DNA of 64,000 bases from Coriobacteriaceae bacterium EMTCatB1. GTDB lineage: Bacteria > Actinomycetota > Coriobacteriia > Anaerosomatales > Anaerosomataceae. Below are positions 1 through 64,000 of the stretch, piece after piece; position 1 is the first letter of the stretch; every line of letters starts with the position of its first letter. Below the pieces are notes generated by a model. It saw only the letters and a list, made by a program, of their open reading frames with translations. It did no database searches and was not told where the DNA came from. The DNA lies in the NCBI GenBank assembly GCA_001950395.1, contig BDLO01000001.1, positions 595,979 through 659,978 on the forward strand. The letters are read 5' to 3'. Position numbers and translations under genes: made by a program.

Positions 1-51
1 CGGGCAGTGTACAGGGGGCTCGGGATCGGCCTGGGAAGGAGCCGGCCGTGA
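1..51 (+). CDS. 3' end of an upstream gene (partial, uncertain)
   Basis: The first reading frame is open from base 1 and ends at the TGA at 49-51. That stop overlaps the GTG start of the next gene in a GTGA arrangement like many other junctions in this window. The visible tail is 16 codons, rich in Gly and Arg, too short to identify. In many genomes ftsX precedes an EnvC/LytM-type peptidase, so the end of FtsX is a guess only. Confidence 0.33.
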   Translation, partial: RAVYRGLGIGLGRSRP

Positions 52-1109
52 CGCGCGCACCCGGCATGGCCACAGCGCGGGTCCTCCGCAGGTTCGGCAC
101 GAACCCAGCGAGGCTGCGTTCCGCAGTGATCGTCGCTGTGATCGCCCTATCGCTCTTGTGGGCTTCGCCCGGCTTCGGTGCGAAATCCCAGGTCGAGCAG
201 CTCCGCGCACAGCTCGCCGAAATCAACAGGGAAGCCAAGCGCGTCGGCGATGCGTACTCGAAGGCCTACTGGCAGCTCGAGAAGACGAATGCCGAGCTAG
301 CGAAGACCACGCGAGAACTCAAGAAGACCGAGGCGGAGCTTGCGCGGGCCTCTGGCCGGCTTTCTGTGCACCTTGCCGAGCTGTATCGCCAGGGCAACGT
401 CAACTACCTCGAGCTGCTCTTCACGAGCGAGACGCTCGACGACATGCTGATGCGCGTGGAGTACGCACAACGGCTCGGCATGCTGGACGCGCAGACAGTC
501 GAACAGACCAAGCGCTTGAGAGACGAGCTCAAGGCCCGCCAGATGGCGGTCGCTGAACTGAAGGCGCGCCAAGCCAAGGACGCGAGCGCGCTCAAGAAGA
601 GAGCTGAGGCGCTTCAAAAGAAGCTGAAATCGCTTCAAAGCCAGTACGAAGCCGTACAGCGCAAACTCGCCAGAGCGACAGGGGGCAGCAGCTCGAGCCG
701 CAGGTATCCGCCCGGCCCCAATGGCATGGTGTTCCCGGTCGCAGGACCCTGCTACTACGCAGACACCTGGGGGGCCGCCCGCTCCGGCGGTCGAACCCAC
801 AAGGGGACCGACATCATGGCTGCCCGGGGTACGCCATGCGTCGCGGTCCTTTCCGGGACGGTCAGAGCTCGCTACAACTCGCTCGGTGGCAAGACGATCT
901 GGCTCACCGCGGACAACGGCTGGGCGTTCTACTACGCCCATCTTGACAGCTACGTGAGGACGTCTGGCCGGGTGGCGGCCGGTGAAGTGATAGGCAGGGT
1001 CGGGAGCACCGGAAACGCGCGCGGCGGCTCGCCCCATCTGCACTTCGAGATCCATCCCAACGGCGGAGCGGCCGTCAACCCCTACCCATACCTTCGCCAG
1101 ATGCAGTAG
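48..1109 (+). CDS. Secreted coiled-coil M23 (LytM) family peptidase, EnvC-like
   Basis: Predicted 353 aa exported cell-wall peptidase. The GTG start at 48 has AAGGAG at 36-41. Residues 1-45 look like a signal peptide: an Arg-rich start, then a hydrophobic stretch ending in Gly-Ala. Residues about 47-210 are a Lys/Glu/Ala-rich coiled coil, as in EnvC and related amidase activators. Residues about 225-350 are an M23 domain. The zinc motifs are intact: HxxxD at H251/D255, HxH at H330/H332, and the assisting His at 298. It is therefore probably an active endopeptidase, unlike E. coli EnvC, whose LytM domain is degenerate. The overlap with an upstream stop suggests translational coupling. A role in cell separation is inferred. 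Confidence 0.85.
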   Translation: MTRAPGMATARVLRRFGTNPARLRSAVIVAVIALSLLWASPGFGAKSQVEQLRAQLAEINREAKRVGDAYSKAYWQLEKTNAELAKTTRELKKTEAELARASGRLSVHLAELYRQGNVNYLELLFTSETLDDMLMRVEYAQRLGMLDAQTVEQTKRLRDELKARQMAVAELKARQAKDASALKKRAEALQKKLKSLQSQYEAVQRKLARATGGSSSSRRYPPGPNGMVFPVAGPCYYADTWGAARSGGRTHKGTDIMAARGTPCVAVLSGTVRARYNSLGGKTIWLTADNGWAFYYAHLDSYVRTSGRVAAGEVIGRVGSTGNARGGSPHLHFEIHPNGGAAVNPYPYLRQMQ

Positions 1110-1126
1110 AATCCTCGTGTACTGTC

Positions 1127-1219
1127 AACCGTGTCGGGAGCTGCGTGTGCGGCTGAGAGGCGGTCGAACGACCGCGACCGAACGACCGTTCCGGTAATGC
1201 GGAGCGGCAAAACGGGAGG
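1127..1219 (+). promoter_or_regulatory. TPP (thiamine pyrophosphate) riboswitch aptamer
   Basis: The sequence carries the hallmark TPP aptamer elements. CTGAGA at about 1153-1158 lies after a P3 stem (AGCTG at 1139-1143 with CGGCT). An extra perfect P3a hairpin follows (GCGGTCG, loop AA, CGACCGC). Then comes the P4/P5 arm, CCG-TT-CCGGTAATGCGG-AG-CGG, around 1187-1207, and a terminal GGGA at 1214-1217. It lies directly upstream of thiT and thiamine pyrophosphokinase, as expected for a thiamine sensor. The exact P1 boundaries are uncertain. Confidence 0.83.
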
Positions 1220-1246
1220 CGCCCGGCGGCGCCTATCAGTCCCATG

Positions 1247-1290
1247 CTCCTCCCCGGAAGCGCGCGACGTCGCGCTCTCGCGGAAAGGAG
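1247..1290 (+). promoter_or_regulatory. Riboswitch expression platform: hairpin sequestering the thiT ribosome-binding site
   Basis: CTCCT (1247-1251) is complementary to the AGGAG ribosome-binding site of thiT (1286-1290). The stem continues inward as CCG (1254-1256) with CGG (1281-1283), then AGCGCG (1259-1264) with CGCGCT (1271-1276). The aptamer's last bases, GGGAGG (1214-1219), can instead pair with CCTCCC (1249-1254) and would free the ribosome site. This predicts that TPP binding closes the hairpin and blocks translation. The pairings are read from the sequence; the mechanism is inferred. Confidence 0.7.
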
Positions 1291-1295
1291 ACGCC

Positions 1296-1859
1296 ATGAA
1301 CTCGTCCTCGTCTCGGCTCAGGCTGCTGGTGGAGATCGCGCTCGTGCTGGCGCTGGCTGCGGTCTTGAACTCCATCAAGCTCTGGCGCATGCCGCAAGGA
1401 GGCACGTTCTCGCTCGGGATGTTGCCTCTGTTCGTGTTGGCCCTTCGCCGTGGGCCGGCGGTCGGGATCCTCGCGGGCGGGCTTTATGGAATCGTCGACT
1501 TCTTCGTGGACCCGTACCCGCCCGTGCACTGGGTGCAGTTCGCGCTGGACTACCCGATCGCTTACGCAGGTGTCGGGCTCGCGGGCTTTCTCGCTGCACC
1601 GGTGCACGATGCCCTGGCTCGAAAGTCCAAGTCCTGGCTGCTCCCGCTCGGTGGTGCTTTCGCGCTCGGCGGCGCAGCCCGCTACGCCGCCCACGTGGTT
1701 TCGGGCGTCGTGTTCTTCGCTCAGTACGCCAAAGGACCTGTGCTGCTGTACTCGCTCCTGTACAACCTGTACGTGCCCGTGTCCGCGGCTGCCTGCTTCA
1801 CCGCTGCGATCGCGCTTATGCCGCTCCTTGCTGTACCTCCTGCGGAGGCGTCCTCGTGA
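1296..1859 (+). CDS. thiT: Energy-coupled thiamine transporter ThiT
   Basis: This 187 aa, highly hydrophobic protein has about six predicted membrane segments. It matches the ThiT/YuaJ S-component family of ECF transporters, including the conserved early region with Lys-Leu-Trp and Pro-Gln-Gly-Gly. The S-component binds thiamine and works with a shared EcfA-EcfA'-T module not seen here. The ATG at 1296 is chosen because AGGAG lies 5 bases upstream and because an in-frame GTG at 1131 falls inside the riboswitch. The stop overlaps the next gene's GTG, so uptake and thiamine phosphorylation are coupled. TPP repression through the upstream riboswitch is expected. Confidence 0.88.
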   Translation: MNSSSSRLRLLVEIALVLALAAVLNSIKLWRMPQGGTFSLGMLPLFVLALRRGPAVGILAGGLYGIVDFFVDPYPPVHWVQFALDYPIAYAGVGLAGFLAAPVHDALARKSKSWLLPLGGAFALGGAARYAAHVVSGVVFFAQYAKGPVLLYSLLYNLYVPVSAAACFTAAIALMPLLAVPPAEASS

Positions 1860-2518
1860 CCAGGCAGGCGCTCATCGTCGGGGCAGCTCCGCGACCCGAC
1901 GCCGGAGGGTTCTACCGGGATCTTCTGACGAGATTCGACGTGGTCCTTGCGTGCGACGGCGCCGCCGAGTGGGCCGTCGCACGCGGGCGCGTGCCTGACT
2001 ACGCGATCGGAGACTTCGACTCGGCAGAACCAGGCGCTCAACAGCGGCTGAGGGCAGCAGGCGCGACAGTGCTTGAGTTTCCTCGCCAGAAGGACCAGAC
2101 CGACCTCGACCTCGCCGCGGCCCACGCTGCGGTTCTCGGCACGAGCGAGCTCGTGTTCACAGCCGCGTTCAGCGGCCGACTGGATCACACGCTTGCAGCC
2201 ATCGGGACGATGCGTCGGCACGCGCGGCTCCTGCCCGTCGTGCTTGAGCCCGACTTCACCGGTTGGCTGCTCGCGCCAAAAGGCCGCGCCGAACTCTCTT
2301 TCGAAGCGCCCGCTGGAGCGGTCTTCTCGGTCGTCGCGATCGAAGAAATCAGCGGGCTCCACGTGAGCGGCGCCCGGTACGACACGCACGAGCGCGCCGT
2401 GGAGGTCCTTTCGGGGCAGACGGTCAGCAACGAATGCCTCGGGGACACCGTCAACATCCGTCTTGCCGGGGGCAGCGCACTTGTCCTGCTCATGCATTCC
2501 CTCCACAATGGGCTGTAG
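1856..2518 (+). CDS. thiN: Thiamine pyrophosphokinase (thiamine diphosphokinase)
   Basis: Predicted 220 aa enzyme that transfers pyrophosphate from ATP to thiamine to make TPP in the cytoplasm. It shows the family pattern: an N-terminal nucleotide-binding fold with ACDGAA, then IGDFDS, FPRQKDQTDLDLA and a Gly-Arg-Leu-Asp-His motif, followed by a smaller C-terminal beta domain with a late Ser-Asn-Glu motif. The GTG start at 1856 overlaps the thiT stop and has GGAGG at 1844-1848. Together with thiT it forms a salvage unit that turns imported thiamine into the cofactor that then shuts the riboswitch. Length is normal for the bacterial family. Confidence 0.9.
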   Translation: MTRQALIVGAAPRPDAGGFYRDLLTRFDVVLACDGAAEWAVARGRVPDYAIGDFDSAEPGAQQRLRAAGATVLEFPRQKDQTDLDLAAAHAAVLGTSELVFTAAFSGRLDHTLAAIGTMRRHARLLPVVLEPDFTGWLLAPKGRAELSFEAPAGAVFSVVAIEEISGLHVSGARYDTHERAVEVLSGQTVSNECLGDTVNIRLAGGSALVLLMHSLHNGL

Positions 2519-2602
2519 CCGCACCGCATCGGCGCCGATATCTTTCATGGCTGCTCGCTTCGTGGAAGCGGTCACGGCGTCGGTTGGTGCGGGGAGGGGT
2601 GT

Positions 2603-4318
2603 TTGGTCGCTTTCGGCTTCATAGCGTTGTCGCTCGGCGCGCTCGCCATCGTCTTCGGCTCGCGGCTTGCAGGCGTGGCCGCACTGTCGGCTGTCGCCGT
2701 ATTCCTCTGGTCGGTCGTGCGTTCTCGACGGAGCTCGACCCCGCCTGCACTCGAAGAGACTCCGGAGACGGCTCGTCAGAGCGTCGATCAGCCGAGTCTT
2801 GCGCCTTCCATCCGCGTGCCCTCCACGATCGAAGCGGGACCGCTCTTGAAGGCGCTCCAGACCCAAGCCGAGTCTCGTGCGCTCGACGCCGTGGCAGCGC
2901 ACCTATGGCTCGTCGACCCGACGAGCGCGACGGCACGGCTCGTCGCGTCGGTCGGCACGATGCGCCCCGCCGACAAGCCCATCCCGCTCGACGACCCCGT
3001 TATCGGACACGCCGCACGCGATGCGTGCGCTCGCCTCGGAGAGGTAGCGCGCATGCGCACCCACGACAGTGAGACCACGGTCTGGCGCTTCGCTGTCCCC
3101 CTCGAACGAGCCGGCGACGTCGGCGGTGTCCTCGCGCTGGACGTGCTCGGAGACTCAGCGCCGAGCACCGCGTCGCTGCAGGAGGTGCTCACGCCGTTCC
3201 TCCCGAATGCGTCCGCGTGCCTTGCCGTGCACGTCGCGCGCCAAGAGGTCGCCGACGCAGAGGCCGTTCTCGCCATCGCCCGTGAGATGAGCCGGCTTCT
3301 CGACCCGGATGACGTCATCTCCACGGCGCTGGACAAAGCGATGTCGCTCGTTGGCGCCTCGACAGGCAGCGTCATGCTCTTGGACGAGCAGCAAGGGGTC
3401 TTGCGCATCGCACGAGCCATCGGGCTCCCGACGTCTGCGATCGAATCCACGCTGCAGCCAGGCGAAGGGATAGCCGGCTGGGTGTTCGCCACGAAACAAC
3501 CGCTGTTGATCGAGGACCTCCCAGAGCGCCCGGGGCGCGCACTGCGTCACGGCGTGAAATCTGCCGTCTGCGTGCCTCTCGCTGACGGCGACGACGTGCT
3601 CGGCGTATTGAACCTGGGGACCAAGTCGTTCCTGGCGCGACTGACTGAGTCGCACCTGAAGACAGTGGAGATCATCGGTCGACAGACTGCGATCGCCCTG
3701 AGGAATGCGCAGGTCGCAGAGCGCACGAGAGAGCTGTACTTCCAGTCGCTGACTGCCCTCGTGCGCGCTCTGGAGACGAAGGATCCGCAGGCCCAAGGCG
3801 GAACGGAGCGAGTTCTGGAGCACGCGCTCGCAATCGCGCGAGAGATGGGTATGTCCGGCGACGAGCTCGACGCCATCCACGTTGCGGCCCTGCTGCACGA
3901 CCTCGGGATGATCGCCTCGGGTGCCGACCTGCGCTCGATCGACCGTACGCTCACCACCGTGGAGCGCGGCTTGCTCAAAGCGCATCCACGCATCGCGGCG
4001 GAGATCCTCGCAGGGCTGCCAGCGTTGAGCGACGCCGTGCCGATCGTCTACCACCATCACGAGCGCTACGACGGCTCCGGCTACCTCGAAGGACTCGCAG
4101 GCGAGTCCATACCCGCAGGAGCGCGGGTGCTCGCAGTGGCGGACGCTTTCGTCGCGATGACGTCAGACCGCCCGTACCGTCCGGCGATGACGCCCGCTCA
4201 GGCGCTGGCCGAGCTGCGCGACAAGGCTGGAACCCAGTTCGACCCCGAAGCCGTTGCCGCTCTGGAGCGCGTGCTGAGAGGAAGACAAGAGCGCGCCCCC
4301 GAGCGGGGGGCGCGCTAG
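2603..4318 (+). CDS. Membrane-anchored GAF-GAF-HD-GYP protein with degenerate motifs
   Basis: Predicted 571 aa protein starting at TTG 2603, with GGAGG five bases upstream. Two hydrophobic segments lie in residues 1-38, followed by a Ser/Pro/Glu linker. A first weak GAF domain spans about 80-205 and a second GAF about 225-370. An HD-GYP domain fills 385-560: HD at 432-433, HP at 461-462, HHH at 484-486, and late motifs ADAF and TSDRPYR. Family members hydrolyse cyclic di-GMP or act in signalling. Here the early metal-ligand His of the domain is Gly400, the usual HDIGK reads HDLGM, and GYP reads GYL. Catalysis is therefore uncertain. The stop lies inside a strong hairpin. Confidence 0.82.
   Translation: MVAFGFIALSLGALAIVFGSRLAGVAALSAVAVFLWSVVRSRRSSTPPALEETPETARQSVDQPSLAPSIRVPSTIEAGPLLKALQTQAESRALDAVAAHLWLVDPTSATARLVASVGTMRPADKPIPLDDPVIGHAARDACARLGEVARMRTHDSETTVWRFAVPLERAGDVGGVLALDVLGDSAPSTASLQEVLTPFLPNASACLAVHVARQEVADAEAVLAIAREMSRLLDPDDVISTALDKAMSLVGASTGSVMLLDEQQGVLRIARAIGLPTSAIESTLQPGEGIAGWVFATKQPLLIEDLPERPGRALRHGVKSAVCVPLADGDDVLGVLNLGTKSFLARLTESHLKTVEIIGRQTAIALRNAQVAERTRELYFQSLTALVRALETKDPQAQGGTERVLEHALAIAREMGMSGDELDAIHVAALLHDLGMIASGADLRSIDRTLTTVERGLLKAHPRIAAEILAGLPALSDAVPIVYHHHERYDGSGYLEGLAGESIPAGARVLAVADAFVAMTSDRPYRPAMTPAQALAELRDKAGTQFDPEAVAALERVLRGRQERAPERGAR
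4290..4317. terminator. Convergent hairpin terminator between the HD-GYP gene and rpmB
   Basis: AGCGCGCCCCC (from 4290), loop GAGC, then GGGGGGCGCGCT forms a very stable stem that ends at the HD-GYP stop codon. On the + strand no T-run follows. On the - strand, downstream of rpmB, it is followed by a T-rich stretch (TCTTGTCTTCC). It therefore probably terminates rpmB and may also block the convergent transcript. Confidence 0.6.
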
Positions 4319-4355
4319 CAAGTCGTGCGAAGACGATCCCGTTCGGGCGTACGCT

Positions 4356-4544
4356 TCAGCCCCTCTGGACCTTCCCGGCCTTGAGGCACTTCGTGCAGAC
4401 GTTCGCCTTCCTCGCGACGCCGTCGATGACGATGGTGACCTTCTGGACGTTCGGGTAGACGACGCGATTGGTCACGCGGTGCGAATGGCTGACGTTGCGT
4501 CCAGCCGTCGGCTTCTTGCCGCAGACGATGCAAACCTGGGACAT
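4356..4544 (-). CDS. rpmB: 50S ribosomal protein bL28
   Basis: This 62 aa protein begins MSQVCIVCGKKP and matches bL28. It includes the SHSHRVTNR segment and two Cys pairs (Cys5/Cys8 and Cys50/Cys53), which indicate the zinc-binding form of the protein. The ATG at 4544 was chosen over longer readings because the family starts here; GGAAGGA lies about 13 bases upstream. It is the only clear gene on the - strand and sits divergent from the Asp23-FakA operon, an arrangement also common in Firmicutes. Confidence 0.95.
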   Translation of the reverse strand: MSQVCIVCGKKPTAGRNVSHSHRVTNRVVYPNVQKVTIVIDGVARKANVCTKCLKAGKVQRG

Positions 4545-4611
4545 TGTGTCGAGCCGTCCTTCCGTGCAACTGAGTCGCGTCCGCAGACGCGGTCGTGGCC
4601 AAAGCGCGCAT

Positions 4612-4640
4612 AGACTACCACGCCGTTCGCGGGCCGGCAA
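4612..4640 (-). promoter_or_regulatory. Candidate sigma-A promoter for rpmB
   Basis: Read on the - strand, TTGCCG (4640-4635) is followed after exactly 17 bases by TAGTCT (4617-4612). This would start transcription near 4605, about 60 bases before the rpmB ATG. It rests on consensus similarity and position only. Confidence 0.5.
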
Positions 4641-4676
4641 GCGAACGCCGCCGCTGTGCACGGCGTCCTCGTTCGT

Positions 4677-4682
4677 TATACT
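4677..4682 (+). promoter_or_regulatory. Candidate -10 element for the asp23-fakA operon
   Basis: TATACT lies 62 bases upstream of the Asp23 GTG in the divergent intergenic region. No convincing -35 hexamer is seen 16-18 bases before it. The rest of the roughly 200-base gap (4545-4743) holds only this element, the rpmB promoter and the ribosome-binding sites. Confidence 0.42.
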
Positions 4683-4743
4683 AGCGGCACGACGCGTGAA
4701 GCGCGTCGCATCCGTCGTTCCATCCGAACGAGGAGGTCTACCT

Positions 4744-5097
4744 GTGGCTGCACCTCACGTGCGCGGAGAGGTCACCATCGCGAACGACGTGCTCGCCGAT
4801 ATCGCAGGATACGTCGCTCTGGAGTGTTACGGGGTCGTCGGCATGGCCAGCCCGACGCTGCGCGACGGCGTCGCGCAGTTGCTGTCCCGCGACAAGCTCC
4901 GCAAAGGCGTCGTCATCACGAACGTCGACGACCACAGCGTGAAAGTCGACCTGTACATCGTCGCCGAGCACGGCACCAACCTCGCCGAGGTCTCTCGCAA
5001 CCTTACCGACCGTGTCCGCTACGCCCTCACACACGACGCAGACGTGGACGTCGCCGACGTGTCGGTGCACGTTCAGGGCATCAAGGTCAGGAAGTGA
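4744..5097 (+). CDS. Asp23/Gls24 family envelope-stress protein
   Basis: This 117 aa protein matches the Asp23/YloU family. It has the GEVTIANDVLADIAGYVA start, the central GVVGMASP segment and a C-terminal Val-rich region with VHVQGIKV. The GTG at 4744 follows AGGAGG (4731-4736) by seven bases. The family is membrane-associated or cytosolic and linked to envelope stress; the exact function is unknown. Its place just before the DAK2-domain kinase FakA repeats the yloU-yloV pair of Firmicutes, which supports a link to lipid or membrane homeostasis. Confidence 0.9.
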   Translation: MAAPHVRGEVTIANDVLADIAGYVALECYGVVGMASPTLRDGVAQLLSRDKLRKGVVITNVDDHSVKVDLYIVAEHGTNLAEVSRNLTDRVRYALTHDADVDVADVSVHVQGIKVRK

Positions 5098-5110
5098 CGG
5101 TCCCGCATAC

Positions 5111-6733
5111 ATGACGAAGACTGCCGACACCCCCCTCGCTTCAGATCTCATCCGATCCGCGGCGGCAGCCCTGGAGGAGCGCAAGGAAGAGATCAATCGA
5201 CTGAACGTCTTCCCAGTCCCTGACGGTGACACGGGCACCAACATGAGCCTGACGATGCAGGCCGTGATCGCCGAGCTTGACGCCCTGCCGCCGTTCCCAG
5301 CGCTCGCGGACGTGTGCAAGGCGGTGACGCACGGCTCGCTCATGGGAGCTCGCGGAAACTCGGGCGTCATCCTCAGCCAGATGCTTCGCGGCCTGTGCGA
5401 GGTCGTCGGGCAGGCCGACTCGGTGGACGCCGACCTCGTGGTAGCTGCCCTGAAGCGCTCGGTCGAGGTTTCGTTCCAAGCAGTCCGCAAGCCGGTCGAG
5501 GGAACCATGCTGACTGTACTGAAGGACATGCACGAGGCCGCCTCCTCCGCTCGCGATTCGGGCGCCGACCTCGACGAGGTGCTCGATGCAGCCGTGCGGG
5601 CCGCGTTCGACTCTGTCCGCAGAGGTCCTGACCTTCTTCCAGTCCTCAAAGAACACGGGGTCGTCGACGCCGGCGGTTTCGGCTTGGCCGTCCTCGCAGA
5701 GGGTTTCGTCGCGGGCCTCGAAGGCCACGAGTTCTCCGAGCGGGACATCGCCCTGGCAGCAGGCGAGCTCACGGTGACGCCCGTCGACGACTGGGACGAC
5801 CAGGAGTACCTCTACTGTACCGAGTTCTTGCTCCACGGCGCGGACGCAGAGAAGTCGTTCTTGGAGGAGTGGATAGCTGGCATCGGCGGGTCTGAGCTCG
5901 TCGTCGGCGATCGCGACACGTACAAGATCCACGTCCACACGGACCGCCCAGGCGACGTCCTGAGCTGGGCGACGTCGCTCGGCGAGGTCTCCGAGGTGCA
6001 CATCAACAACATGCGCCGTCAGACAGCGGAGCGCTCGCAGAAGATCGGCGCCGAGCAACGCCCTGCAGCGCAGCCGTCGAAACCCTTCGGGTTCGTCGCG
6101 GTGGCGTCCGGGGACGGCATCGCTGAGATCTTGCGGTCGCTCGGCGTCGACAAGATCGTGAACGGCGGGCAGACGATGAATCCGTCGACTGCCGAGATCG
6201 TAGCGGCAGTCTCCGAGGTGGACGCGGACTCGGTCATCATCCTGCCGAACAACAAGAACATCGTGATGGCTGCGCAGCAAGCCGTCAGCGTGTCGGACAG
6301 GCCGATCGGCGTGGTGCCGACGACTTCGGTGCCGGAGTGCTTCGCTGCGCTGCTCGCGTTCGACTCGCACGCGTCGCTCGAGGAGAACGTCGAGGCGATG
6401 GCTGAGGCGGCGTCTACAGTCGTCACAGCAGAGGTCACCACCGCCGTCAAGGACGCCAAGAGCCCGGCGGGCGACATCAAGAAGGGCCAAGTCATCGGCA
6501 TCGCCGACCACGAGATCGTGGTGATCGGGGAGGATGTCTCGGCCGTCGGTCTCGAGCTCATACGCAAGCTCTCCGACGGTCGCGAGACGTTGACGGTCCT
6601 CGCCGGCGAGGGCTTCTCCGACGAGGACCTCGACGCGTTCACCAGAGCTGTGTCCGACGAATTCCCGCACCTCGAGATCGATGCCCACCGTGGCGGCCAG
6701 CCACTGTACCCGCTCGTCCTCGGACTCGAGTGA
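5111..6733 (+). CDS. fakA: Fatty-acid kinase subunit FakA (DAK2-domain protein)
   Basis: Predicted 540 aa ATP-binding subunit that phosphorylates fatty acids presented by a FakB protein; the product feeds PlsX/PlsY phospholipid synthesis. The N-terminal DAK2/DhaL domain (about 1-210) has the metal/ATP motif NVFPVPDGDTGTNM and MGARGNSGVILSQ. A middle domain and a C-terminal region related to DegV follow. The ATG at 5111 fits the family's N-terminus, but no good ribosome-binding site precedes it; translation may be coupled to the Asp23 gene, whose stop is 13 bases upstream. A DegV/FakB gene follows directly. Confidence 0.9.
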   Translation: MTKTADTPLASDLIRSAAAALEERKEEINRLNVFPVPDGDTGTNMSLTMQAVIAELDALPPFPALADVCKAVTHGSLMGARGNSGVILSQMLRGLCEVVGQADSVDADLVVAALKRSVEVSFQAVRKPVEGTMLTVLKDMHEAASSARDSGADLDEVLDAAVRAAFDSVRRGPDLLPVLKEHGVVDAGGFGLAVLAEGFVAGLEGHEFSERDIALAAGELTVTPVDDWDDQEYLYCTEFLLHGADAEKSFLEEWIAGIGGSELVVGDRDTYKIHVHTDRPGDVLSWATSLGEVSEVHINNMRRQTAERSQKIGAEQRPAAQPSKPFGFVAVASGDGIAEILRSLGVDKIVNGGQTMNPSTAEIVAAVSEVDADSVIILPNNKNIVMAAQQAVSVSDRPIGVVPTTSVPECFAALLAFDSHASLEENVEAMAEAASTVVTAEVTTAVKDAKSPAGDIKKGQVIGIADHEIVVIGEDVSAVGLELIRKLSDGRETLTVLAGEGFSDEDLDAFTRAVSDEFPHLEIDAHRGGQPLYPLVLGLE

Positions 6734-6757
6734 CAGACGACGCAAAGGGGTGAGGGG

Positions 6758-7606
6758 ATGAAGGTAGCGATCGTGTGCGACAGCACCTGCGACCTCGGCA
6801 CCGAGTGGCTCGCTGAGCACTGGGTCACGATGGTCCCGCTCAAGGTGCTCTTCGGTGACCGCACGTACTTGGATTGGATAGACCTCACACCGGACACCTT
6901 CTTCGACATGCTCGCACAAGCACCTGAGCTTCCAAAGACCTCACAACCCTCGCCCGCAGACTTCTCAGCGGTGTACGAGGCGCTCGCTGAGCAGGGCGCT
7001 GACGAAATCGTCTCCATCCACCTGTCGTCGGCGCTCTCCGGCACCGTCGAGTCCGCTACTCTCGCGGCGGCGACGTCGCGGATCCCTGTCCGCGTCATCG
7101 ACACCAAGATCGTCACCGCCGGCACGGCTCTCGTCGTGATGGCCGCGGTCGCTGAGCGCGATCGCGGGGGCGACGCCGACGCCGTCGAAGCAGCAGCGCG
7201 CTACGTCGTCGAGACCGAGCGCCTCTTGTTCGCTCTCGGGACGCTCGACTACCTGGTGAAGGGCGGTCGCGCCGGCAAGTCTCAGGGACTGGCCGCGAAC
7301 CTGCTCAACATCAAGCCGGTGCTCACCTTCAACAGGGACGGCATCATCGAGCCGTTCAAGAAGGTGCGAGGCACGAAGGCAGCGCTCGCGGAGATCGCGT
7401 CCGAGGTTGCGAAGGACTCGCAGAACCGTCGCGTCCGTCTCGCGCTGTTCCATTCGACCTCGCAGGAGCTCGCAGACGAGCTCGCCGCTGCCCTGGACGC
7501 CGCTGGAGCGGACTACGAGCTCGTGCTCACCGGTCGCGTCGGAGCTGTGATCGGAACGTATGCCGGACCTGGAGCCGTGGGCGCAGTCTACTATCCGGAG
7601 CCGTGA
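6758..7606 (+). CDS. DegV family fatty-acid-binding protein (FakB-like)
   Basis: This 282 aa DegV-fold protein would bind a fatty acid in a buried pocket and present the carboxyl group to FakA. It shows the family start VAIVCDSTCDL, the TSQPSPADF motif, the lipid-head contact region HLSSALSGTVE, and a C-terminal GPGAVG motif. The start at 6758 has a purine-rich GGGGTGAGGGG upstream. Adjacency to fakA strongly suggests a FakAB pair. Which fatty acid it prefers cannot be told from sequence. The stop overlaps recG. Confidence 0.9.
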   Translation: MKVAIVCDSTCDLGTEWLAEHWVTMVPLKVLFGDRTYLDWIDLTPDTFFDMLAQAPELPKTSQPSPADFSAVYEALAEQGADEIVSIHLSSALSGTVESATLAAATSRIPVRVIDTKIVTAGTALVVMAAVAERDRGGDADAVEAAARYVVETERLLFALGTLDYLVKGGRAGKSQGLAANLLNIKPVLTFNRDGIIEPFKKVRGTKAALAEIASEVAKDSQNRRVRLALFHSTSQELADELAAALDAAGADYELVLTGRVGAVIGTYAGPGAVGAVYYPEP

Positions 7607-9729
7607 TGCCCGGCAGGGTCGCGTCTCGCTATAGGGCGAGCGACCCACGAGCATCCCACGCGTGGGACGAGCCCGTGACGCTCGTGCGGAACGTCGACGC
7701 ACGCCGAGCAGAGGCGCTGGCTAAGCTCGGCGTCCGCACCGTGGGCGACCTGCTCTCGCACTACCCCTTCCGATATCTCGACCTGAGCGCGGTGCGCCCA
7801 ATCCGGGACGTGCCGCTCGGCACCGAGGCCACCGTCGTTGGAACCATCGCAGACGTTCGCGTCAAGCAGCCGCGGCCGCGGTTGTCCATCACAGAGATCG
7901 CGGTGCTCGACGACTCAGGGGTCGTCGTCGGCGTATGGTTCAACCAACCGTACATGGCGCAGCGCTACGAGGTGGGGGACCGCGTAGCGATGGCGGGCAC
8001 CATGGAGCTCGACTACGGCCTGAAGCAGATGAAGAGCCCGTTTCTCGAGCGGCTCGGCGCGTCAGGCGCTCCCATCGCTCTTGGGCGCATCCTTCCCGTC
8101 TATCGCACGACCGAAGGGCTCTCCACGAATTGGCTGAGGCGGCTGGTGGAGTCCGCCGTTCTCGACTTCGGCGACGTCCCTGATGCGTTGCCTGCAGAGC
8201 TTCGCGCTCGGCGCGGCCTGCCGCCGCTCAAGTGGGCTTTGCGCGCGATCCACCTGCCGCGCTCCACCGAAGAGATCGACGTCGCCCGACGCCGGCTCGC
8301 GTATCAGGAGCACTTCGACCTGCAGCTGGTCGTTGCAGCCCGGCGTCAGGTGCGGCTGGCGACCAGCGCGGCGGTGGCGCACACCGTCGACGGGCCGCGA
8401 GTGCGCGCCTTGAGGCGGGCGGTCCCGTTCGCGCTCACAGACGACCAAGAGCGCGCCGTCGCCGAGATCCTCGCGGACATGGCTGCAGAGCGCCCGATGA
8501 ACCGGATGCTGCTCGGCGACGTCGGGAGCGGCAAGACCATCGTCGCCGCCTTCGCGCTCGCCGCGGCAGCTGACTCCGGCGGCCAGGCAGCCATGATGGC
8601 TCCCACCGAAGTCCTCGCCGAACAGTACGTCCGCGCCCTCGGAGGGATGCTCGACGACGCGGGCGTCCGGTGGGCCCTGTTGACCGGATCGACTCCTCGC
8701 GCCGAGCGCTCGCGCATGCTTGCGGAGGTGTCGTCGGGCGAGATCGACGTCGTGTTCGGAACGCATGCCTTGATCCAGAAGGACGTGCGTTTCGCTCGGC
8801 TCACGCTCGCCGTGGTCGACGAGCAGCACCGCTTCGGCGTCGAGCAGCGGCTGGGCCTTCGGAGCAAGGGGGGCGGCTCGACGCCTGACCTCCTCGTGAT
8901 GACCGCCACGCCGATCCCTCGGAGCCTTGCCCTCACCCTCTACGGAGACCTGGATGCGTCGTACCTGCGAGCTCGGCCCGGCTCGCGCGGCCCTGGCCAC
9001 GTCACGACGCGCATCGTGCCGAGGACCGGGCGCGCTGACGCCTACGAGCGCGTGCGGGAGGCCGTGCGCGCTGGTCGACAGGCGTACGTGATCTGCGCGC
9101 TGGTGGAGGAGTCAGACTCCGCAGAGGCCCGAGCCGCCACCCGAGAGGCGCACCGGCTTCAGACGAGCGTCTTTCCGGACCTCCGCGTCGGTCTTCTCAC
9201 CGGCCGCATGCGTCCGGCCGAGAAGCGCGCAGTGATGGAAGATTTCCGCGCGGGGAAGATAGACGTCCTGGTCTCGACCACCGTCGTAGAGGTTGGCGTG
9301 GACGTGCCGAACGCCACAGTCATGATCGTCGAGAACGGAGAGCGCTACGGTCTCGCGCAGCTGCACCAGCTCCGCGGTCGTGTGGGCAGGGGAGAGCACC
9401 CCGGCGAGTTCCTGGTCTTCGCCGATCCGAAGACCGAGGAGGGCCGCCGCAGGATGCAAGCGATCGCAGAGACCACAGACGGCTTTGCTCTGGCTGAGGC
9501 AGACCTGCGGCTGCGGGGCGAAGGAGACATCGCCGGCGTGAGGCAAAGCGGGCTTCCAACGTTCAAGATCGCGTCGTTCTCCGGTCAAGAGGACCTGCTG
9601 GCGCTCGCCCGAGAGGACGCACGGGGAATCGTCGAGTCCGATCCTGCGCTCCTGTCGCCCGTGCACGGACCCCTGCGTGCCCGGCTTGCCGCATTCGAAA
9701 GCGCCCTCTCGGTGGTGGACAGCGGATGA
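7606..9729 (+). CDS. recG: ATP-dependent DNA helicase RecG
   Basis: Predicted 707 aa helicase that rewinds stalled replication forks and branch-migrates recombination intermediates. An N-terminal wedge/OB-fold region is followed by a superfamily 2 motor: Walker A LLGDVGSGKT (about 8512), the DEQH box in VVDEQHRFGVEQR, MTATPIPRSLAL, and a helicase C domain ending in QLRGRVGRG. The ATG at 7606 shares one base with the degV stop and follows GGAG; a GTG at 7603 is an alternative. Length is typical. It is translationally coupled to degV and to rsmD, whose ATG overlaps the recG stop. Confidence 0.96.
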   Translation: MPGRVASRYRASDPRASHAWDEPVTLVRNVDARRAEALAKLGVRTVGDLLSHYPFRYLDLSAVRPIRDVPLGTEATVVGTIADVRVKQPRPRLSITEIAVLDDSGVVVGVWFNQPYMAQRYEVGDRVAMAGTMELDYGLKQMKSPFLERLGASGAPIALGRILPVYRTTEGLSTNWLRRLVESAVLDFGDVPDALPAELRARRGLPPLKWALRAIHLPRSTEEIDVARRRLAYQEHFDLQLVVAARRQVRLATSAAVAHTVDGPRVRALRRAVPFALTDDQERAVAEILADMAAERPMNRMLLGDVGSGKTIVAAFALAAAADSGGQAAMMAPTEVLAEQYVRALGGMLDDAGVRWALLTGSTPRAERSRMLAEVSSGEIDVVFGTHALIQKDVRFARLTLAVVDEQHRFGVEQRLGLRSKGGGSTPDLLVMTATPIPRSLALTLYGDLDASYLRARPGSRGPGHVTTRIVPRTGRADAYERVREAVRAGRQAYVICALVEESDSAEARAATREAHRLQTSVFPDLRVGLLTGRMRPAEKRAVMEDFRAGKIDVLVSTTVVEVGVDVPNATVMIVENGERYGLAQLHQLRGRVGRGEHPGEFLVFADPKTEEGRRRMQAIAETTDGFALAEADLRLRGEGDIAGVRQSGLPTFKIASFSGQEDLLALAREDARGIVESDPALLSPVHGPLRARLAAFESALSVVDSG

Positions 9730-10301
9730 GAGTGGTCGGCGGCACCCTGCGCGGCAGGCGCCTCGTCGCGCCGCGCGGCATCGAGACGCGGCCGACGTCC
9801 GACCGCGTGAGAGAGTCCCTGTTCTCGATCCTAGAGGCCCGGTACGGCTGCGTGGATTCCTCCACGGTCCTCGACCTCTTCGCGGGGACCGGCGCCCTCG
9901 GCATCGAGGCCCTTTCGCGCGGCGCCGCGCGCGCCGTCTTCGTCGAACGTGACGAGCGGGCGCTGCGCGCGATACGCGAGAACCTTTCCGCGCTCGGGAT
10001 CGCCGATCGGGCCGAGGTCGTGCGAGCTGATGCTTTGCGCCTCGCACCCGAACGTCTCGCATACCGGCCGTTCTCGTTGCTTCTGGCAGACCCTCCCTAT
10101 AGAATCGAAGCGCGCGACGTCGTCCGAGCGATCGAAGGCCTCGGCGAAGCAGGCTGCTTGCGCGATGGTGCCGTCGTCGCCTACGAGCTCAGCGTCGCGC
10201 AGCGCGTCGAGTGGCCGGCATCGTTCGACGAGGCCGTCGAGAGGACGTACGGTTCCACCAAACTGGCGATCGCCAGGTGGAAGGGGAGCGGCAACGGATG
10301 A
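9726..10301 (+). CDS. rsmD: 16S rRNA (guanine966-N2)-methyltransferase RsmD
   Basis: This 191 aa protein is an S-adenosylmethionine-dependent methyltransferase. It has motif I (LDLFAGTGALGIEALSRG), an acidic residue after motif II (FVERD) and the catalytic DPPY motif near residue 123. RsmD methylates G966 of 16S rRNA in the small subunit. The start begins MRVVGGTLRGRRL, the usual RsmD N-terminus. The ATG overlaps the recG stop (ATGA), and its own stop overlaps coaD. The rsmD-coaD pair is conserved across many bacteria. Confidence 0.95.
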   Translation: MRVVGGTLRGRRLVAPRGIETRPTSDRVRESLFSILEARYGCVDSSTVLDLFAGTGALGIEALSRGAARAVFVERDERALRAIRENLSALGIADRAEVVRADALRLAPERLAYRPFSLLLADPPYRIEARDVVRAIEGLGEAGCLRDGAVVAYELSVAQRVEWPASFDEAVERTYGSTKLAIARWKGSGNG

Positions 10302-10789
10302 AGCGAGCGCTGTGCCCAGGCACCTTCGATCCGGTCACGAACGGCCACCTCGACATCATCGAACGCGCCGCCGGGTTGTTCGACGAGCTCGTCGTCGCGG
10401 TCGCGCTGAGCGCCGACAAAGGCTCTGGGCCGCTGTTCTCCTTGGACGAGCGTTGCCAGTTCATCCGGAACGCGGTCGCGCACCTTCCTAATGTCTCCGT
10501 CGAGCCTTTTGATACACTTCTCGTGGACCTCGCGCAGAGGTTGGATGCGCACGTCATCATCAAAGGGCTGCGCGCGGTCACGGACTTTGAGCGCGAGTTC
10601 CAGATGGCGCAGCTGAACTACCGGCTCGACCCGGACATCGAGACGATGTTCATCATGTCGATCCCGGAGTACGCGTACTTGAGCTCTTCAGCGGTCAAGG
10701 AGATCGCGAAGCACGGCGGCGACGTCCGCGGGCTCGTACCGGACGAGGTGTGCCAGGCGCTCGCGGAGAGGTTGAAGCGGCCCCGATAG
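10298..10789 (+). CDS. coaD: Pantetheine-phosphate adenylyltransferase
   Basis: This 163 aa enzyme makes dephospho-CoA from 4'-phosphopantetheine and ATP, the penultimate step of CoA synthesis. It shows the nucleotidyltransferase signature PGTFDPVTNGHLDII, the KGLRAVTDFE motif and a C-terminal SSSAVKEIA motif. The ATG at 10298 overlaps the rsmD stop, with a purine-rich AAGGGGAG upstream. CoA supply suits a region that also encodes acyl-CoA ligation and fatty-acid synthesis. Confidence 0.96.
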   Translation: MKRALCPGTFDPVTNGHLDIIERAAGLFDELVVAVALSADKGSGPLFSLDERCQFIRNAVAHLPNVSVEPFDTLLVDLAQRLDAHVIIKGLRAVTDFEREFQMAQLNYRLDPDIETMFIMSIPEYAYLSSSAVKEIAKHGGDVRGLVPDEVCQALAERLKRPR

Positions 10790-10799
10790 GGAGGTTGTG

Positions 10800-11258
10800 A
10801 TGGACATCTTGGCGCTGATCGATCGGATCGAGGAGATCCTCGAAGAAGGTCGGAGCGTTCCGCTATCCACGAAGCGGATGGTCGATCCCGAGAAGATCTA
10901 CGAGATCATCGACGAGATCCGCGCGAACTTCCCAGACGAGCTCAAGCAGGCGCGCTGGATCGTCAAAGAGCGCCAAGAGATGCTCGAGGAGGCCGAGAAG
11001 GAGGCGAACCGCATCCTCGAAGAGGCGCGCGAGCGCGCTGCTGCCATCGCAAGCGAGCAAGAAATCGTGAAGCTCGCCGAGCAGCAGGCCGCTGAGATCC
11101 TCGACAACGCGCGCGCCAAAGAGCGCGAGATTCGCCTCGGCGCAGAGGACTACGCAGACGAGATGCTTGCAAACCTCGAGGTCAACTTGAGCAAGCTGCT
11201 CACGGCCGTCCAGCGCGGCCGCGACCGGCTCCAGGGAAAGGTCGCACAGCGTGGCTGA
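10800..11258 (+). CDS. SepIVA/DivIVA-like coiled-coil protein
   Basis: Predicted 152 aa, almost wholly helical, charged coiled-coil protein. The N-terminal 60 residues (LIDRIEEILEEG, then a basic VPLSTKRMVD segment and a YEIIDEIRANFPDEL segment) resemble mycobacterial SepIVA, a DivIVA-related septation and envelope-growth factor. The C-terminus also resembles the end of that protein. As in mycobacteria, it lies directly before the YceD gene, here with rpmF following. It lacks most of the long central coiled coil of mycobacterial SepIVA (about 245 aa). The ATG at 10800 follows GGAGG by five bases. Function is inferred; an ATP-synthase-b-like annotation would reflect coiled-coil similarity only. 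Confidence 0.65.
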   Translation: MDILALIDRIEEILEEGRSVPLSTKRMVDPEKIYEIIDEIRANFPDELKQARWIVKERQEMLEEAEKEANRILEEARERAAAIASEQEIVKLAEQQAAEILDNARAKEREIRLGAEDYADEMLANLEVNLSKLLTAVQRGRDRLQGKVAQRG

Positions 11259-11784
11259 GCCCGCGCCGACAGGGATCCTGCTCGACGTCACCGACATCCT
11301 GCACGCGACAGCGGAAAGCGTCCACAAGCAGATCGACGTGCCGCTCGACGCGATCGAGGTCGGACCGAGCGAGTTCACGCCGCAGGGTCCCGCACACGTC
11401 GATGTGACGCTCACGTACGTGGGCACCGCGGTCTTGGCCGAAGGGACGGTCGACGCCACCGTGAGAACCACGTGCGTCCGGTGCCTTGAGGAGCTGGATA
11501 TCGCCGTGCACGGCGCGATCGAGGGCTTCTACGTCCCGCACGGCACCGAGCACGAGCTTCCCGAGGAGCAGGAGTACGAGTTCATCGAGGGAACGACCGT
11601 CGACGTGCTTCCTGCGATCCGTTCGGCGCTCATCGTCGAGTTCCCCTTCGCCCCCGTCCACGCGTCGGGCTGCAGCGCCGTGTGCCCGCAATGCGGGGAA
11701 CCGCAAGCGAGCTGCACGTGCAACGAGGCGCCGACCGAATCGCCGTTCGCTGCGCTCAAGGAGCTCTTCCGCGAGGACACCTGA
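11251..11784 (+). CDS. YceD/DUF177 family protein with an extra Cys cluster
   Basis: This 177 aa protein fits the YceD (DUF177) family, implicated in 23S rRNA accumulation and nearly always encoded beside rpmF. The conserved CVRCLEEL motif is at Cys75/Cys78. A second cluster near the C-terminus (Cys141, 145, 148, 155, 157) is spaced like a small zinc site, so the protein may bind metal. The GTG at 11251 lies inside the previous gene, an eight-base overlap. The promoter of rpmF lies just downstream. Confidence 0.85.
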   Translation: MAEPAPTGILLDVTDILHATAESVHKQIDVPLDAIEVGPSEFTPQGPAHVDVTLTYVGTAVLAEGTVDATVRTTCVRCLEELDIAVHGAIEGFYVPHGTEHELPEEQEYEFIEGTTVDVLPAIRSALIVEFPFAPVHASGCSAVCPQCGEPQASCTCNEAPTESPFAALKELFREDT

Positions 11785-11789
11785 TCCAG

Positions 11790-11820
11790 TTGCGGACAGA
11801 CCGCGACGCTGTGCTATCAT
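11790..11820 (+). promoter_or_regulatory. Candidate extended -10 promoter for rpmF
   Basis: TATCAT (11815-11820) is preceded by TGC, giving an extended -10 (TGTGCTATCAT). A TTGCGG -35 candidate lies at 11790-11795 with a long 19-base spacer. The same extended -10 recurs upstream of rpsO and, with TAGAAT, rimP. Confidence 0.5.
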
Positions 11821-11887
11821 TCGGCGTCGCGCTTTGAACCGGCCTTTCCAGACTTGTGCCCTCGTGGCGATAGAAGGGAGCCCGACG

Positions 11888-12064
11888 ATGCCAGTTCCGA
11901 AGAGGAAGAAGGGGCGCTCGGCCACCAACCACCGGCGCTCCTCCCACAAGGTGGAGGCGCCCGCTCGCTCGCTGTGCCCGCAGTGCCACCAGCCCAAGCT
12001 GCCGCACCGCGTGTGCCCTGAGTGCGGGTACTACGACGGCAAGGAGATCGTGGAGACCGAGTAA
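11888..12064 (+). CDS. rpmF: 50S ribosomal protein bL32
   Basis: This 58 aa protein begins MPVPKRKKGRSATNHRRSSH, the diagnostic bL32 N-terminus. A four-Cys zinc ribbon follows at Cys30, Cys33, Cys43 and Cys46, so this is the zinc-binding form. AGAAGGGAG lies upstream of the ATG at 11888. It sits downstream of YceD with its own promoter and is followed by a GC-rich hairpin that separates it from the acyl-CoA synthetase gene. Confidence 0.97.
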   Translation: MPVPKRKKGRSATNHRRSSHKVEAPARSLCPQCHQPKLPHRVCPECGYYDGKEIVETE

Positions 12065-12067
12065 GAC

Positions 12068-12089
12068 GACGGCGCCTGAGGGCGCCGTC
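12068..12089 (+). terminator. Hairpin after rpmF
   Basis: GACGGCGCC, loop TGAG, GGCGCCGTC forms a perfect nine-pair stem starting four bases after the rpmF stop. It is followed by CTGCTTCC, a weak T tract. It is a likely terminator or 3'-end stabiliser. Confidence 0.6.
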
Positions 12090-12112
12090 CTGCTTCCGGG
12101 GGTGCCACGCAC

Positions 12113-14206
12113 GTGCTCGAACGCGTCTTTGCACCGCGCTCCGTAGCAGTCGTCGGAGCCTCGCGCGATACCCGCGCCGTCGGACGCGTGGTGCTGGACA
12201 ACCTCCTCGCCGGGGGGTTCCAGGGGGCCATCTACCCCGTGAACCCGAAGGCGGAGGAGATCGCGGGCCTTTCCTGCTACCCTTCGATAGCCGATCTCCC
12301 GCAGGCACCGGACCTCGCCGTCATCGTCGTCCCGGCTCCTGCAGTAGAGACGGTCGTGCGGCAGTGCGGCGAGAAGGGAGTTCCCGCCGCGATCGTCATC
12401 TCCGCCGGCTTCAAGGAAGCGGGGCCTCCTGGAGCCGCGCTCGAGCGCGCTGTCGTCGCTGCGGCAGCTGAGCATGGGATGCGGCTGATCGGCCCGAACT
12501 GCCTTGGCGTCATCGTTCCAGGCTCGAAGCTCAACGCCTCCTTCGCCCCTTCGATGCCTCCTTCAGGGAAGGTCGCGTTCGTCTCGCAGTCAGGCGCGCT
12601 CGGCACCGCGCTTCTCGATCAGGCCGCGTCTCAAGGGCTCGGGCTCTCGCACTTCGTCTCGCTCGGCAACAAAGCAGACGTCGACGAGGCAGACCTGTTC
12701 GAGGCGTGGGCGGCAGACCCCACGGTCGGCGTCGTGATCGCGTACATCGAAGCGGTGCGCGACGGCAGGCGTTTCGTCGAAGCCGCGCGCGCACTGTCGC
12801 GCGCAAAGCCGCTCGTCGTCCTCAAGTCGGGGCTTTCCGACGCAGGCGCCCGGGCGGTGTCGTCGCACACGGGCAGCTTGGCGGGCTCGAGGCACGTGTA
12901 CGAGGCGGCCCTTCGTAAAGCAGGAGCCGTCCAGGCGCACAGCGCAGAGGAGTTCTTTGACCTCGCTGCTGCCTTCGCCTCGCAGCCCGTGCCCAGATCG
13001 TCCTCGGTATGCATCGTCACGAACGCAGGGGGGCCCGCCATCCTCGCAACAGACGCTGCGGAACGCCTCGGCCTTTCGATCGCGGCTCTGTCCGACTCCA
13101 CCATTCAGAGCCTCCGCTCGAAGCTCCCGGCCGCTGCGAGCGTCTACAACCCCGTCGACGTGCTCGGCGACGCAGGTCCGGAACGCTACGCCATCGCCAT
13201 CGACGCCGTCACCCAGGACCCGGAGGTCGGAGCTGTCCTTGCTGTGCTCACTCCGCAAGCGATGACGGACGCTCCTGGCGTGGCAGCTGTCGTCTCCGAC
13301 GCCGCACGCAGACACGGCATCTGCACCCTGGCTTCCTTCATGGGCGGGGAACGGGTTGCGGACGGCATCCGTGCTCTCGGGAGCAGCGGCATCCCCCACT
13401 ATCCGTACCCCGAGCGGGCAGTGAGCGTCCTGGCTGCGATGACCTCCCGGCTGAGCGTTCGAGACGAGGACGCGGCGCCCGAGCCCGACATGCTGCGCGA
13501 GCCGAGCGTGGTGCGAGAGGCCATCGACCACGCTCGCAGAGCGCATCGCCGGTTCATCACCGAAGGTTCCGCGGCGCGCATCGCCGCTGCCTACGGCATC
13601 CAGACGCCTTCGGGCGGCATCGCATCTGACCTCTCGGAGGCGCTGGGGCTCGCAGAGGACGTGGGCTATCCGGTGGTTCTGAAAATCGCGAGCCCAGACA
13701 TACTCCACAAGTCGGACATCGGCGGCATCGTCACGGGCGTTTCGGACCCTGATGCTCTCCGCGCGGCATACGAGCGCGTCATCCGCAATGCCCGAGCGCG
13801 CATGCCCGACGCTCGCATCTGGGGCGTCACGGTGCAGAAGCAGATCGAAGGCGGGATCGAGACCATAGTCGGGCTGGTACACGACGCAACATTCGGCCAC
13901 GTCGTGATGTTCGGCCTCGGAGGCATCTACGTGGAGGTGCTCCACGACGTGTCGTTCCGCCTGTGTCCAGTCACGCGTCGAGAGGCCTCGCAGATGATCG
14001 CCGAGATCCGCTCGTATCCGCTCCTCAAGGGCGCACGAGGGCACGCCCCCGCAGACGTGGACGCGATCTCCGACGTCATCGCCCGCATCTCCGCACTTGC
14101 CACCCACTTCCCTGAGATCGTCGAGCTCGACGTGAATCCGCTGATCGTCCTGCCGAAGGGCCAGGGCGCGATTGCTGCAGACATCCGGATCGGGATCGGA
14201 GAGTGA
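12113..14206 (+). CDS. ADP-forming acetate/acyl-CoA ligase, fused alpha-beta subunits
   Basis: Predicted 697 aa ADP-forming acyl-CoA synthetase, which interconverts acetyl-CoA (or another acyl-CoA), ADP and phosphate with the free acid, CoA and ATP. The alpha part (about 1-455) has a CoA-binding domain, SVAVVGASRDTRAVG, the ligase motif FVSQSGALGTALLD, and the SSHTGSLAG segment. The beta part (about 485-695) is an ATP-grasp domain with the nucleotide-binding VVLKIASPDILHKSD region. The single-chain form is typical of bacterial and some archaeal enzymes. It suggests substrate-level ATP formation during fermentation. The partner gene downstream starts five bases after the stop. Substrate range is not predictable. 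Confidence 0.9.
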   Translation: MLERVFAPRSVAVVGASRDTRAVGRVVLDNLLAGGFQGAIYPVNPKAEEIAGLSCYPSIADLPQAPDLAVIVVPAPAVETVVRQCGEKGVPAAIVISAGFKEAGPPGAALERAVVAAAAEHGMRLIGPNCLGVIVPGSKLNASFAPSMPPSGKVAFVSQSGALGTALLDQAASQGLGLSHFVSLGNKADVDEADLFEAWAADPTVGVVIAYIEAVRDGRRFVEAARALSRAKPLVVLKSGLSDAGARAVSSHTGSLAGSRHVYEAALRKAGAVQAHSAEEFFDLAAAFASQPVPRSSSVCIVTNAGGPAILATDAAERLGLSIAALSDSTIQSLRSKLPAAASVYNPVDVLGDAGPERYAIAIDAVTQDPEVGAVLAVLTPQAMTDAPGVAAVVSDAARRHGICTLASFMGGERVADGIRALGSSGIPHYPYPERAVSVLAAMTSRLSVRDEDAAPEPDMLREPSVVREAIDHARRAHRRFITEGSAARIAAAYGIQTPSGGIASDLSEALGLAEDVGYPVVLKIASPDILHKSDIGGIVTGVSDPDALRAAYERVIRNARARMPDARIWGVTVQKQIEGGIETIVGLVHDATFGHVVMFGLGGIYVEVLHDVSFRLCPVTRREASQMIAEIRSYPLLKGARGHAPADVDAISDVIARISALATHFPEIVELDVNPLIVLPKGQGAIAADIRIGIGE

Positions 14207-14210
14207 GACC

Positions 14211-15284
14211 ATGCGCGCAGTCATCATCGCCTCGACCGCAGCGTACTCCGGCAAGAGCGGTGTCGCGTTGTCGCTCATGCTGGAAGTCGAAAGCCGAGGA
14301 ATGAGCGTCGGCTACTTCAAGCCGTACGGGACGATGCCGGTGGAGGTCGACGGCGTCCTCACGGACAAGGACGCCGCATTCATGAACTCCAAGCTCGCCA
14401 AACCCGCCCCCGTCGAGGCGGTATGCCCCGTCGTCCGAACGCAGTCGTTCGTCGAGGACGTGCTCGCACACAGGGCCGAAAGCGTGCGCGAGCGCGTGAT
14501 ACGCGCTGCGGACGTGTGCGCGGACGACCGCGACCTGTTGGTCGTCGAGGCCCCGTGGGACCTGTCTCAAGGCAGCTCCATCGGCATCTCCGCTCCAGAA
14601 GTCGCCGAACTGCTCGATTGCTCGCTCGTGCTGATCGATCGGCCCACGGGTGCAGCCGACCTGCCGGACGCCATCGTCTGCGAGCGTAGCCGGCTCGGTG
14701 CGCGGCTTGCAGGGGCGATCTTCAATGCCGTTCCCGAGCACGTCGCCGACTTCATCGCCCGCAGGACCGCCCCGTTCTTGTCGTCCATCGGCGTTCCGGT
14801 GTTCGGAGCCATCCCGTTCGACCCGCTGCTCTCCTCCGTGACGGTGCGCGAGATCGCTGACGAGCTTGGAGGCACCGTTCTCACTGCCCAAGACAACCTT
14901 GGCGTGCCGGTGGAGACGTTCATGGTCGGCGCGATGGGGCAGGAGCGAGCCTTGCGCTTCTTCCGCCGCAAGGCGAACAAGGCAGTCGTCACGGGCGGCG
15001 ACCGCTCCGACGTCCAGCTCGCCGCTCTCGAGACGAGCACTCGCTGCATCGTGCTCACCGGAGCCATGCCGCCTTCGTCGATCGTGATGTCCCGCGCAGA
15101 GGAGCTCGGCGTGCCGATGGTGATGGTCGAGCACGACACGCTCACGGCGGTCGAACGTCTCGAGGGGCTCTTCGGCCACACGCGACTGCATGACGCGGCG
15201 AAGGTTGATACAATGCACCGCATGTTCCGAGAGTCCGTCGACGTCGACCGGCTCTTGTCCGCATGCGGAGCATCTCCGCGCTGA
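14211..15284 (+). CDS. P-loop/DRTGG-domain protein (phosphotransacetylase N-terminal-like)
   Basis: This 357 aa protein has an N-terminal dethiobiotin-synthetase-like P-loop domain, with the loop STAAYSGKSG at residues 8-17. A DRTGG domain follows (about 215-320) with TGGDRSDVQLAALE. This architecture occurs at the N-terminus of long phosphotransacetylases and as a free protein beside ADP-forming acetyl-CoA synthetases, as here. No phosphotransacetylase catalytic domain is present. It is probably a nucleotide-sensing regulator or accessory of the ligase, but this is inference. The ATG at 14211 lies five bases after the ligase stop, so they form one transcript, and plsX follows after 16 bases. 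Confidence 0.75.
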   Translation: MRAVIIASTAAYSGKSGVALSLMLEVESRGMSVGYFKPYGTMPVEVDGVLTDKDAAFMNSKLAKPAPVEAVCPVVRTQSFVEDVLAHRAESVRERVIRAADVCADDRDLLVVEAPWDLSQGSSIGISAPEVAELLDCSLVLIDRPTGAADLPDAIVCERSRLGARLAGAIFNAVPEHVADFIARRTAPFLSSIGVPVFGAIPFDPLLSSVTVREIADELGGTVLTAQDNLGVPVETFMVGAMGQERALRFFRRKANKAVVTGGDRSDVQLAALETSTRCIVLTGAMPPSSIVMSRAEELGVPMVMVEHDTLTAVERLEGLFGHTRLHDAAKVDTMHRMFRESVDVDRLLSACGASPR

Positions 15285-15300
15285 CCGGGAGAAGGGAGCA

Positions 15301-16305
15301 ATGGAGCTGACGCACGTCACGGTCGCCGTGGACGCGATGGGCGGCGACAGAGCGCCCGAAGCGGTGCTGCCTGGAGTCGCCGCCGCGCTCCAGGCGGATC
15401 CAGCGCTCACGGTCGCATTGGTCGGGCCCGACGAGGTCGTCGCACCGTTCGCAACCGAGCGCTCGCGCGTCACGCCAGTCGCCGCATCGCAAGTCATCGC
15501 CATGGACGAGCACCCTGCTAACGCGGTCCGGTCGAAGCCGGACTCCTCGATCGTCGTCGGGTGCCGCCTTGTTCGCGACGGGGCCGCCGACGCCTTCTTC
15601 TCCGCCGGAAGCACCGGCGCGTGCATGGCAGCGGCCACGCTCATCGTCGGGAGAGCGCAGGGCGTGTCGCGGCCTGCGATCGCCGCCATCATCCCAGCGC
15701 CGTCGCGTCCCGTCGTTCTCCTGGACATCGGCGCGAACGCCGACTGCAAGCCCGAGCACCTCGTCCAATTCGCGTTCATGGGAGCCGCATACGCCCGCAC
15801 CATGCTCGGCGTCGCCCAACCTTCCGTCGGCCTTCTCAACATCGGAGAGGAGCCGACGAAGGGCTCGGCCCTCGCGCAGGCGGCACACGCGTTGCTCGCG
15901 CAGCGCGTTCCCGGTTTCATCGGCAACGTGGAGGGCCGTGACCTGCCAAGGGGCGCTGTCGACGTCGTCGTGACCGACGGATTCACCGGAAACGTAGCGC
16001 TCAAGGTGATGGAGGGGCTCTCGGCGGTCCTCTTCTCAGAGATCAAGTCCGCAATGACGTCATCGCCTGTGCGAGCAGCCGCCGCAGCCGTGCTGAAGGG
16101 TTCGCTCACGCAGCTGAAGCATCGATTGGATCCTGACGCGTACGGCGGGGCTCCGCTTCTCGGGATAAAGCGCCCGTGCCTTATCGGCCACGGCTCATCG
16201 GGCCCCGAGGCTATCGCGGCCGGCATCGCTGCCGCAGCACGGGCAGCCCGTCTGGGGCTCGTGGAGATCGTCGCCCGCGACGTCGCTTCCGCGGGGGTCG
16301 CGTAG
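15301..16305 (+). CDS. plsX: Phosphate acyltransferase PlsX
   Basis: This 334 aa enzyme converts acyl-ACP and phosphate into acyl-phosphate, the donor for PlsY in phospholipid synthesis. The N-terminus has VAVDAMGGDRAPEAVL; further motifs include FFSAGSTGAC, LLDIGANADCKPEHL, GLLNIGEEPTKGS and the VVTDGFTGNVALK region. The ATG at 15301 was chosen because it gives the family start and follows GGGAGAAGGGAG. It heads the fatty-acid cluster, as in Firmicutes, but without fapR before it. It also takes acyl-phosphate from the FakAB route encoded near 5-7 kb. Confidence 0.96.
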   Translation: MELTHVTVAVDAMGGDRAPEAVLPGVAAALQADPALTVALVGPDEVVAPFATERSRVTPVAASQVIAMDEHPANAVRSKPDSSIVVGCRLVRDGAADAFFSAGSTGACMAAATLIVGRAQGVSRPAIAAIIPAPSRPVVLLDIGANADCKPEHLVQFAFMGAAYARTMLGVAQPSVGLLNIGEEPTKGSALAQAAHALLAQRVPGFIGNVEGRDLPRGAVDVVVTDGFTGNVALKVMEGLSAVLFSEIKSAMTSSPVRAAAAAVLKGSLTQLKHRLDPDAYGGAPLLGIKRPCLIGHGSSGPEAIAAGIAAAARAARLGLVEIVARDVASAGVA

Positions 16306-16356
16306 TCTCGTCGTGACGTGTACACTGCCGCGAACACCTGCGACCGAGGGACACGA

Positions 16357-17346
16357 ATGGCACACGCACGCATCACTGGAGTCGGCTCCTACCTGCCAGA
16401 GACGATCCTCTCGAACGAGGACCTCGAGGCGATGGTGGAGACCTCTCACGAGTGGATCGTCACACGAACCGGCATACGAGAGCGCCGTCTCGCACACCCA
16501 GACGAAGCGACCTCCGACCTCGCAGCCGAGGCAGCCCGTCGCGCGCTCGCCGATGCTTCCATCACGCCGGGGGATCTTGACCTGATCGTCGTCGGCACCT
16601 CAAGCCCAGACAAGATCTTCCCGTCCACCGCGTGCCTCGTGGCAGCGAAGATCGGCGCCAGGTGCCCGGCGCTCGACGCGATGGCCGCGTGCACGAGCTT
16701 CGTGTACGCCCTTCACCACGCCACCTCCGCCATTGAGTCGGGGCGGGCAGCACGCGTGCTCGTCGTCGGGGCTGACGCGCTCACACGGCACGTCGACTTC
16801 ACCGATCGCGCCACGTGCGTGCTCTTCGGCGACGGGGCCGGCGCCTTCGTGGTCGAGGCCGGCGACGAGCCGGGAGTGCTCGGCATCGATCTCGGGGCGG
16901 ACGGCACGCGCGCAGACGTGCTGGAGATTCCAGCGTGCGGATCGGCGATGCCCGCATCCGAAGAAGTGCTCGCGAATCGGCTTCAGTTCATAAAGATGAA
17001 CGGCCAAGAAGTCTTCAAGTTCGCAGTCCGCGTGATACCGGAATCCGTGCGGAGGGCCCTCGCCGCGTCAGGTATGACGACCGAGGACCTGGACTGGTTG
17101 GTTCCGCATCAGGCCAACCAGCGCATCCTCGATACGGTGGCCGACCGGCTCGGCGTCGCACACGAGCGCGTGTTCTCCAACATCGCCACGACGGGCAACA
17201 CCTCCGCCGCGTCCATACCGCTCGCGGTCGATGCCCTGTATACTGGCCGGAACCTGCACCCTGGCTCTGTCGTGGCGCTCGTCGGATTCGGAGCGGGGCT
17301 CACGTGGGGCTCTGTGATCGTCAGGTGGACGAAGGAGGCTCGCTAG
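16357..17346 (+). CDS. fabH: 3-oxoacyl-ACP synthase III (FabH)
   Basis: This 329 aa condensing enzyme starts fatty-acid synthesis from an acyl-CoA primer and malonyl-ACP. It has the catalytic Cys in DAMAACTSFVYAL, the His in PHQANQRI and the Asn in NIATTGNTSAAS. The early WIVTRTGIRERR motif is standard. The ATG at 16357 has GAGGGA six bases upstream. It is followed directly by fabK (ATG immediately after TAG). Whether it prefers acetyl- or branched-chain primers cannot be decided here. Confidence 0.95.
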   Translation: MAHARITGVGSYLPETILSNEDLEAMVETSHEWIVTRTGIRERRLAHPDEATSDLAAEAARRALADASITPGDLDLIVVGTSSPDKIFPSTACLVAAKIGARCPALDAMAACTSFVYALHHATSAIESGRAARVLVVGADALTRHVDFTDRATCVLFGDGAGAFVVEAGDEPGVLGIDLGADGTRADVLEIPACGSAMPASEEVLANRLQFIKMNGQEVFKFAVRVIPESVRRALAASGMTTEDLDWLVPHQANQRILDTVADRLGVAHERVFSNIATTGNTSAASIPLAVDALYTGRNLHPGSVVALVGFGAGLTWGSVIVRWTKEAR

Positions 17347-18294
17347 ATGGCGATACGCACCCGGGTGACCGAGCTCCTCGGCATCGAGCACCCCATCATC
17401 CAAGGCGGCATGGCGTGGACCTCGACTGCGGAGCTTGCAGCCGCAGTCAGCAACGCTGGCGGCATCGGCATCATCGGCGCAGGTCACATGCCCACCGACC
17501 TGCTTCGAGAAGAGATACGGAAGGCCAAGTCGCTCACAGACAAGCCGTTCGGGGTGAACCTCATGCTGCTCACGCCACACATCGACGAGATCGTCGAGAT
17601 GGTGCTCGAGGAGCGCGTGCCGGCCGTGACGACAGGTGCAGGCAACCCGGCGAAGTACATCGACGACCTCCACGACCGCGGTATCAAAGTGCTCGCCATC
17701 GCTCCGAGCGTGGCTCTCGCGAAGCGCCTCGAAGCGGCCGGAGCGGACGCGATCATCGGCGAAGGCATGGAGGCCGGCGGCCACATCGGGGAGCTCACGA
17801 CGATGGTGCTCATCCCGCAGCTCGTCGACGCGGTGTCGATCCCGGTCATCGCAGCAGGCGGGATCGCCGACGGACGGGGCGTCGCTGCCGCGTTCGCGCT
17901 CGGCGCCGAAGGCGTCCAAGTGGGGACCCGCTTCATGTGCGCCGAAGAGTGCACGATCCATCCCGCTGTCAAGGAGATGGTCGTCCGCGCCAAGGACCGC
18001 GACACCGTCGTTACGGGCCGCTCGACGGGGCACCCCGTCCGCGTGCTGAAGAACAAGCTCTCGCGCATGCTCGAGGAGCTCGACCGCGAGAACAAGCCCG
18101 AGGAGCTCGAGGCGCTCGGGACCGGCAAGCTCGCGCTGGCGATGCGGCAGGGCGACGTCACCATGGGAAGCGTCATGGCCGGTCAGGCCGCCGCGATGGT
18201 CACGTGCGTGAAGCCCGCGGCCGAGATCGTCGCCGAGATGATGTCCCAGGCGGAAGAGGTCATGCGCTCGCTCGGTCAGATCCCGGAGGCGTGA
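17347..18294 (+). CDS. fabK: Enoyl-ACP reductase FabK (FMN-dependent)
   Basis: This 315 aa FMN-containing TIM-barrel protein reduces trans-2-enoyl-ACP, the last step of each elongation cycle. It has HPIIQGGMAW at the N-terminus, GVNLMLL, GMEAGGHIGE with the conserved His, PVIAAGGIADGRG and VQVGTRFMC. No FabI-type gene is seen in the window. AAGGAGG precedes the ATG at 17347. The one-base overlap with fabD and its place among fabH, fabD and fabG favour a FabK role rather than nitronate monooxygenase. Confidence 0.92.
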   Translation: MAIRTRVTELLGIEHPIIQGGMAWTSTAELAAAVSNAGGIGIIGAGHMPTDLLREEIRKAKSLTDKPFGVNLMLLTPHIDEIVEMVLEERVPAVTTGAGNPAKYIDDLHDRGIKVLAIAPSVALAKRLEAAGADAIIGEGMEAGGHIGELTTMVLIPQLVDAVSIPVIAAGGIADGRGVAAAFALGAEGVQVGTRFMCAEECTIHPAVKEMVVRAKDRDTVVTGRSTGHPVRVLKNKLSRMLEELDRENKPEELEALGTGKLALAMRQGDVTMGSVMAGQAAAMVTCVKPAAEIVAEMMSQAEEVMRSLGQIPEA

Positions 18295-19214
18295 TGCCGC
18301 GCACGTGCGCCATCGTCTTCCCCGGGCAGGGGTCGCAGCGGGTGGGCATGCTCGACCGCCTGCCGTCAGTCCCTGACCTCGACCGCCTCCTGGACGCCGC
18401 TGAGGCCCTCGCGGACCTGCCCCTGCGCCAGATCGCATCCGGCGCGGACGAGACCGCGCTCTCCGACACGCGAGCAGCACAGCCGCTCCTGTACCTGGCT
18501 GACTGGGCCTGGGGAGTAACGCTGCTCTCGGAAGGCTTGGGGCCGCGCGCGCTTGCAGGCCACAGCCTCGGCGAACTGGCCGCTCTCGCAGTCGCAGGGT
18601 GCTTCTCGGTGGAGGCTGGGCTCGAGCTCGTCGTGCTCCGCAGTCGCCTGATGGCGGAGACCGCCGCGAGCACCCCGGGCGGGATGGCAGCAGTCCTGGG
18701 TCTCGACGGAGACACCGTCCGGGACGCGTTGGCCGGGATCACCGGCATCTGGATCGCGAACGACAACGCCCCTGGACAGGTCGTCATATCGGGGACCCAC
18801 GCGGCGTTGGATGACGCAGTCCGCGAGCTCGCCGCAGCCGGCGCTCGTCGTGTGGTGCCCCTTGCGGTGTCCGGCGCGTTCCACTCGCCGATCATGCAGC
18901 CTGCGGCAGACGCGTTCGCAGCGGTGCTTCGTGACGTCCCGATGCGCGACGCCGCATACCCGGTCCTCCAGAACGTCGCGCCGGAGCCGACGACCGACGG
19001 CGCGCTCATACGCGAACGTCTCGCCGAGCAGATCGCAAGCCCTGTCAGGTGGACCGAGACGATGCTCGCGATGCGCGGCCTCGGGATCGAGGTCCTCGTG
19101 GAGGCAGGGCCGGGCTCAGTGCTGACAGGGCTCGCCCGCCGAGTGGACGGCATCGCTGCGATCGCCGTCGAGACCGAAGGCGTCGCTCGAGTGATGGAGG
19201 AGGTCGTCTCATGA
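18294..19214 (+). CDS. fabD: Malonyl-CoA:ACP transacylase
   Basis: This 306 aa enzyme loads malonate onto ACP for elongation. It begins with IVFPGQGSQRVGM and carries the nucleophile motif GHSLGE, the Arg in LVVLRSRLM, and the His of SGAFHSPIM. The ATG at 18294 overlaps the last base of the fabK stop and follows GGAGG by four bases; a GTG at 18291 is a weaker alternative. Its stop overlaps the fabG start (ATGA), so the fab genes are translated as a coupled chain. Confidence 0.95.
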   Translation: MPRTCAIVFPGQGSQRVGMLDRLPSVPDLDRLLDAAEALADLPLRQIASGADETALSDTRAAQPLLYLADWAWGVTLLSEGLGPRALAGHSLGELAALAVAGCFSVEAGLELVVLRSRLMAETAASTPGGMAAVLGLDGDTVRDALAGITGIWIANDNAPGQVVISGTHAALDDAVRELAAAGARRVVPLAVSGAFHSPIMQPAADAFAAVLRDVPMRDAAYPVLQNVAPEPTTDGALIRERLAEQIASPVRWTETMLAMRGLGIEVLVEAGPGSVLTGLARRVDGIAAIAVETEGVARVMEEVVS

Positions 19215-19966
19215 TCTCGCTTGAAGGCACAGTCGCGCTCGTCACCGGCGCGAACCGCGGCATCGGCGCCGCCATCGCGTACCGGCTCGGCACGCTTGGC
19301 GCCACCGTCGCCCTCAACGTCCGCGGCGACGCGTCGGGTGCGCAAAGCGTCATCGACCGCCTTGCCGCCGAGGGCCACGCAGGCGCGCATGGCATCGTGT
19401 CGGCCGACGTCTCAGACTCCGCCGCGGTCGAGCGCATGGTGGCCGAGGTCGTGGAACAGCACGGTCGGCTGGACGTCGTGGTGAACAACGCTGGCATCAC
19501 GCGCGACGGGCTCGCGGTCCGCATGTCGGACGAGGATTGGGGCGCGGTCATCGGCACCAACCTCTCGGGCGCGTTCTTCGTCTCTCGCGCCGCAGCGAAG
19601 ACTATGATGCGCCAGCGGTCTGGCTCGATAGTCATGATCTCGTCGGTCGTGGGTCTCGTCGGCAATGCGGGCCAGGCCAACTACGCGGCCGCCAAAGCCG
19701 GGCTGCTCGGGCTCACGCGCTCGCTCGCACGCGAGCTGGCGCCCCGCAACGTGCGCGTGAACGCCGTGGCTCCGGGGTTCATAGCCACGGACATGACGGC
19801 TGCGCTCCCTGAGCCGGTCAAAGAGGCGGCGCTCGCCTCCATCGCTCTCAAGCGTTTCGGGGAGCCCGAGGACGTGGCGGATGCCGTCGCGTTCTTGGCG
19901 TCCGACGCCGCGAAGTACATCACTGGACAGGTCATCGCCGTCGATGGCGGGATGACCTTCGCCTGA
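19211..19966 (+). CDS. fabG: 3-oxoacyl-ACP reductase FabG
   Basis: This 251 aa short-chain dehydrogenase reduces 3-oxoacyl-ACP with NADPH. It has the TGANRGIGAAIA cofactor loop, NNAGITRD, the catalytic Ser in MISSVVGLVGNAGQ, the YAAAK tetrad motif and GFIATDMT near the C-terminus. Its ATG overlaps the fabD stop. The acpP promoter appears to lie across its last codons. Confidence 0.95.
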   Translation: MISLEGTVALVTGANRGIGAAIAYRLGTLGATVALNVRGDASGAQSVIDRLAAEGHAGAHGIVSADVSDSAAVERMVAEVVEQHGRLDVVVNNAGITRDGLAVRMSDEDWGAVIGTNLSGAFFVSRAAAKTMMRQRSGSIVMISSVVGLVGNAGQANYAAAKAGLLGLTRSLARELAPRNVRVNAVAPGFIATDMTAALPEPVKEAALASIALKRFGEPEDVADAVAFLASDAAKYITGQVIAVDGGMTFA

Positions 19967-19981
19967 TTCCTTCGCTATCAT
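19952..19981 (+). promoter_or_regulatory. Candidate promoter for acpP
   Basis: TATCAT (19976-19981) with an ATGACC -35 candidate (19952-19957, spacer 18) lies at the fabG/acpP junction. It would add transcription for the very abundant acyl carrier protein. This rests on consensus similarity only. Confidence 0.42.
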
Positions 19982-20011
19982 TCGCAAAGACAGGGGAGAG
20001 GAGGTGGACTG

Positions 20012-20251
20012 GTGGACAACGAGGAGATCTTCCAGAAGGTCAAGGACGTCATCGTCGATCAGCTGAACGTCGACGAGGACGAGGTGACGCTCGAGGCGTC
20101 CTTCATCGACGACCTGGGGGCTGACTCGCTCGACATCGTCGAGCTCGTCATGGCTCTCGAAGAGCAATTCGGCATCTCCATCCCCGACGAGGAGGCGGAG
20201 AACATCAAGACCGTCGGCGACGCGGTCGACTACATCGCTGCGAACGCCTGA
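20012..20251 (+). CDS. acpP: Acyl carrier protein
   Basis: This 79 aa acidic helical protein carries acyl intermediates on a phosphopantetheine arm. The attachment Ser lies in the [18 protein letters not shown] motif. GAGGAGGTGG precedes the GTG start at 20012. The gene lies between fabG and a second FabK-like gene and is followed by a perfect 12-pair hairpin, so it can probably be made in excess over its neighbours from its own promoter. Confidence 0.97.
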
Positions 20252-20262
20252 TCTCGTCTGTC

Positions 20263-20290
20263 CCGCCCGGCCGCTCCTGCGGCCGGGCGG
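20263..20290 (+). terminator. Strong hairpin after acpP
   Basis: CCGCCCGGCCGC, loop TCCT, GCGGCCGGGCGG is a perfect 12-pair stem starting 12 bases after the acpP stop. No T tract follows. It could be a Rho-aided terminator or processing/stability element that sets acpP apart from the downstream genes. Confidence 0.55.
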
Positions 20291-20312
20291 CGTGCACCCT
20301 CGAGGAGCTCCC

Positions 20313-21281
20313 GTGGAACTTCCCAGTCTCACCATCGGCAGCCGCACCGCCCGCCTCCCCATCGTGCAAGGCGGCATGGCTGTCCGCATCTCCCTCGCGC
20401 CGCTGGCTGCTGCGGTGGCACGCGAGGGCGGCGTCGGCGTCATCGCCGGCTCCGGCTTGTCGCCTGAAGAGCTTGCAGCCGAAGTGCGTGCTGCCCGCTC
20501 CCAGACCGACGGCGTGCTGGCGGTGAATGTCATGGTGGCCGTGAGGCAGTTCAAGGAGCTCGTGCAGGCAGCCATCGCCGAAGGCATCGACATCGTGATC
20601 GCGGGAGCGGGCTTTTCCCGAGACGTCTTCTCCTGGTGCCACGACGCAGGCGTGGAAATCGTCCCGATCGTCGGCAGCGCGAGAGTCGCGAAGCTCGCTG
20701 AACGCTTCGGCGCCTCGGCCGTGATCGTCGAGGGCTACGAGGCCGGGGGGCACCTCGGCACTGACCGATACATGCTCGATCTGCTGCCAGAGATCATCGA
20801 GGCCGTCGACCTCCCCGTGATCGGCGCTGGCGGCGTCGTGACCGGCGCCGACATCAAGCGCGTGTTGGACGCGGGAGCCGCAGGCGTCCAGATGGGGAGC
20901 CGATTCGCCGCCACCGTCGAGTCGTCGGCCTCTGATGCGTTCAAACAGATGTACGTCCAGGCCACAGAAGACGACATCGTCATCATCAAGAGCCCCGTCG
21001 GAATGCCCGGCCGGGCGATCCGCAACCCCTTCGTCGAGCGGCTCGAGCAGGGCGACGTGCCCCGCATCGAGCGTTGCGTCGCGTGCTTGAAGGAGTGCCA
21101 CCGCGACTACTGCATCATCGACAAGCTCGTCAAGGCCCAGCAGGGAGACGTCGTCAACGGCCTCGTTTTCGCCGGGTCGTCTGCGGCCCGCATCCACGAC
21201 GTCCCGACCGTCCACGAGCTGATGGCACGGCTCGTCGACGAGTGGCGCGAGGCGACCCTCGCGCAGGGCGAGACCCGATGA
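20313..21281 (+). CDS. Second FabK/nitronate monooxygenase-family flavoprotein
   Basis: This 322 aa FMN TIM-barrel protein is related to FabK and nitronate monooxygenases. It shows LPIVQGGMAVR, VNVMVAV, GYEAGGHLGT with the conserved His, PVIGAGGVVTG and VQMGSRFAA. It differs from the first FabK by a Cys-rich segment: Cys255, 258, 262 and 267 (C-x2-C-x3-C-x4-C), a possible metal or iron-sulfur site. The GTG at 20313 is preferred because GAGGAG lies five bases upstream. Its place between acpP and fabF suggests a fatty-acid role, perhaps a second enoyl reductase, but this is not proven. Confidence 0.78.
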   Translation: MELPSLTIGSRTARLPIVQGGMAVRISLAPLAAAVAREGGVGVIAGSGLSPEELAAEVRAARSQTDGVLAVNVMVAVRQFKELVQAAIAEGIDIVIAGAGFSRDVFSWCHDAGVEIVPIVGSARVAKLAERFGASAVIVEGYEAGGHLGTDRYMLDLLPEIIEAVDLPVIGAGGVVTGADIKRVLDAGAAGVQMGSRFAATVESSASDAFKQMYVQATEDDIVIIKSPVGMPGRAIRNPFVERLEQGDVPRIERCVACLKECHRDYCIIDKLVKAQQGDVVNGLVFAGSSAARIHDVPTVHELMARLVDEWREATLAQGETR

Positions 21282-21294
21282 GGAGGACCCGCGC

Positions 21295-22524
21295 ATGACA
21301 CGAAGAGTAGCGGTCACGGGCATCGGCGCCGTCTGCGCGCTCGGCGTCGGCGCAGATCGCGTGTTCGAACGCTTGGTCGCTGGAGAGTCAGGCGTCCACA
21401 CGATCACGAGCTTCGACGTCTCCGCGTACACGACCAGGTTCGCCGCGACGCTCGACGACTGGGACCCCTCGCCGTGGCTCGACCCGAAAGAGGCCCGTCG
21501 GCTCTCACGATTCCAGCAGTTCGCGATCGCCGCCGCAGACGAGGCCGTCGCGCAGTCCGGGCTCGTCATCGACGAGAGCAACGCCGAGCGCGTCGGCGTC
21601 ATCGTCGGCTCGGGCATCGGCGGCTTGCACGCTCTCGAGGAGCAGCACTCCGTGCTTCTCGAGCGCGGCCCTTCGAGAGTGACGCCGTTTCTGGTGCCGA
21701 TGATGATCGTGGACCTCGCTGCCGGCCACATCTCCATCCGGCACGGCGCGAAGGGCATCAACTACGCGCCCGTCTCCGCGTGCGCGACGGGGAACCACGC
21801 GATCGGAGAGGCCGCCGAAGCCATCCGCCGGGGCGCCGCAGATGCGGTGATCTGCGGAGGCTTCGACTGCGGCGTCACCCCGCTCGGGCTTGCTGGGTTC
21901 TGCGCGGCGCGTGCCCTGTCCACCCGCAACGACGACCCGGCAGGTGCGTCTCGTCCGTTCGACGCCCGACGAGACGGGTTCGTCATGGGCGAGGGCGGCG
22001 GCATCCTCGTGCTCGAGGAGTGGGAGTCTGCCGTAGCTCGCGGCGCAGAGGTGCTCGCGGAGGTCGTAGGGTACGGTGCGACCGCGGACGCGTACCACAT
22101 GACCGCACCCGCTCCCGACGGGAGCGGCGCACGGCGGGCGGTGTCCGACGCGCTGCAGCAGGCGCGGATGCGGCCGGAAGACGTCTCGTACATCAACGCG
22201 CACGGCACCTCCACGCCTCTCGGCGACATCGCCGAGACGCAGGCCATCAAAGCCGTGTTCGGCGCCGACGTCCCACCGGTTTCGTCGACGAAGTCCATGA
22301 CGGGCCACCTCCTCGGTGGCGCCGGAGCATTGGAAGCCGTCGTCTGCGTGCAGGCCATACGCAAGGGCGTGGTGCCGCCGACGATCAACTACGAGCAGCC
22401 GGATCCCGAGTGCGACCTCGACTACGTGCCGAACGTCGCCCGCGAGATGGACGTGCGGGCGACGCTTTCGAACTCCTTCGGGTTCGGCGGCCACAACGCG
22501 TGCCTTCTGTTCGCTCGGCCATGA
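21295..22524 (+). CDS. fabF: 3-oxoacyl-ACP synthase II (FabF)
   Basis: This 409 aa condensing enzyme elongates acyl-ACP with malonyl-ACP. The Cys-His-His triad is visible: Cys in SACATGNHAIGEA, His in NAHGTSTPLGD and His in SMTGHLLGGAGA. The C-terminal NSFGFGGHNA motif is present. GAGGAG precedes the ATG at 21295. Its stop overlaps the rnc start (ATGA). No fabZ or fabA dehydratase is present in the cluster, so that step must be encoded elsewhere. Confidence 0.95.
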   Translation: MTRRVAVTGIGAVCALGVGADRVFERLVAGESGVHTITSFDVSAYTTRFAATLDDWDPSPWLDPKEARRLSRFQQFAIAAADEAVAQSGLVIDESNAERVGVIVGSGIGGLHALEEQHSVLLERGPSRVTPFLVPMMIVDLAAGHISIRHGAKGINYAPVSACATGNHAIGEAAEAIRRGAADAVICGGFDCGVTPLGLAGFCAARALSTRNDDPAGASRPFDARRDGFVMGEGGGILVLEEWESAVARGAEVLAEVVGYGATADAYHMTAPAPDGSGARRAVSDALQQARMRPEDVSYINAHGTSTPLGDIAETQAIKAVFGADVPPVSSTKSMTGHLLGGAGALEAVVCVQAIRKGVVPPTINYEQPDPECDLDYVPNVAREMDVRATLSNSFGFGGHNACLLFARP

Positions 22525-23237
22525 GCACTCGTGCGGACATCCTGACGAGAGTGCAGCGCACCGTCGGCTACAGCTTCTCCGATCCGGAGCTACTGGCCAG
22601 AGCCCTCACTCACCCGTCGTACGCCGCGGAGAATCCGTCGGCCTCAGACTACGAGCGGCTGGAGTTCCTCGGCGATGCCGTGTTGGGACTCGTCGTAGCC
22701 GAGCGGCTGTTCGAAGCCTTCCCTGAAGCGCGCGAGGGAGAGCTCACTCGTCGGAAGATCGCAGCGGTCTCCGGCTCGCGCCTCGCAACGGCGGCGCGAG
22801 AAGCGGGGCTCCAGGACGCGATCGCTCTCGGACACGGCGAGCAGGCCTCCGGTGGGGAGAAGGACTCCATATTGGAGAACGTGCTTGAGGCACTCGTCGG
22901 GGCCGTCTACCTGGACGGAGGTCTGGACGCTGCGCGCACCGTCGTGGACCGCTTGCTCGGCGACATCACGACGATCGCGGAAGCGCCGCCGCAAGACCCG
23001 AAATCAGCGCTGCAGGAGCTGACGCAGGCCCGCGGGCTCGGTCTCCCCTCGTACAGGGTGGTCGAGTCGTCAGGCCCTCCGCATGCGCCGCGTTTCGTCG
23101 TCGAGGCGACCGTCGCCGGTCGGCCGTTCGGCCGAGGTGAAGGCCCTTCAAAACGCCAGGCCGAGAAGGCCGCGGCGGCGGCCACGCTCGAAGCCCTCAA
23201 GCCCTCTGACGAGTCTCAGGCGCCAGGCGCTGTGTGA
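22521..23237 (+). CDS. rnc: Ribonuclease III
   Basis: This 238 aa double-strand-specific RNase matures rRNA and cuts structured mRNAs. The signature ERLEFLGDAVLGL and the second catalytic region ENVLEALVGAVYLDGG mark the RNase III domain. A C-terminal double-stranded-RNA-binding domain spans about 160-230. The ATG overlaps the fabF stop. The fab-rnc-smc-ftsY order matches many Gram-positive bacteria. Confidence 0.96.
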   Translation: MSTRADILTRVQRTVGYSFSDPELLARALTHPSYAAENPSASDYERLEFLGDAVLGLVVAERLFEAFPEAREGELTRRKIAAVSGSRLATAAREAGLQDAIALGHGEQASGGEKDSILENVLEALVGAVYLDGGLDAARTVVDRLLGDITTIAEAPPQDPKSALQELTQARGLGLPSYRVVESSGPPHAPRFVVEATVAGRPFGRGEGPSKRQAEKAAAAATLEALKPSDESQAPGAV

Positions 23238-23297
23238 TAGCATTACCTGGCGCAACAGACCGGCGTTCCAACGTCGGCGTGGACCGGAAGGCGTCGC

Positions 23298-26200
23298 TTG
23301 TACCTCAAGTCGATCACGCTCAAGGGCTTCAAGTCGTTCGCTGACCGAACGCGCCTGGTTCTCGAGCCGGGCGTGTCGGTCATCGTCGGTCCCAACGGCT
23401 CAGGCAAGTCCAACATTTCCGACGCGGTCTTATGGGCTCTCGGCGAGCAGTCGGCGAAGTCGCTGCGCGGCAACGCCATGGAGGACGTCATCTTCGCCGG
23501 CTCCTCCGCACGGCAACCGGTCGGCGTCGCAGAAGTCGACCTCGTCCTCGACAACGCGGACGGAACGCTTCCGCTCGAGTTCAGCGAGATAACGATCACC
23601 CGGCGGATGTTCCGCAACGGGGAGAGCGAGTACCTGCTCAACCAGTCGCCCGTGCGGCTGATGGACGTCCAGGAGCTGCTGCACGACACCGGGCTGGGGA
23701 AGGACACGCCGTCCATCATCAGCCAAGGACGGCTCGACGAAGTGCTGAACTCGAAACCCGAGGACCGCCGTGCGCTCATCGAGGAGGCGGCGGGCGTCCT
23801 CAAGCACAAGCGCCGTAAGGACCGCGCGCTGCGCAGGCTCGTGTCGATGGACGTGCACGTCGACCGCATACGCGACGTCCTGGCCGAGATCGACCGGCAG
23901 CTCCGGCCCCTGGAGCGACAGGCCTCGAAGGCAGCCGAGCACCGCGAGCTCGTCGAGAAGCTGCGCGAGATCGAGATCGGGCTGGCAGTCGCAGACCTCA
24001 AGGACCTGCAGCAGCAGTGGGAGGCGGCCGAGAAGCGGGAGCGGGAGCACGACGCGGAGGTCGAGCTCGCCCGCTACCGCCTCGCAGAGAAGGAGCGGGA
24101 GCTGCAGAAGTTCCAGTCGCTCCTCGAAGAGAAGGGGCTGTTCGTCGGCGATCTCTCGGAGCAGCGCCGCCGTCTGCAGTCCGTCTTGGAGCGGCTGAAC
24201 TCCGGGCTTCTGCTTCTCGAGGAGAAAGGCAAGAACCTCGTCGAGCGGCTGTCTGAGCTGCGCCAGAAGATCCACGTGAGCGAGTCGCGCCTGCAGGCGC
24301 GCTCTGCGGAGCTCGAGCAGATCGCCGAGGAGCGAGCTGTCACCGACGCCCGGCTCGCAGCCCTGTACTCGCAGCTCAACGACCTGCGGAAAGCCGCCGA
24401 AGCGGCCAAGAAGGAGCGCATGGCCGCCGAGGACTCGCTGTCTGCCGCCTTAGGCGAGCAGCGCCGCGTCCGCAAGGAGGTCGAGGAGGCGCGCGCCGAG
24501 CTCGCGAAGCTGCAGCAAGCGCTGTCCGCCTTCACGCTCGAGCGCGACATGCTCGCCGAACGCATGGCCGCTCTGCGCGAGCAGCGCACCGCGCTCGCCC
24601 AGACGCTCTCGGCTCGCCGCGAGCGGGTCGATGCGCTCGCTGCCCGGCTCGAACGCACCCGCAAGGAAGCGGTGCTCGCCGAGTCCGACGTGGACAAGCG
24701 CGTCCGCCTCGTGGAGTCCAAGCGAGCGGCGCTTGAAGAGCGCCGGTCGCGTCTGTCGGACGTCAGGGCCGAGCTCAAAGCCCTTGAGGAGATCGACCGG
24801 GCGTTCGAAGCGGCCTCTCCGGGTCTCGCGTGGCTCCTGCAGGAACAGCACCGCACACCCGAGGTCTTGGGGCCGCTTGCCGACCTCATCGCCGTGGACG
24901 AGGAGTACGAGCGCTTGGTCGAGCACGCGCTCGGAAGCGACATGTTCGCCGTCGCGCTCAGCACCCGTGACGTGCTCGGCTCTCTCGTGGCTCGTCTCGC
25001 GGGCGACGGCGTCGGCGAGTACTCGCTCGTGCCGGTCGACGTCGAGCCGCTGAGCTGCCCTGACGGTCCTGGCGCTCCGCTCCTGGACGTGATCCGCGTG
25101 TCCGACGAGCGCGCTTCGGGGGCCGTGGCAGCGCTTCTCGGCGACATCCGCGTGCTCGACAGCGCCGAGGAGGCCCTCGCCTCGGCCAAGACCCATCCTG
25201 TGTGCCGCTACGCCACCCGGGACGGCCTCATCGTGTGGCCGTCCGGCAAGGTATGCTCGGGTCCTCAAGCGAGCCAAGACGCTCAGGTGCTCAGCCGCAA
25301 GCGCCGCATCGCCGAGCTCGTCGACGAGGTCGCAGCGGCCGAGTCCGCAGTGGGCGAGGCAGAAGCTGAGCTCGTCGCAGCCGAAGAAGCTCTCTCCGCC
25401 GCACAGCAAGACCTCCTCGAGCTCTCCCAAGCGATCGCGACGCTGACCGCCGACACGACCGCCGCACGAGAGGAGATCGGCAGGCTCGAGCAGAGCATCG
25501 CTGACATCGACGCCGAGGGCGCTCGCATCGACCTCAGGCTCCGCCAGATCGAGGAGCGCAGCGTCAAGGACCGCCCGCTCGAGCGGCAGCTGGAGGAGAC
25601 GATCGAACGGGGGAGCGCGCGCATCGAAGAGCTCGAAGAGATCGCTGCGGTCCGACGCGACGAGCGCGACGCTCGCTTCCGCGAGGAGTCCGACCTCGCC
25701 GCGAAGCTCTCCGAGTGCCAGGTCGAGATCGCTGCCGTCTCCGAACGCCAGGTCCACCTCAAACGCCGCTACTCGGCGACGATCGCGGAGCTTGAGGAGC
25801 TCGAGCGGCTCTTGGAGCAGTCACGCCAGACCGAAGCTGCGCTCGAGATCCTGCGCGAGCGGGTCCAGCCGCTTCACGAGCTCTACACGCTGCTCCTCGA
25901 TCGGGCGGAGCACTGGGCCGCACGGCTTCGCGACCGCGCGCGCTTCGAGCAAGCCGACTCTGAGTCGCTGCGCACCACGATCCACGAGGCGCAGCAGGCG
26001 GTCCGCGATGCGCAGGCCGTCATCGACGAGCTCTCGGAGCGCACCGCCGAAGTCCGCGTCGAGAAGGCGCAGCTCGAGCTCAAGGTGAAGGCGGCAGCCG
26101 CCCGGATCGTCGAGGAGCTCGGCGTTCCGCTGGAGCTGGCCCTCGCGACCGAGCCGCCCGAGGACCGCGCTGCGGCCGCGGACGCTGCCGCACGGCTGCG

Positions 26201-26846
26201 CAAGCGCATGGCGGACTTGGGGCCCGTCAACCCCGTCGCCGTCGAGGAGTTCGAGGCCCTCAAGCGGCGCCGGGAGTTCCTCGCCGCCCAGCTCGACGAC
26301 CTTCTGGCGTCTCGCAAGGCGCTGCAGAAGGTGGTGGCCGCGATCGACCGCAAGATGCGCGACCGCTTCCTGGAGACCTTCGAGCTCGTGGACAAGCACT
26401 TCCAAGACGTGTTCACGGTGCTCTTCCCGGGCGGTTCCGCGTCACTGTCGCTCACCGACCCCGACGATCCCGAGAACACCGGCGTCGAGGTCGTGGCGCA
26501 ACCGAAGGGCAAGCGGCTGCAGAAGATGTCGCTTCTGTCCGGCGGCGAGAAGTCGCTCACGGCGCTCGCCCTGCTCTTCGCGCTGTACCGGACCCGGCCG
26601 TGCCCGTTCTACATCCTCGACGAGGTCGAGGCCGCGTTGGACGACACCAACCTGCGGCGGTTCATCTCGTTCGTCGACAGCATGAGATCGCACACCCAGT
26701 TCATCATCGTGACCCATCAGCGGCGCACGATGGAGATGGCCGACGTCTTGTACGGCGTCTCCATGCAGGCGGACGGCGTGAGCAAGGTCGTGAGCCAGAA
26801 GCTCGATCAAGCCGTGCGCACGGCGGCAGCGGAGGCGCTGGCGTGA
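23298..26846 (+). CDS. smc: Chromosome partition protein Smc
   Basis: This 1182 aa condensin ATPase organises and segregates chromosomes with ScpA and ScpB. Head motifs are Walker A GPNGSGKSNISDAV, the signature LLSGGEKSLTALALLFA and Walker B FYILDEVEAALDD. Two long coiled coils (about 170-500 and 670-1010) flank a hinge near 510-660. The start is TTG at 23298, supported by GGAAGG six bases upstream and the family N-terminus (YLKSITLKGFKSFADRT). Length is typical. The stop overlaps ftsY. Confidence 0.97.
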   Translation: MYLKSITLKGFKSFADRTRLVLEPGVSVIVGPNGSGKSNISDAVLWALGEQSAKSLRGNAMEDVIFAGSSARQPVGVAEVDLVLDNADGTLPLEFSEITITRRMFRNGESEYLLNQSPVRLMDVQELLHDTGLGKDTPSIISQGRLDEVLNSKPEDRRALIEEAAGVLKHKRRKDRALRRLVSMDVHVDRIRDVLAEIDRQLRPLERQASKAAEHRELVEKLREIEIGLAVADLKDLQQQWEAAEKREREHDAEVELARYRLAEKERELQKFQSLLEEKGLFVGDLSEQRRRLQSVLERLNSGLLLLEEKGKNLVERLSELRQKIHVSESRLQARSAELEQIAEERAVTDARLAALYSQLNDLRKAAEAAKKERMAAEDSLSAALGEQRRVRKEVEEARAELAKLQQALSAFTLERDMLAERMAALREQRTALAQTLSARRERVDALAARLERTRKEAVLAESDVDKRVRLVESKRAALEERRSRLSDVRAELKALEEIDRAFEAASPGLAWLLQEQHRTPEVLGPLADLIAVDEEYERLVEHALGSDMFAVALSTRDVLGSLVARLAGDGVGEYSLVPVDVEPLSCPDGPGAPLLDVIRVSDERASGAVAALLGDIRVLDSAEEALASAKTHPVCRYATRDGLIVWPSGKVCSGPQASQDAQVLSRKRRIAELVDEVAAAESAVGEAEAELVAAEEALSAAQQDLLELSQAIATLTADTTAAREEIGRLEQSIADIDAEGARIDLRLRQIEERSVKDRPLERQLEETIERGSARIEELEEIAAVRRDERDARFREESDLAAKLSECQVEIAAVSERQVHLKRRYSATIAELEELERLLEQSRQTEAALEILRERVQPLHELYTLLLDRAEHWAARLRDRARFEQADSESLRTTIHEAQQAVRDAQAVIDELSERTAEVRVEKAQLELKVKAAAARIVEELGVPLELALATEPPEDRAAAADAAARLRKRMADLGPVNPVAVEEFEALKRRREFLAAQLDDLLASRKALQKVVAAIDRKMRDRFLETFELVDKHFQDVFTVLFPGGSASLSLTDPDDPENTGVEVVAQPKGKRLQKMSLLSGGEKSLTALALLFALYRTRPCPFYILDEVEAALDDTNLRRFISFVDSMRSHTQFIIVTHQRRTMEMADVLYGVSMQADGVSKVVSQKLDQAVRTAAAEALA

Positions 26847-27760
26847 GCGCGGCGTGGTTCGACCGGCTTTCTGCGGGGTTGACGCGGAGCCGCGATGCGA
26901 TCCAGTCGAGGCTCGCATCAGTGGCGGGCCGCTCGCGTGCGCTCGACGACGGCTTCTTCGAAGGCGTCGAAGAGGCGCTGATCGCTGCCGACGTCGGAGC
27001 GGCTGCGTCTGCAGAGCTCGTGGACGCTCTCCGCGCAGCAGCACGCAAGCAGAAGATCCAGGACCCGGACGGCGCGATCGCTGAGCTCGTCGAGCTCGTC
27101 GCGGCCGAGTTCCCGCCGCCTGGCGCGGATCCGCTCGCAGAGACACCTGCGGTCTTGCTGCTGGTCGGCGTCAACGGCAGCGGGAAGACGACGACGGCCG
27201 GCAAGCTGGCCAACGAGGCGCGCCAGGCCGGCCGCGCCGTGGTCATCGCGTCCGCTGACACCTACCGAGCGGCCGCGATCGAGCAGCTGCGCGTCTGGGC
27301 CGAGCGGAGCGGAGCCCACGTCGTCGAGAGGGAGCGTGGCGCCGATCCCGCTTCCGTCGCATTCGACGCCGTCGCGTACGGCGATGCGACGGGCGCTGAC
27401 TTCGTCATCGTCGATACGGCTGGACGGCTTCACACCTCGAAAGACCTCATGGAGGAGCTGAAGAAGGTCGACCGGGTCGTTCGGAAGCGCGCCGCAGCGC
27501 CGGTGAAGTCGCTTCTGGTGATCGACGCCACAGCCGGTCAGAACGCCCTCCAGCAAGCGCGCGAATTCCACGCGGCGTTAGGGCTCGACGGCGTCATCCT
27601 CACGAAGCTGGACGGCACCGCGAAAGGCGGCATCGTCGTCGCGGTGGCCCGCGAGCTCGGTGTGCCGATCGTCCGGATCGGGGTGGGGGAGGCGCTCGAA
27701 GACATGCACGCGTTCGACGCCCGCGAGTTCGCGCGAGCCCTCATCGGCGCGTCCGCCTGA
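26843..27760 (+). CDS. ftsY: Signal recognition particle receptor FtsY
   Basis: This 305 aa SRP GTPase docks the SRP-ribosome complex at the membrane. It has a short N domain, then the G domain: VGVNGSGKTTTAGKLA, the ADTYRAAA loop, DTAGRLH, and TKLDGTAKGG, with the C-terminal GVGEALEDM motif. There is almost no acidic A domain, so membrane contact probably uses the N-terminal helix. The GTG at 26843 overlaps the smc stop and follows GGAGG. The ylxM gene that often separates ftsY and ffh in Firmicutes is absent. Confidence 0.96.
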   Translation: MSAAWFDRLSAGLTRSRDAIQSRLASVAGRSRALDDGFFEGVEEALIAADVGAAASAELVDALRAAARKQKIQDPDGAIAELVELVAAEFPPPGADPLAETPAVLLLVGVNGSGKTTTAGKLANEARQAGRAVVIASADTYRAAAIEQLRVWAERSGAHVVERERGADPASVAFDAVAYGDATGADFVIVDTAGRLHTSKDLMEELKKVDRVVRKRAAAPVKSLLVIDATAGQNALQQAREFHAALGLDGVILTKLDGTAKGGIVVAVARELGVPIVRIGVGEALEDMHAFDAREFARALIGASA

Positions 27761-27782
27761 ACGGGAAGGACTGCCAAGCACC

Positions 27783-29132
27783 ATGTTCCAGAATCTTACT
27801 GAGCGGTTGACGGCCATCTTCGACCGGCTGAAGAACCGGGGCGCGCTCACCGAGGCCGACGTCGACGCCGCGCTGCGCGAGGTCCGGCTCGCGCTGCTCG
27901 AGGCCGACGTGAACTTCAGAGTCGTGAAGGAGTTCCTCGCACGGGTGCGCGAGCGAGCGGTCGGCGCCGACGTGCTCAGCAGCCTGACTCCTGGCCAGAT
28001 GGTCGTGAAGATCGTCCTGGAGGAGCTCACCGCGCTCATCGGGGGCGCTCGCGCCGAGCTCGTCCTCTCAGGACGGATCCCGAACGTCATCGTGCTCGTC
28101 GGTCTGCAGGGCTCCGGCAAGACGACGGCGGCAGCCAAGCTCGCCCTTCACCTCAAGTCGAAGGGCCGCCACCCGCTGCTCGTCGCGTGCGACGTCTACC
28201 GGCCTGCGGCCGCCGACCAGCTGCAGACGCTCGGCGCGGAGATCGGCGTTCCTGTGCACCGGCAGGACGGCGCAGACCCTGTCACCATCGCCACGCAGTC
28301 TATCCGCGTCGCGAAGGACAGACTGCGCGACGTGGTCATCATCGACACCGCAGGACGCCTGCACGTCGACGAGCAGATGATGGACGAGGCCGCACGCATC
28401 GTGAAAGCGGTGTCACCGGACGCCGTCTTGATGGTGGTCGACGCCATGACCGGCCAAGACGCAGTGAACGCGGCCGCGGCGTTCCTCGACCGCGTGTCGT
28501 TCGACGGCGTCGTGATCACGAAGCTCGACGGCGACGCCCGTGGCGGCGCGGCGCTCTCCGTCAAGGCGGTCACCGGCAAGCCCATCATCTTCGCCAGCAC
28601 AGGCGAGAAGCTCGACGCTCTGGAACCGTTCCGGCCGGATGCCATGGCGAGACGCATCCTCGGCATGGGCGACGTCGTCGGGCTCATCGACAAGGCGCAG
28701 GCGGCATTCAACGAGGAGCAGGCCCGCAAGGCGGAAGAGCGACTGAAGGCGGGGACCTTCACGCTCGACGACTTCCTCGATCAGCTCCGCTCGGTCAAGA
28801 AGATGGGTCCCCTCAAGGACGTCCTTCAGATGCTGCCCGGCGCTGCCAAGCTTCCTAAAGACTTCGAGGTCGACGAGGGCGCGCTCAAGCGCACGGAGGC
28901 GATCATCACCTCGATGACGAAGACCGAGCGGGCGAGACCGCAGATCATCAACGGTTCACGCCGCCAGCGCATCGCAGCAGGCGCGGGCGTGACCGTCTTC
29001 GAGGTGAACCAGGTCCTCAAGCAGTACCACGAGGCCCAACGGCTCGTGAAACGCATCGCGGCCATGCAGGCGCAAGGCAAGAAGGGAAAGCGGATGCCAC
29101 GACTGCCCGGAGGCTTCGGATTCCCCGGGTGA
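27783..29132 (+). CDS. ffh: Signal recognition particle protein Ffh
   Basis: This 449 aa SRP54 GTPase binds signal peptides and SRP RNA. Its domains are N (1-90), G (VGLQGSGKTTAAAKLA, DVYRPAA, DTAGRLH, TKLDGDARGG) and M (about 325-430). The M domain includes the RNA-binding NGSRRQRIAAGAG motif and a basic C-terminus. The ATG at 27783 has GGAAGGA about 12 bases upstream, a long spacing. No SRP RNA gene was recognised in the window. Confidence 0.97.
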   Translation: MFQNLTERLTAIFDRLKNRGALTEADVDAALREVRLALLEADVNFRVVKEFLARVRERAVGADVLSSLTPGQMVVKIVLEELTALIGGARAELVLSGRIPNVIVLVGLQGSGKTTAAAKLALHLKSKGRHPLLVACDVYRPAAADQLQTLGAEIGVPVHRQDGADPVTIATQSIRVAKDRLRDVVIIDTAGRLHVDEQMMDEAARIVKAVSPDAVLMVVDAMTGQDAVNAAAAFLDRVSFDGVVITKLDGDARGGAALSVKAVTGKPIIFASTGEKLDALEPFRPDAMARRILGMGDVVGLIDKAQAAFNEEQARKAEERLKAGTFTLDDFLDQLRSVKKMGPLKDVLQMLPGAAKLPKDFEVDEGALKRTEAIITSMTKTERARPQIINGSRRQRIAAGAGVTVFEVNQVLKQYHEAQRLVKRIAAMQAQGKKGKRMPRLPGGFGFPG

Positions 29133-29155
29133 AGGACGACGGCCCGCTGGGTTCT

Positions 29156-29184
29156 TTGACCCTGTGGGAACCGTGTCGTATCAT
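29156..29184 (+). promoter_or_regulatory. Sigma-A-type promoter for the rpsP operon
   Basis: TTGACC (29156-29161), a 17-base spacer and TATCAT (29179-29184) form the best consensus promoter in the window. It lies 57 bases upstream of the rpsP start and would drive rpsP-khpA-rimM-trmD. Confidence 0.75.
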
Positions 29185-29241
29185 TGGTCGCTGCTCTTGT
29201 CCACAGAAGGCGGCGTTGCCGCTTGACACGGAGGTGAACTG

Positions 29242-29643
29242 TTGGCTGTCAAGATCCGTCTCGCTCGTGCTGGCGCAAAGAAGGCCCCCTTCTACCGCGT
29301 GGTCGCCGCGGACTCCCGCGCTCCTCGTGACGGCCGTTTCATCGAGATCCTCGGCCGCTACAACCCGCGCACGAAGCCCTCGACCGTCGAGATCGACCTC
29401 GAGAAGGTCGACGCGTGGCTGAAGAAGGGCGCACAGCCGACCGAGACTGCCGCGAAACTGATCGCCATCGCGCGCGGCGAGAAGACGTACTCTCCGAAGC
29501 CGGAGCGCAAGCCGGCTGAAGCTGCTCCGAAGGCCGAGGAGGAGCCGGCCGCTGCGGCCGCCGATGAGCCCGCAGCCGAGGCCGAGGAGCCGAGCGCTGA
29601 GGCCGAGACCGCAGACGAGCCCGCCGCCGAAGAGGCAGAGTAG
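29242..29643 (+). CDS. rpsP: 30S ribosomal protein bS16 with a long acidic C-terminal tail
   Basis: This 133 aa protein has a normal bS16 core in residues 1-85 ([23 protein letters not shown] at the start, here cited in part: [11 protein letters not shown]; then [13 protein letters not shown]). From about residue 90 it runs on with roughly 45 residues made almost only of Ala, Glu, Pro and Asp. The start is TTG at 29242 with GGAGGTGAAC upstream. Typical bS16 is 80-90 aa; tails of this kind occur in some actinobacteria. The tail is probably disordered, with unknown role. Confidence 0.93.
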
Positions 29644-29645
29644 GC

Positions 29646-29894
29646 ATGCCGGACACGGTCGACATCGACGGGCTGGTGGCGTACCTCGTCTCCTCGCTCG
29701 TCGATCACCCGGAAGACGTCCGCATCGAGAAGCGCCAGTCCGATCGAGGCGTCGTCTACGAGGTGAGCACGAATCCCGAGGACGTGGGCAAGGTGATCGG
29801 CCGCCAAGGCAGGGTCATCAAGGCGATGCGGACGCTCGTGCGTGCTGCGGCGTCGCTCACCGGGTCTGACGCCACCGTGGAGGTGCTGGACTAG
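29646..29894 (+). CDS. khpA: KH-domain RNA-binding protein KhpA
   Basis: This 82 aa protein is a single KH domain with the GRQG loop in GKVIGRQGRVIKAMRTL. It matches the YlqC/KhpA family, which binds RNA with its partner KhpB and affects cell division and envelope growth in some Gram-positives. It starts two bases after the rpsP stop and is followed closely by rimM, the standard rpsP-khpA-rimM-trmD order. Purines upstream lie inside the rpsP tail codons. Confidence 0.93.
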   Translation: MPDTVDIDGLVAYLVSSLVDHPEDVRIEKRQSDRGVVYEVSTNPEDVGKVIGRQGRVIKAMRTLVRAAASLTGSDATVEVLD

Positions 29895-29898
29895 GCAG

Positions 29899-30420
29899 AT
29901 GGACGCCTCGCCGTTCACAGCCGTCGCGCGGATCCTGAAGACGCACGGTCTTGACGGCGAGGTGAACGCTGCCTTGTTGGTGCGCTGTTTGGAGCCAGCC
30001 GCTCTGCAGGCGGCAGACGTTTGGCCGGTGCCTCCGAAGGGGGCTCCGCGCCCGCTGCACGTATCGGGGATCCGAGGCTGGGACGAAACCTCGTGCGTCC
30101 TCGCTTTCGAGGAGGTCACCGACGTCGCCACGGCGAAATGCCTCGTCGGCACGCTGCTCTTGATGCGAGCGGACGACCTGCCGGAGACGCTGGAGAGCAC
30201 AGTCGAGGACGTGATCGGATTCGAGGTCGTCGACACCACGAGAGGATCTCTGGGCTCGATCGTTGACGTGATCGTCACAGGTGCGAACGACGTGTGGGTC
30301 GTCCGTGGACCGTTCGGAGAGGTGCTCGTGCCTGTCATCGACGACGTGGTCCTGTCTGTGGATCACGCGCAGCGCACAGCACGAGTGAGCCTGCTGCCAG
30401 GGCTCATAGACGAGGACTGA
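29899..30420 (+). CDS. rimM: Ribosome maturation factor RimM
   Basis: This 173 aa protein assists assembly of the 30S head around uS19. It has the RimM N-terminal barrel ([15 protein letters not shown]) and a C-terminal PRC-barrel with [17 protein letters not shown] and a late LVPVIDDVV segment. The ATG at 29899 lies four bases after the khpA stop. No strong ribosome-binding site precedes it, so coupling to khpA is likely. The next gene begins one base after its stop. Confidence 0.92.
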
Positions 30421-30421
30421 C

Positions 30422-31183
30422 ATGCGGATCGACATCGTGAGCATATTCCCCGAAATCTTCGAGCCGGTGCTCGGTGGCTCCATGCTGGGCATCGCTCAGG
30501 ACAGGGGTGCAGTCGAGTTCTTCGTCCACGACCTTCGCACCTGGACCGATGACAAGCACCGCACCACTGACGACTATCCCTTCGGCGGCGGGCCCGGCAT
30601 GGTGATGAAACCCGAGCCGCTGTTCCGCGCCGTCCGCACGCTGGCCGCCGCCGATCCTCGGCAGCCCTTCGTCGTGCTGACCTGCCCGCAGGGCAGGCGG
30701 CTCGACCAGCGGCTCGTCGAAGAGCTGGCCGCGAAGGATCGTCTGCTCATCCTCTGCGGACGCTACGAAGGCGTGGACGAGCGCGTGCGGGACATCGTCG
30801 ACCTCGAAATCTCGATCGGCGACTACGTCCTCACGGGGGGCGAGCTGCCTGCCATGGTGATCGTCGATGCCGTGACGCGGCTTCAGCCAGGCGTCCTCGC
30901 GTCACCGGCATCCGCCCAGGAGGAGTCGTTCTCGTGGGGACTCTTGGAGTACCCGCAGTACACGCGCCCTGCGTCCTTCGAGGGCCGCGACGTCCCGGAG
31001 ATACTGCTCAGTGGCGACCACAAGCGCATCGCCGAGTGGCGGCGGCTCGAAGCCATCCGGCGCACCGCGCTGCGCAGGCCCGATCTGCTTCAGACCGCCA
31101 GTCTCACAGACGAGGAGCGCGCCTTCGCTGAGCGCGTGATAGCCGAAACCGCCCAGGATGACGAGGAGATCCATCGTGACTGA
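30422..31183 (+). CDS. trmD: tRNA (guanine37-N1)-methyltransferase TrmD
   Basis: This 253 aa SPOUT methyltransferase makes m1G37 in tRNAs, which prevents frameshifting. It shows the [13 protein letters not shown] start, the [17 protein letters not shown] substrate loop, [11 protein letters not shown], and the knot region [15 protein letters not shown]. Length fits the family. It starts one base after the rimM stop and overlaps lepB by eight bases. Confidence 0.97.
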
Positions 31184-31826
31184 GAACACCGATACGGCCG
31201 CACCGTACGAGCCCGAGAGCGACGCCGTGGTCGATGTGGTCGCCTCTGCACAGATGCCAGCCGAGGCTTCGGTGGCAGAGGTCGGCTCGACCGAGGACGC
31301 GGAGCACCAGTCCTTCGGACGCTGGCTTCTCGAGCTCGTCGTGATGGTCGCGATCGCCTTCGCGCTCGCGACGGTCGTACGCGCCTACGTCGTGCAGCCG
31401 TACGTCATCCCTTCCGGCTCGATGATACCGACCATCGAGATCCAGGAGCGCGTGCTCGCGAACAAGTTCATCTACCGCTTCGAGAAGCCCAAGCCAGGAG
31501 ACATCGTCGTCTTGGACGACCCGACAGGAAGCGTGCCCACCCTCATCAAACGAGTGGTCGCCGTCGAGGGCCAGACGATCGACATCGAGGACGGCTCCGT
31601 CATCGTAGACGGCAAGCGGCTCGACGAGCCGTACACCCACGGGAAGCGCACTGAGCCGGGCCCGGTCCCGTTGCCGTTGACGATCCCGAAGGGATACGTC
31701 TGGGTGATGGGGGACAACCGTCCCAACAGCAGTGACTCGCGCGTCTTCGGGCCTGTCCCGATGCGTTCGATACACGGCAAGGCCGTGCTGCGCATCTGGC
31801 CGCTGTCGCGCATCGCGCCGCTATAA
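31176..31826 (+). CDS. lepB: Signal peptidase I
   Basis: This 216 aa membrane serine protease removes signal peptides from exported proteins. An acidic cytoplasmic tail of about 45 residues precedes one membrane segment (about 50-72). The catalytic Ser is in [10 protein letters not shown] and the general-base Lys in [10 protein letters not shown]; the [11 protein letters not shown] box is also present. The GTG at 31176 is preferred to an ATG at 31158 because GAGGAG lies eight bases upstream of it. The gene sits between trmD and rplS, a position that differs from both Firmicutes and mycobacteria. Confidence 0.93.
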
Positions 31827-31841
31827 GACGCCTGTGACCCG

Positions 31842-31871
31842 TTGCGTCGTGGAGAGCTGCTGGTCTATACT
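31842..31871 (+). promoter_or_regulatory. Candidate promoter for rplS
   Basis: TTGCGT (31842-31847), an 18-base spacer and TATACT (31866-31871) lie 54 bases before rplS. It would give rplS transcription independent of the trmD-lepB unit. Confidence 0.55.
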
Positions 31872-31924
31872 TCATCGCCGTGTCTTAGAACCGGACGGAC
31901 CACTGACCTAGGAATAGGAAGACC

Positions 31925-32266
31925 ATGAACAGGATCCGCGCCATCGAAGCGCAGCAGATGCGAGACGACATACCGGAGTTCGGCGTCGGCGACACCGTGA
32001 AAGTGAGCTACAAGGTCGTCGAAGGCAACCGCGAGCGCGTGCAGCCGTTCCAGGGCGTCGTCATCCGTCGTCACGGTTCGGGCGCTCGTGAGACCTTCAC
32101 CGTTCGCAAGGTTTCCTTCGCGGTGGGCGTCGAGCGGACGTTCCCGGTGCACTCGCCGAAGATCGTGAAGCTCGAGGTCATCTCGCGCGGCAAGGTCCGC
32201 CGGTCGAAGCTGTACTACCTGCGCGACAAGGTCGGCAAAGCCGCTCGCATCAAGGAACGTCGCTAA
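31925..32266 (+). CDS. rplS: 50S ribosomal protein bL19
   Basis: This 113 aa protein matches bL19 along its whole length: [20 protein letters not shown], a [14 protein letters not shown] segment, [16 protein letters not shown] and a basic [18 protein letters not shown] end. The ATG at 31925 follows a purine-rich AATAGGAAGA. bL19 sits at the 30S-50S interface. A good intrinsic terminator follows. Confidence 0.97.
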
Positions 32267-32287
32267 GAGCTGCACCCGCGCCACAAG

Positions 32288-32321
32288 GGACCGCTCGTAT
32301 CACGGGCGGTCCTTTCGTCTT
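32288..32321 (+). terminator. Intrinsic terminator after rplS
   Basis: GGACCGCTCG (32288-32297), loop TATCA, CGGGCGGTCC (32303-32312) forms a ten-pair stem with one G-U pair. TTTCGTCTT follows directly, a classic arrangement. It separates the rplS transcript from rnhB. Confidence 0.8.
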
Positions 32322-32377
32322 CCGGGCTATACTGCTGCCGTACTCATCGGCGGAGGCAGCGAGTCGTTGGAGGTGCG

Positions 32378-33025
32378 ATGCCGCGGGCTGCAGGAGCGGA
32401 CCGAACGCCCGCGTCGTGCGGCGCTTTCCTCGATCCGTGCGAGGAGTTCCAGATCGACCCTGCGTGCCTCATCGCGGGGATCGACGAGGTGGGGCGCGGC
32501 GCGCTCGCCGGACCCGTGACTGCCGCTGCGGTGGTTCTGCCGCACGGAGTCGAGATTCCGGGACTCGCCGACTCCAAGACGATCCCGCCCAAACGTCGCG
32601 AGCAAGTGGCAGCCGCGATCCGCACCGCCGCCGTCGCGATATCCATCGCCCATATGGAGCCCGCAACGATAGACTCTCTCGGCATCGCTGAGGCCACCAG
32701 GCAAGCCATGTTGCGCGCTCTGGCCGGTTTGCGGCCTGCTCCGGACATCGCTCTCGTGGACGGGCTCCCGGTCGATCTTTCCATCGAATCGCGCGGCATC
32801 GTGAAGGGGGACTCACTTGTCGCCGCGATCGCCGCCGCATCGGTCGTTGCAAAGGTCGAGCGCGACCGGCTCATGGCCACCCTCGACGAAGCCCACCCTG
32901 GGTACGGCTTCGCTGTCCACAAGGGTTACGGCACCCCTGAGCACCTCGACGCGCTGGAGCGACTTGGGCCGTGCGCCGCTCACCGGCTATCCTTCGCCCC
33001 GTGCTCGCAGCGCCGGCTGTTCTAG
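32378..33025 (+). CDS. rnhB: Ribonuclease HII
   Basis: This 215 aa enzyme removes ribonucleotides and RNA from DNA-RNA hybrids. The signature IAGIDEVGRGALAGPV carries the first catalytic Asp and Glu. DSKTIPPKRRE, VDGLPVD and the late HKGYGTPEHL segment complete the family pattern. GGAGG lies upstream of the ATG at 32378. A TATACT -10-like element at 32328-32333 may provide a promoter. About 30 N-terminal residues precede the RNase core. Confidence 0.94.
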   Translation: MPRAAGADRTPASCGAFLDPCEEFQIDPACLIAGIDEVGRGALAGPVTAAAVVLPHGVEIPGLADSKTIPPKRREQVAAAIRTAAVAISIAHMEPATIDSLGIAEATRQAMLRALAGLRPAPDIALVDGLPVDLSIESRGIVKGDSLVAAIAAASVVAKVERDRLMATLDEAHPGYGFAVHKGYGTPEHLDALERLGPCAAHRLSFAPCSQRRLF

Positions 33026-33028
33026 GGT

Positions 33029-33052
33029 CGCCCCGCGCACGCGGGCGTTTCC
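33029..33052 (+). terminator. Possible terminator after rnhB
   Basis: CGCCC and GGGCG, with an inner GC/GC pair and one bulge, form a small hairpin three bases after the rnhB stop, followed by TTTCC. It is weaker than the rplS terminator. The rest of the 108-base gap to yraN shows no other clear signal. Confidence 0.42.
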
Positions 33053-33133
33053 GCTCCCATACTTCGTCGGATAAGGAACTGCTTCGATGCTGGTAAGCGC
33101 CGTCTGCCATCGTGCGACTCGGAGGTGGTCCCG

Positions 33134-33499
33134 ATGGACAGGCGAGAGCTGGCTCGACGCGGTGAAGACGCCGCGGCGGCGTTCTTGGAACGCGTTGGAA
33201 TGACGGTCGTCGAACGGAATTGGCGGTGCCCGGCAGGGGAGGCGGACATCATCGCGCTCGACGGCGAAGAACTCGTAGTGGTCGAGGTCAAGACCCGCAG
33301 GAGCGAGCGGGCGGGCACGCCCGAGGAGGCCGTGACGCCAGCGAAGCAACACCGCATCGTGCGCCTCGCTCGCGCGTACGCCGCTCAAACCGGCATATCG
33401 CCGCTGCGCGTGCGGTTCGACGTCGTGACGCTCAGGGTCCTGTCGGAGGACCGTGCCCTGCTCAGGCATCTGAGAAACGCGTTCTCTGCGGAGGTCTGA
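33134..33499 (+). CDS. YraN/UPF0102 family putative endonuclease
   Basis: This 121 aa protein matches the UPF0102 (YraN) family with a restriction-endonuclease-like core. The motifs are RRGEDAAAAFL, NWRCPAGEADIIALDGE and VVVEVKTRRS, carrying the D-ExK-type residues. The family accompanies rnhB, comM and dprA in many genomes, suggesting a DNA-processing role; the function is unproven. The ATG at 33134 has GGAGG eight bases upstream. The stop overlaps comM. Confidence 0.88.
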   Translation: MDRRELARRGEDAAAAFLERVGMTVVERNWRCPAGEADIIALDGEELVVVEVKTRRSERAGTPEEAVTPAKQHRIVRLARAYAAQTGISPLRVRFDVVTLRVLSEDRALLRHLRNAFSAEV

Positions 33500-34983
33500 T
33501 GCAGGCGACCGTCATGACCGCCTGCGTGCACGGCGTCGAAGCCCTGCCGGTCGAAGTGCAAGCGGACGTCTCCAACGGGCTCCCTTCGTTCGGCATAGTC
33601 GGCTTGCCCGACACGGCGCTCCAGGAATCTCGCGACCGCGTGAGAAGCGCGATCAGAGAGGCCGGCTTCGAGTTCCCGAACTGTCGCGTCCTGGTGAACC
33701 TAGCGCCTGCGCTGCTCCGAAAGCACGGCACCGGATTCGATCTTCCCATCGCAGCCGCCATCCTCGTCGCGACACGACAGCTCGCGGGCGCCAGCGTCGA
33801 GGGGTCCATCGTGGTCGGCGAGCTCGGGCTAGACGGCTCTGTGCGCGGCGTACACGGGCTTCTTGCATTCGCGCTGGCTGCGCAGAGGACCGGCCTGACG
33901 CTCGTCGGCCCGGTGGGGTTGGACGACGCAGCGAGCGCCGCTGGCGGAGTGCCGTGCAACACCGTCGGCCACCTCAGGGAGCTCAAGACGGGCGCCTCTG
34001 GGGCAGCACCACGAAAGCAGCGGCCGCGTGGCCGCACGCCTTACGTGCCTGACCTAACTGACGTCTCCGGCCAATCTGCAGCGCGACGCGCCCTCGAGAT
34101 CGCCGCCGCGGGAGGCCATAACCTGCTCATGGTCGGACCCCCTGGCTCGGGAAAGACGATGCTCGCGCGCCGCATGCCGGGGATCCTGCCGCCCCTGACG
34201 CCCGAAGAACGTCTGGAGACCGCGCTCATCTACTCCGTCTGCGGGCTCGACGAGCGGCCCGCTCTCGAAGGCGTACGACCCTTCCGGGCGCCGCACCACT
34301 CCTGTTCCGTAGCCGGTCTGACAGGAGGTGGCACTCCACCTCGACCGGGCGAGATGAGCCTGGCGCACAACGGCGTCCTGTTCCTCGACGAGATGCCCCA
34401 GTTCGCACCGTCGGCGCTCCAGTCGTTGCGAGGCCCGCTCGAAGACGGCTCCGTCACGCTCGTGCGCGCGGAGGGCCGCATGACCTTCCCAGCACGCTTC
34501 ACAGTCGTCGCGTCCATGAATCCGTGCCCGTGCGGCTTCTCCGGCGACCGCGAGCGAGCGTGCAGCTGCACGGAGAGCGCGATCGCCCGATATCGTGCGC
34601 GCATCGGCGGGCCGCTCGTCGACCGCATGGATCTCGTCGTGAGAGTAGATAGGCCCGAGCCGCGCTCCATCGTCGCCGCGCAGCCCGGCGAGCCGACTGC
34701 TGCGGTGCGCGATCGCGTCATGGCTGCTCGCGAGCGTGCCTACGCCACGAGAGGGGCTCTCGCCTCTGCGCTCGCCGGCGCAGAACTCCTCACGGCCTGC
34801 CGCTTAGAAGCGAACACGTCCGATCTCTTGGAGCGTGCAGCGAAGATCCACAGCCTCTCAGGCAGAGGCATTACGCGGGTCCTGAGGACTGCGCGCACGA
34901 TCGCCGACCTCGACGGCTCGGATCGCGTCTGCGAGGAGCACTTGCTCGAAGCGTTGTCCTTCCGCATGCAGGAGCACCCATGA
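33499..34983 (+). CDS. comM: ComM/YifB family Mg-chelatase-like ATPase
   Basis: This 494 aa AAA+ protein matches ComM, a hexameric helicase that aids branch migration during natural transformation. An N-terminal domain (1-170; VQADVSNGLPSFGIVGLPD) is followed by a AAA+ core with Walker A GPPGSGKTMLARRMPG, LFLDEMPQFAPSALQSLR and sensor regions, and a C-terminal Mg-chelatase-like part with SGRGITRVLRTARTIADL. The ATG at 33499 overlaps the yraN stop and follows GGAGG. Its stop overlaps dprA, so these DNA-uptake genes are coupled. No other competence genes are visible. Confidence 0.94.
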   Translation: MQATVMTACVHGVEALPVEVQADVSNGLPSFGIVGLPDTALQESRDRVRSAIREAGFEFPNCRVLVNLAPALLRKHGTGFDLPIAAAILVATRQLAGASVEGSIVVGELGLDGSVRGVHGLLAFALAAQRTGLTLVGPVGLDDAASAAGGVPCNTVGHLRELKTGASGAAPRKQRPRGRTPYVPDLTDVSGQSAARRALEIAAAGGHNLLMVGPPGSGKTMLARRMPGILPPLTPEERLETALIYSVCGLDERPALEGVRPFRAPHHSCSVAGLTGGGTPPRPGEMSLAHNGVLFLDEMPQFAPSALQSLRGPLEDGSVTLVRAEGRMTFPARFTVVASMNPCPCGFSGDRERACSCTESAIARYRARIGGPLVDRMDLVVRVDRPEPRSIVAAQPGEPTAAVRDRVMAARERAYATRGALASALAGAELLTACRLEANTSDLLERAAKIHSLSGRGITRVLRTARTIADLDGSDRVCEEHLLEALSFRMQEHP

Positions 34984-35867
34984 CCGCCCTCGAGCGCCAC
35001 GAGATCGCACTCGGCGATCCACGCTATCCGCAGCAGCTCCTTCGAGTCGAGCGTCCTCCTGCGGTCCTCTACTGCATCGGGGACACGTCGCTGCTGGCGC
35101 CTGGGCTGGCGGTCGTCGGTTCGCGTCGTCAGACCCCCTACGGCCGAGAGTGCACCGCGCTGCTTGCAGGAAGGGCGGCCAGAAGCGGCGTCGTGATCAT
35201 CTCTGGAGCTGCCGTCGGGTGCGACCAGTCCGCACACCGAGCAGCGATCGACTGCGGGGGCAGGACGGTCGCAGTGCTGGGGTGCGGCGCAGATCTCGAC
35301 TACCCGCCGAGCGCCCGCGCGCTCTTGCGGACCATGCGGCGTGGACACCTCGTCGTGTCGGAGCTCCCATGGGGCGCTCCGCCAGCGCGATGGACGTTCC
35401 CCGAGCGGAACCGCATCATCGCAGGGCTCGCAGCGGCGCTCCTCGTCGTCGAGGCCTCGCTGCCGAGCGGGACGTTCAGCACTGCCGATCACGCCCTGCA
35501 TGCCGGGACCGAGGTGCTCGCGGTCCCCGGCTCCATCCTCTCACCGTTGTCGCGCGGCACCAACCGCCTCATCCGCGACGGTGCGGGCGTGATCGCAGAG
35601 GAAGCAGACCTCGACCTTGCGCTGTCGCGCTGCGGCTTGCTCGAAACGGCACAACCACGGGGCCACGGCCACGAGATCCCGCGAGCGCTCAGCCCGCTCG
35701 AGACCATCCTGGCTGCAAGCCCGCTCACAGTCGACGAGGTCGCCGCGGAGCTTGCATGCAGCGTCCCGGATGCTCTCAAGACGCTCGCTTTGCTGGAGCT
35801 GCAGGGTTCGGTGCGAAGATCGGCGGACGGGCGTTACCGCTACGCAGGCGGGGAGGCCGGACGGTAG
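34980..35867 (+). CDS. dprA: DNA-processing protein DprA
   Basis: This 295 aa Rossmann-fold protein would load RecA onto incoming single-stranded DNA. It has VVGSRRQTPYGRE, the SGAAVGCDQSAHRAAI motif (Cys where most members have Ile), GCGADLDYPP and FPERNRIIAGL. A C-terminal winged-helix-like segment spans about 230-290. Length is slightly short because the N-terminal SAM-like domain is reduced. It overlaps comM by four bases. topA, often next, is absent. Confidence 0.92.
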   Translation: MTALERHEIALGDPRYPQQLLRVERPPAVLYCIGDTSLLAPGLAVVGSRRQTPYGRECTALLAGRAARSGVVIISGAAVGCDQSAHRAAIDCGGRTVAVLGCGADLDYPPSARALLRTMRRGHLVVSELPWGAPPARWTFPERNRIIAGLAAALLVVEASLPSGTFSTADHALHAGTEVLAVPGSILSPLSRGTNRLIRDGAGVIAEEADLDLALSRCGLLETAQPRGHGHEIPRALSPLETILAASPLTVDEVAAELACSVPDALKTLALLELQGSVRRSADGRYRYAGGEAGR

Positions 35868-35914
35868 AATGCATGTGACCGCTCCCTCTCCACGCGCTGG
35901 AAGGAATCCCTCGA

Positions 35915-37297
35915 ATGCCGACCGTCACCGTCATAGGAGCCGGCCTCGCCGGATCCGAAGCTGCGTGGCAGCTCGCCGTGCGCGGCATCGACGTCGAGCT
36001 CGTGGAGATGCGGCCCGAGAAGACGACTCCGGCCCATCACACTGCGCTGTTCGCCGAGCTCGTGTGCTCGAACTCGCTCAAGAGCGCCGACCCCGCGACA
36101 GCGCCCGGCATGCTGAAGACCGAGCTCGAGATGCTCGGAAGCATGGTCCTCGCGACTGCCCGACGCAACGCCGTCCCCGCCGGAGCTGCGCTTGCCGTCG
36201 ACAGGGAGCGGTTCTCGATGGCCATCACCGATCTGTTGTCGAGCCACCCGAGAATCCACATCGTCCGCCGCGAGCAGCGTGAAGTCCCTCTCGACAGACC
36301 CGTCATCGTCGCAACCGGACCGCTCACCTCGGATCCGCTGAGCGCCGACATCCAACGTTTGGTGGGGTCGTCATACCTCTCGTTCTACGATGCAGCGGCG
36401 CCGATCGTGGACGCCTCCACCGTCGACAGGAGCGTCTGCTTCTTCCAGAGCCGTTACGACAAGGGCGAGGGGAGCGACTACCTCAACTGCCCGTTCGACA
36501 AGGAGTCGTACGAGCGCTTCGTAGAAGCGTTGGTCGCCGCGGACCGAGTCGTGCTCAAGGACTTCGAGACCGAGGAGCTGTTCTCGGCATGCCAGCCTAT
36601 CGAGGAAATCGCCCGTAGAGGAATCGATGCCTTGCGCTTCGGGCCGTTCAAGCCGGTGGGTCTTACGGATCCCCGCACCGGCAAGCGTCCCTGGGCCGTG
36701 CTGCAACTGCGACCAGAGAACCGCGACGCTACGATGTACAACCTGGTCGGATGCCAGACGAACCTCACGTTCGCCGAGCAAGCGCGCGTATTCAGGATGG
36801 TGCCCGGGCTTGAGTCAGCCCAGTTCCTCCGCTACGGCGTGATGCATCGGAACACCTACGTCGACAGCCCACGGATCCTCGACTGGCGCTTCGCGGTCCG
36901 TGCTCACGACAGCATCAGGATGGCCGGGCAGATCACCGGCACCGAAGGATACATGGAGGCAGCGGCGTCTGGGCTCTGGGCCGCTCTCGCACTTGCAAGC
37001 GAGCTCCTGACGGGCGCTCCGCCAGAGCCGCTGCCCCGCGAGACGGCGCTCGGCTCTCTTCTCGCGTACGCGACCGACCCGCTCACGAAGCCGTATCAGC
37101 CCATGCACGTGAACTTCGGGCTCCTTCCGCCGCTCGACGCCCGTATCAGGGACAAGCGCGCACGCAAGGCCGCTTTCGCCGCCAGAGGGCACGAGGCCGC
37201 GAACGCGTGGACAAGCCGGCACCAGGCGCTCCTTCGCGATGCCCTCGACTCTCTCTACACGACAGCCCTCGCGTCGCAAGGCGGTGCACACCGGTGA
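35915..37297 (+). CDS. trmFO: tRNA (uracil54-C5)-methyltransferase TrmFO (folate/FAD-dependent)
   Basis: This 460 aa flavoprotein methylates U54 in tRNA using methylenetetrahydrofolate. The FAD motif VIGAGLAGSEAAWQLA lies at the N-terminus. Family motifs follow: FAELVCSNSLKS, the catalytic-region SACQPIEEIARRG, NLVGCQTNLTF and the GQITGTEGYMEAAASG segment. GGAAGGA precedes the ATG at 35915. The enzyme is widespread in Firmicutes and present in some actinobacteria. It is coupled to xerC by a GTGA overlap. Confidence 0.96.
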   Translation: MPTVTVIGAGLAGSEAAWQLAVRGIDVELVEMRPEKTTPAHHTALFAELVCSNSLKSADPATAPGMLKTELEMLGSMVLATARRNAVPAGAALAVDRERFSMAITDLLSSHPRIHIVRREQREVPLDRPVIVATGPLTSDPLSADIQRLVGSSYLSFYDAAAPIVDASTVDRSVCFFQSRYDKGEGSDYLNCPFDKESYERFVEALVAADRVVLKDFETEELFSACQPIEEIARRGIDALRFGPFKPVGLTDPRTGKRPWAVLQLRPENRDATMYNLVGCQTNLTFAEQARVFRMVPGLESAQFLRYGVMHRNTYVDSPRILDWRFAVRAHDSIRMAGQITGTEGYMEAAASGLWAALALASELLTGAPPEPLPRETALGSLLAYATDPLTKPYQPMHVNFGLLPPLDARIRDKRARKAAFAARGHEAANAWTSRHQALLRDALDSLYTTALASQGGAHR

Positions 37298-38214
37298 GCG
37301 CCACCGACGACGCTGCGCTCGTGGACGCCTTCTTGGCTCACCTGTCCACGGTCAGGAACGTGTCTCCTGCTACGGTGAGGGCGTACGCGACCGACCTCGC
37401 GCAGTTCGTGGCGTGGTGCGAGCGCAGAGGCATCTCCGCCTCCGACGCGACCCGCCGCGACCTGCGCGCCTACCTCGCTGAGCTGGCCGCCGCCCGGTAC
37501 GCGAAGACGACCGTCGCTCGCAAGCAGTCCTCGCTCAGGTCGTTCTACGCCTACCTCGTGGACGCCGACCTCACGGCACGCGACCCCGCTGCTGCGATGC
37601 CATCGGTCAAGATACCCGAACGGCTCCCTCCGGCTGTGCCGGCCGACCTCGTGGCACGGCTGCTCGAGCTTCCCGACGTGACGACCCCTCGCGGCCTTCG
37701 CGATCGAGCCATCCTCGAGCTCGCGTACGCCACAGGCGCCCGCGTCGCGGAGATCTCCGGCCTCGATGTAGGCGACGTCGACCTAGCGAGCGGACAGGTC
37801 CGCCTGTTCGGCAAGGGCTCGAAGGAGCGCATCGTGCCGCTGCACCGGCTCGCCGTCCAGATCCTCAGGGCGTACCTCCGCGATTCGCGCCCGAAGCTGC
37901 TCAGAGGCCGGCAGGAGGACGCGCTGTTCGTCGGGCGACGCGGTCATCGGTACTCCACGAACAGCATCCGCCGCATGCTTGCTGGCTACCTCGAGTCCCT
38001 CGCCGTCGAGACCGGGCTCACTCCGCACGACATCCGGCACGCATTCGCGACGCATTTGCTCGAATCGGGTGCGGACCTTCGGACCGTCCAGGAGCTCCTC
38101 GGGCACGTTGCCCTGTCGACGACCCAGATTTATACTCACGTGAGCATACGGAGGCTGCGCGAGGTGCACGAACGTGCACATCCGCGCGGCACACAGGAGG
38201 GGCGTCCTGGATGA
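37294..38214 (+). CDS. xerC: Tyrosine recombinase XerC/XerD
   Basis: This 306 aa recombinase has an N-terminal SAM-like DNA-binding domain (1-95) and a catalytic domain with all key residues: Arg in YATGARVAEISG, Lys in FGKGSKERIVPL, HxxR in TPHDIRHAFATHLL, His in LLGHVALSTTQ, and the nucleophile Tyr in IYTHVS. It would resolve chromosome dimers at dif. XerC is preferred over XerD because the gene follows trmFO, as in Firmicutes. The GTG at 37294 overlaps trmFO and the stop overlaps the sigma-factor ATG. Confidence 0.9.
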   Translation: MSATDDAALVDAFLAHLSTVRNVSPATVRAYATDLAQFVAWCERRGISASDATRRDLRAYLAELAAARYAKTTVARKQSSLRSFYAYLVDADLTARDPAAAMPSVKIPERLPPAVPADLVARLLELPDVTTPRGLRDRAILELAYATGARVAEISGLDVGDVDLASGQVRLFGKGSKERIVPLHRLAVQILRAYLRDSRPKLLRGRQEDALFVGRRGHRYSTNSIRRMLAGYLESLAVETGLTPHDIRHAFATHLLESGADLRTVQELLGHVALSTTQIYTHVSIRRLREVHERAHPRGTQEGRPG

Positions 38215-39005
38215 AGCAGCAACCCGTGAGCGACATCGAGCGCTGCTGGGCTGCATACAAAGAGACCGGCGATCCCGAGGCCCGTGAGAAGCTGATACTG
38301 AACTACTCGCCCCTCGTGAAGTACGTCGCGGGACGCCTGTCGTCCAATCTGCCTCAAACGGTCGATACGGCAGACTTGATCTCCTACGGCGTCTTCGGGC
38401 TCATCGACGCCATCGACAAGTTCGAACCCGAGCGCGGCATCAAGTTCGAGACGTACGCCATCGCTCGCATCAAGGGAGCCATCATCGACGAGCTCCGCGC
38501 GCTCGACTGGGTGCCCCGGTCCGTGCGTGCACGAGCGCGGGACATCGAGAACGCCTACGTCGTGCTCGAGAACCGCCTGAAGCGCGTGCCGACCGACGCG
38601 GAAGTGGCGGCCGAGCTCGGCATCTCGCTCAAGGAGCTGGACGACTTGCTCGCCCGGCTCTCGTACACCTCGGTGGTCTCGTTCGAGGAGCTGTGGTCGG
38701 GGCGGGACGACCATGACGACCGAAGCTCTCAGGGCGCGTCCGCGATCAAGGACCATCGGGCAGAGGATCCCGTCGAAGTCTACGAAAGCAAGGAGCTTCG
38801 ACAGATCCTCGCTGAGGCGATCGAACGGCTGCCAGAGAGGGAGCGAGCGGTCGTCACGCTGTACTATTACGAGGGACTCACCCTGAAGGAGATCGGCACC
38901 ATCCTGGGTGTGACGGAGTCCCGAGTGAGCCAGCTCCACACCAAGGCGGTCCTGCGGCTGAGAGCTCGCATCCGCGCCGCCCAGGGTCTGGCTCCCGCGG
39001 TGTGA
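38211..39005 (+). CDS. FliA/WhiG-family sigma factor
   Basis: This 264 aa sigma-70-family factor matches the FliA/WhiG group. Region 2 includes LIDAIDKFEPERGIKFETYA and the hallmark DELRALDWVPRSVR; a region 3 and a region 4 helix-turn-helix (LKEIGTILGVTESRVSQLHTKA) follow. A charged linker (about 160-185) lies between regions 3 and 4. WhiG controls sporulation in Streptomyces and FliA motility elsewhere; neither set of target genes is in the window. The ATG overlaps the xerC stop, and a response regulator follows within 16 bases. Confidence 0.9.
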   Translation: MKQQPVSDIERCWAAYKETGDPEAREKLILNYSPLVKYVAGRLSSNLPQTVDTADLISYGVFGLIDAIDKFEPERGIKFETYAIARIKGAIIDELRALDWVPRSVRARARDIENAYVVLENRLKRVPTDAEVAAELGISLKELDDLLARLSYTSVVSFEELWSGRDDHDDRSSQGASAIKDHRAEDPVEVYESKELRQILAEAIERLPERERAVVTLYYYEGLTLKEIGTILGVTESRVSQLHTKAVLRLRARIRAAQGLAPAV

Positions 39006-39021
39006 CGGATTGGAGCGACCG

Positions 39022-39609
39022 ATGGCGCAAGAGCACATTCTCGTAGTCGAAGACACGGAGCTGCTGAGGCGGATTTACCAGGACCGCCTCGCCCAGGAAG
39101 GGTACACCGTGCACACGGCTTCCGACGGCCTCGAGGCGATCCAGCAGATGCGCGCAGTGCCCGTCGACCTCGTTCTCCTCGACCTCATCATGCCGAGGAT
39201 GGGCGGCTTGGAAGTGCTCGAGACCATGAAGGCAGACCCGCGTCTCGCCGACATCCCCGTCGTCATCCTCACCAACCTCGGCGAGGAATCGTCCGTCGAG
39301 CGCGCCGTGGAGCTCGGCGCCGTGGATTACCTGATCAAGAACCAGGCCAAGCCTGCGGAGGTCGCGGCGAAGATCCGGCTCGTGCTGGACAACCTGGGCG
39401 GAGCGACCGCCCAGACCGTCTCGTACAAGCTCGCGGTGCGAGACCGCCAGGCGGACGCTGACCGCTTCGTGGCAGACGCTCGTCTCCCTCGGCGCTTCTG
39501 GTGCCCGGCGTGCGAAGTCGAGCTCGTCGTCGAGCTCATCCCGCAGCCGGATCGCCCCGGGTGGTACGACGCGCACCTGATCTGCCCGATGTGCGGCCGA
39601 GAGTTCTAG
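39022..39609 (+). CDS. CheY-like response regulator with C-terminal zinc ribbon
   Basis: This 195 aa protein starts at ATG 39022 (GGAG six bases upstream; a TTG at 39010 is weaker). Residues 1-125 are a receiver domain with acidic residues ED near 10-11, the phosphorylation Asp54 in LVLLDLIMP, Thr84 and Lys106. The C-terminal 40 residues carry two Cys pairs, Cys161/164 and Cys188/191, spaced like a zinc ribbon. No DNA-binding domain or histidine kinase is seen nearby. It directly follows the FliA/WhiG sigma gene. A role in tuning that sigma factor is a hypothesis. Confidence 0.82.
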
Positions 39610-39680
39610 AGCCTGGCTCTTCCGCTCGGCCGGACCCCGTGCTAACCTATACCGGCTTCTTACCACGCACGCCTGCAGAT

Positions 39681-39714
39681 CGATGCGGACGGTGCCGCGT
39701 GCGGTCCCGCATCG
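39681..39714 (+). promoter_or_regulatory. Hairpin in the rpsB leader
   Basis: CGATGCGGAC (39681-39690) pairs with GTCCCGCATCG (39704-39714), apart from one bulged C, around a 13-base loop. It lies 40 bases upstream of rpsB, downstream of a possible -10 (TATACC, 39648-39653). rpsB leaders bind uS2 for autoregulation in several bacteria, so this is a candidate control element. The rest of the 145-base gap shows only the ribosome-binding site. Confidence 0.45.
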
Positions 39715-39754
39715 AGCCGGAGCAGGCGGAGGAGACAACCACAAGGAGGAACGC

Positions 39755-40567
39755 ATGGCCAAGGTATCGATGCGCTCGTTGCTCGAGTCGGGTGTCCACT
39801 TCGGGCACCAGACGCGCAGGTGGAACCCCAAGATGCGCCCGTACATCTTCACGGAGCGCAACGGGATCTACATCATCGACCTCAAGCGCACGCTCACGGA
39901 GCTCGACGAGACGTACCGCTTCGTCCGAGACCTCGCGGCACGCGGCGGCACGGTGTTGTTCGTCGGCACCAAGAAGCAGGCCCAGGAGACCATCGCCGAG
40001 AACGCCCGCCGCTGCGGCATGCCGTACGTCAACTTCCGCTGGCTGGGCGGCATGCTCACGAACTTCGCCACGATCCAGAAGCGGATCGCGCGCCTGAACG
40101 AGCTTGAGCGGATGGAGGAGGACGGGACCATGGCCTCCCTCCCGAAGAAGGAGGCGCTCAAGCTCAGGGCTGAGCACGAGAAGCTCGTCCGCAACCTCGG
40201 CGGCATCCGCGAGATGGTCGCGCTGCCGTCCGCCGTGTACGTGGTGGACACCAAGCGCGAGGCCATCGCGGTGGCCGAGGCCCGTCGTCTCGGCATCCCG
40301 CTCATCGGCTTGATTGACACCAACGCCGATCCGGACGAGGTCGACTACGTGATCCCCGGCAACGACGACGCGATCCGCTCGATCGCGCTCATCACCAGCG
40401 TCATCGCCGACGCGGTCATCGACGGGCGCGCGGCTGCCGGCATGTCCGTCGAACCGGTCGAGGCCGTCCCTGCGGCAGTCAGCGCAGCGCCTGAGACGTC
40501 GGAGGAGCCTGTCGAGGCAGCGTCAGATGACACCGACGAGGCCGAGGACATCTTCAAAGAAGAGTGA
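39755..40567 (+). CDS. rpsB: 30S ribosomal protein uS2
   Basis: This 270 aa protein matches uS2: [55 protein letters not shown] and the late [14 protein letters not shown] segment. The last 40 residues form an acidic Glu/Ala/Pro tail beyond the usual core. AAGGAGG lies just upstream of the ATG at 39755. It is followed by tsf, the universal rpsB-tsf pair. Confidence 0.97.
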
Positions 40568-40609
40568 CCCGCGGCCCGAACGAGCACACGACAACACGAG
40601 GAGGCACCC

Positions 40610-41512
40610 ATGGAGATAACCGCACGCATGGTCCAAGAGCTGCGCGAGATGACCGGCGCAGGCATGATGGACTGCAAGAAGGCTTTGACCGAGGCCGACG
40701 GCGACATGGACAAGGCCGTCGACATCCTGCGCACCAGGGGTCTGGCCGCGTTGCAGAAGAAGGCCGGCCGCGCGACCAACGAGGGCGTGGTGGCCGCATA
40801 CGTCTCTGATGACAAGCGCGTCGGCGTGCTCGTCGAGGTGAACTGCGAGACCGACTTCGTGGCGCGCAACGCGGACTTCCTCGCGTTCGTGAACGAGCTC
40901 GCGGCGCACATCGCGGCGGCGGCCCCGGCAGACGTCGAGGCGCTCACGTCGCAGGTCTTCACAGGCCGCGAGCATACCGTCCAAGAAGTGCTCGGCGAGA
41001 CGGTCGGCAAGCTCGGCGAGAACATGAACATCACCCGCTTCGTGCGCCGCGAGGTGTCGGGCACTGGGGCGATCGCGAGCTACATCCACATGGGCGGCAA
41101 GATCGGCGTTCTGGTCGAAGCGGCCTTCACCAAGCCCGAGACTGCTGCAGCTGACACGCTCGCTTCGCTGCTCAAAGACGTCGCCATGCAGGTCGCGGCC
41201 GCATCGCCGATCGCGGTGTCGCCGGCGGACGTGCCCGCTGACGTCGTCGAGCACGAGCTTTCGATCTACCGCGCCCAGGCCGCGGAGTCCGGGAAGCCCG
41301 AGCAGATCCAGCAGAAGATCGCCGAGGGCCGCCTCCAGAAGTTCTACAAGGAGGTCTGCCTCCTTGAGCAGGCGTTCGTGAAGGATCCTGAGATCTCCGT
41401 GCGCGACCTCGTGGCGCGCGTCTCGAAGGAGCTCGGCGACGAGGTTTCCATCGTTGCGTTCGAGCGCTTCCAGCTAGGGGAGACCAGCGACGCCGAGCCA
41501 GCGGCCAGCTGA
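40610..41512 (+). CDS. tsf: Elongation factor Ts
   Basis: This 300 aa protein recharges EF-Tu with GTP by nucleotide exchange. It has the N-terminal UBA-like domain (VQELREMTGAGMMDCKKAL), the EVNCETDFVARN core motif, and two further dimerisation subdomains with a complete C-terminus. AGGAGG precedes the ATG at 40610. The length suits the full-size bacterial form. A GC-rich hairpin after the stop separates it from pyrH. Confidence 0.97.
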   Translation: MEITARMVQELREMTGAGMMDCKKALTEADGDMDKAVDILRTRGLAALQKKAGRATNEGVVAAYVSDDKRVGVLVEVNCETDFVARNADFLAFVNELAAHIAAAAPADVEALTSQVFTGREHTVQEVLGETVGKLGENMNITRFVRREVSGTGAIASYIHMGGKIGVLVEAAFTKPETAAADTLASLLKDVAMQVAAASPIAVSPADVPADVVEHELSIYRAQAAESGKPEQIQQKIAEGRLQKFYKEVCLLEQAFVKDPEISVRDLVARVSKELGDEVSIVAFERFQLGETSDAEPAAS

Positions 41513-41529
41513 CGCGCTCTGCTCATTGA

Positions 41530-42336
<807 letters not shown>

Positions 42337-42894
42337 ATGTCTGTGAAGGATCTCGCCGAAGCGAAGGACCACATGCGGAAGGCGGTCGCTGCGCTCGCGC
42401 ACGAGTTCGCGGGAGTGCGCACTGGACGCGCATCCGGAGCCATACTCGAGAAAGTCACCGTCGAGTACTACGGGACCCCGACGCCGCTCAACCAGATCGC
42501 GTCAGTGAGCGTCCCCGAGCCGCAGTTGCTGGTCATCACGCCGTACGACCGAAGCGCGCTCGGCGCCATCGAGAAGGCGATACTGGGATCTGATCTCGGG
42601 CTTACCCCGTCCAACGACGGGCAGGTCATCCGCCTTCCGTTCCCGCCGCTCACCGAGGAACGGCGCAGGGAGCTCGTCAAGCTGTGCAGGCAGTATGCCG
42701 AAGAGGCTCGGATCGCGGTCCGCAACATCCGCCGAGACATCAACGACCACCTCAAGCGCCAGGAGAAGGACGGGGAGATCTCGCAAGACGACTTGCGTCG
42801 TCTCGAAGCTGAGGTCCAGAAGGAGACCGATGCGCACATCAAGGAGATCGACGAGCTCCTGAAGCGCAAAGAGCAGGAGATCATGGAGGTCTGA
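42337..42894 (+). CDS. frr: Ribosome recycling factor
   Basis: This 185 aa protein splits post-termination ribosomes with EF-G. It shows the typical three-helix bundle with the inserted beta domain: FAGVRTGRASGAILEKV, VEYYGTPTPLNQIASV, a VITPYDRSA segment and the late VRNIRRDINDHLK region. GAGGAGG precedes the ATG at 42337, overlapping the end of pyrH. Length is exactly that of the family. Confidence 0.97.
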   Translation: MSVKDLAEAKDHMRKAVAALAHEFAGVRTGRASGAILEKVTVEYYGTPTPLNQIASVSVPEPQLLVITPYDRSALGAIEKAILGSDLGLTPSNDGQVIRLPFPPLTEERRRELVKLCRQYAEEARIAVRNIRRDINDHLKRQEKDGEISQDDLRRLEAEVQKETDAHIKEIDELLKRKEQEIMEV

Positions 42895-42898
42895 CCTC

Positions 42899-43672
42899 GT
42901 GGCTGACCGAGCCGCGCTCGAGGCGTTCTTCTCCGCCAAGAGGGACCGCGAGCTGCTCGCGGAGCTCAGGCTGGACCGCATCCCGCGTCACGTCGCCATC
43001 ATCATGGACGGCAACGGCCGCTGGGCGGCCAAACGCGGGCTGCCCCGCGTCGCAGGCCACCGAGCCGGAGTGAAGGCCATCAGAGAGACGATACGAGCGG
43101 CCCTCGAGCTCGGTATCGAGGTCTTGACCGTCTACTCCTTCTCGACGGAGAACTGGCGAAGACCTGCAGACGAGGTCTCTCACCTGATGGATCTCTTCGT
43201 CGAGGTGCTGCACCAGGAGACTACGACGCTTGCGGAGCTCGGCGTCCGCGTGCTGGTCATCGGCCGCCGAGACGGTCTTCCTGAGCGCACCGCCGCGGCG
43301 TTCGAGCGGGCGGAGAAGGAGACCGCGAACAACGACCGGCTCACCTACGTCGTCGCGCTCAACTACGGAGGGCGCCAGGAGATCGTGGACGCCGCCAAGG
43401 CCATCGCCGCGCAGGTCGCCGAGCGGCGTCTCGACCCGTCGAAGATCGACGAGCACGTCGTTGCCCGACACCTGTACACCGCCGACCTTCCGGACCCCGA
43501 CCTGCTCATCAGGACGAGCGGCGAGATGCGCGTCTCCAACTTCTTGCTGTGGCAGATCGCCTACAGCGAGATGTGGGTGACTTCGACGCTGTGGCCGGAC
43601 TTCGACCGCCACGACCTGCTTCGGGCCGTCCTCGACTACCAACGCAGGTCACGACGGTTCGGGGGGCTGTAG
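42899..43672 (+). CDS. uppS: Isoprenyl (undecaprenyl) diphosphate synthase
   Basis: This 257 aa cis-prenyltransferase extends farnesyl diphosphate to the polyprenyl carrier for cell-wall synthesis. It has HVAIIMDGNGRWA with the catalytic Asp, AGHRAGVKAI, TVYSFSTENW, and the C-terminal PDLLIRTSGEMRVSNFLLWQ. The GTG at 42899 lies four bases after the frr stop. Its substrate pathway (dxr, ispG) is encoded immediately downstream. Confidence 0.96.
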   Translation: MADRAALEAFFSAKRDRELLAELRLDRIPRHVAIIMDGNGRWAAKRGLPRVAGHRAGVKAIRETIRAALELGIEVLTVYSFSTENWRRPADEVSHLMDLFVEVLHQETTTLAELGVRVLVIGRRDGLPERTAAAFERAEKETANNDRLTYVVALNYGGRQEIVDAAKAIAAQVAERRLDPSKIDEHVVARHLYTADLPDPDLLIRTSGEMRVSNFLLWQIAYSEMWVTSTLWPDFDRHDLLRAVLDYQRRSRRFGGL

Positions 43673-43673
43673 C

Positions 43674-44492
43674 GTGGCGGGCAAGCGACCCCTCAAAGAC
43701 TTCTGGATCAGGACCGCCTCGGCTCTGGCGATCGGCGCCGCGTTCCTCACAGCGATCTTCTTCGGCGGCCCGCTCGGCCTCGCGGTCGTGTGCGCAGTTG
43801 TCGGCGCGCTGTCCGCCGTCGAGCTCTTCGCCTTGTTCCGCCGCGAGCACCGGCTCCCCAACGAAGTCTTCGGGATCGCGGCCGTGGTCGCGATGCCGTT
43901 CGCCGCAGCCACGCACGGACTGGCCGGGCTTGGAGCCGCCTTCGGGGCCCTCATCGTCGTGTCGCTCGCGTGGCACCTCGCATTCCCGCAGGTGAAGGCG
44001 TCCGACACAGCCGCGACCGTGTTCGGCGCCGCGTACGTCGGGTTCTCGCTCGCGCACCTCGTCCTCATCCGACAGCTTGATGCCGGCACGGAGCTCGTCG
44101 TGGCCACCGTCGCCAGCGTGTGGGCGAACGACAGCTTCGCGTACCTCGTCGGCTCGACCTTCGGACGCCACAAGATGGCGCCGTCGATCTCGCCGCGCAA
44201 GTCGTGGGAAGGCTTCGCAGCGGGCACGCTGTTCACCACGGCCGTGTGGGTCATCGTCGGGACCGTCTCGGACATCGGGCTCCCTGTCGGCGCGATGGCC
44301 GCCGTCGGGCTCGCTGCGTCCTTTGCGGCCGTGCTGGGCGACCTCGCCGAATCGCGTCTCAAACGAGAAGCCGACGTCAAAGATTCCGGTCGGCTGCTGC
44401 CCGGCCACGGCGGATTCCTCGACCGGTTCGACAGCATGATCGTGGTGTCCGTCGTCGCGTACTACGCCCTGATCGCGGTAGGCGCCAGATGA
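43674..44492 (+). CDS. cdsA: Phosphatidate cytidylyltransferase
   Basis: This 272 aa polytopic membrane enzyme makes CDP-diacylglycerol from phosphatidate and CTP. About seven to eight hydrophobic segments precede the CDS signature, SPRKSWEGFAAG and then GDLAESRLKREADVKD with LPGHGGFLDRFDS near the C-terminus. The GTG at 43674 lies one base after the uppS stop. The stop overlaps dxr. Together with plsX this completes key phospholipid steps in the window. Confidence 0.94.
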   Translation: MAGKRPLKDFWIRTASALAIGAAFLTAIFFGGPLGLAVVCAVVGALSAVELFALFRREHRLPNEVFGIAAVVAMPFAAATHGLAGLGAAFGALIVVSLAWHLAFPQVKASDTAATVFGAAYVGFSLAHLVLIRQLDAGTELVVATVASVWANDSFAYLVGSTFGRHKMAPSISPRKSWEGFAAGTLFTTAVWVIVGTVSDIGLPVGAMAAVGLAASFAAVLGDLAESRLKREADVKDSGRLLPGHGGFLDRFDSMIVVSVVAYYALIAVGAR

Positions 44493-45625
44493 TCCGCATC
44501 GCAGTGCTCGGCTCCACCGGCTCCATCGGCCGGCAGACCATCGAGGTCGCTCAGCGGTTCCCCGACCTGGTGCGCGTCGTAGCGCTCGCCGCGAATCGGT
44601 CGGTCGACAAGCTCGTGTCTCAGGCGCGTGCCACCGGCGCCGCCTCTGTTGCAGCTGCCGACGAGTCCGCAGCGCGACGGCTTCGCGAGGAGCTGCCAGC
44701 GGTCCACGTGTCGAGCGGCTCCGAGGGCGTGGCCGCCCTTGCGGCTCTCGACGAAGTAGACGTCGTCGTGAACGCCCTCGTCGGCGCAGCGGGTCTGCGC
44801 GCAACGGTGACGGCGCTTCGATCCGGCAAGCGCTTGGCGCTCGCCAACAAGGAGTCGCTGGTCGTGGCAGGGGAGCTCGTGATGCCGCTCGTGCGTTCAT
44901 CTGACGCGCTGCTGCCCGTCGACAGCGAGCACTCCGCCATCTTCCAGTGCCTGGAAGGGGAGCGGCGCGATCGGGTGGCCCGCATCTGGCTCACCGCCTC
45001 GGGCGGGCCGTTTAGAGGATCGAGCCGCGAGGATCTGGCTCAGGTCACCGTGGAGCAGGCGCTTCGCCACCCGCGGTGGTCGATGGGGCCGAAGATCACC
45101 GTCGACTCAGCCACCCTCATGAACAAAGGGCTTGAGACCATCGAGGCGCATCACCTCTTCGGCGTCCCGTACGAACACATCAGAGTGGTCGTACACCCGC
45201 AGTCCTGCATCCACTCGATGGTCGAGTTCGCTGACGGCAGCGTGAAGGCCCACCTTGGCGCCACTGACATGCGGATCCCGATCCAGTACGCCATAAGCTA
45301 CCCGGACCGATGGGAAGCCCCGGTTCCTCCGGTCGACTTCGCTGCTCTCGGACGGCTCGACTTCGAGGAGCCCGATCGAACGGCTTTCCCGTGCCTGGAT
45401 CTCGCCCTCGAGGCAGGCAAGACGGGTGGGACCATGCCGGCCGTGATGAATGCCGCCAACGAGGTCGCCGTGGCTGCGTTCCTCGATCATCGCATCGGCT
45501 TCCTCGACATCCCTCGCGTCATCGAGGGTGTGATGGCGCGGCACGATCCGTTCAGCGCCGCCACCATCGAGGAGATCGAGTCCGTCGACTCGTGGGCCAG
45601 GTCCCAAGCAGAGGGTATCCTCTAG
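44489..45625 (+). CDS. dxr: 1-deoxy-D-xylulose 5-phosphate reductoisomerase
   Basis: This 378 aa NADPH-dependent enzyme makes methylerythritol phosphate in the MEP isoprenoid pathway. It has VLGSTGSIGRQT, ALANKESLVVAG, LLPVDSEHSAIFQ, the ASGGPFRG loop, and KITVDSATLMNKGLE. The ATG overlaps the cdsA stop. ispG lies two genes downstream. A structured 45-base hairpin lies directly after its stop, before rseP. Confidence 0.96.
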   Translation: MIRIAVLGSTGSIGRQTIEVAQRFPDLVRVVALAANRSVDKLVSQARATGAASVAAADESAARRLREELPAVHVSSGSEGVAALAALDEVDVVVNALVGAAGLRATVTALRSGKRLALANKESLVVAGELVMPLVRSSDALLPVDSEHSAIFQCLEGERRDRVARIWLTASGGPFRGSSREDLAQVTVEQALRHPRWSMGPKITVDSATLMNKGLETIEAHHLFGVPYEHIRVVVHPQSCIHSMVEFADGSVKAHLGATDMRIPIQYAISYPDRWEAPVPPVDFAALGRLDFEEPDRTAFPCLDLALEAGKTGGTMPAVMNAANEVAVAAFLDHRIGFLDIPRVIEGVMARHDPFSAATIEEIESVDSWARSQAEGIL

Positions 45626-45628
45626 ACT

Positions 45629-45673
45629 GAGGGCTCCTGGCACTGGGATTGCTCAGTCGCTGAGAGGAGCCTC
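45629..45673 (+). promoter_or_regulatory. Imperfect hairpin between dxr and rseP
   Basis: GAGGGCTCCT (45629-45638) can pair with AGGAGCCTC (45665-45673), with one bulged G. Inside it ACTG (45642-45645) can pair with CAGT (45654-45657). A TTGGACTG follows. It could be a weak terminator or a leader structure of rseP; the sequence alone does not decide. Confidence 0.4.
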
Positions 45674-45689
45674 TTGGACTGAAAGGACG

Positions 45690-46937
45690 GTGTCGTTGTC
45701 TGGCCTCGACGCGGTGTTCTGGGGCATCGTGACCTTCTCCATACTCGTGGTGCTGCACGAAGGCGGCCACTTCCTGGTGGCGCGCGCCTTCGGCGTGAAG
45801 GTCCACGAGTTCATGATCGGGCTTCCCGGACCTGCTCTTCGCATCCGCGGCAAGAAGACCACGTATGGCGTCACGGCGGTGCCGTTCGGAGGGTACGTCC
45901 GCATCGCCGGCATGGAGCCAGGCGAGGAAGACCCGCTCTTGGCGCACGCCATCGCCGTCGTCAAGGAGCGCGGCTCGATCACGGTTTCCGAGCTCGGGCG
46001 TGCGCTCGGCGTCGACCGCGAGAGAGCTTCCGACATCGCTTCCGTGCTCGAGGACTGGGGAGCTCTCGTTAGAGGCGACGACCACTCGCTTGCGCTTGCG
46101 GAAGGTCTCGACGCGCGCAGACCCGCTTCCGAGCTTCTCGCTTCGGTGCGAGCGCACACCTACCGTGGTCTGTCGACGCCCAAGCGCATCGCTGTGCTCT
46201 CGGCAGGCGTCGTCGCGAACATCCTCGCAGCGATCCTCGTCTTCACGTTCGTGCTCGCAGCCTTCGGCACGTACGAGCCCAGCCTCACCCTCGAACAGGT
46301 GCAACCAGGATCCCCGGCCGCGGCCGCGGGCCTGCGCGCCAACGACACGCTGCTCGCCCTCGACGGCAAGCGCCTGGAAACGTGGGAGGAGTTCCAGCAA
46401 GCAGTAGCGTCGTCGAAGCCCGGCCAACAGGTGCGCGTGGAATTCGAACGTGACGGGGCCCGTCAGAGCACCACGGTCACGCTCGGCGAGGCGGACGGCC
46501 ACGGCTTCGTCGGCGTGCGCGTCGGACTCACGAAAGTGCGCTACTCCGTGTGGAAGGCGTTCTCGCAGAGCCTCGTGTGGACCGGCCTCGTCTTCAAAGC
46601 GATCGTGGGATTCTTCCGTCCTGACACGTTCGCCCAGTCCGTCAGCAACGCGCGCAGCGTCGTCGGCATCAGCGTCATGGCGGCTGACGCCGCGAAAGCC
46701 GGCCCGCTCGATTACGCCTGGCTCGTCGCGCTCCTCTCGCTGTCCCTCGGCGCCATGAACGTCATGCCGATCCCTCCGCTCGACGGTGGCAAGATTGCGT
46801 TCGAGGTCCTGCAGCGCGTCACGGGCCGCCCGTTCGGGCGCCGCCTGACCACCGCGGTCACCGTCGCAGGCGCCGCTCTGCTGTTCTCGCTGATCGGGTA
46901 CCTCGTGTACTCCGACATAGTCCGTTTGGCGGGGTAG
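45690..46937 (+). CDS. rseP: RIP metalloprotease RseP (site-2 protease) with an inserted helix-turn-helix-like segment
   Basis: This 415 aa intramembrane zinc protease cuts membrane-bound regulators. The catalytic HEGGH (23-27) lies in the first membrane segment, followed by PFGGYVRIAGMEPGEE (65-80). A PDZ domain spans about 196-282, and NVMPIPPLDGG (357-367) holds the third metal ligand. Unusually, residues 82-157 form an inserted segment resembling a winged helix (ITVSELGRALGVDRERASD), where most members run straight to the next membrane helix. The start may be GTG 45690 or TTG 45696; AAAGGA is better spaced for the TTG. It lies between dxr and ispG, a common order. Confidence 0.9.
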   Translation: MSLSGLDAVFWGIVTFSILVVLHEGGHFLVARAFGVKVHEFMIGLPGPALRIRGKKTTYGVTAVPFGGYVRIAGMEPGEEDPLLAHAIAVVKERGSITVSELGRALGVDRERASDIASVLEDWGALVRGDDHSLALAEGLDARRPASELLASVRAHTYRGLSTPKRIAVLSAGVVANILAAILVFTFVLAAFGTYEPSLTLEQVQPGSPAAAAGLRANDTLLALDGKRLETWEEFQQAVASSKPGQQVRVEFERDGARQSTTVTLGEADGHGFVGVRVGLTKVRYSVWKAFSQSLVWTGLVFKAIVGFFRPDTFAQSVSNARSVVGISVMAADAAKAGPLDYAWLVALLSLSLGAMNVMPIPPLDGGKIAFEVLQRVTGRPFGRRLTTAVTVAGAALLFSLIGYLVYSDIVRLAG

Positions 46938-46945
46938 GAGTGGCC

Positions 46946-48016
46946 ATGGCATCCCGCGTCTCACGGCAGGTGCTCGTCGGCAACGTCCCGATCGGCGGCG
47001 GCGCACCCGTCGTCGTCCAGTCTATGACGAACACCGACACGCGCGACGCCGCTGCGACGCTCGCTCAGATCCAGCGGCTCGCCGACGCAGGGTGTGAGAT
47101 CGTGCGCGTCGCAATCCCGCGGTCGGACGCCCTCGACGGCTTCGCTGCAGTGTGCGAGTCCTCGCCGCTTCCCGTGGTCGCGGACGTCCACTTCGACCAC
47201 CGGCTGGCCATCGCTGCAATCGCCCGGGGCGCAGCGAAAGTCCGCATCAACCCGGGCAACATCGGTTCACTCGACCGCGTGGACGCCGTCGTCGACGCTG
47301 CCGCATCGGCGGGGATCCCGCTCCGGATCGGCGTCAACGCGGGCTCGCTCGCTCCTGAGTACCGCGACGCAGACTGGCCGCTCGAGGAGAAGCTCGTCGC
47401 GAGCGCCGTCGCGTTCTGCGAGCACGTCGCGTCGCGCGGATTCGAGGACATCGTCGTGTCAGCCAAGGCGTCGTCGGTTCTGGCGACCGTTGCTGCCTAT
47501 CGCCGCCTGGCGCAAGAGGTCCCGTACCCCCTGCACCTCGGCGTGACGGAGGCCGGCACCGCGTTCTCCGGAACGGTGAAGTCCGCCGTCGGGCTCGGCA
47601 TCCTCCTCGAAGAAGGCATCGGGGACACGATCCGCGTCTCCCTCACAGCGGATCCCGTCGAGGAGGTCGCCGTCGCCTGGGAGATCCTCGCCTCGCTCGA
47701 CCTCAGACGCCGCACGCCAGAGCTCGTGTCGTGCCCGACCTGCGGCCGTTGCGAGGTCGACCTCGTCCGGATTGCGAGCGAAGTCGAGCGGCGGCTGCGT
47801 TCCATCCAGGTCCCGCTGAAAGTCGCCGTCATGGGCTGCGTCGTCAACGGTCCCGGCGAGGCACGAGAGGCGGACGTCGGCGTGGCGGCAGGTCGCGGGG
47901 TCGGCCTCGTGTTCCGCCGCGGCGAGCCGGTCCGCAAGGTGGGGGAGAACGAGATCGTCGACGCGCTTTTCGCCGAGATCGACACGATCGTTCGGGAGCG
48001 AGCCGCCCACGAGTGA
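46946..48016 (+). CDS. ispG: 4-hydroxy-3-methylbut-2-enyl diphosphate synthase IspG
   Basis: This 356 aa iron-sulfur enzyme performs the penultimate MEP-pathway step. It shows the N-terminal TIM barrel (VVVQSMTNTDTRDA, VVADVHFDHRLA, KVRINPGNIG) and a C-terminal 4Fe-4S domain with SCPTCGRC and MGCVVNGPGEAREAD. The ATG at 46946 follows GGAG by five bases; a GTG at 46940 is less well placed. The single-domain bacterial form is typical. Electron donors are not encoded nearby. Confidence 0.96.
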   Translation: MASRVSRQVLVGNVPIGGGAPVVVQSMTNTDTRDAAATLAQIQRLADAGCEIVRVAIPRSDALDGFAAVCESSPLPVVADVHFDHRLAIAAIARGAAKVRINPGNIGSLDRVDAVVDAAASAGIPLRIGVNAGSLAPEYRDADWPLEEKLVASAVAFCEHVASRGFEDIVVSAKASSVLATVAAYRRLAQEVPYPLHLGVTEAGTAFSGTVKSAVGLGILLEEGIGDTIRVSLTADPVEEVAVAWEILASLDLRRRTPELVSCPTCGRCEVDLVRIASEVERRLRSIQVPLKVAVMGCVVNGPGEAREADVGVAAGRGVGLVFRRGEPVRKVGENEIVDALFAEIDTIVRERAAHE

Positions 48017-48025
48017 CACCGCGTT

Positions 48026-48054
48026 TTGCGAGCGTCGAGCGGCGCTGGTATCCT
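48026..48054 (+). promoter_or_regulatory. Candidate promoter for the Rossmann protein and proS
   Basis: TTGCGA (48026-48031), a 17-base spacer and TATCCT (48049-48054) lie 32 bases before the ATG at 48086. It would start a transcript separate from ispG. Confidence 0.55.
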
Positions 48055-48085
48055 TCACGCAACGCACCGCGGTCTGGGAGGAACC

Positions 48086-48493
48086 ATGTCAGCAGAGAAG
48101 GTACGCGTCGCCGTCGTCGGAGGGGGAAGGACTGGCGCGCCGCTCATCGAGGCGCTGCTCAAGCTCCCGTACGTGGAGGTCGTCGGCATCGCCGACAAGA
48201 ATCCTGAGTGCACCGGCGCGCGGATAGCTCGTGAGCGCGGCATCTTCTTCACCGAGTACCCGGACGTCCTCACCGCGAAGGGGTCCGAGATCGACGTCGT
48301 CATCGAGGTCACCGGCGACCCGACCGTGAAGCCAGCGCTCAAGCGCGCGTTCGCCCTCCAAGGCAACACGACGACGATCATCGTCCACGACCTCGTGGCG
48401 CGTCTGATCTTGAGCCTCGCCACCGGGGCCGACCACCTGGTGGAGACGTATCATCCGCACGACAAGGGGATCGGGTCCGTCGCGAACGGCTGA
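48086..48493 (+). CDS. Stand-alone Rossmann-fold NAD(P)-binding protein of unknown function
   Basis: This 135 aa protein is a single Rossmann domain. The dinucleotide loop reads VAVVGGGRTGAPLIEALL. An acidic residue (Asp37) at the end of the second strand suggests NAD rather than NADP. The segment DVVIEVTGDP resembles that in Gfo/Idh or homoserine-dehydrogenase N-terminal domains. There is no catalytic or substrate domain, so it may be a redox sensor or a subunit. The C-terminus is His-rich (HLVETYHPHDKG). It has its own promoter candidate and lies upstream of proS. I do not recognise a named family with certainty. Confidence 0.7.
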   Translation: MSAEKVRVAVVGGGRTGAPLIEALLKLPYVEVVGIADKNPECTGARIARERGIFFTEYPDVLTAKGSEIDVVIEVTGDPTVKPALKRAFALQGNTTTIIVHDLVARLILSLATGADHLVETYHPHDKGIGSVANG

Positions 48494-48528
48494 GGTCGGC
48501 TTCCGAAGATCGGCACGAAGGAGACTTG

Positions 48529-50244
<1,716 letters not shown>

Positions 50245-50251
50245 CGCAGCC

Positions 50252-50542
50252 GTGTCCGCCGAGCGCGTGGCGCCACCGGAGGGGCGCCGGGTCCGCATCG
50301 AGATCGTCGAGATCCTCGGCTCCGGGAAGTGCTCGATAGGTCTCGCGGTGGGGGACTCGTGGACCGTAGACTCGGCTCTCGTCCCCGTAGGCATGTGCGG
50401 CTGGGCCTACGCGGCCATGCTGCCCTTTCTCCAACCTCTGCGGTTCGGCGGATCCTTCCCGTGGGAGGCCGAGGGCGAGGCTTTCGTGTGCTGCCCGGAT
50501 CCCGCCAATCCGGTGGTGTTCCGGCTCTCGGTCGAACGCTGA
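50252..50542 (+). CDS. TIGR04076-like small protein
   Basis: This 96 aa protein resembles the TIGR04076 family of short proteins of unknown function: an N-terminal IEIVEILGSGKCSIGLAVGD strand region, a central MCGWAYAAMLPFLQPLRFGG, and a C-terminal CCPDPANPVVFRLSV. Conserved Cys residues (in SGKCS, GMCGW and FVCCPD) could bind metal or act in redox chemistry. The GTG at 50252 follows AGGAG by 11 bases and lies seven bases after the proS stop. Its link to proS and to the following rimP operon is unknown. Confidence 0.75.
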   Translation: MSAERVAPPEGRRVRIEIVEILGSGKCSIGLAVGDSWTVDSALVPVGMCGWAYAAMLPFLQPLRFGGSFPWEAEGEAFVCCPDPANPVVFRLSVER

Positions 50543-50553
50543 CCGCCGACGGG

Positions 50554-50582
50554 TTCACCGTCGCTTCGCGCTGTGCTAGAAT
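50554..50582 (+). promoter_or_regulatory. Promoter of the rimP-nusA-infB operon
   Basis: TTCACC (50554-50559), a 17-base spacer and TAGAAT (50577-50582) with an upstream TGC (extended -10) form a good promoter. It lies 87 bases before rimP and just before a leader terminator, so it would produce the attenuated leader. Confidence 0.68.
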
Positions 50583-50615
50583 CTGCGCGTACGGAGAAAT
50601 CTGCGGTTCCTGCGA

Positions 50616-50644
50616 GAAGTGGGCTGACCCCCGCTTCTTTTGTT
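50616..50644 (+). terminator. Leader terminator/attenuator upstream of rimP-nusA
   Basis: GAAGTGGG (50616-50623) pairs with CCCGCTTC (50630-50637), including one G-U pair, and is followed directly by TTTTGTT. It is a textbook intrinsic terminator placed between the promoter and the rimP start, so it is an attenuator rather than an end-of-gene signal. In Bacillus subtilis NusA represses its own operon through a terminator at the same position. Confidence 0.78.
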
Positions 50645-50668
50645 CTGGACAGGCGGAAGGAGGCGGGC

Positions 50669-51154
50669 GTGGCACGAGACATCGCTGGCGACATCGAGCG
50701 CGCGCTTGCACCGCTTGCGGAGCATCACGGGCTCGAGCTCGTGGCGGTGGAAGTCGCCGGCCGGGCAGGCAAGCCGGTCGTCCGCGTCTTCCTCGACCGC
50801 GAGGGCGGGATCGACCTCGATGCAATCGCCGCAGCCAATCCGTGGATCTCTGAGGCCATCGAGGAGACTGGGGCCGTCGAAGGCTCCTACGTCCTCGAGG
50901 TCTCCTCGCCGGGCGTGGAGCGCCCGCTGAGGAAGCCGCACGACTGGGAGCGGTTCGCGGGGCGCACCGCCGAAGTCGCGCTCACCGAACCGCTGGGTGG
51001 GCGCAAGAAGCTCACAGGCGTCGTGGCCGGCTACGCCGAAGACCAGGCGCTGCTTGCGGTCGACGGTCAGACGGTCGCTATACCGTTCTCGACCATCCGC
51101 AAGGCACACCTGGCGTTCGACTTCTCGTGGTTCGAGAGCAAGGAGACACGATGA
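50669..51154 (+). CDS. rimP: Ribosome maturation factor RimP
   Basis: This 161 aa protein assists 30S assembly around uS12. It shows the RimP core: LELVAVEVAGRAGKPVVRVF, DREGGIDLD, and SYVLEVSSPGVERPLRKP, with a C-terminal SH3-like barrel. The GTG at 50669 follows a strong GGAAGGAGG; in-frame upstream readings would run through the leader terminator and are rejected. The stop overlaps the nusA ATG. Confidence 0.95.
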   Translation: MARDIAGDIERALAPLAEHHGLELVAVEVAGRAGKPVVRVFLDREGGIDLDAIAAANPWISEAIEETGAVEGSYVLEVSSPGVERPLRKPHDWERFAGRTAEVALTEPLGGRKKLTGVVAGYAEDQALLAVDGQTVAIPFSTIRKAHLAFDFSWFESKETR

Positions 51155-52287
51155 GCTCAGAGCTGATGGAAGCGCTGAAGCAGCTGGCGCGAGAGAAGAA
51201 CATCGACGAGATCGAGATGCTTGATCGGCTGGAGCATACCCTCGCGCAGACCTACCGGAAGACGCTCGACCTGGAGAACGAGGCCCGCGTGGAGATCGAC
51301 CGCGAGTCCGGCCGCATCCGCGTCTTCGAGCTCGTCCCGGTCGGCGGCACCGAGGAGGAGCCGGTCTTCGAGGAGCGCGACATCACGCCTTCAGACATCT
51401 CGCGCTTCGCGGCGCTCGCTGCCAAGCAGGTCATCACCCAGGCGATCCGGGAAGCCGAGCGCGAGCAGATCTTCCAGGAGTATGCGGATCGGATCGGTGA
51501 CAGCATCACCGGCACCGTCCAGCAGTCGGACAGCCGCTACACGCTCATCAAGATCCGCGAAGGCGTCGAAGCGCTGCTGCCGCCTTCCGAGCAGCCGCCG
51601 AACGAGCGGTACGAGCACAACATGCGCTTGAAGGCGCTCGTCATCGACGTTCGCAAGTCCTCGGGCAACGAGCCGTCGATCGTCGTCTCGCGCACGCACC
51701 CGAACTTGCTCAAGCGATTGTTCGAGCTCGAGGTTCCCGAGATCTACGACGGCATCGTCGAGATCAAGAGCGTCGCTCGCGAACCTGGGATGCGCTCGAA
51801 GATCGCCGTGGCGTCGCGTGAGCCGGGGCTCGATCCCGTCGGGGCGTGCGTGGGGCCGAAGGGCAGCCGCGTCCGGATGGTCGTCGCCGAGCTCAGGGGC
51901 GAGCGGATCGACGTCATCCCGTGGTCGGACGACCCTGCGACGTTCGTCGGCAACGCCCTGTCGCCCGCGAAGGTCTCGACGGTCCTCATCGACGAGGACA
52001 CGCACACGGCGACGGTGATCGTCCCGGACGACCAGCTCTCGCTCGCCATCGGCAAGGAGGGCCAGAACGCGCGTCTGGCGGCCAAGCTCACCGGATGGCG
52101 CATCGACATCAAGAGCGTCACGCAGGCCCAGGAGAGCGGCTTGGCCGTGCCGGTCGCCGGACACGGCGCCGCTGAGCCGACGGACGGCCGGTGCGCTCAC
52201 GTCACGGACCAGGGCATCCGGTGCCGCAACCAAGCGCTGCCCGGCAGCCGGTTCTGCCGCATCCACAGCGGAGAAGACGAGGCCTAG
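51151..52287 (+). CDS. nusA: Transcription factor NusA with a C-terminal CH-type finger
   Basis: This 378 aa elongation/termination factor has an RNA-polymerase-binding N domain (1-115), an S1 domain (about 118-185) and two KH domains (about 190-325), with CVGPKGSRVRMVV and AIGKEGQNARLAAKL. It ends in an unusual segment with Cys348, His350, Cys358, Cys369 and His372 (RCRNQALPGSRFCRIH), resembling small Cys/His zinc motifs. Such a tail is not part of canonical NusA. Its ATG overlaps the rimP stop. The leader terminator probably gives autoregulation. Confidence 0.95.
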   Translation: MSSELMEALKQLAREKNIDEIEMLDRLEHTLAQTYRKTLDLENEARVEIDRESGRIRVFELVPVGGTEEEPVFEERDITPSDISRFAALAAKQVITQAIREAEREQIFQEYADRIGDSITGTVQQSDSRYTLIKIREGVEALLPPSEQPPNERYEHNMRLKALVIDVRKSSGNEPSIVVSRTHPNLLKRLFELEVPEIYDGIVEIKSVAREPGMRSKIAVASREPGLDPVGACVGPKGSRVRMVVAELRGERIDVIPWSDDPATFVGNALSPAKVSTVLIDEDTHTATVIVPDDQLSLAIGKEGQNARLAAKLTGWRIDIKSVTQAQESGLAVPVAGHGAAEPTDGRCAHVTDQGIRCRNQALPGSRFCRIHSGEDEA

Positions 52288-52290
52288 CCC

Positions 52291-52590
52291 GTGAAGCAGA
52301 CGAAGCCACATCTTCGCACCTGCCTCGGCTGCGGTCTTGAGACCGAGAAGCGCGAGCTCGTCCGCATCGTGCGAGACCCGGACGGCCACGTCTCGGTCGA
52401 CCCCAGCGGCAAGAGGAGCGGTCGTGGCGCCTACGTGTGCCCGAAGGAGGCGTGCTTCGAGTCGGCCATCCGCAAGAGCCGTCTCGGGCACGCGCTCAGG
52501 GCTGCGGTCAAGGAGGAGGACATCGAGCGGTTGAGGATCGAGTTCGAGCAGGTCGCTGGCAGCGACGCTCGCTTTGGATCGGAACGGTGA
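52291..52590 (+). CDS. ylxR: YlxR family RNA-binding/nucleoid-associated protein
   Basis: This 99 aa protein matches the YlxR (DUF448) family: RTCLGCGLETEKRELVRIV, SGRGAYVCPKEACFE, and a basic helical end. The two Cys pairs may bind metal. YlxR lies between nusA and infB in most Gram-positives and has been linked to RNA binding and gene regulation. The GTG at 52291 lies three bases after the nusA stop; its stop overlaps infB. No ribosomal L7Ae-like gene follows it, unlike in Bacillus. Confidence 0.9.
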   Translation: MKQTKPHLRTCLGCGLETEKRELVRIVRDPDGHVSVDPSGKRSGRGAYVCPKEACFESAIRKSRLGHALRAAVKEEDIERLRIEFEQVAGSDARFGSER

Positions 52591-55094
52591 TGCGGATGCC
52601 TGCCATTCGAGTTCACGAGCTTGCAAAGCAATTCGGGATGGAGACCAAGGAGCTCCTCGAGCACCTTGAGCGGCTGAAGATCCCCGCCAAGAGCCACTCC
52701 TCGACGTTGCACGAGGCCTACGTCCAGAAGATCCGCAAGGACCTCGCGCCGATCATCGCCGAGCGGCAGGCCGCCATGGAGGCGGAGCGCGCTAAGCGCG
52801 AGGCCGAGGAAGCCGCGCGGAAGGCCGCTGAGGAAGAGGCCGCCCGCAAGGCCGCCGAAGAGGAGGCCGCGCGGAAGGCCGCGGAGGAAGAGGCCGCGCG
52901 GAAAGCCGCCGAGGCCGAGCAGGCCGCTCAGGAGGAACCGGCAGCGACGGTCGTGAAGCCGGCTGCCGAGCCAGCCGCGGCCACGGCCAAACCCACACGC
53001 CGAGTCTCCGCAGTGGACGAAGCCCGCGCGAAGGCGAAGGCCGAGGCCGAAGAGCGGCTGCGCCGCATCGAGGAGGAGCGCAAGCGGCTCGAGGCCGAGG
53101 CCAGGGCCGCAGAAGAGCGCAAGCGGCTCGAGGAGGAGGCCGCTCGGCTCGAAGCCGAGGAAGCCGAGCGCTACCGTCGCATGGCGCGAGAGGCCGAGGA
53201 GGCCGAGCGTCACGCTCACCTGCTCGCCGAAGCTGCGCGCCTTGCTGCCACTGGCGCGGGCGGCAAGAAGAAGAAGAAGGCCAAGAAGGCGGCAGAGCAC
53301 GAGGAGCCGGTCGCTGCCGTCACGCAGCCCGCGAAGCCAGTCGTGGAAGTCGACCAGGTCGTCGTCTCGGAGGGAGCCACCGTCGGCGAGTTCGCAGAGG
53401 CGGTCGGTCTTCCGTCCACAGAGATCATCAAGCGGCTGATGCTGCTCGGCGAGCTGCTCACCGTCAACCAGCCCATCGGCCGCACGACGATGGAGATCCT
53501 CGCCGAGGATCTCGGCATCTCCGTCAAGGTGGTGTCGCCGGAAGAGGAAGCCGGGATCGTCTACGAGGACCGGCCCGAGGACCTCAAGCCGCGTCCCCCC
53601 GTCGTCACCGTCATGGGCCACGTCGACCACGGCAAGACGTCGCTTCTCGACGCCATCCGTGAGACCGGCGTCGCAGCCACGGAGGCGGGCGGCATCACGC
53701 AGCACATCGGCGCGTCCGTCGTGCACCACAACGGCAAGCAGATCACCTTCATCGACACGCCGGGCCACGAGGCGTTCACGGCCATGCGAGCACGCGGCGC
53801 GAAGGTCACCGACGTCGCCGTGCTGGTGGTCGCTGCAGACGACGGCGTCATGCCGCAGACCGTCGAAGCCATCAACCACGCGAAGGCCGCTGGCGTGCCG
53901 ATCATCGTCGCCGTCAACAAGATCGACAAGGACGGAGCGAACCCGGAGCGCGTGCGGCAGGAGCTCACCGAGTATGGCATCATCCCCGAGGAGTGGGGCG
54001 GCTCCAACATCTTCGTCGACGTGAGCGCGAAGAAGCGCATCAACATCGACGAACTGATGGAGATGATCCTGCTGCAAGCCGAGGTGCTGGAGCTCAAGGC
54101 GAACCCTGACGCCCCGGCGCACGGCGTCGTCATCGAGGCCAAGCTCGACCGTGGCCGCGGTCCTGTCGCCACCGTCCTCGTGCAGCGCGGCACGCTGCGC
54201 GTCGGCGACGCGGTCGTCGCAGGCACCAGCCACGGACGGGTTCGGGCTCTCATCGACCCGCGCGGCAACCAGGTCGACTCCGCACGGCCGGCCGACCCGG
54301 TCGAGATCCTCGGCCTGGCGAGCGTGCCGGCAGCGGGAGACGAGTTCCGCGTTGTCGCCGACGAGCGCGAAGCGCGCAGGATCGCCGAGGAGCGCGCGCT
54401 CAAGCAACGCCTGCTTGCCGAGCAGCGCAAGACGCACGTCAGTCTCGACGACCTGTTCTCACGCATCGCCGAAGGCGAGCTCAAGGAGCTAAACCTCGTG
54501 GTCAAAGCAGACGTCCAGGGCTCCATCGAGGCGCTCAAGGACGCGCTCGACAAGATGGACCAGTCCGAGGTGCGCATCAACGTCATCCACTCCGGCGTCG
54601 GCGGCATCACCGAGTCTGACGTCATGCTTGCGGACGCATCGGACGCGATCATCATCGGCTTCAACGTGCGCCCCGAGCCGAAGGCGAAAGCGCTCGCGGA
54701 GCAGGAGAAGGTCGACCTGCGCCTCTACCGCGTCATCTACCAGGCGATCGAGGACATCAACGCCGCTCGCGTCGGACTGCTCTCACCGACGATCGAGGAG
54801 CGGGACACCGGACGGGCGGAGGTCCGCGAGCTCTTCCGGATCCCGAAGGTCGGCGTGGTGGCAGGGTGCGTGGTCCTCGACGGCGAGATCAACGCCGACG
54901 ACCAGGTCCGCGTCGTCCGCAACGGCGCGGTCATCCACGAGGGCACCATCCGCTCGCTTCGGCACTTCAAGGAAGACGTCAAGAGCGTGCGCGCCGGCTC
55001 GGAATGCGGCATCGCCATCGACGGCTTCCAGGACATCAAAGAAGGCGACTACATCGAGGGCTTCAAGACCGTCGAGGTCGCCCGGAAGGAGTGA
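52590..55094 (+). CDS. infB: Translation initiation factor IF-2
   Basis: This 834 aa GTPase places initiator tRNA on the ribosome. An N-terminal IF2_N domain (1-55) is followed by a highly charged Ala/Glu/Arg/Lys helix (60-225) containing four exact-length nine-residue repeats. A second IF2_N domain lies near 255-310. The G domain has [21 protein letters not shown] and NKID, and then domains II-IV complete the protein. The ATG at 52590 overlaps the ylxR stop; an ATG at 52596 is possible. Length is typical of actinobacteria-like forms. Confidence 0.96.
52812..52919 (+). repeat. Four 27-bp tandem repeats inside infB
   Basis: Four consecutive 27-base units encode AARKAAEEE three times and AARKAAEAE once. 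Codon use differs slightly between units (for example AAG or AAA for Lys, GAA or GAG for Glu), so the repeat is partly diverged at the DNA level. It extends the single-helix linker of IF-2 and is a likely site of length variation between strains. Confidence 0.85.
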
Positions 55095-55100
55095 GGCCCC

Positions 55101-55487
55101 GTGCCTGCTCCTCGCGTGCGCAAGCTCAACGAGACCGTCCGCGCCGCGCTCGCCGAGATCCTCGTGAGCGAGCTCCAGGACCCGCGCCTGGAGCTCGCCA
55201 CGGTGACCAGCGTCGAGGTGAGCCCTGACATGCGTTACGCCGACGTGTTCGTCACAGCGCACGGCGGCGAGCGTCGGTACGAAGAGCTGCTGGCCGGGCT
55301 CGAATCGGCGAAGGGCCGGCTGCGCGCCGCCTTGGGCCAGCGCGTCACGATGAAGTACCTGCCTGAGCTCAGGTTCCACATCGACGAGAGCGTGGACATC
55401 GGGCAACGCATCGAGCGCGCCATCAAGCGTGAGCGGACGTGCCACCCAGAGTGGGCCGAGGACGAGGACGCCGGGGATGACGGCTGA
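55101..55487 (+). CDS. rbfA: 30S ribosome-binding factor A
   Basis: This 128 aa KH-fold protein helps mature the 16S rRNA 5' end. It has VRKLNETVRAALAEILV, ELQDPRLELATVTSVEVSPD, and the YLPELRFHIDESVD strand, with an acidic tail. The GTG at 55101 lies six bases after the infB stop. It overlaps nrnA by 11 bases. The infB-rbfA-nrnA-truB-ribF order is the standard one. Confidence 0.96.
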   Translation: MPAPRVRKLNETVRAALAEILVSELQDPRLELATVTSVEVSPDMRYADVFVTAHGGERRYEELLAGLESAKGRLRAALGQRVTMKYLPELRFHIDESVDIGQRIERAIKRERTCHPEWAEDEDAGDDG

Positions 55488-56448
55488 CGCTGCTGCGCTT
55501 CACGCCGTCGCAGAGGCGGTTCTCGGATCGCGGGTCATCGCCGTCTGCTCGCACGTCGACCCCGATGGCGACGCCGTCGGCAGCGTGCTCGCCCTGGCGC
55601 GAGGGCTCGAATCTCTCGGCTGCGAGGTCCACCGAGTGCTCGCGTCCGGGGAGCGAGCTCCTGTCACCTATGCTTTCCTCGAAGGAGCCGAGCGGTTCGT
55701 GCGTGCAGCCGATCTGCCCGTGCACCCTGACCTCGTCTTCGCCCTCGACGCACCGAGCCCGGTGCGGCTTGGAGAGGCCGCGGCGCTCCTCGAAGGGACG
55801 CAGGTCGTCGTGATGGACCACCATCCCGACAACGCTCGCTTCGGCGCCGTGAACGTGGTCGACCCCGAGGCTCCATCGACGAGCACGCTTGTGTGGGAGC
55901 TGCTGCTGTCGCTGGCCGCGGAACCCGACCAGTGCGTGCTCGACTGCGTGTTCTGCGGGCTGATGACCGACACGGGACGGTTCTCGTATGCGAACGCGAC
56001 GCCGCGCGCGTTCCGCACGGCCGCTCAGCTCGCCGAGGCCGGCGCACGGACGCGATGGGTGTACGCCAACGTGTACGAACGCAGGTCGCACGCCGCGCTC
56101 AAGCTCATTGCACGCACGATGGACCGCTTGACGTTCGCGAACGGCGGAGCGGTCGCGTATTCCTGGATCACGGACGAGGACCTGCGCGAGACGGGCGCGT
56201 TGCCCGAGGAGACTGAAGACCTCATCGACTCGGTCCGGGTCGTCGACGGCCCGGACGTCGTTGCGCTGTTCAAGTGTTCGCCGGGGCGCGTGAAGGGCAG
56301 CCTCAGGGCCAAGGACGGCGCGGACGTCGGAGCCGCCGCGCGGGCGCTCGGCGGGGGAGGACATCGCGCCGCTGCCGGGTTCACGATCGAAGGCACGCTC
56401 TCTGAGGCGCTCGCTGCCGTGCTGCCGCTGCTTCCAGCGAGGCCGTGA
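55477..56448 (+). CDS. nrnA: DHH/DHHA1 phosphoesterase, NrnA-like oligoribonuclease
   Basis: This 323 aa protein is a manganese-dependent phosphoesterase of the DHH family that degrades nanoRNA and may act on pAp. Motifs are SHVDPDGDAVGS, ALDAPS, the DHH motif in VMDHHPDN, and GLMTDTGRF; the DHHA1 domain ends with LGGGGHRAAAG. The ATG at 55477 gives the family start and overlaps rbfA. Its stop overlaps the truB ATG. Substrate choice (nanoRNA, pAp or cyclic dinucleotide product) is not resolved by sequence. Confidence 0.92.
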   Translation: MTADAAALHAVAEAVLGSRVIAVCSHVDPDGDAVGSVLALARGLESLGCEVHRVLASGERAPVTYAFLEGAERFVRAADLPVHPDLVFALDAPSPVRLGEAAALLEGTQVVVMDHHPDNARFGAVNVVDPEAPSTSTLVWELLLSLAAEPDQCVLDCVFCGLMTDTGRFSYANATPRAFRTAAQLAEAGARTRWVYANVYERRSHAALKLIARTMDRLTFANGGAVAYSWITDEDLRETGALPEETEDLIDSVRVVDGPDVVALFKCSPGRVKGSLRAKDGADVGAAARALGGGGHRAAAGFTIEGTLSEALAAVLPLLPARP

Positions 56449-57353
56449 TGCCGACGCGAAAGACGACGGGGCTCGAGGGCGTCTTGCCCGTCGACAAGCC
56501 GGCGGGTATGACCAGCCACGACGTCGTCGCGGCCATGCGCCGCGCTTCCAGCGAGCGACGGATAGGGCACGCCGGCACGCTGGATCCGCTCGCGACGGGT
56601 CTGCTCGTGCTCCTCATCGGGCCGTACACGCGTCTGGAGCCCTATCTCTCGAAGTCGGTCAAACGGTACCGGGCCCGCGTCCGCTTCGGCGTTGCCACAG
56701 ACACCGACGATGCCGAGGGCGACGTCGTCGAAGAGTCTCCGGTGCCAGACGACATCTTCGACGAAAGCTTCGCTGACGAGCAGGTGGCCGCTCTCGTCGG
56801 CGTGCACGAGCAGGTGCCGCCCGCGTTTTCGGCCATCAAGCGCGGAGGGGTGACCGCACACCGCGCCGCTCGTGCCGGCGCTCCCATCGCCCTCGAACCA
56901 CGACCGATCGAGATCTTCGAGGCACGCCTGCTCCGCTTGCTCCCGGAGGAGCGCTCCTGGGAGATCGATCTTACCGTGTCGGCTGGCACGTACGTCCGCG
57001 CGATTGCGCGCGACCTTGGTCGCTCTCTGGGGACCCGCGCGCACCTCGCCGCTCTCACGCGGACGGCGAGCGGAAACCTCTCGCTCGACGATGCGCACCC
57101 GCTTGACGAGTGCGTCACGGCTGCTTCAGAGGGGCGGCTCGCAGATCTCTTCATCGACCCCTTCACAGCGCTCGGGCTTCCCGTCGTCGATGCCGACGCT
57201 CCCACGGTGCTCACCGGAAGGCAGTTGCCGGCTCCACCCGGGAGCGAGCCGTTGTACGCCGTGCGCGCCGAGGGGCGCCTCGCTGCGGTCTACCGACGCG
57301 AGGCGACGCGGCTGGCGCCGCAGGCTGTCTTCCCGAAAGCGGGGAGCCGATGA
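56448..57353 (+). CDS. truB: tRNA pseudouridine55 synthase
   Basis: This 301 aa enzyme makes pseudouridine 55 in the T loop of tRNAs. The catalytic Asp lies in GHAGTLDPLATGLL. Other motifs are VLPVDKPAGMTSHDVV, QVPPAFSAIKRGG, and SAGTYVRAIARDLG. The C-terminal part has a PUA-like extension (about 240-290). The ATG at 56448 overlaps the nrnA stop, with GAGG upstream. The stop overlaps ribF. It acts next to the position methylated by TrmFO, also encoded here. Confidence 0.95.
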   Translation: MPTRKTTGLEGVLPVDKPAGMTSHDVVAAMRRASSERRIGHAGTLDPLATGLLVLLIGPYTRLEPYLSKSVKRYRARVRFGVATDTDDAEGDVVEESPVPDDIFDESFADEQVAALVGVHEQVPPAFSAIKRGGVTAHRAARAGAPIALEPRPIEIFEARLLRLLPEERSWEIDLTVSAGTYVRAIARDLGRSLGTRAHLAALTRTASGNLSLDDAHPLDECVTAASEGRLADLFIDPFTALGLPVVDADAPTVLTGRQLPAPPGSEPLYAVRAEGRLAAVYRREATRLAPQAVFPKAGSR

Positions 57354-58288
57354 GCGCTCGCGTGGCGACGTTCGATCGGCGGATGCTGCCGCTCGGCCCA
57401 GCCGTTGCGGCCATCGGAGTGTTCGACGGCGTGCACCTCGGCCACCAGGCCCTCGTACGGGCGTGCCGGGAGCGCGCCTCCGCCCAAGGCGTCGCGTCGG
57501 TGGTCGTCACCTTCGACCGCGACCCAGACCGTGTCGTAGCGCCGGACCGCGCGGCTCCTCAGCTGCTCGAGCTCGAGGACAAGGTCGCCTTCCTGTCGGA
57601 GCTCGGCGTCGACGCGGTGGTCGTCGTCCCGTTCGACGCGGAAGTCGCTTCCATGCCGCCTGAGCGGTTCGTCGACGACATCCTGCTCGCCGCCTGCACG
57701 CCCGTCGCGGTCGTCGTGGGCGAGGACTTCCGCTTCGGACGCAGTGCGGCTGGCGACGTGGAAGCTCTGCGAGCGCTCGGCGAAGCCAGGTCCTTCGACG
57801 TCCACGCGCACCCGCTCGTGCACGTGCTCGGTGCGCCTGTCACCTCCACCCGCATCCGATCGTTGGTGGCCGAAGGCGAGGTCGAGCAAGCAGCGACCCT
57901 TCTCGGAAGGCCGCACCGCGTGCGCGGCCTGGTGGCGCACGGCCGCGGCATCGGCACGCGCCTAGGCGCTCCGACGGCGAACCTGCGCCCGCACGCCTAC
58001 GCCGCCGTCCCTGCCGACGGCGTGTACGCTGCGTGGGCCGTCCTTGGACAAGAGCGCTATCCGGCAGCCGTCTCGGTAGGGGCACCGCCGACCTTCCCCG
58101 GCTCCGCCCGTGCTGTTGAAGCTCACCTCCTGTCGTCGCCCGGCTCCGACCTGTACGGTCTCGACCTCGCCGTGGACTTCGTCGAGCGCTTGCGCGGACT
58201 CGAGCGTTTCGAGGACGAAGCATCGCTCGCGCGGGCGATCGAGCGAGACGTCGAGCGAGTGCGGCAGGTGCTCGCTGAGCACACGTGA
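57350..58288 (+). CDS. ribF: Bifunctional riboflavin kinase/FAD synthetase
   Basis: This 312 aa enzyme makes FMN and then FAD from riboflavin. The FAD synthetase domain (1-180) has [16 protein letters not shown] and [11 protein letters not shown], with [13 protein letters not shown] near its end. The flavokinase domain (about 180-305) has [15 protein letters not shown] and a late VEAHLL segment. The ATG overlaps the truB stop. The flavins serve the FMN/FAD enzymes in this window, such as FabK and TrmFO. Confidence 0.94.
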
Positions 58289-58293
58289 GGCGG

Positions 58294-58324
58294 TGGCACA
58301 GACCGCGCCATCTTGTGCTATCAT
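58294..58324 (+). promoter_or_regulatory. Candidate extended -10 promoter for rpsO
   Basis: TATCAT (58319-58324) is preceded by TGTGC, matching the extended -10 seen before rpmF. The best -35 candidate, TGGCAC at 58294-58299, is weak and 19 bases away. The implied start near 58331 places the whole rpsO leader structure in the transcript. Confidence 0.5.
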
Positions 58325-58339
58325 GAAGCGTTGCATCTA

Positions 58340-58386
58340 CCCAGGTCTTGGACGAGCGACCCACCGACGCTCCTCTCGGACCTGGG
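58340..58386 (+). promoter_or_regulatory. Structured rpsO leader (candidate uS15 autoregulatory RNA)
   Basis: CCCAGGTC (58340-58347) pairs over eight bases with GACCTGGG (58379-58386). Inside it GAGCG (58354-58358) pairs with CGCTC (58368-58372) around ACCCACCGA. The structure ends about 13 bases before the ribosome-binding site AAAGGGTGG. uS15 binds its own mRNA leader in several phyla using different structures; this is a candidate of that kind. Confidence 0.55.
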
Positions 58387-58409
58387 CGTATCGAAAAGAA
58401 AGGGTGGAC

Positions 58410-58679
58410 ATGGCACTGTCGAAGGACGTCAAGGCGCAGATCATCGCTGAGCACGCGCGCGGCGAGGGCGACACCGGGTCGCCCGAGGTGCAGATCGCGC
58501 TGCTCACGCAGCGCATCAAGGACCTCACGGAGCACTTGCGGTACCACAAGCACGACCATCACACGCGTCGCGGGCTGCTGAAGCTCGTCGGCCAGCGCCG
58601 TCGGCTGCTCAACTACCTCAAGAAGACGGACATCGAACGGTACCGCGCGATCGTGGCGAAGCTCGGCCTTCGCAGCTGA
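58410..58679 (+). CDS. rpsO: 30S ribosomal protein uS15
   Basis: This 89 aa protein matches uS15 from end to end: [20 protein letters not shown], the [19 protein letters not shown] rRNA-binding region, and a [15 protein letters not shown] end. The ATG at 58410 follows AAAGGGTGGAC. It precedes pnp, the conserved rpsO-pnp pair, with a perfect 12-pair hairpin between them. Confidence 0.97.
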
Positions 58680-58699
58680 TCGCACGAAGAGAGGCTCGC

Positions 58700-58727
58700 A
58701 GAAGGCGGGAGACACCTCCCGCCTTCT
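58700..58727 (+). terminator. Perfect hairpin between rpsO and pnp
   Basis: AGAAGGCGGGAG, loop ACAC, CTCCCGCCTTCT is a perfect 12-pair stem 21 bases after the rpsO stop, followed by TGCCGATT. It may be a terminator/attenuator, or an RNase III processing site as known for the rpsO-pnp region of E. coli. Confidence 0.65.
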
Positions 58728-58795
58728 TGCCGATTGGAGCCCCGCGCGGGTAAAACCTCCTGCAGCGGAGCTGACGAAGAGGAAGAAGAAGAGGA

Positions 58796-60961
58796 ATGGG
58801 AAAAGTCACTGAGCAGTTCGAACTGTACGGCAAGAGCTACACGCTGGAGACCGGCGAGCTCGCGAAGCAGGCAGGCGGCGCAGTCGTGGTGCGGCAGGGC
58901 GACAGCGTCGTCCTCGTCACCGCGGTTGCCAGCAAGGAGTCGAAGGATCTCGACTTCTTCCCGCTGACGGTCGACTTCGAGGAACGGATGTACGCCGCGG
59001 GCAAGCTTCCCGGCGGCTTCATCAAGCGGGAGGCGCGCCCGAGCGAGAAGGCGATCCTCACCGCCCGTATGATCGACCGCCCGATCCGAGCAGCGTTCGC
59101 GGACGGCTTCCGCAACGAAGTGCAGATCATCGCCACCGTGCTTTCGGCAGACCAGGAGCACCAGGTCGACGTCATCTCCATCATGGGCGCGTCTGCCGCC
59201 CTGATGATTGCGGGCGTCCCGTTCGAGGGACCGCTCGCAGGCGTCCGCATCTCGCGCACCGCTGACGGCGAGTGGCTCGTGAACCCGACGTTCGAGGAGA
59301 CCGAGGCGTCCGACCTCGACCTCGTCGTGGCCGGGTCGAAAGACGCGATCTTCATGGTCGAAGCCGGGGCGAAGATGGTGTCCGAGGAGGACATGCTCGC
59401 GGCGCTCGAGTTCGCGCAGACCGCCATCGCGGAGTTCTGCGCCGTCCAGGAGCGGTTCTTGTCGAAGATCGACATCCAACCGATGGAGGTCGTCCTCGAC
59501 GAGCCGTCTGCGGAGCTGTGGGAGCGGGTGCGCGAGCTCGGCGCCGAGAAGATGCGCGCCGCGCTCCACAATCCCGACAAGCACGCGCGCATGGACGCCG
59601 TCGCCGCCGTCAAGGACGAGATCAAGGCCGCGTTCTCCGAAGAGGATCTCGCGCAGCACGGCAAGCACATCAAGACGCTGCTGAAGCGGCTCGAGAAGGA
59701 GACCATGCGCGCCATGGTCCTCGACGAAGGGGAGCGCGCGGACGGTCGCGGCCTCACCGAGATCCGTCCGATCTCGTGCGTGGCCGGCTACCTGCCCCGC
59801 AGCCACGGCTCCGGGCTGTTCACGCGCGGCCAGACGCAGGTCCTGTCGGTGCTCACGCTCGGGATGCTCTCCGAGTGGCAGCGCATCGACACCATCGACG
59901 TGATGGAGGGCAAGCGCTACCTGCACCACTACAACTTCCCGCCGTTCTGCACTGGCGAGATCGGCTTCATGCGCGGCCCGAAGCGCCGCGACATCGGCCA
60001 CGGCGCCCTTGCTGAGCGCGCGCTGCTGCCGGTCATCCCGCCGGAGGAGGAGTTCCCGTACACGATCCGCATCGTCTCAGAGGTCCTCGAGAGCAACGGC
60101 TCGTCGTCGATGGCCTCGGTCTGCGGCTCGACGCTGGCGCTCATGGACGCCGGCGTGCCCATCAAGGCGCCGGTCTCCGGCGTTGCCATGGGGCTCATCA
60201 AGGAAGGCGACCGGGTCGCCGTGCTCACCGACATCCAGGGGCTCGAGGACTTCCTCGGCGACATGGACTTCAAGGTCGCGGGAACGGCGGACGGCATCAC
60301 CGCCCTGCAGATGGACAACAAGGCCAAGGGATTGTCGGTGGACATCCTGCGCCAGGCGCTCATGCAGGCGAAGGAGGCACGGGCCTTCATCCTGAGCAAG
60401 ATGCTCGAGGCGATCCCCGAACCGCGCCCGGACCTCTCCCCGTACGCGCCGCGCGTCATCACCATCAAGATCCCGACCGACAAGATCCGCGACGTCATCG
60501 GCCCTGGCGGCAAGATGATCCGCAGCATCATCGAGGCCACTGGCGCCGAGATCGACGTGAACGACGACGGCACCGTCTACGTCGCCTCACGCGACGCGGG
60601 CGGCCTCGAGGCCGTCGAGCGCATCAAGCAGCTCACTCGCGACGTCGAGGTGGGGGAGCGCTTCACCGGCCGCGTCGTGGCGATCCAGCCGTTCGGCGCG
60701 TTCGTCGAGCTGCTGCCAGGTCGCGACGGACTGCTGCACATCTCGCGCATGGCCAAAGGACGCCTTGCGAAAGTCGAAGACGTCTTGAACGTCGGCGACG
60801 AGGTGGAGGTCGTCGTCCTCGAGATCGACGATCGTGGCAAGGTCAGCTTGGACGCCGTCAACAAGTTCGACGTCCCTGAGGGGAGCGCGCCCGCACACGC
60901 GCCGTCCGAGCGCCGCGACGAAGGCCACGGGCACGATCGCAGGCCACGTCGTCGCCGGTAG
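58796..60961 (+). CDS. pnp: Polyribonucleotide nucleotidyltransferase (PNPase)
   Basis: This 721 aa phosphorolytic 3'-5' exoribonuclease degrades mRNA and can add tails. It has two RNase PH domains (about 1-215 and 320-545) with the alpha-helical domain between them. The second PH core shows FTRGQTQVL and YNFPPFCTGE. A KH domain with IGPGGKMIRSIIEATG and an S1 domain with GRVVAIQPFGAFVELLPG follow. A short basic His/Arg tail ends the protein. The ATG at 58796 follows a purine-rich GAAGAAGAAGAGG. The M16 peptidase follows after 12 bases. Confidence 0.97.
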   Translation: MGKVTEQFELYGKSYTLETGELAKQAGGAVVVRQGDSVVLVTAVASKESKDLDFFPLTVDFEERMYAAGKLPGGFIKREARPSEKAILTARMIDRPIRAAFADGFRNEVQIIATVLSADQEHQVDVISIMGASAALMIAGVPFEGPLAGVRISRTADGEWLVNPTFEETEASDLDLVVAGSKDAIFMVEAGAKMVSEEDMLAALEFAQTAIAEFCAVQERFLSKIDIQPMEVVLDEPSAELWERVRELGAEKMRAALHNPDKHARMDAVAAVKDEIKAAFSEEDLAQHGKHIKTLLKRLEKETMRAMVLDEGERADGRGLTEIRPISCVAGYLPRSHGSGLFTRGQTQVLSVLTLGMLSEWQRIDTIDVMEGKRYLHHYNFPPFCTGEIGFMRGPKRRDIGHGALAERALLPVIPPEEEFPYTIRIVSEVLESNGSSSMASVCGSTLALMDAGVPIKAPVSGVAMGLIKEGDRVAVLTDIQGLEDFLGDMDFKVAGTADGITALQMDNKAKGLSVDILRQALMQAKEARAFILSKMLEAIPEPRPDLSPYAPRVITIKIPTDKIRDVIGPGGKMIRSIIEATGAEIDVNDDGTVYVASRDAGGLEAVERIKQLTRDVEVGERFTGRVVAIQPFGAFVELLPGRDGLLHISRMAKGRLAKVEDVLNVGDEVEVVVLEIDDRGKVSLDAVNKFDVPEGSAPAHAPSERRDEGHGHDRRPRRRR

Positions 60962-60973
60962 GGCGGAGACCTC

Positions 60974-62233
60974 ATGGGCGACGCCTTCTACGAACGCAGC
61001 ACGACCGCGGACGGCGTCGAGGTCTTCACCGAGACCATCGACGCCGTCCGTTCGGTCGCCGTCGGCCTGTGGGTCCGCGTCGGAAGCCGTGACGAGGCTC
61101 CGCACGAGGCCGGCATGTCTCACTTCATGGAGCACATGGCCTTCAAGGGCACGCCGACCAGAACGGCTCAGGAGATATCCGCGCACTTCGAGCGGCTCGG
61201 CGCAGAGTTCAACGCCTTCACCAGCAAGGAGTACACGTGCTTCTTCGCGCGCGTCATCGACGAGCGCTTCGACGACGCGTTCGAGGTGCTCGCCGACATG
61301 GTCTCCAACGCGTCGCTCGCCGAGGACGCGATCGTCTCGGAGCGCGAGGTCGTGCTCGAGGAGATCGCGCGCCACGACGACGCCCCTGACGACGCCGTCC
61401 ACGACCTCTTCTCGGCCGAGCTGCTCAAGGGCCACCCGCTCGGCGAGCAGGTGCTCGGGCACCGTGAGACCGTGGGAGCGTTCGACCGCCACATGGCCAC
61501 TGCGTTCAAGCAACGGCACTACATCGCCGGCAACGTGATCGTCGCTGCAGCAGGCAACGTCTCCCACGACCGCGTCGTGAGCGCCGCGGAGCGTTGGCTC
61601 CAGCTTCCAGCAAAGGGAACGCAGCAGCGCACGCTCGCACAGCCGCAGCCGGCGTCGCGGCTCGCGGTCGTCACACGCGACACCGAGCAAGCGCACATCT
61701 GTTGGGGAGTCCCAGGACTTGCCGCTCGTTCGGAGGAGCGGTTCGTGCTCGCCGTGCTCGACGGCATCTTCGGCGGCGGCATGGCCTCGCGTCTCTTCCA
61801 GGAGATCCGCGAGAAGCGCGGGCTCGCGTACGCCGTCTACTCGTACCACACGCTCTTCCTCGAGACCGGCGAGTTCGTCGTGTACGCGGGCACGCGCCCG
61901 GAGAACGCGCGCGAGGTCGTGAAGATCGTGACCGAGGAGGCGGCGCGGCTCGCGGCCGACGGCGTGAGCGAGGACGAGCTCGATCGCGTGCGAAGGCACG
62001 TGAAGGGTCAGCTGGTGTTGTCCCTTGAGAGCACGCGCTCGCGCATGACTCGCATCGGCAAGAGCGCGGTCACGGACACGGAGCTGCTCTCGATCGACGA
62101 GCTCATCGCCAAGATCGACGCCGTCACCGCCGAAGACGTCCACCAGCTCGCGCGACGGCTGTTCGAGCAGCCGAAGACGCTTGCCATGATCGCCCCGCTG
62201 CAAGCGGACGCGGTCGCAGACCTCGTACAATGA
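60974..62233 (+). CDS. M16 family zinc peptidase (YmxG/PepR-like)
   Basis: This 419 aa protein is an M16B-type metallopeptidase of the insulinase/processing-peptidase fold. The inverted zinc motif HFMEH lies at 50-54, with a distal Glu near 129-130 in REVVLEEIARHDD. The C-terminal half has the second M16 domain with GGGMASRLFQEIREKRGLAY. It follows pnp as in Firmicutes (ymxG). The ATG at 60974 has GGGCGGAGACC upstream. The substrate is unknown; both halves appear complete. Confidence 0.93.
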   Translation: MGDAFYERSTTADGVEVFTETIDAVRSVAVGLWVRVGSRDEAPHEAGMSHFMEHMAFKGTPTRTAQEISAHFERLGAEFNAFTSKEYTCFFARVIDERFDDAFEVLADMVSNASLAEDAIVSEREVVLEEIARHDDAPDDAVHDLFSAELLKGHPLGEQVLGHRETVGAFDRHMATAFKQRHYIAGNVIVAAAGNVSHDRVVSAAERWLQLPAKGTQQRTLAQPQPASRLAVVTRDTEQAHICWGVPGLAARSEERFVLAVLDGIFGGGMASRLFQEIREKRGLAYAVYSYHTLFLETGEFVVYAGTRPENAREVVKIVTEEAARLAADGVSEDELDRVRRHVKGQLVLSLESTRSRMTRIGKSAVTDTELLSIDELIAKIDAVTAEDVHQLARRLFEQPKTLAMIAPLQADAVADLVQ

Positions 62234-62252
62234 CCGACAGGGGGTGGAGACG

Positions 62253-63017
62253 ATGATCCGTGTCGTCGTGACGGGAGCGGCCGGGAAGATGGGGCGCGAG
62301 GTTGTCCGCGCGGTGACTGCGGAGCCCGACATGACGGTCGTGGCCGCAGTGGATCCGCTGCACGCCGGCGAGGTCGTGGAGGGCATCCGCGTGACGGGCG
62401 ACCTTCGTGACGCCATCCAGGCGAGCTCGCCAGACGTGCTCGTCGACTTCACCCGCCCCGACGCGGTCGCTGCCAACGTGCGGACGGCCGCCTTGGCCGG
62501 CGTCGACTGCGTCGTCGGCACGACGGGCGTGCCGCTGGAGACCTTCGGCAGCATCGCGGCCGAGGCGCCTGAGGGGGTGTGCGTGTTCGTCGCGCCCAAC
62601 TTCGCGATCGGCGCGGTGCTCATGATGCGATTCGCGCGCGAGGCCGCACAGTACCTCCCGCACGTCGAGATCATCGAGCTCCATCACGATCGCAAAGCCG
62701 ATGCTCCGTCAGGCACGGCCATTCGGACGGCTGAGGCCATCGCGCAGGCACGAGCCCAGGTGCCTGCGGCTCCGGGACGCGAGACGGAGGTCGCCGAGGG
62801 CGCCCGCGGCGCGGTGGTGGCGGGCGTGAGCGTGCATTCAGTGCGCCTTCCCGGCCTCGTCGCGCATCAGGAAGTCGTCTTCGGCGGACCGGGTCAGACG
62901 CTCACCATCCGGCACGACTCGCTCGATCGCACCAGTTTCATGCCCGGCGTCGTGCTCGCCGTCCGTTCCGTCCGTGAGCGGAGCGGGCTCGTCGTCGGCC
63001 TCGAGGAGCTGCTCTGA
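62253..63017 (+). CDS. dapB: 4-hydroxy-tetrahydrodipicolinate reductase
   Basis: This 254 aa enzyme reduces the dipicolinate precursor in lysine and meso-diaminopimelate synthesis. It has the cofactor loop VTGAAGKMGREV, DFTRPDAV, GTTGVP, APNFAIGAV, and the catalytic HH with the Lys in ELHHDRKADAPSGTA. The ATG at 62253 is preferred over a GTG at 62244 because GGGTGGAG lies just upstream. The aspartate kinase begins two bases after its stop, so pathway entry and this step are joined. Confidence 0.95.
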   Translation: MIRVVVTGAAGKMGREVVRAVTAEPDMTVVAAVDPLHAGEVVEGIRVTGDLRDAIQASSPDVLVDFTRPDAVAANVRTAALAGVDCVVGTTGVPLETFGSIAAEAPEGVCVFVAPNFAIGAVLMMRFAREAAQYLPHVEIIELHHDRKADAPSGTAIRTAEAIAQARAQVPAAPGRETEVAEGARGAVVAGVSVHSVRLPGLVAHQEVVFGGPGQTLTIRHDSLDRTSFMPGVVLAVRSVRERSGLVVGLEELL

Positions 63018-63019
63018 CG

Positions 63020-64000
63020 GTGTCCTCTGCCGGCCCCATCGTGGTCATGAAATTCGGCGGCACGTCCGTCGCGACGGCTGATGGCCGCGCGCTTCTGGCC
63101 CGCCGCGTGCAAGAGCAGCTCGAGGCCGGCAAGCGTCCCGTCGTGGTGGTCTCGGCCATGGGACGCAGAGGCGCACCATACGCGACCGACACCCTGCTCG
63201 ACCTCGTGGCCGAGCGGTCCGTGTCGCCACGCGAACGGGATCTGCTGGCGTCTGTCGGGGAGACCATCTCGGCTGTGGTGGTGGCAAGCGAGCTCAGGGC
63301 GGCCGGCGTGGACGCCGAGGCGTTCTCGGGGGCCGAAGCAGGGATCTTCACTGATGGAACGCACGGCAACGCGACCGTCACGGAGGTGCGACCCGGCGCC
63401 GTGCTGTCCGCGCTCGCGAGGGGAGCGGTGCCCGTCGTCGCGGGGTTCCAGGGCGTCGGCCCCGACGGAAGCGTCACGACGCTCGGCCGCGGCGGCAGCG
63501 ACACCACGGCGTGCGCCCTCGGCATCGCGCTGGCGGCGGACTCTGTCGAGATCTACACGGACGTCGACGGCGTGATGACCGCTGATCCGCGGTCGTGCTC
63601 GGAGGCGTCGGTCCTCACCGTCATCCGATCCGACGAGCTGCACCAGATGGCCCAGCACGGCTCCCGCGTCGTCCACACGCCGGCAGCCGAGCTCGCGGCC
63701 GCAAGCGGCATCGAGGTGCGCGTGAAGAACACGTACTCGGACCACCCAGGCACGCTCGTCGCCGACATCGCGTCGTACCAGCCCAGGTCGGTGGCCACGG
63801 CCGTCTCGCACATCCGCGGCGTCGCGCGGTTCACCGTCGACCTCAGTGCGCCGTCCGGTTCGCACGAGCACACGCGCGCGCAGACTCTCGTCTTCGAGGC
63901 GATGGCCGACGCGTCCGTCTCGCTCGACATGTTCACGCCTGCAGGCGGGCGGCTCCTTTTCACAGTCGCTTCCGCCGACGTACCCGTGGCCAGCGACGCT
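63020..64000 (+). CDS. lysC: Aspartate kinase (5' part, cut by the window end)
   Basis: The reading frame runs open for 327 codons from the GTG at 63020 to the end of the window. It matches aspartate kinase, the first enzyme of the lysine/threonine/methionine branch: VVMKFGGTSVATADGRA, LGRGGSDTTACALG, and IYTDVDGVMTADPRS. An ACT domain begins near residue 260 (SVATAVSHIRGVARFTV), pointing to feedback control by an amino acid. The symbol follows dapB context; a dapG-type isozyme is equally possible. Confidence 0.9.
   Translation, partial: MSSAGPIVVMKFGGTSVATADGRALLARRVQEQLEAGKRPVVVVSAMGRRGAPYATDTLLDLVAERSVSPRERDLLASVGETISAVVVASELRAAGVDAEAFSGAEAGIFTDGTHGNATVTEVRPGAVLSALARGAVPVVAGFQGVGPDGSVTTLGRGGSDTTACALGIALAADSVEIYTDVDGVMTADPRSCSEASVLTVIRSDELHQMAQHGSRVVHTPAAELAAASGIEVRVKNTYSDHPGTLVADIASYQPRSVATAVSHIRGVARFTVDLSAPSGSHEHTRAQTLVFEAMADASVSLDMFTPAGGRLLFTVASADVPVASDA

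Follow-up and report, generated by a model that had tools for sequence, protein, structure and literature searches.

A winged-helix domain predicted in the first cytosolic loop of the site-2 protease RseP of Coriobacteriia

Results

The window, i.e. the whole stretch of 64,000 nucleotides that was analyzed, contains a gene for the site-2 protease RseP, which lies in a conserved housekeeping neighborhood and shows the following features:

42337..48013, forward strand: conserved housekeeping neighborhood frr - uppS - cdsA - dxr - rseP - ispG (Pfam RRF, Prenyltransf, CTP_transf_1 and GcpE; dxr by sequence reading)
45690..46937, forward strand: rseP, site-2 protease, 415 aa (TIGR00054, PF02163 and PDZ matches)
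45756..45770, forward strand: HEGGH (residues 23-27), zinc-binding active-site motif in TM1 (from the sequence)
45798..45905, forward strand: membrane-reentrant (MRE) beta-sheet (residues 37-72) with GGYVRIAG at its end (AlphaFold2 strands 38-43, 49-53, 58-62 and 68-72)
46176..46265, forward strand: TM2 (residues 163-192; AlphaFold2 helix and hydropathy)
46266..46541, forward strand: a single extracytoplasmic PDZ domain (residues 193-284; PF13180 at 4e-14, PF17820)
46758..46790, forward strand: NVMPIPPLDGG (residues 357-367), second zinc-ligand motif in TM3 (from the sequence)

The ORF begins with GTG, with a TTG at 45696 as an alternative start. Its product matched TIGR00054 with 203.5 bits against a curated cut-off of 147.55 and contains Peptidase_M50 and PDZ domains according to Pfam. 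Judged by its sequence, the protein is RseP, a group I site-2 protease, and intramembrane cleavage of substrates is its predicted activity. Residues H23, E24, G26 and H27 of the first zinc motif and N357, P360, P362, P363, D365, G366 and G367 of the second were invariant in an alignment of 73 homologues, and an MRE beta-loop has been described (PMC7728848). Elsewhere in the window, a sigma factor with regions 2, 3 and 4 (38211-39005, forward strand) is encoded upstream of frr-uppS-cdsA-dxr-rseP, and a small ORF of 155 aa (48026-48493, forward strand) between ispG and proS contains a Rossmann-type NAD-binding domain with weak matches to DapB_N and GFO_IDH_MocA.

Between the MRE beta-loop and TM2, the RseP of the window carries approximately 72-75 extra residues, so that its sequence runs from GMEPGEED through this additional segment to TYRGLSTPKR. 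In contrast, relatives from Acidaminococcus and other organisms outside the Coriobacteriia read GG[YF]N[RK][IM]AGMEPGEED and then at once ..F..(K)P.W.R. Since these insert-free relatives pass from GMEPGEED straight to F..KP.W.R, the insertion point lies directly after GMEPGEED. The loop, taken from GGY up to the AG..N motif of TM2, spans 105 residues in the window protein versus 32 to 43 in most insert-free relatives, and solved RseP structures have no counterpart for the residues between about 84 and about 158. The inserted segment comprises the following parts:

45933..46157, forward strand: inserted domain, residues 82-156 (missing from relatives with GMEPGEED joined to F..KP.W.R; AlphaFold2)
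45939..46097, forward strand: winged-helix core with H1 84-94, H2 99-106, H3 110-122 and wing strands 126-128 and 134-136 (AlphaFold2, MarR_2, Foldseek)
46017..46055, forward strand: equivalent of the recognition helix (residues 110-122), acidic (charge over 73 homologues)
46047..46058, forward strand: L-x-D-W motif at the end of helix 3 (residues 120-123; L in 69/73, D in 67/73, W in 61/73)
46125..46151, forward strand: linker helix (residues 146-154) from the domain to TM2 (AlphaFold2, conservation)

The net charges around the insert were +1.0 for residues 33-81, +3.0 for residues 157-168 and +2.9 for the TM3-4 loop, whereas the N-terminus (-0.5) and the PDZ domain (-6.1) were not basic. Following the positive-inside rule, the basic flanks of the insert and the non-basic N-terminus and PDZ side place the insert in the cytosol. 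This agrees with the topology of group I site-2 proteases, as far as it is conveyed by the topology work cited in PMC9672952, and with the cytosolic position of the C1N region of a group I enzyme (PMC7728848).

Structure prediction with AlphaFold2 gave a folded domain both for the insert alone (73 aligned sequences; pLDDT 90.3, pTM 0.82) and in full-length RseP (pLDDT 91.8, with values of 91-97 across most of the insert). In the model, the segment consists of three helices, a wing and the linker to TM2, and the N- and C-terminal dimerization helices of the MarR family are absent. A Foldseek search of the PDB with the insert returned MarR regulators as the best matches (prob 1.00, TMq ~0.62), with the FtsK gamma domain 2ve8 also among the matches (TM 0.75, by target length). 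The Pfam MarR_2 profile scored 27.3 bits (E=4e-6) for the isolated insert and 24.0 bits in the whole protein, compared to a cut-off of 27.0, and matched 23 of the 73 family members at E<=0.1, with TrmB, FtsK_gamma and IclR helix-turn-helix profiles next. The MarR_2 E value and the retention of the fold over about 70 aligned species argue that the insert is a genuine domain and not a chance resemblance, and the model identifies it as a winged helix of a broad MarR-like kind. Thus, what a sequence-only reading of the locus had proposed, a winged helix-like insertion at residues 82-157 in a cytosolic loop of RseP, was borne out by the predicted fold, the MarR matches of Foldseek and the MarR_2 profile, by the basic flanks, the non-basic N-terminus and PDZ side and the group I topology, and, within one residue, by the loop comparison with insert-free relatives; the alternative of an unstructured loop fails against a segment that is predicted as folded on its own (pLDDT 90).

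An origin from the FtsK gamma domain was raised by the common (E)EDPLL start and by FtsK profile matches, but was set aside because GMEPGEED is ancestral RseP sequence, which also accounts for the shared EED start, and because MarR domains match equally well or better. The FtsK gamma profile PF09397 reached 20.8 bits (20.7 in the genome search), below its gathering cut-off of 30.6, and the hhalign probability for the insert was 91.4% with MarR versus 86.5% with FtsK gamma, the latter over 56 columns. Hence, these matches do not single out a nearer ancestor of the insert.

The mean pairwise identity was 30% for the insert, 32% for the PDZ domain, 49% for TM2 and TM3-4 and 66% for the MRE region, indicating that the constraint on the insert is about that on the exposed PDZ domain. 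L120, D122 and W123 were strongly kept, as were the core leucines, and the LLxxAR of the linker helix, which ties the insert to TM2, and the TYRG that follows were also conserved. The tryptophan of helix 3 is not a feature of the aligned FtsK gamma domains, nor general in the MarR set, and may mark an interface.

The insert is acidic, with a net charge of -7.4 +/- 2.7 that was negative in 72 of the 73 sequences (99%), and with a net charge of -5.0 for the winged-helix core. The matched domains in Coriobacteriia had net charges of +2.0 (FtsK gamma, a basic DNA-binding domain that shares the winged-helix fold) and +0.8 (MarR). Over the 73 homologues, the mean charge of the recognition helix (residues 109-121) was -1.71 compared to +0.04 in MarR domains of related genomes, and that of the wing was -2.75 compared to +1.35; the basic D-x-R wing of these MarR domains was absent from the insert. 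However, the RseP PDZ domain has a negative mean charge as well (-6.1), albeit with a wide scatter, so that acidity alone is no signature.

When the whole class was searched, 289 of 298 Coriobacteriia genomes yielded an RseP, and direct reading showed the insert in 23 of the 25 families sampled (f1-f10, f12-f14 and f16 in the order of the window, and f17-f25); in neither of the other two, f11 and f15, was a complete RseP found. In a phylum-wide draw the insert profile matched all 38 Coriobacteriia genomes, and neither this draw nor the measurement of loop lengths revealed the insert in RseP elsewhere in the phylum. The best matches of the profile outside the class were mostly either FtsK-sized open frames (about 700-870 aa) or small frames of regulator size. 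A spread beyond the class was rejected, as the eight outside matches that were checked all lacked HExGH and corresponded to FtsK, IclR-/DeoR-like regulators and a methyltransferase-like protein. RseP proteins beyond the Coriobacteriia were mostly encoded by ORFs of 350-400 aa without the insert, and in a scan of genome contigs, which gave the view of other phyla, the measurable non-Coriobacteriia loci, L049 not among them, mostly had a 33-residue loop and no insert; at L052 and L057, where the motif mis-measured the loop, the sequences read GMEPGEED..GF or have no room for the insert. The insertion noted in the sequence-only reading is hence real and missing from the RseP proteins seen outside the Coriobacteriia, so that it is no general part of all RseP proteins; neither is it the peculiarity of one genome, being class-wide with a single inferred origin.

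Four genomes from three genera of family f20 (L250, L262, L263 and L264) encode an RseP without the winged helix. In a quick RseP tree built without the insert columns and without bootstrap, in which some inner forks stay open, the Coriobacteriia formed one clade (98% SH-aLRT) and the four insert-free genomes one nested clade (97%). On this tree, a gain at the base of the class and a single later loss are the two changes that the distribution of the insert requires, which suggests that the winged helix was acquired once in the Coriobacteriia ancestor and kept nearly everywhere since. As the f20 clade still has the protease after losing the domain, the winged helix is dispensable for RseP in these organisms. 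Between the PDZ domain and TM3, on the extracytoplasmic side, their RseP has a longer stretch of acidic, low-complexity sequence.

The reverse situation was found in family f19, whose RseP proteins (~353-374 aa; L072, L073, L095, L108, L112, L115, L117, L119, L121, L122, L124, L126 and L127) kept the winged helix, the M50 core and the catalytic motifs, while the PDZ domain is missing: Pfam detected none in the three members scanned, and the remaining members are equally short. Since this family lost the PDZ domain and kept the winged helix, the latter is not a PDZ accessory.

In other actinobacterial lineages the same loop of RseP holds unrelated extra sequence, low-complexity or probably helical, as in L233 and L234, which have a 103-residue loop, and in L195, L196, L214 and L217. 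From these sequences the loop looks like an insertion hot spot.

Discussion

The RseP proteins of E. coli, Kangiella and Aquifex share with that of the window the TM core, HExxH, the MRE beta-loop, NxxPxPxLDGG and PDZ, in sequence as well as in fold. However, they have two PDZ domains and no domain between the MRE beta-loop and TM2, whereas the Coriobacteriia protein combines one PDZ domain with a cytosolic winged helix. The fold and the MarR_2 profile match are common to this domain and the MarR family, but the insert differs from MarR proteins in being acidic, in lacking a basic wing and dimerization helices and in being set in a membrane protein. Among PDB entries, the B. subtilis RasP-EcsA model 9a6w came closest to the full model (E=1.6e-24). 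To our knowledge no winged helix occurs in RasP, which has extra sequence of its own in the same loop. RasP is a site-2 protease that requires its partner EcsA (PMC10128001); an EcsAB-like partner was discarded for the enzyme studied here, as EcsB (PF05975) was not found in the genome searched. A literature search, which covered few subscription papers and leaves an earlier mention possible, yielded no paper on a winged helix in a site-2 protease or on RseP of Coriobacteriia. The winged-helix domain of Coriobacteriia RseP thus appears to be a real, undescribed variant of a well-known enzyme.

On balance we think it probable that the insert acts as a docking module for proteins on the cytosolic side, next to the active-site loop. 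According to this proposal, a group I site-2 protease in the Coriobacteriia ancestor would have received a winged helix in its first cytosolic loop. The domain would hang there by a short N-terminal link and the C-terminal linker helix, between TM2 and the MRE beta-sheet, which presents the substrate to the active site. With its acidic face and its L-x-D-W edge, it would dock a cytosolic partner or the cytosolic juxtamembrane part of substrates and would thereby recruit or position them at the protease. Candidate substrates are N-in single-pass proteins, among them anti-sigma factors and remnant signal peptides, which carry basic residues in this juxtamembrane part. RREs are winged-helix-like in fold and bind leader peptides. 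The RRE has been called a peptide-binding domain (PMC12710340). Moreover, the C1N region and the MRE beta-loop, which neighbor the insertion site, bind substrate on the cytosolic side (PMC7728848). Similar to what we propose for the insert, the group III protease SpoIVFB has a cytosolic accessory domain, and the interdomain linker that is joined to this CBS domain packs on the cytosolic part of Pro-sigma-K (PMC11486902), although the CBS domain lies at the C-terminus and differs in fold, and group III enzymes are without PDZ (PMC10202637).

The other readings of the domain differ in what it would contact. It might pack on the cytosolic face of its own protein, limiting access to the MRE beta-loop and TM2 or rigidifying them, and bind nothing else. 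The direct connection of the domain to the MRE beta-sheet on one side and TM2 on the other, the confidence of the full-length model across the junctions (mean pLDDT 88-97 for residue blocks within 61-190) and the conserved linker helix and TYRG are in line with such a gate or brace, but one clade has lost the domain cleanly and the domain evolves about as fast as the exposed PDZ domain, so that we consider this function rather unlikely. Alternatively, the domain could be a near-neutral passenger, inserted by chance into a loop that tolerates extra sequence and retained through inertia, as the unrelated extra sequence in the same loop elsewhere (L195, L214, L217, L233 and L234) and its loss in one clade would allow; its retention through the whole class with one loss seen, the intact fold and the conservation of L-x-D-W despite a mean identity of about 30% make this improbable. 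The sequence-only reading had also envisaged a module that recruits a substrate, a partner or a promoter. Its first two options are compatible with the docking proposed above, whereas the third would imply a DNA-binding domain tethering RseP to a promoter or the nucleoid. Such a role is suggested by the MarR_2 score (27.3 bits against the cut-off of 27.0) and by MarR and FtsK gamma as the nearest folds. However, the net charge is negative in 72 of 73 sequences, the recognition helix (-1.7) and the wing (-2.8) are acidic, the basic D-x-R wing of MarR domains in related genomes is missing, and the domain is single, without dimerization helices, all of which renders DNA binding very improbable and disfavors promoter recruitment.

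The choice of substrates by site-2 proteases remains an open question, and work on group I enzymes has so far centered on the extracytoplasmic PDZ domains and the substrate-contacting elements at the membrane. A class with an added folded domain on the cytosolic side, directly next to the active-site loop, one clade without it and one family without PDZ form a natural deletion set for studying the cytosolic contribution. In addition, a DNA-binding fold has apparently been turned into a part of a membrane protease that faces proteins. A bolder extension of the docking proposal, which we hold to be possible though not likely, is that RseP throughout the class has a built-in cytosolic receptor, in which the repurposed winged helix would read a cytosolic signal and command proteolysis from inside, and that one family relies on this inner domain after the loss of PDZ. 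If true, the signal might be a peptide, a partner protein or a sigma/anti-sigma complex, and this control from inside would contrast with the PDZ domain, which acts as a filter on the extracytoplasmic side.

With respect to possible substrates in the same genome, the locus L238:1090-2708 (G000:C1, ~911 kb) holds an ECF-type sigma factor followed by a single-pass ORF (L238:1692-2708). The product of this ORF combines a motif similar to HxxxCxxC (AHCETCAEC) with one TM, predicted at about 103-134, and a juxtamembrane stretch that is basic, PASMPARWRWQGWERR (+3), and is by these sequence features a plausible candidate substrate of RseP. As it had no Pfam match, the designation as an anti-sigma factor is our inference. 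A second candidate pair of a sigma factor and a downstream single-pass ORF is located at L240:1015-2482 (G000:C1, ~1779 kb), where the downstream ORF showed a weak match to DUF5667.
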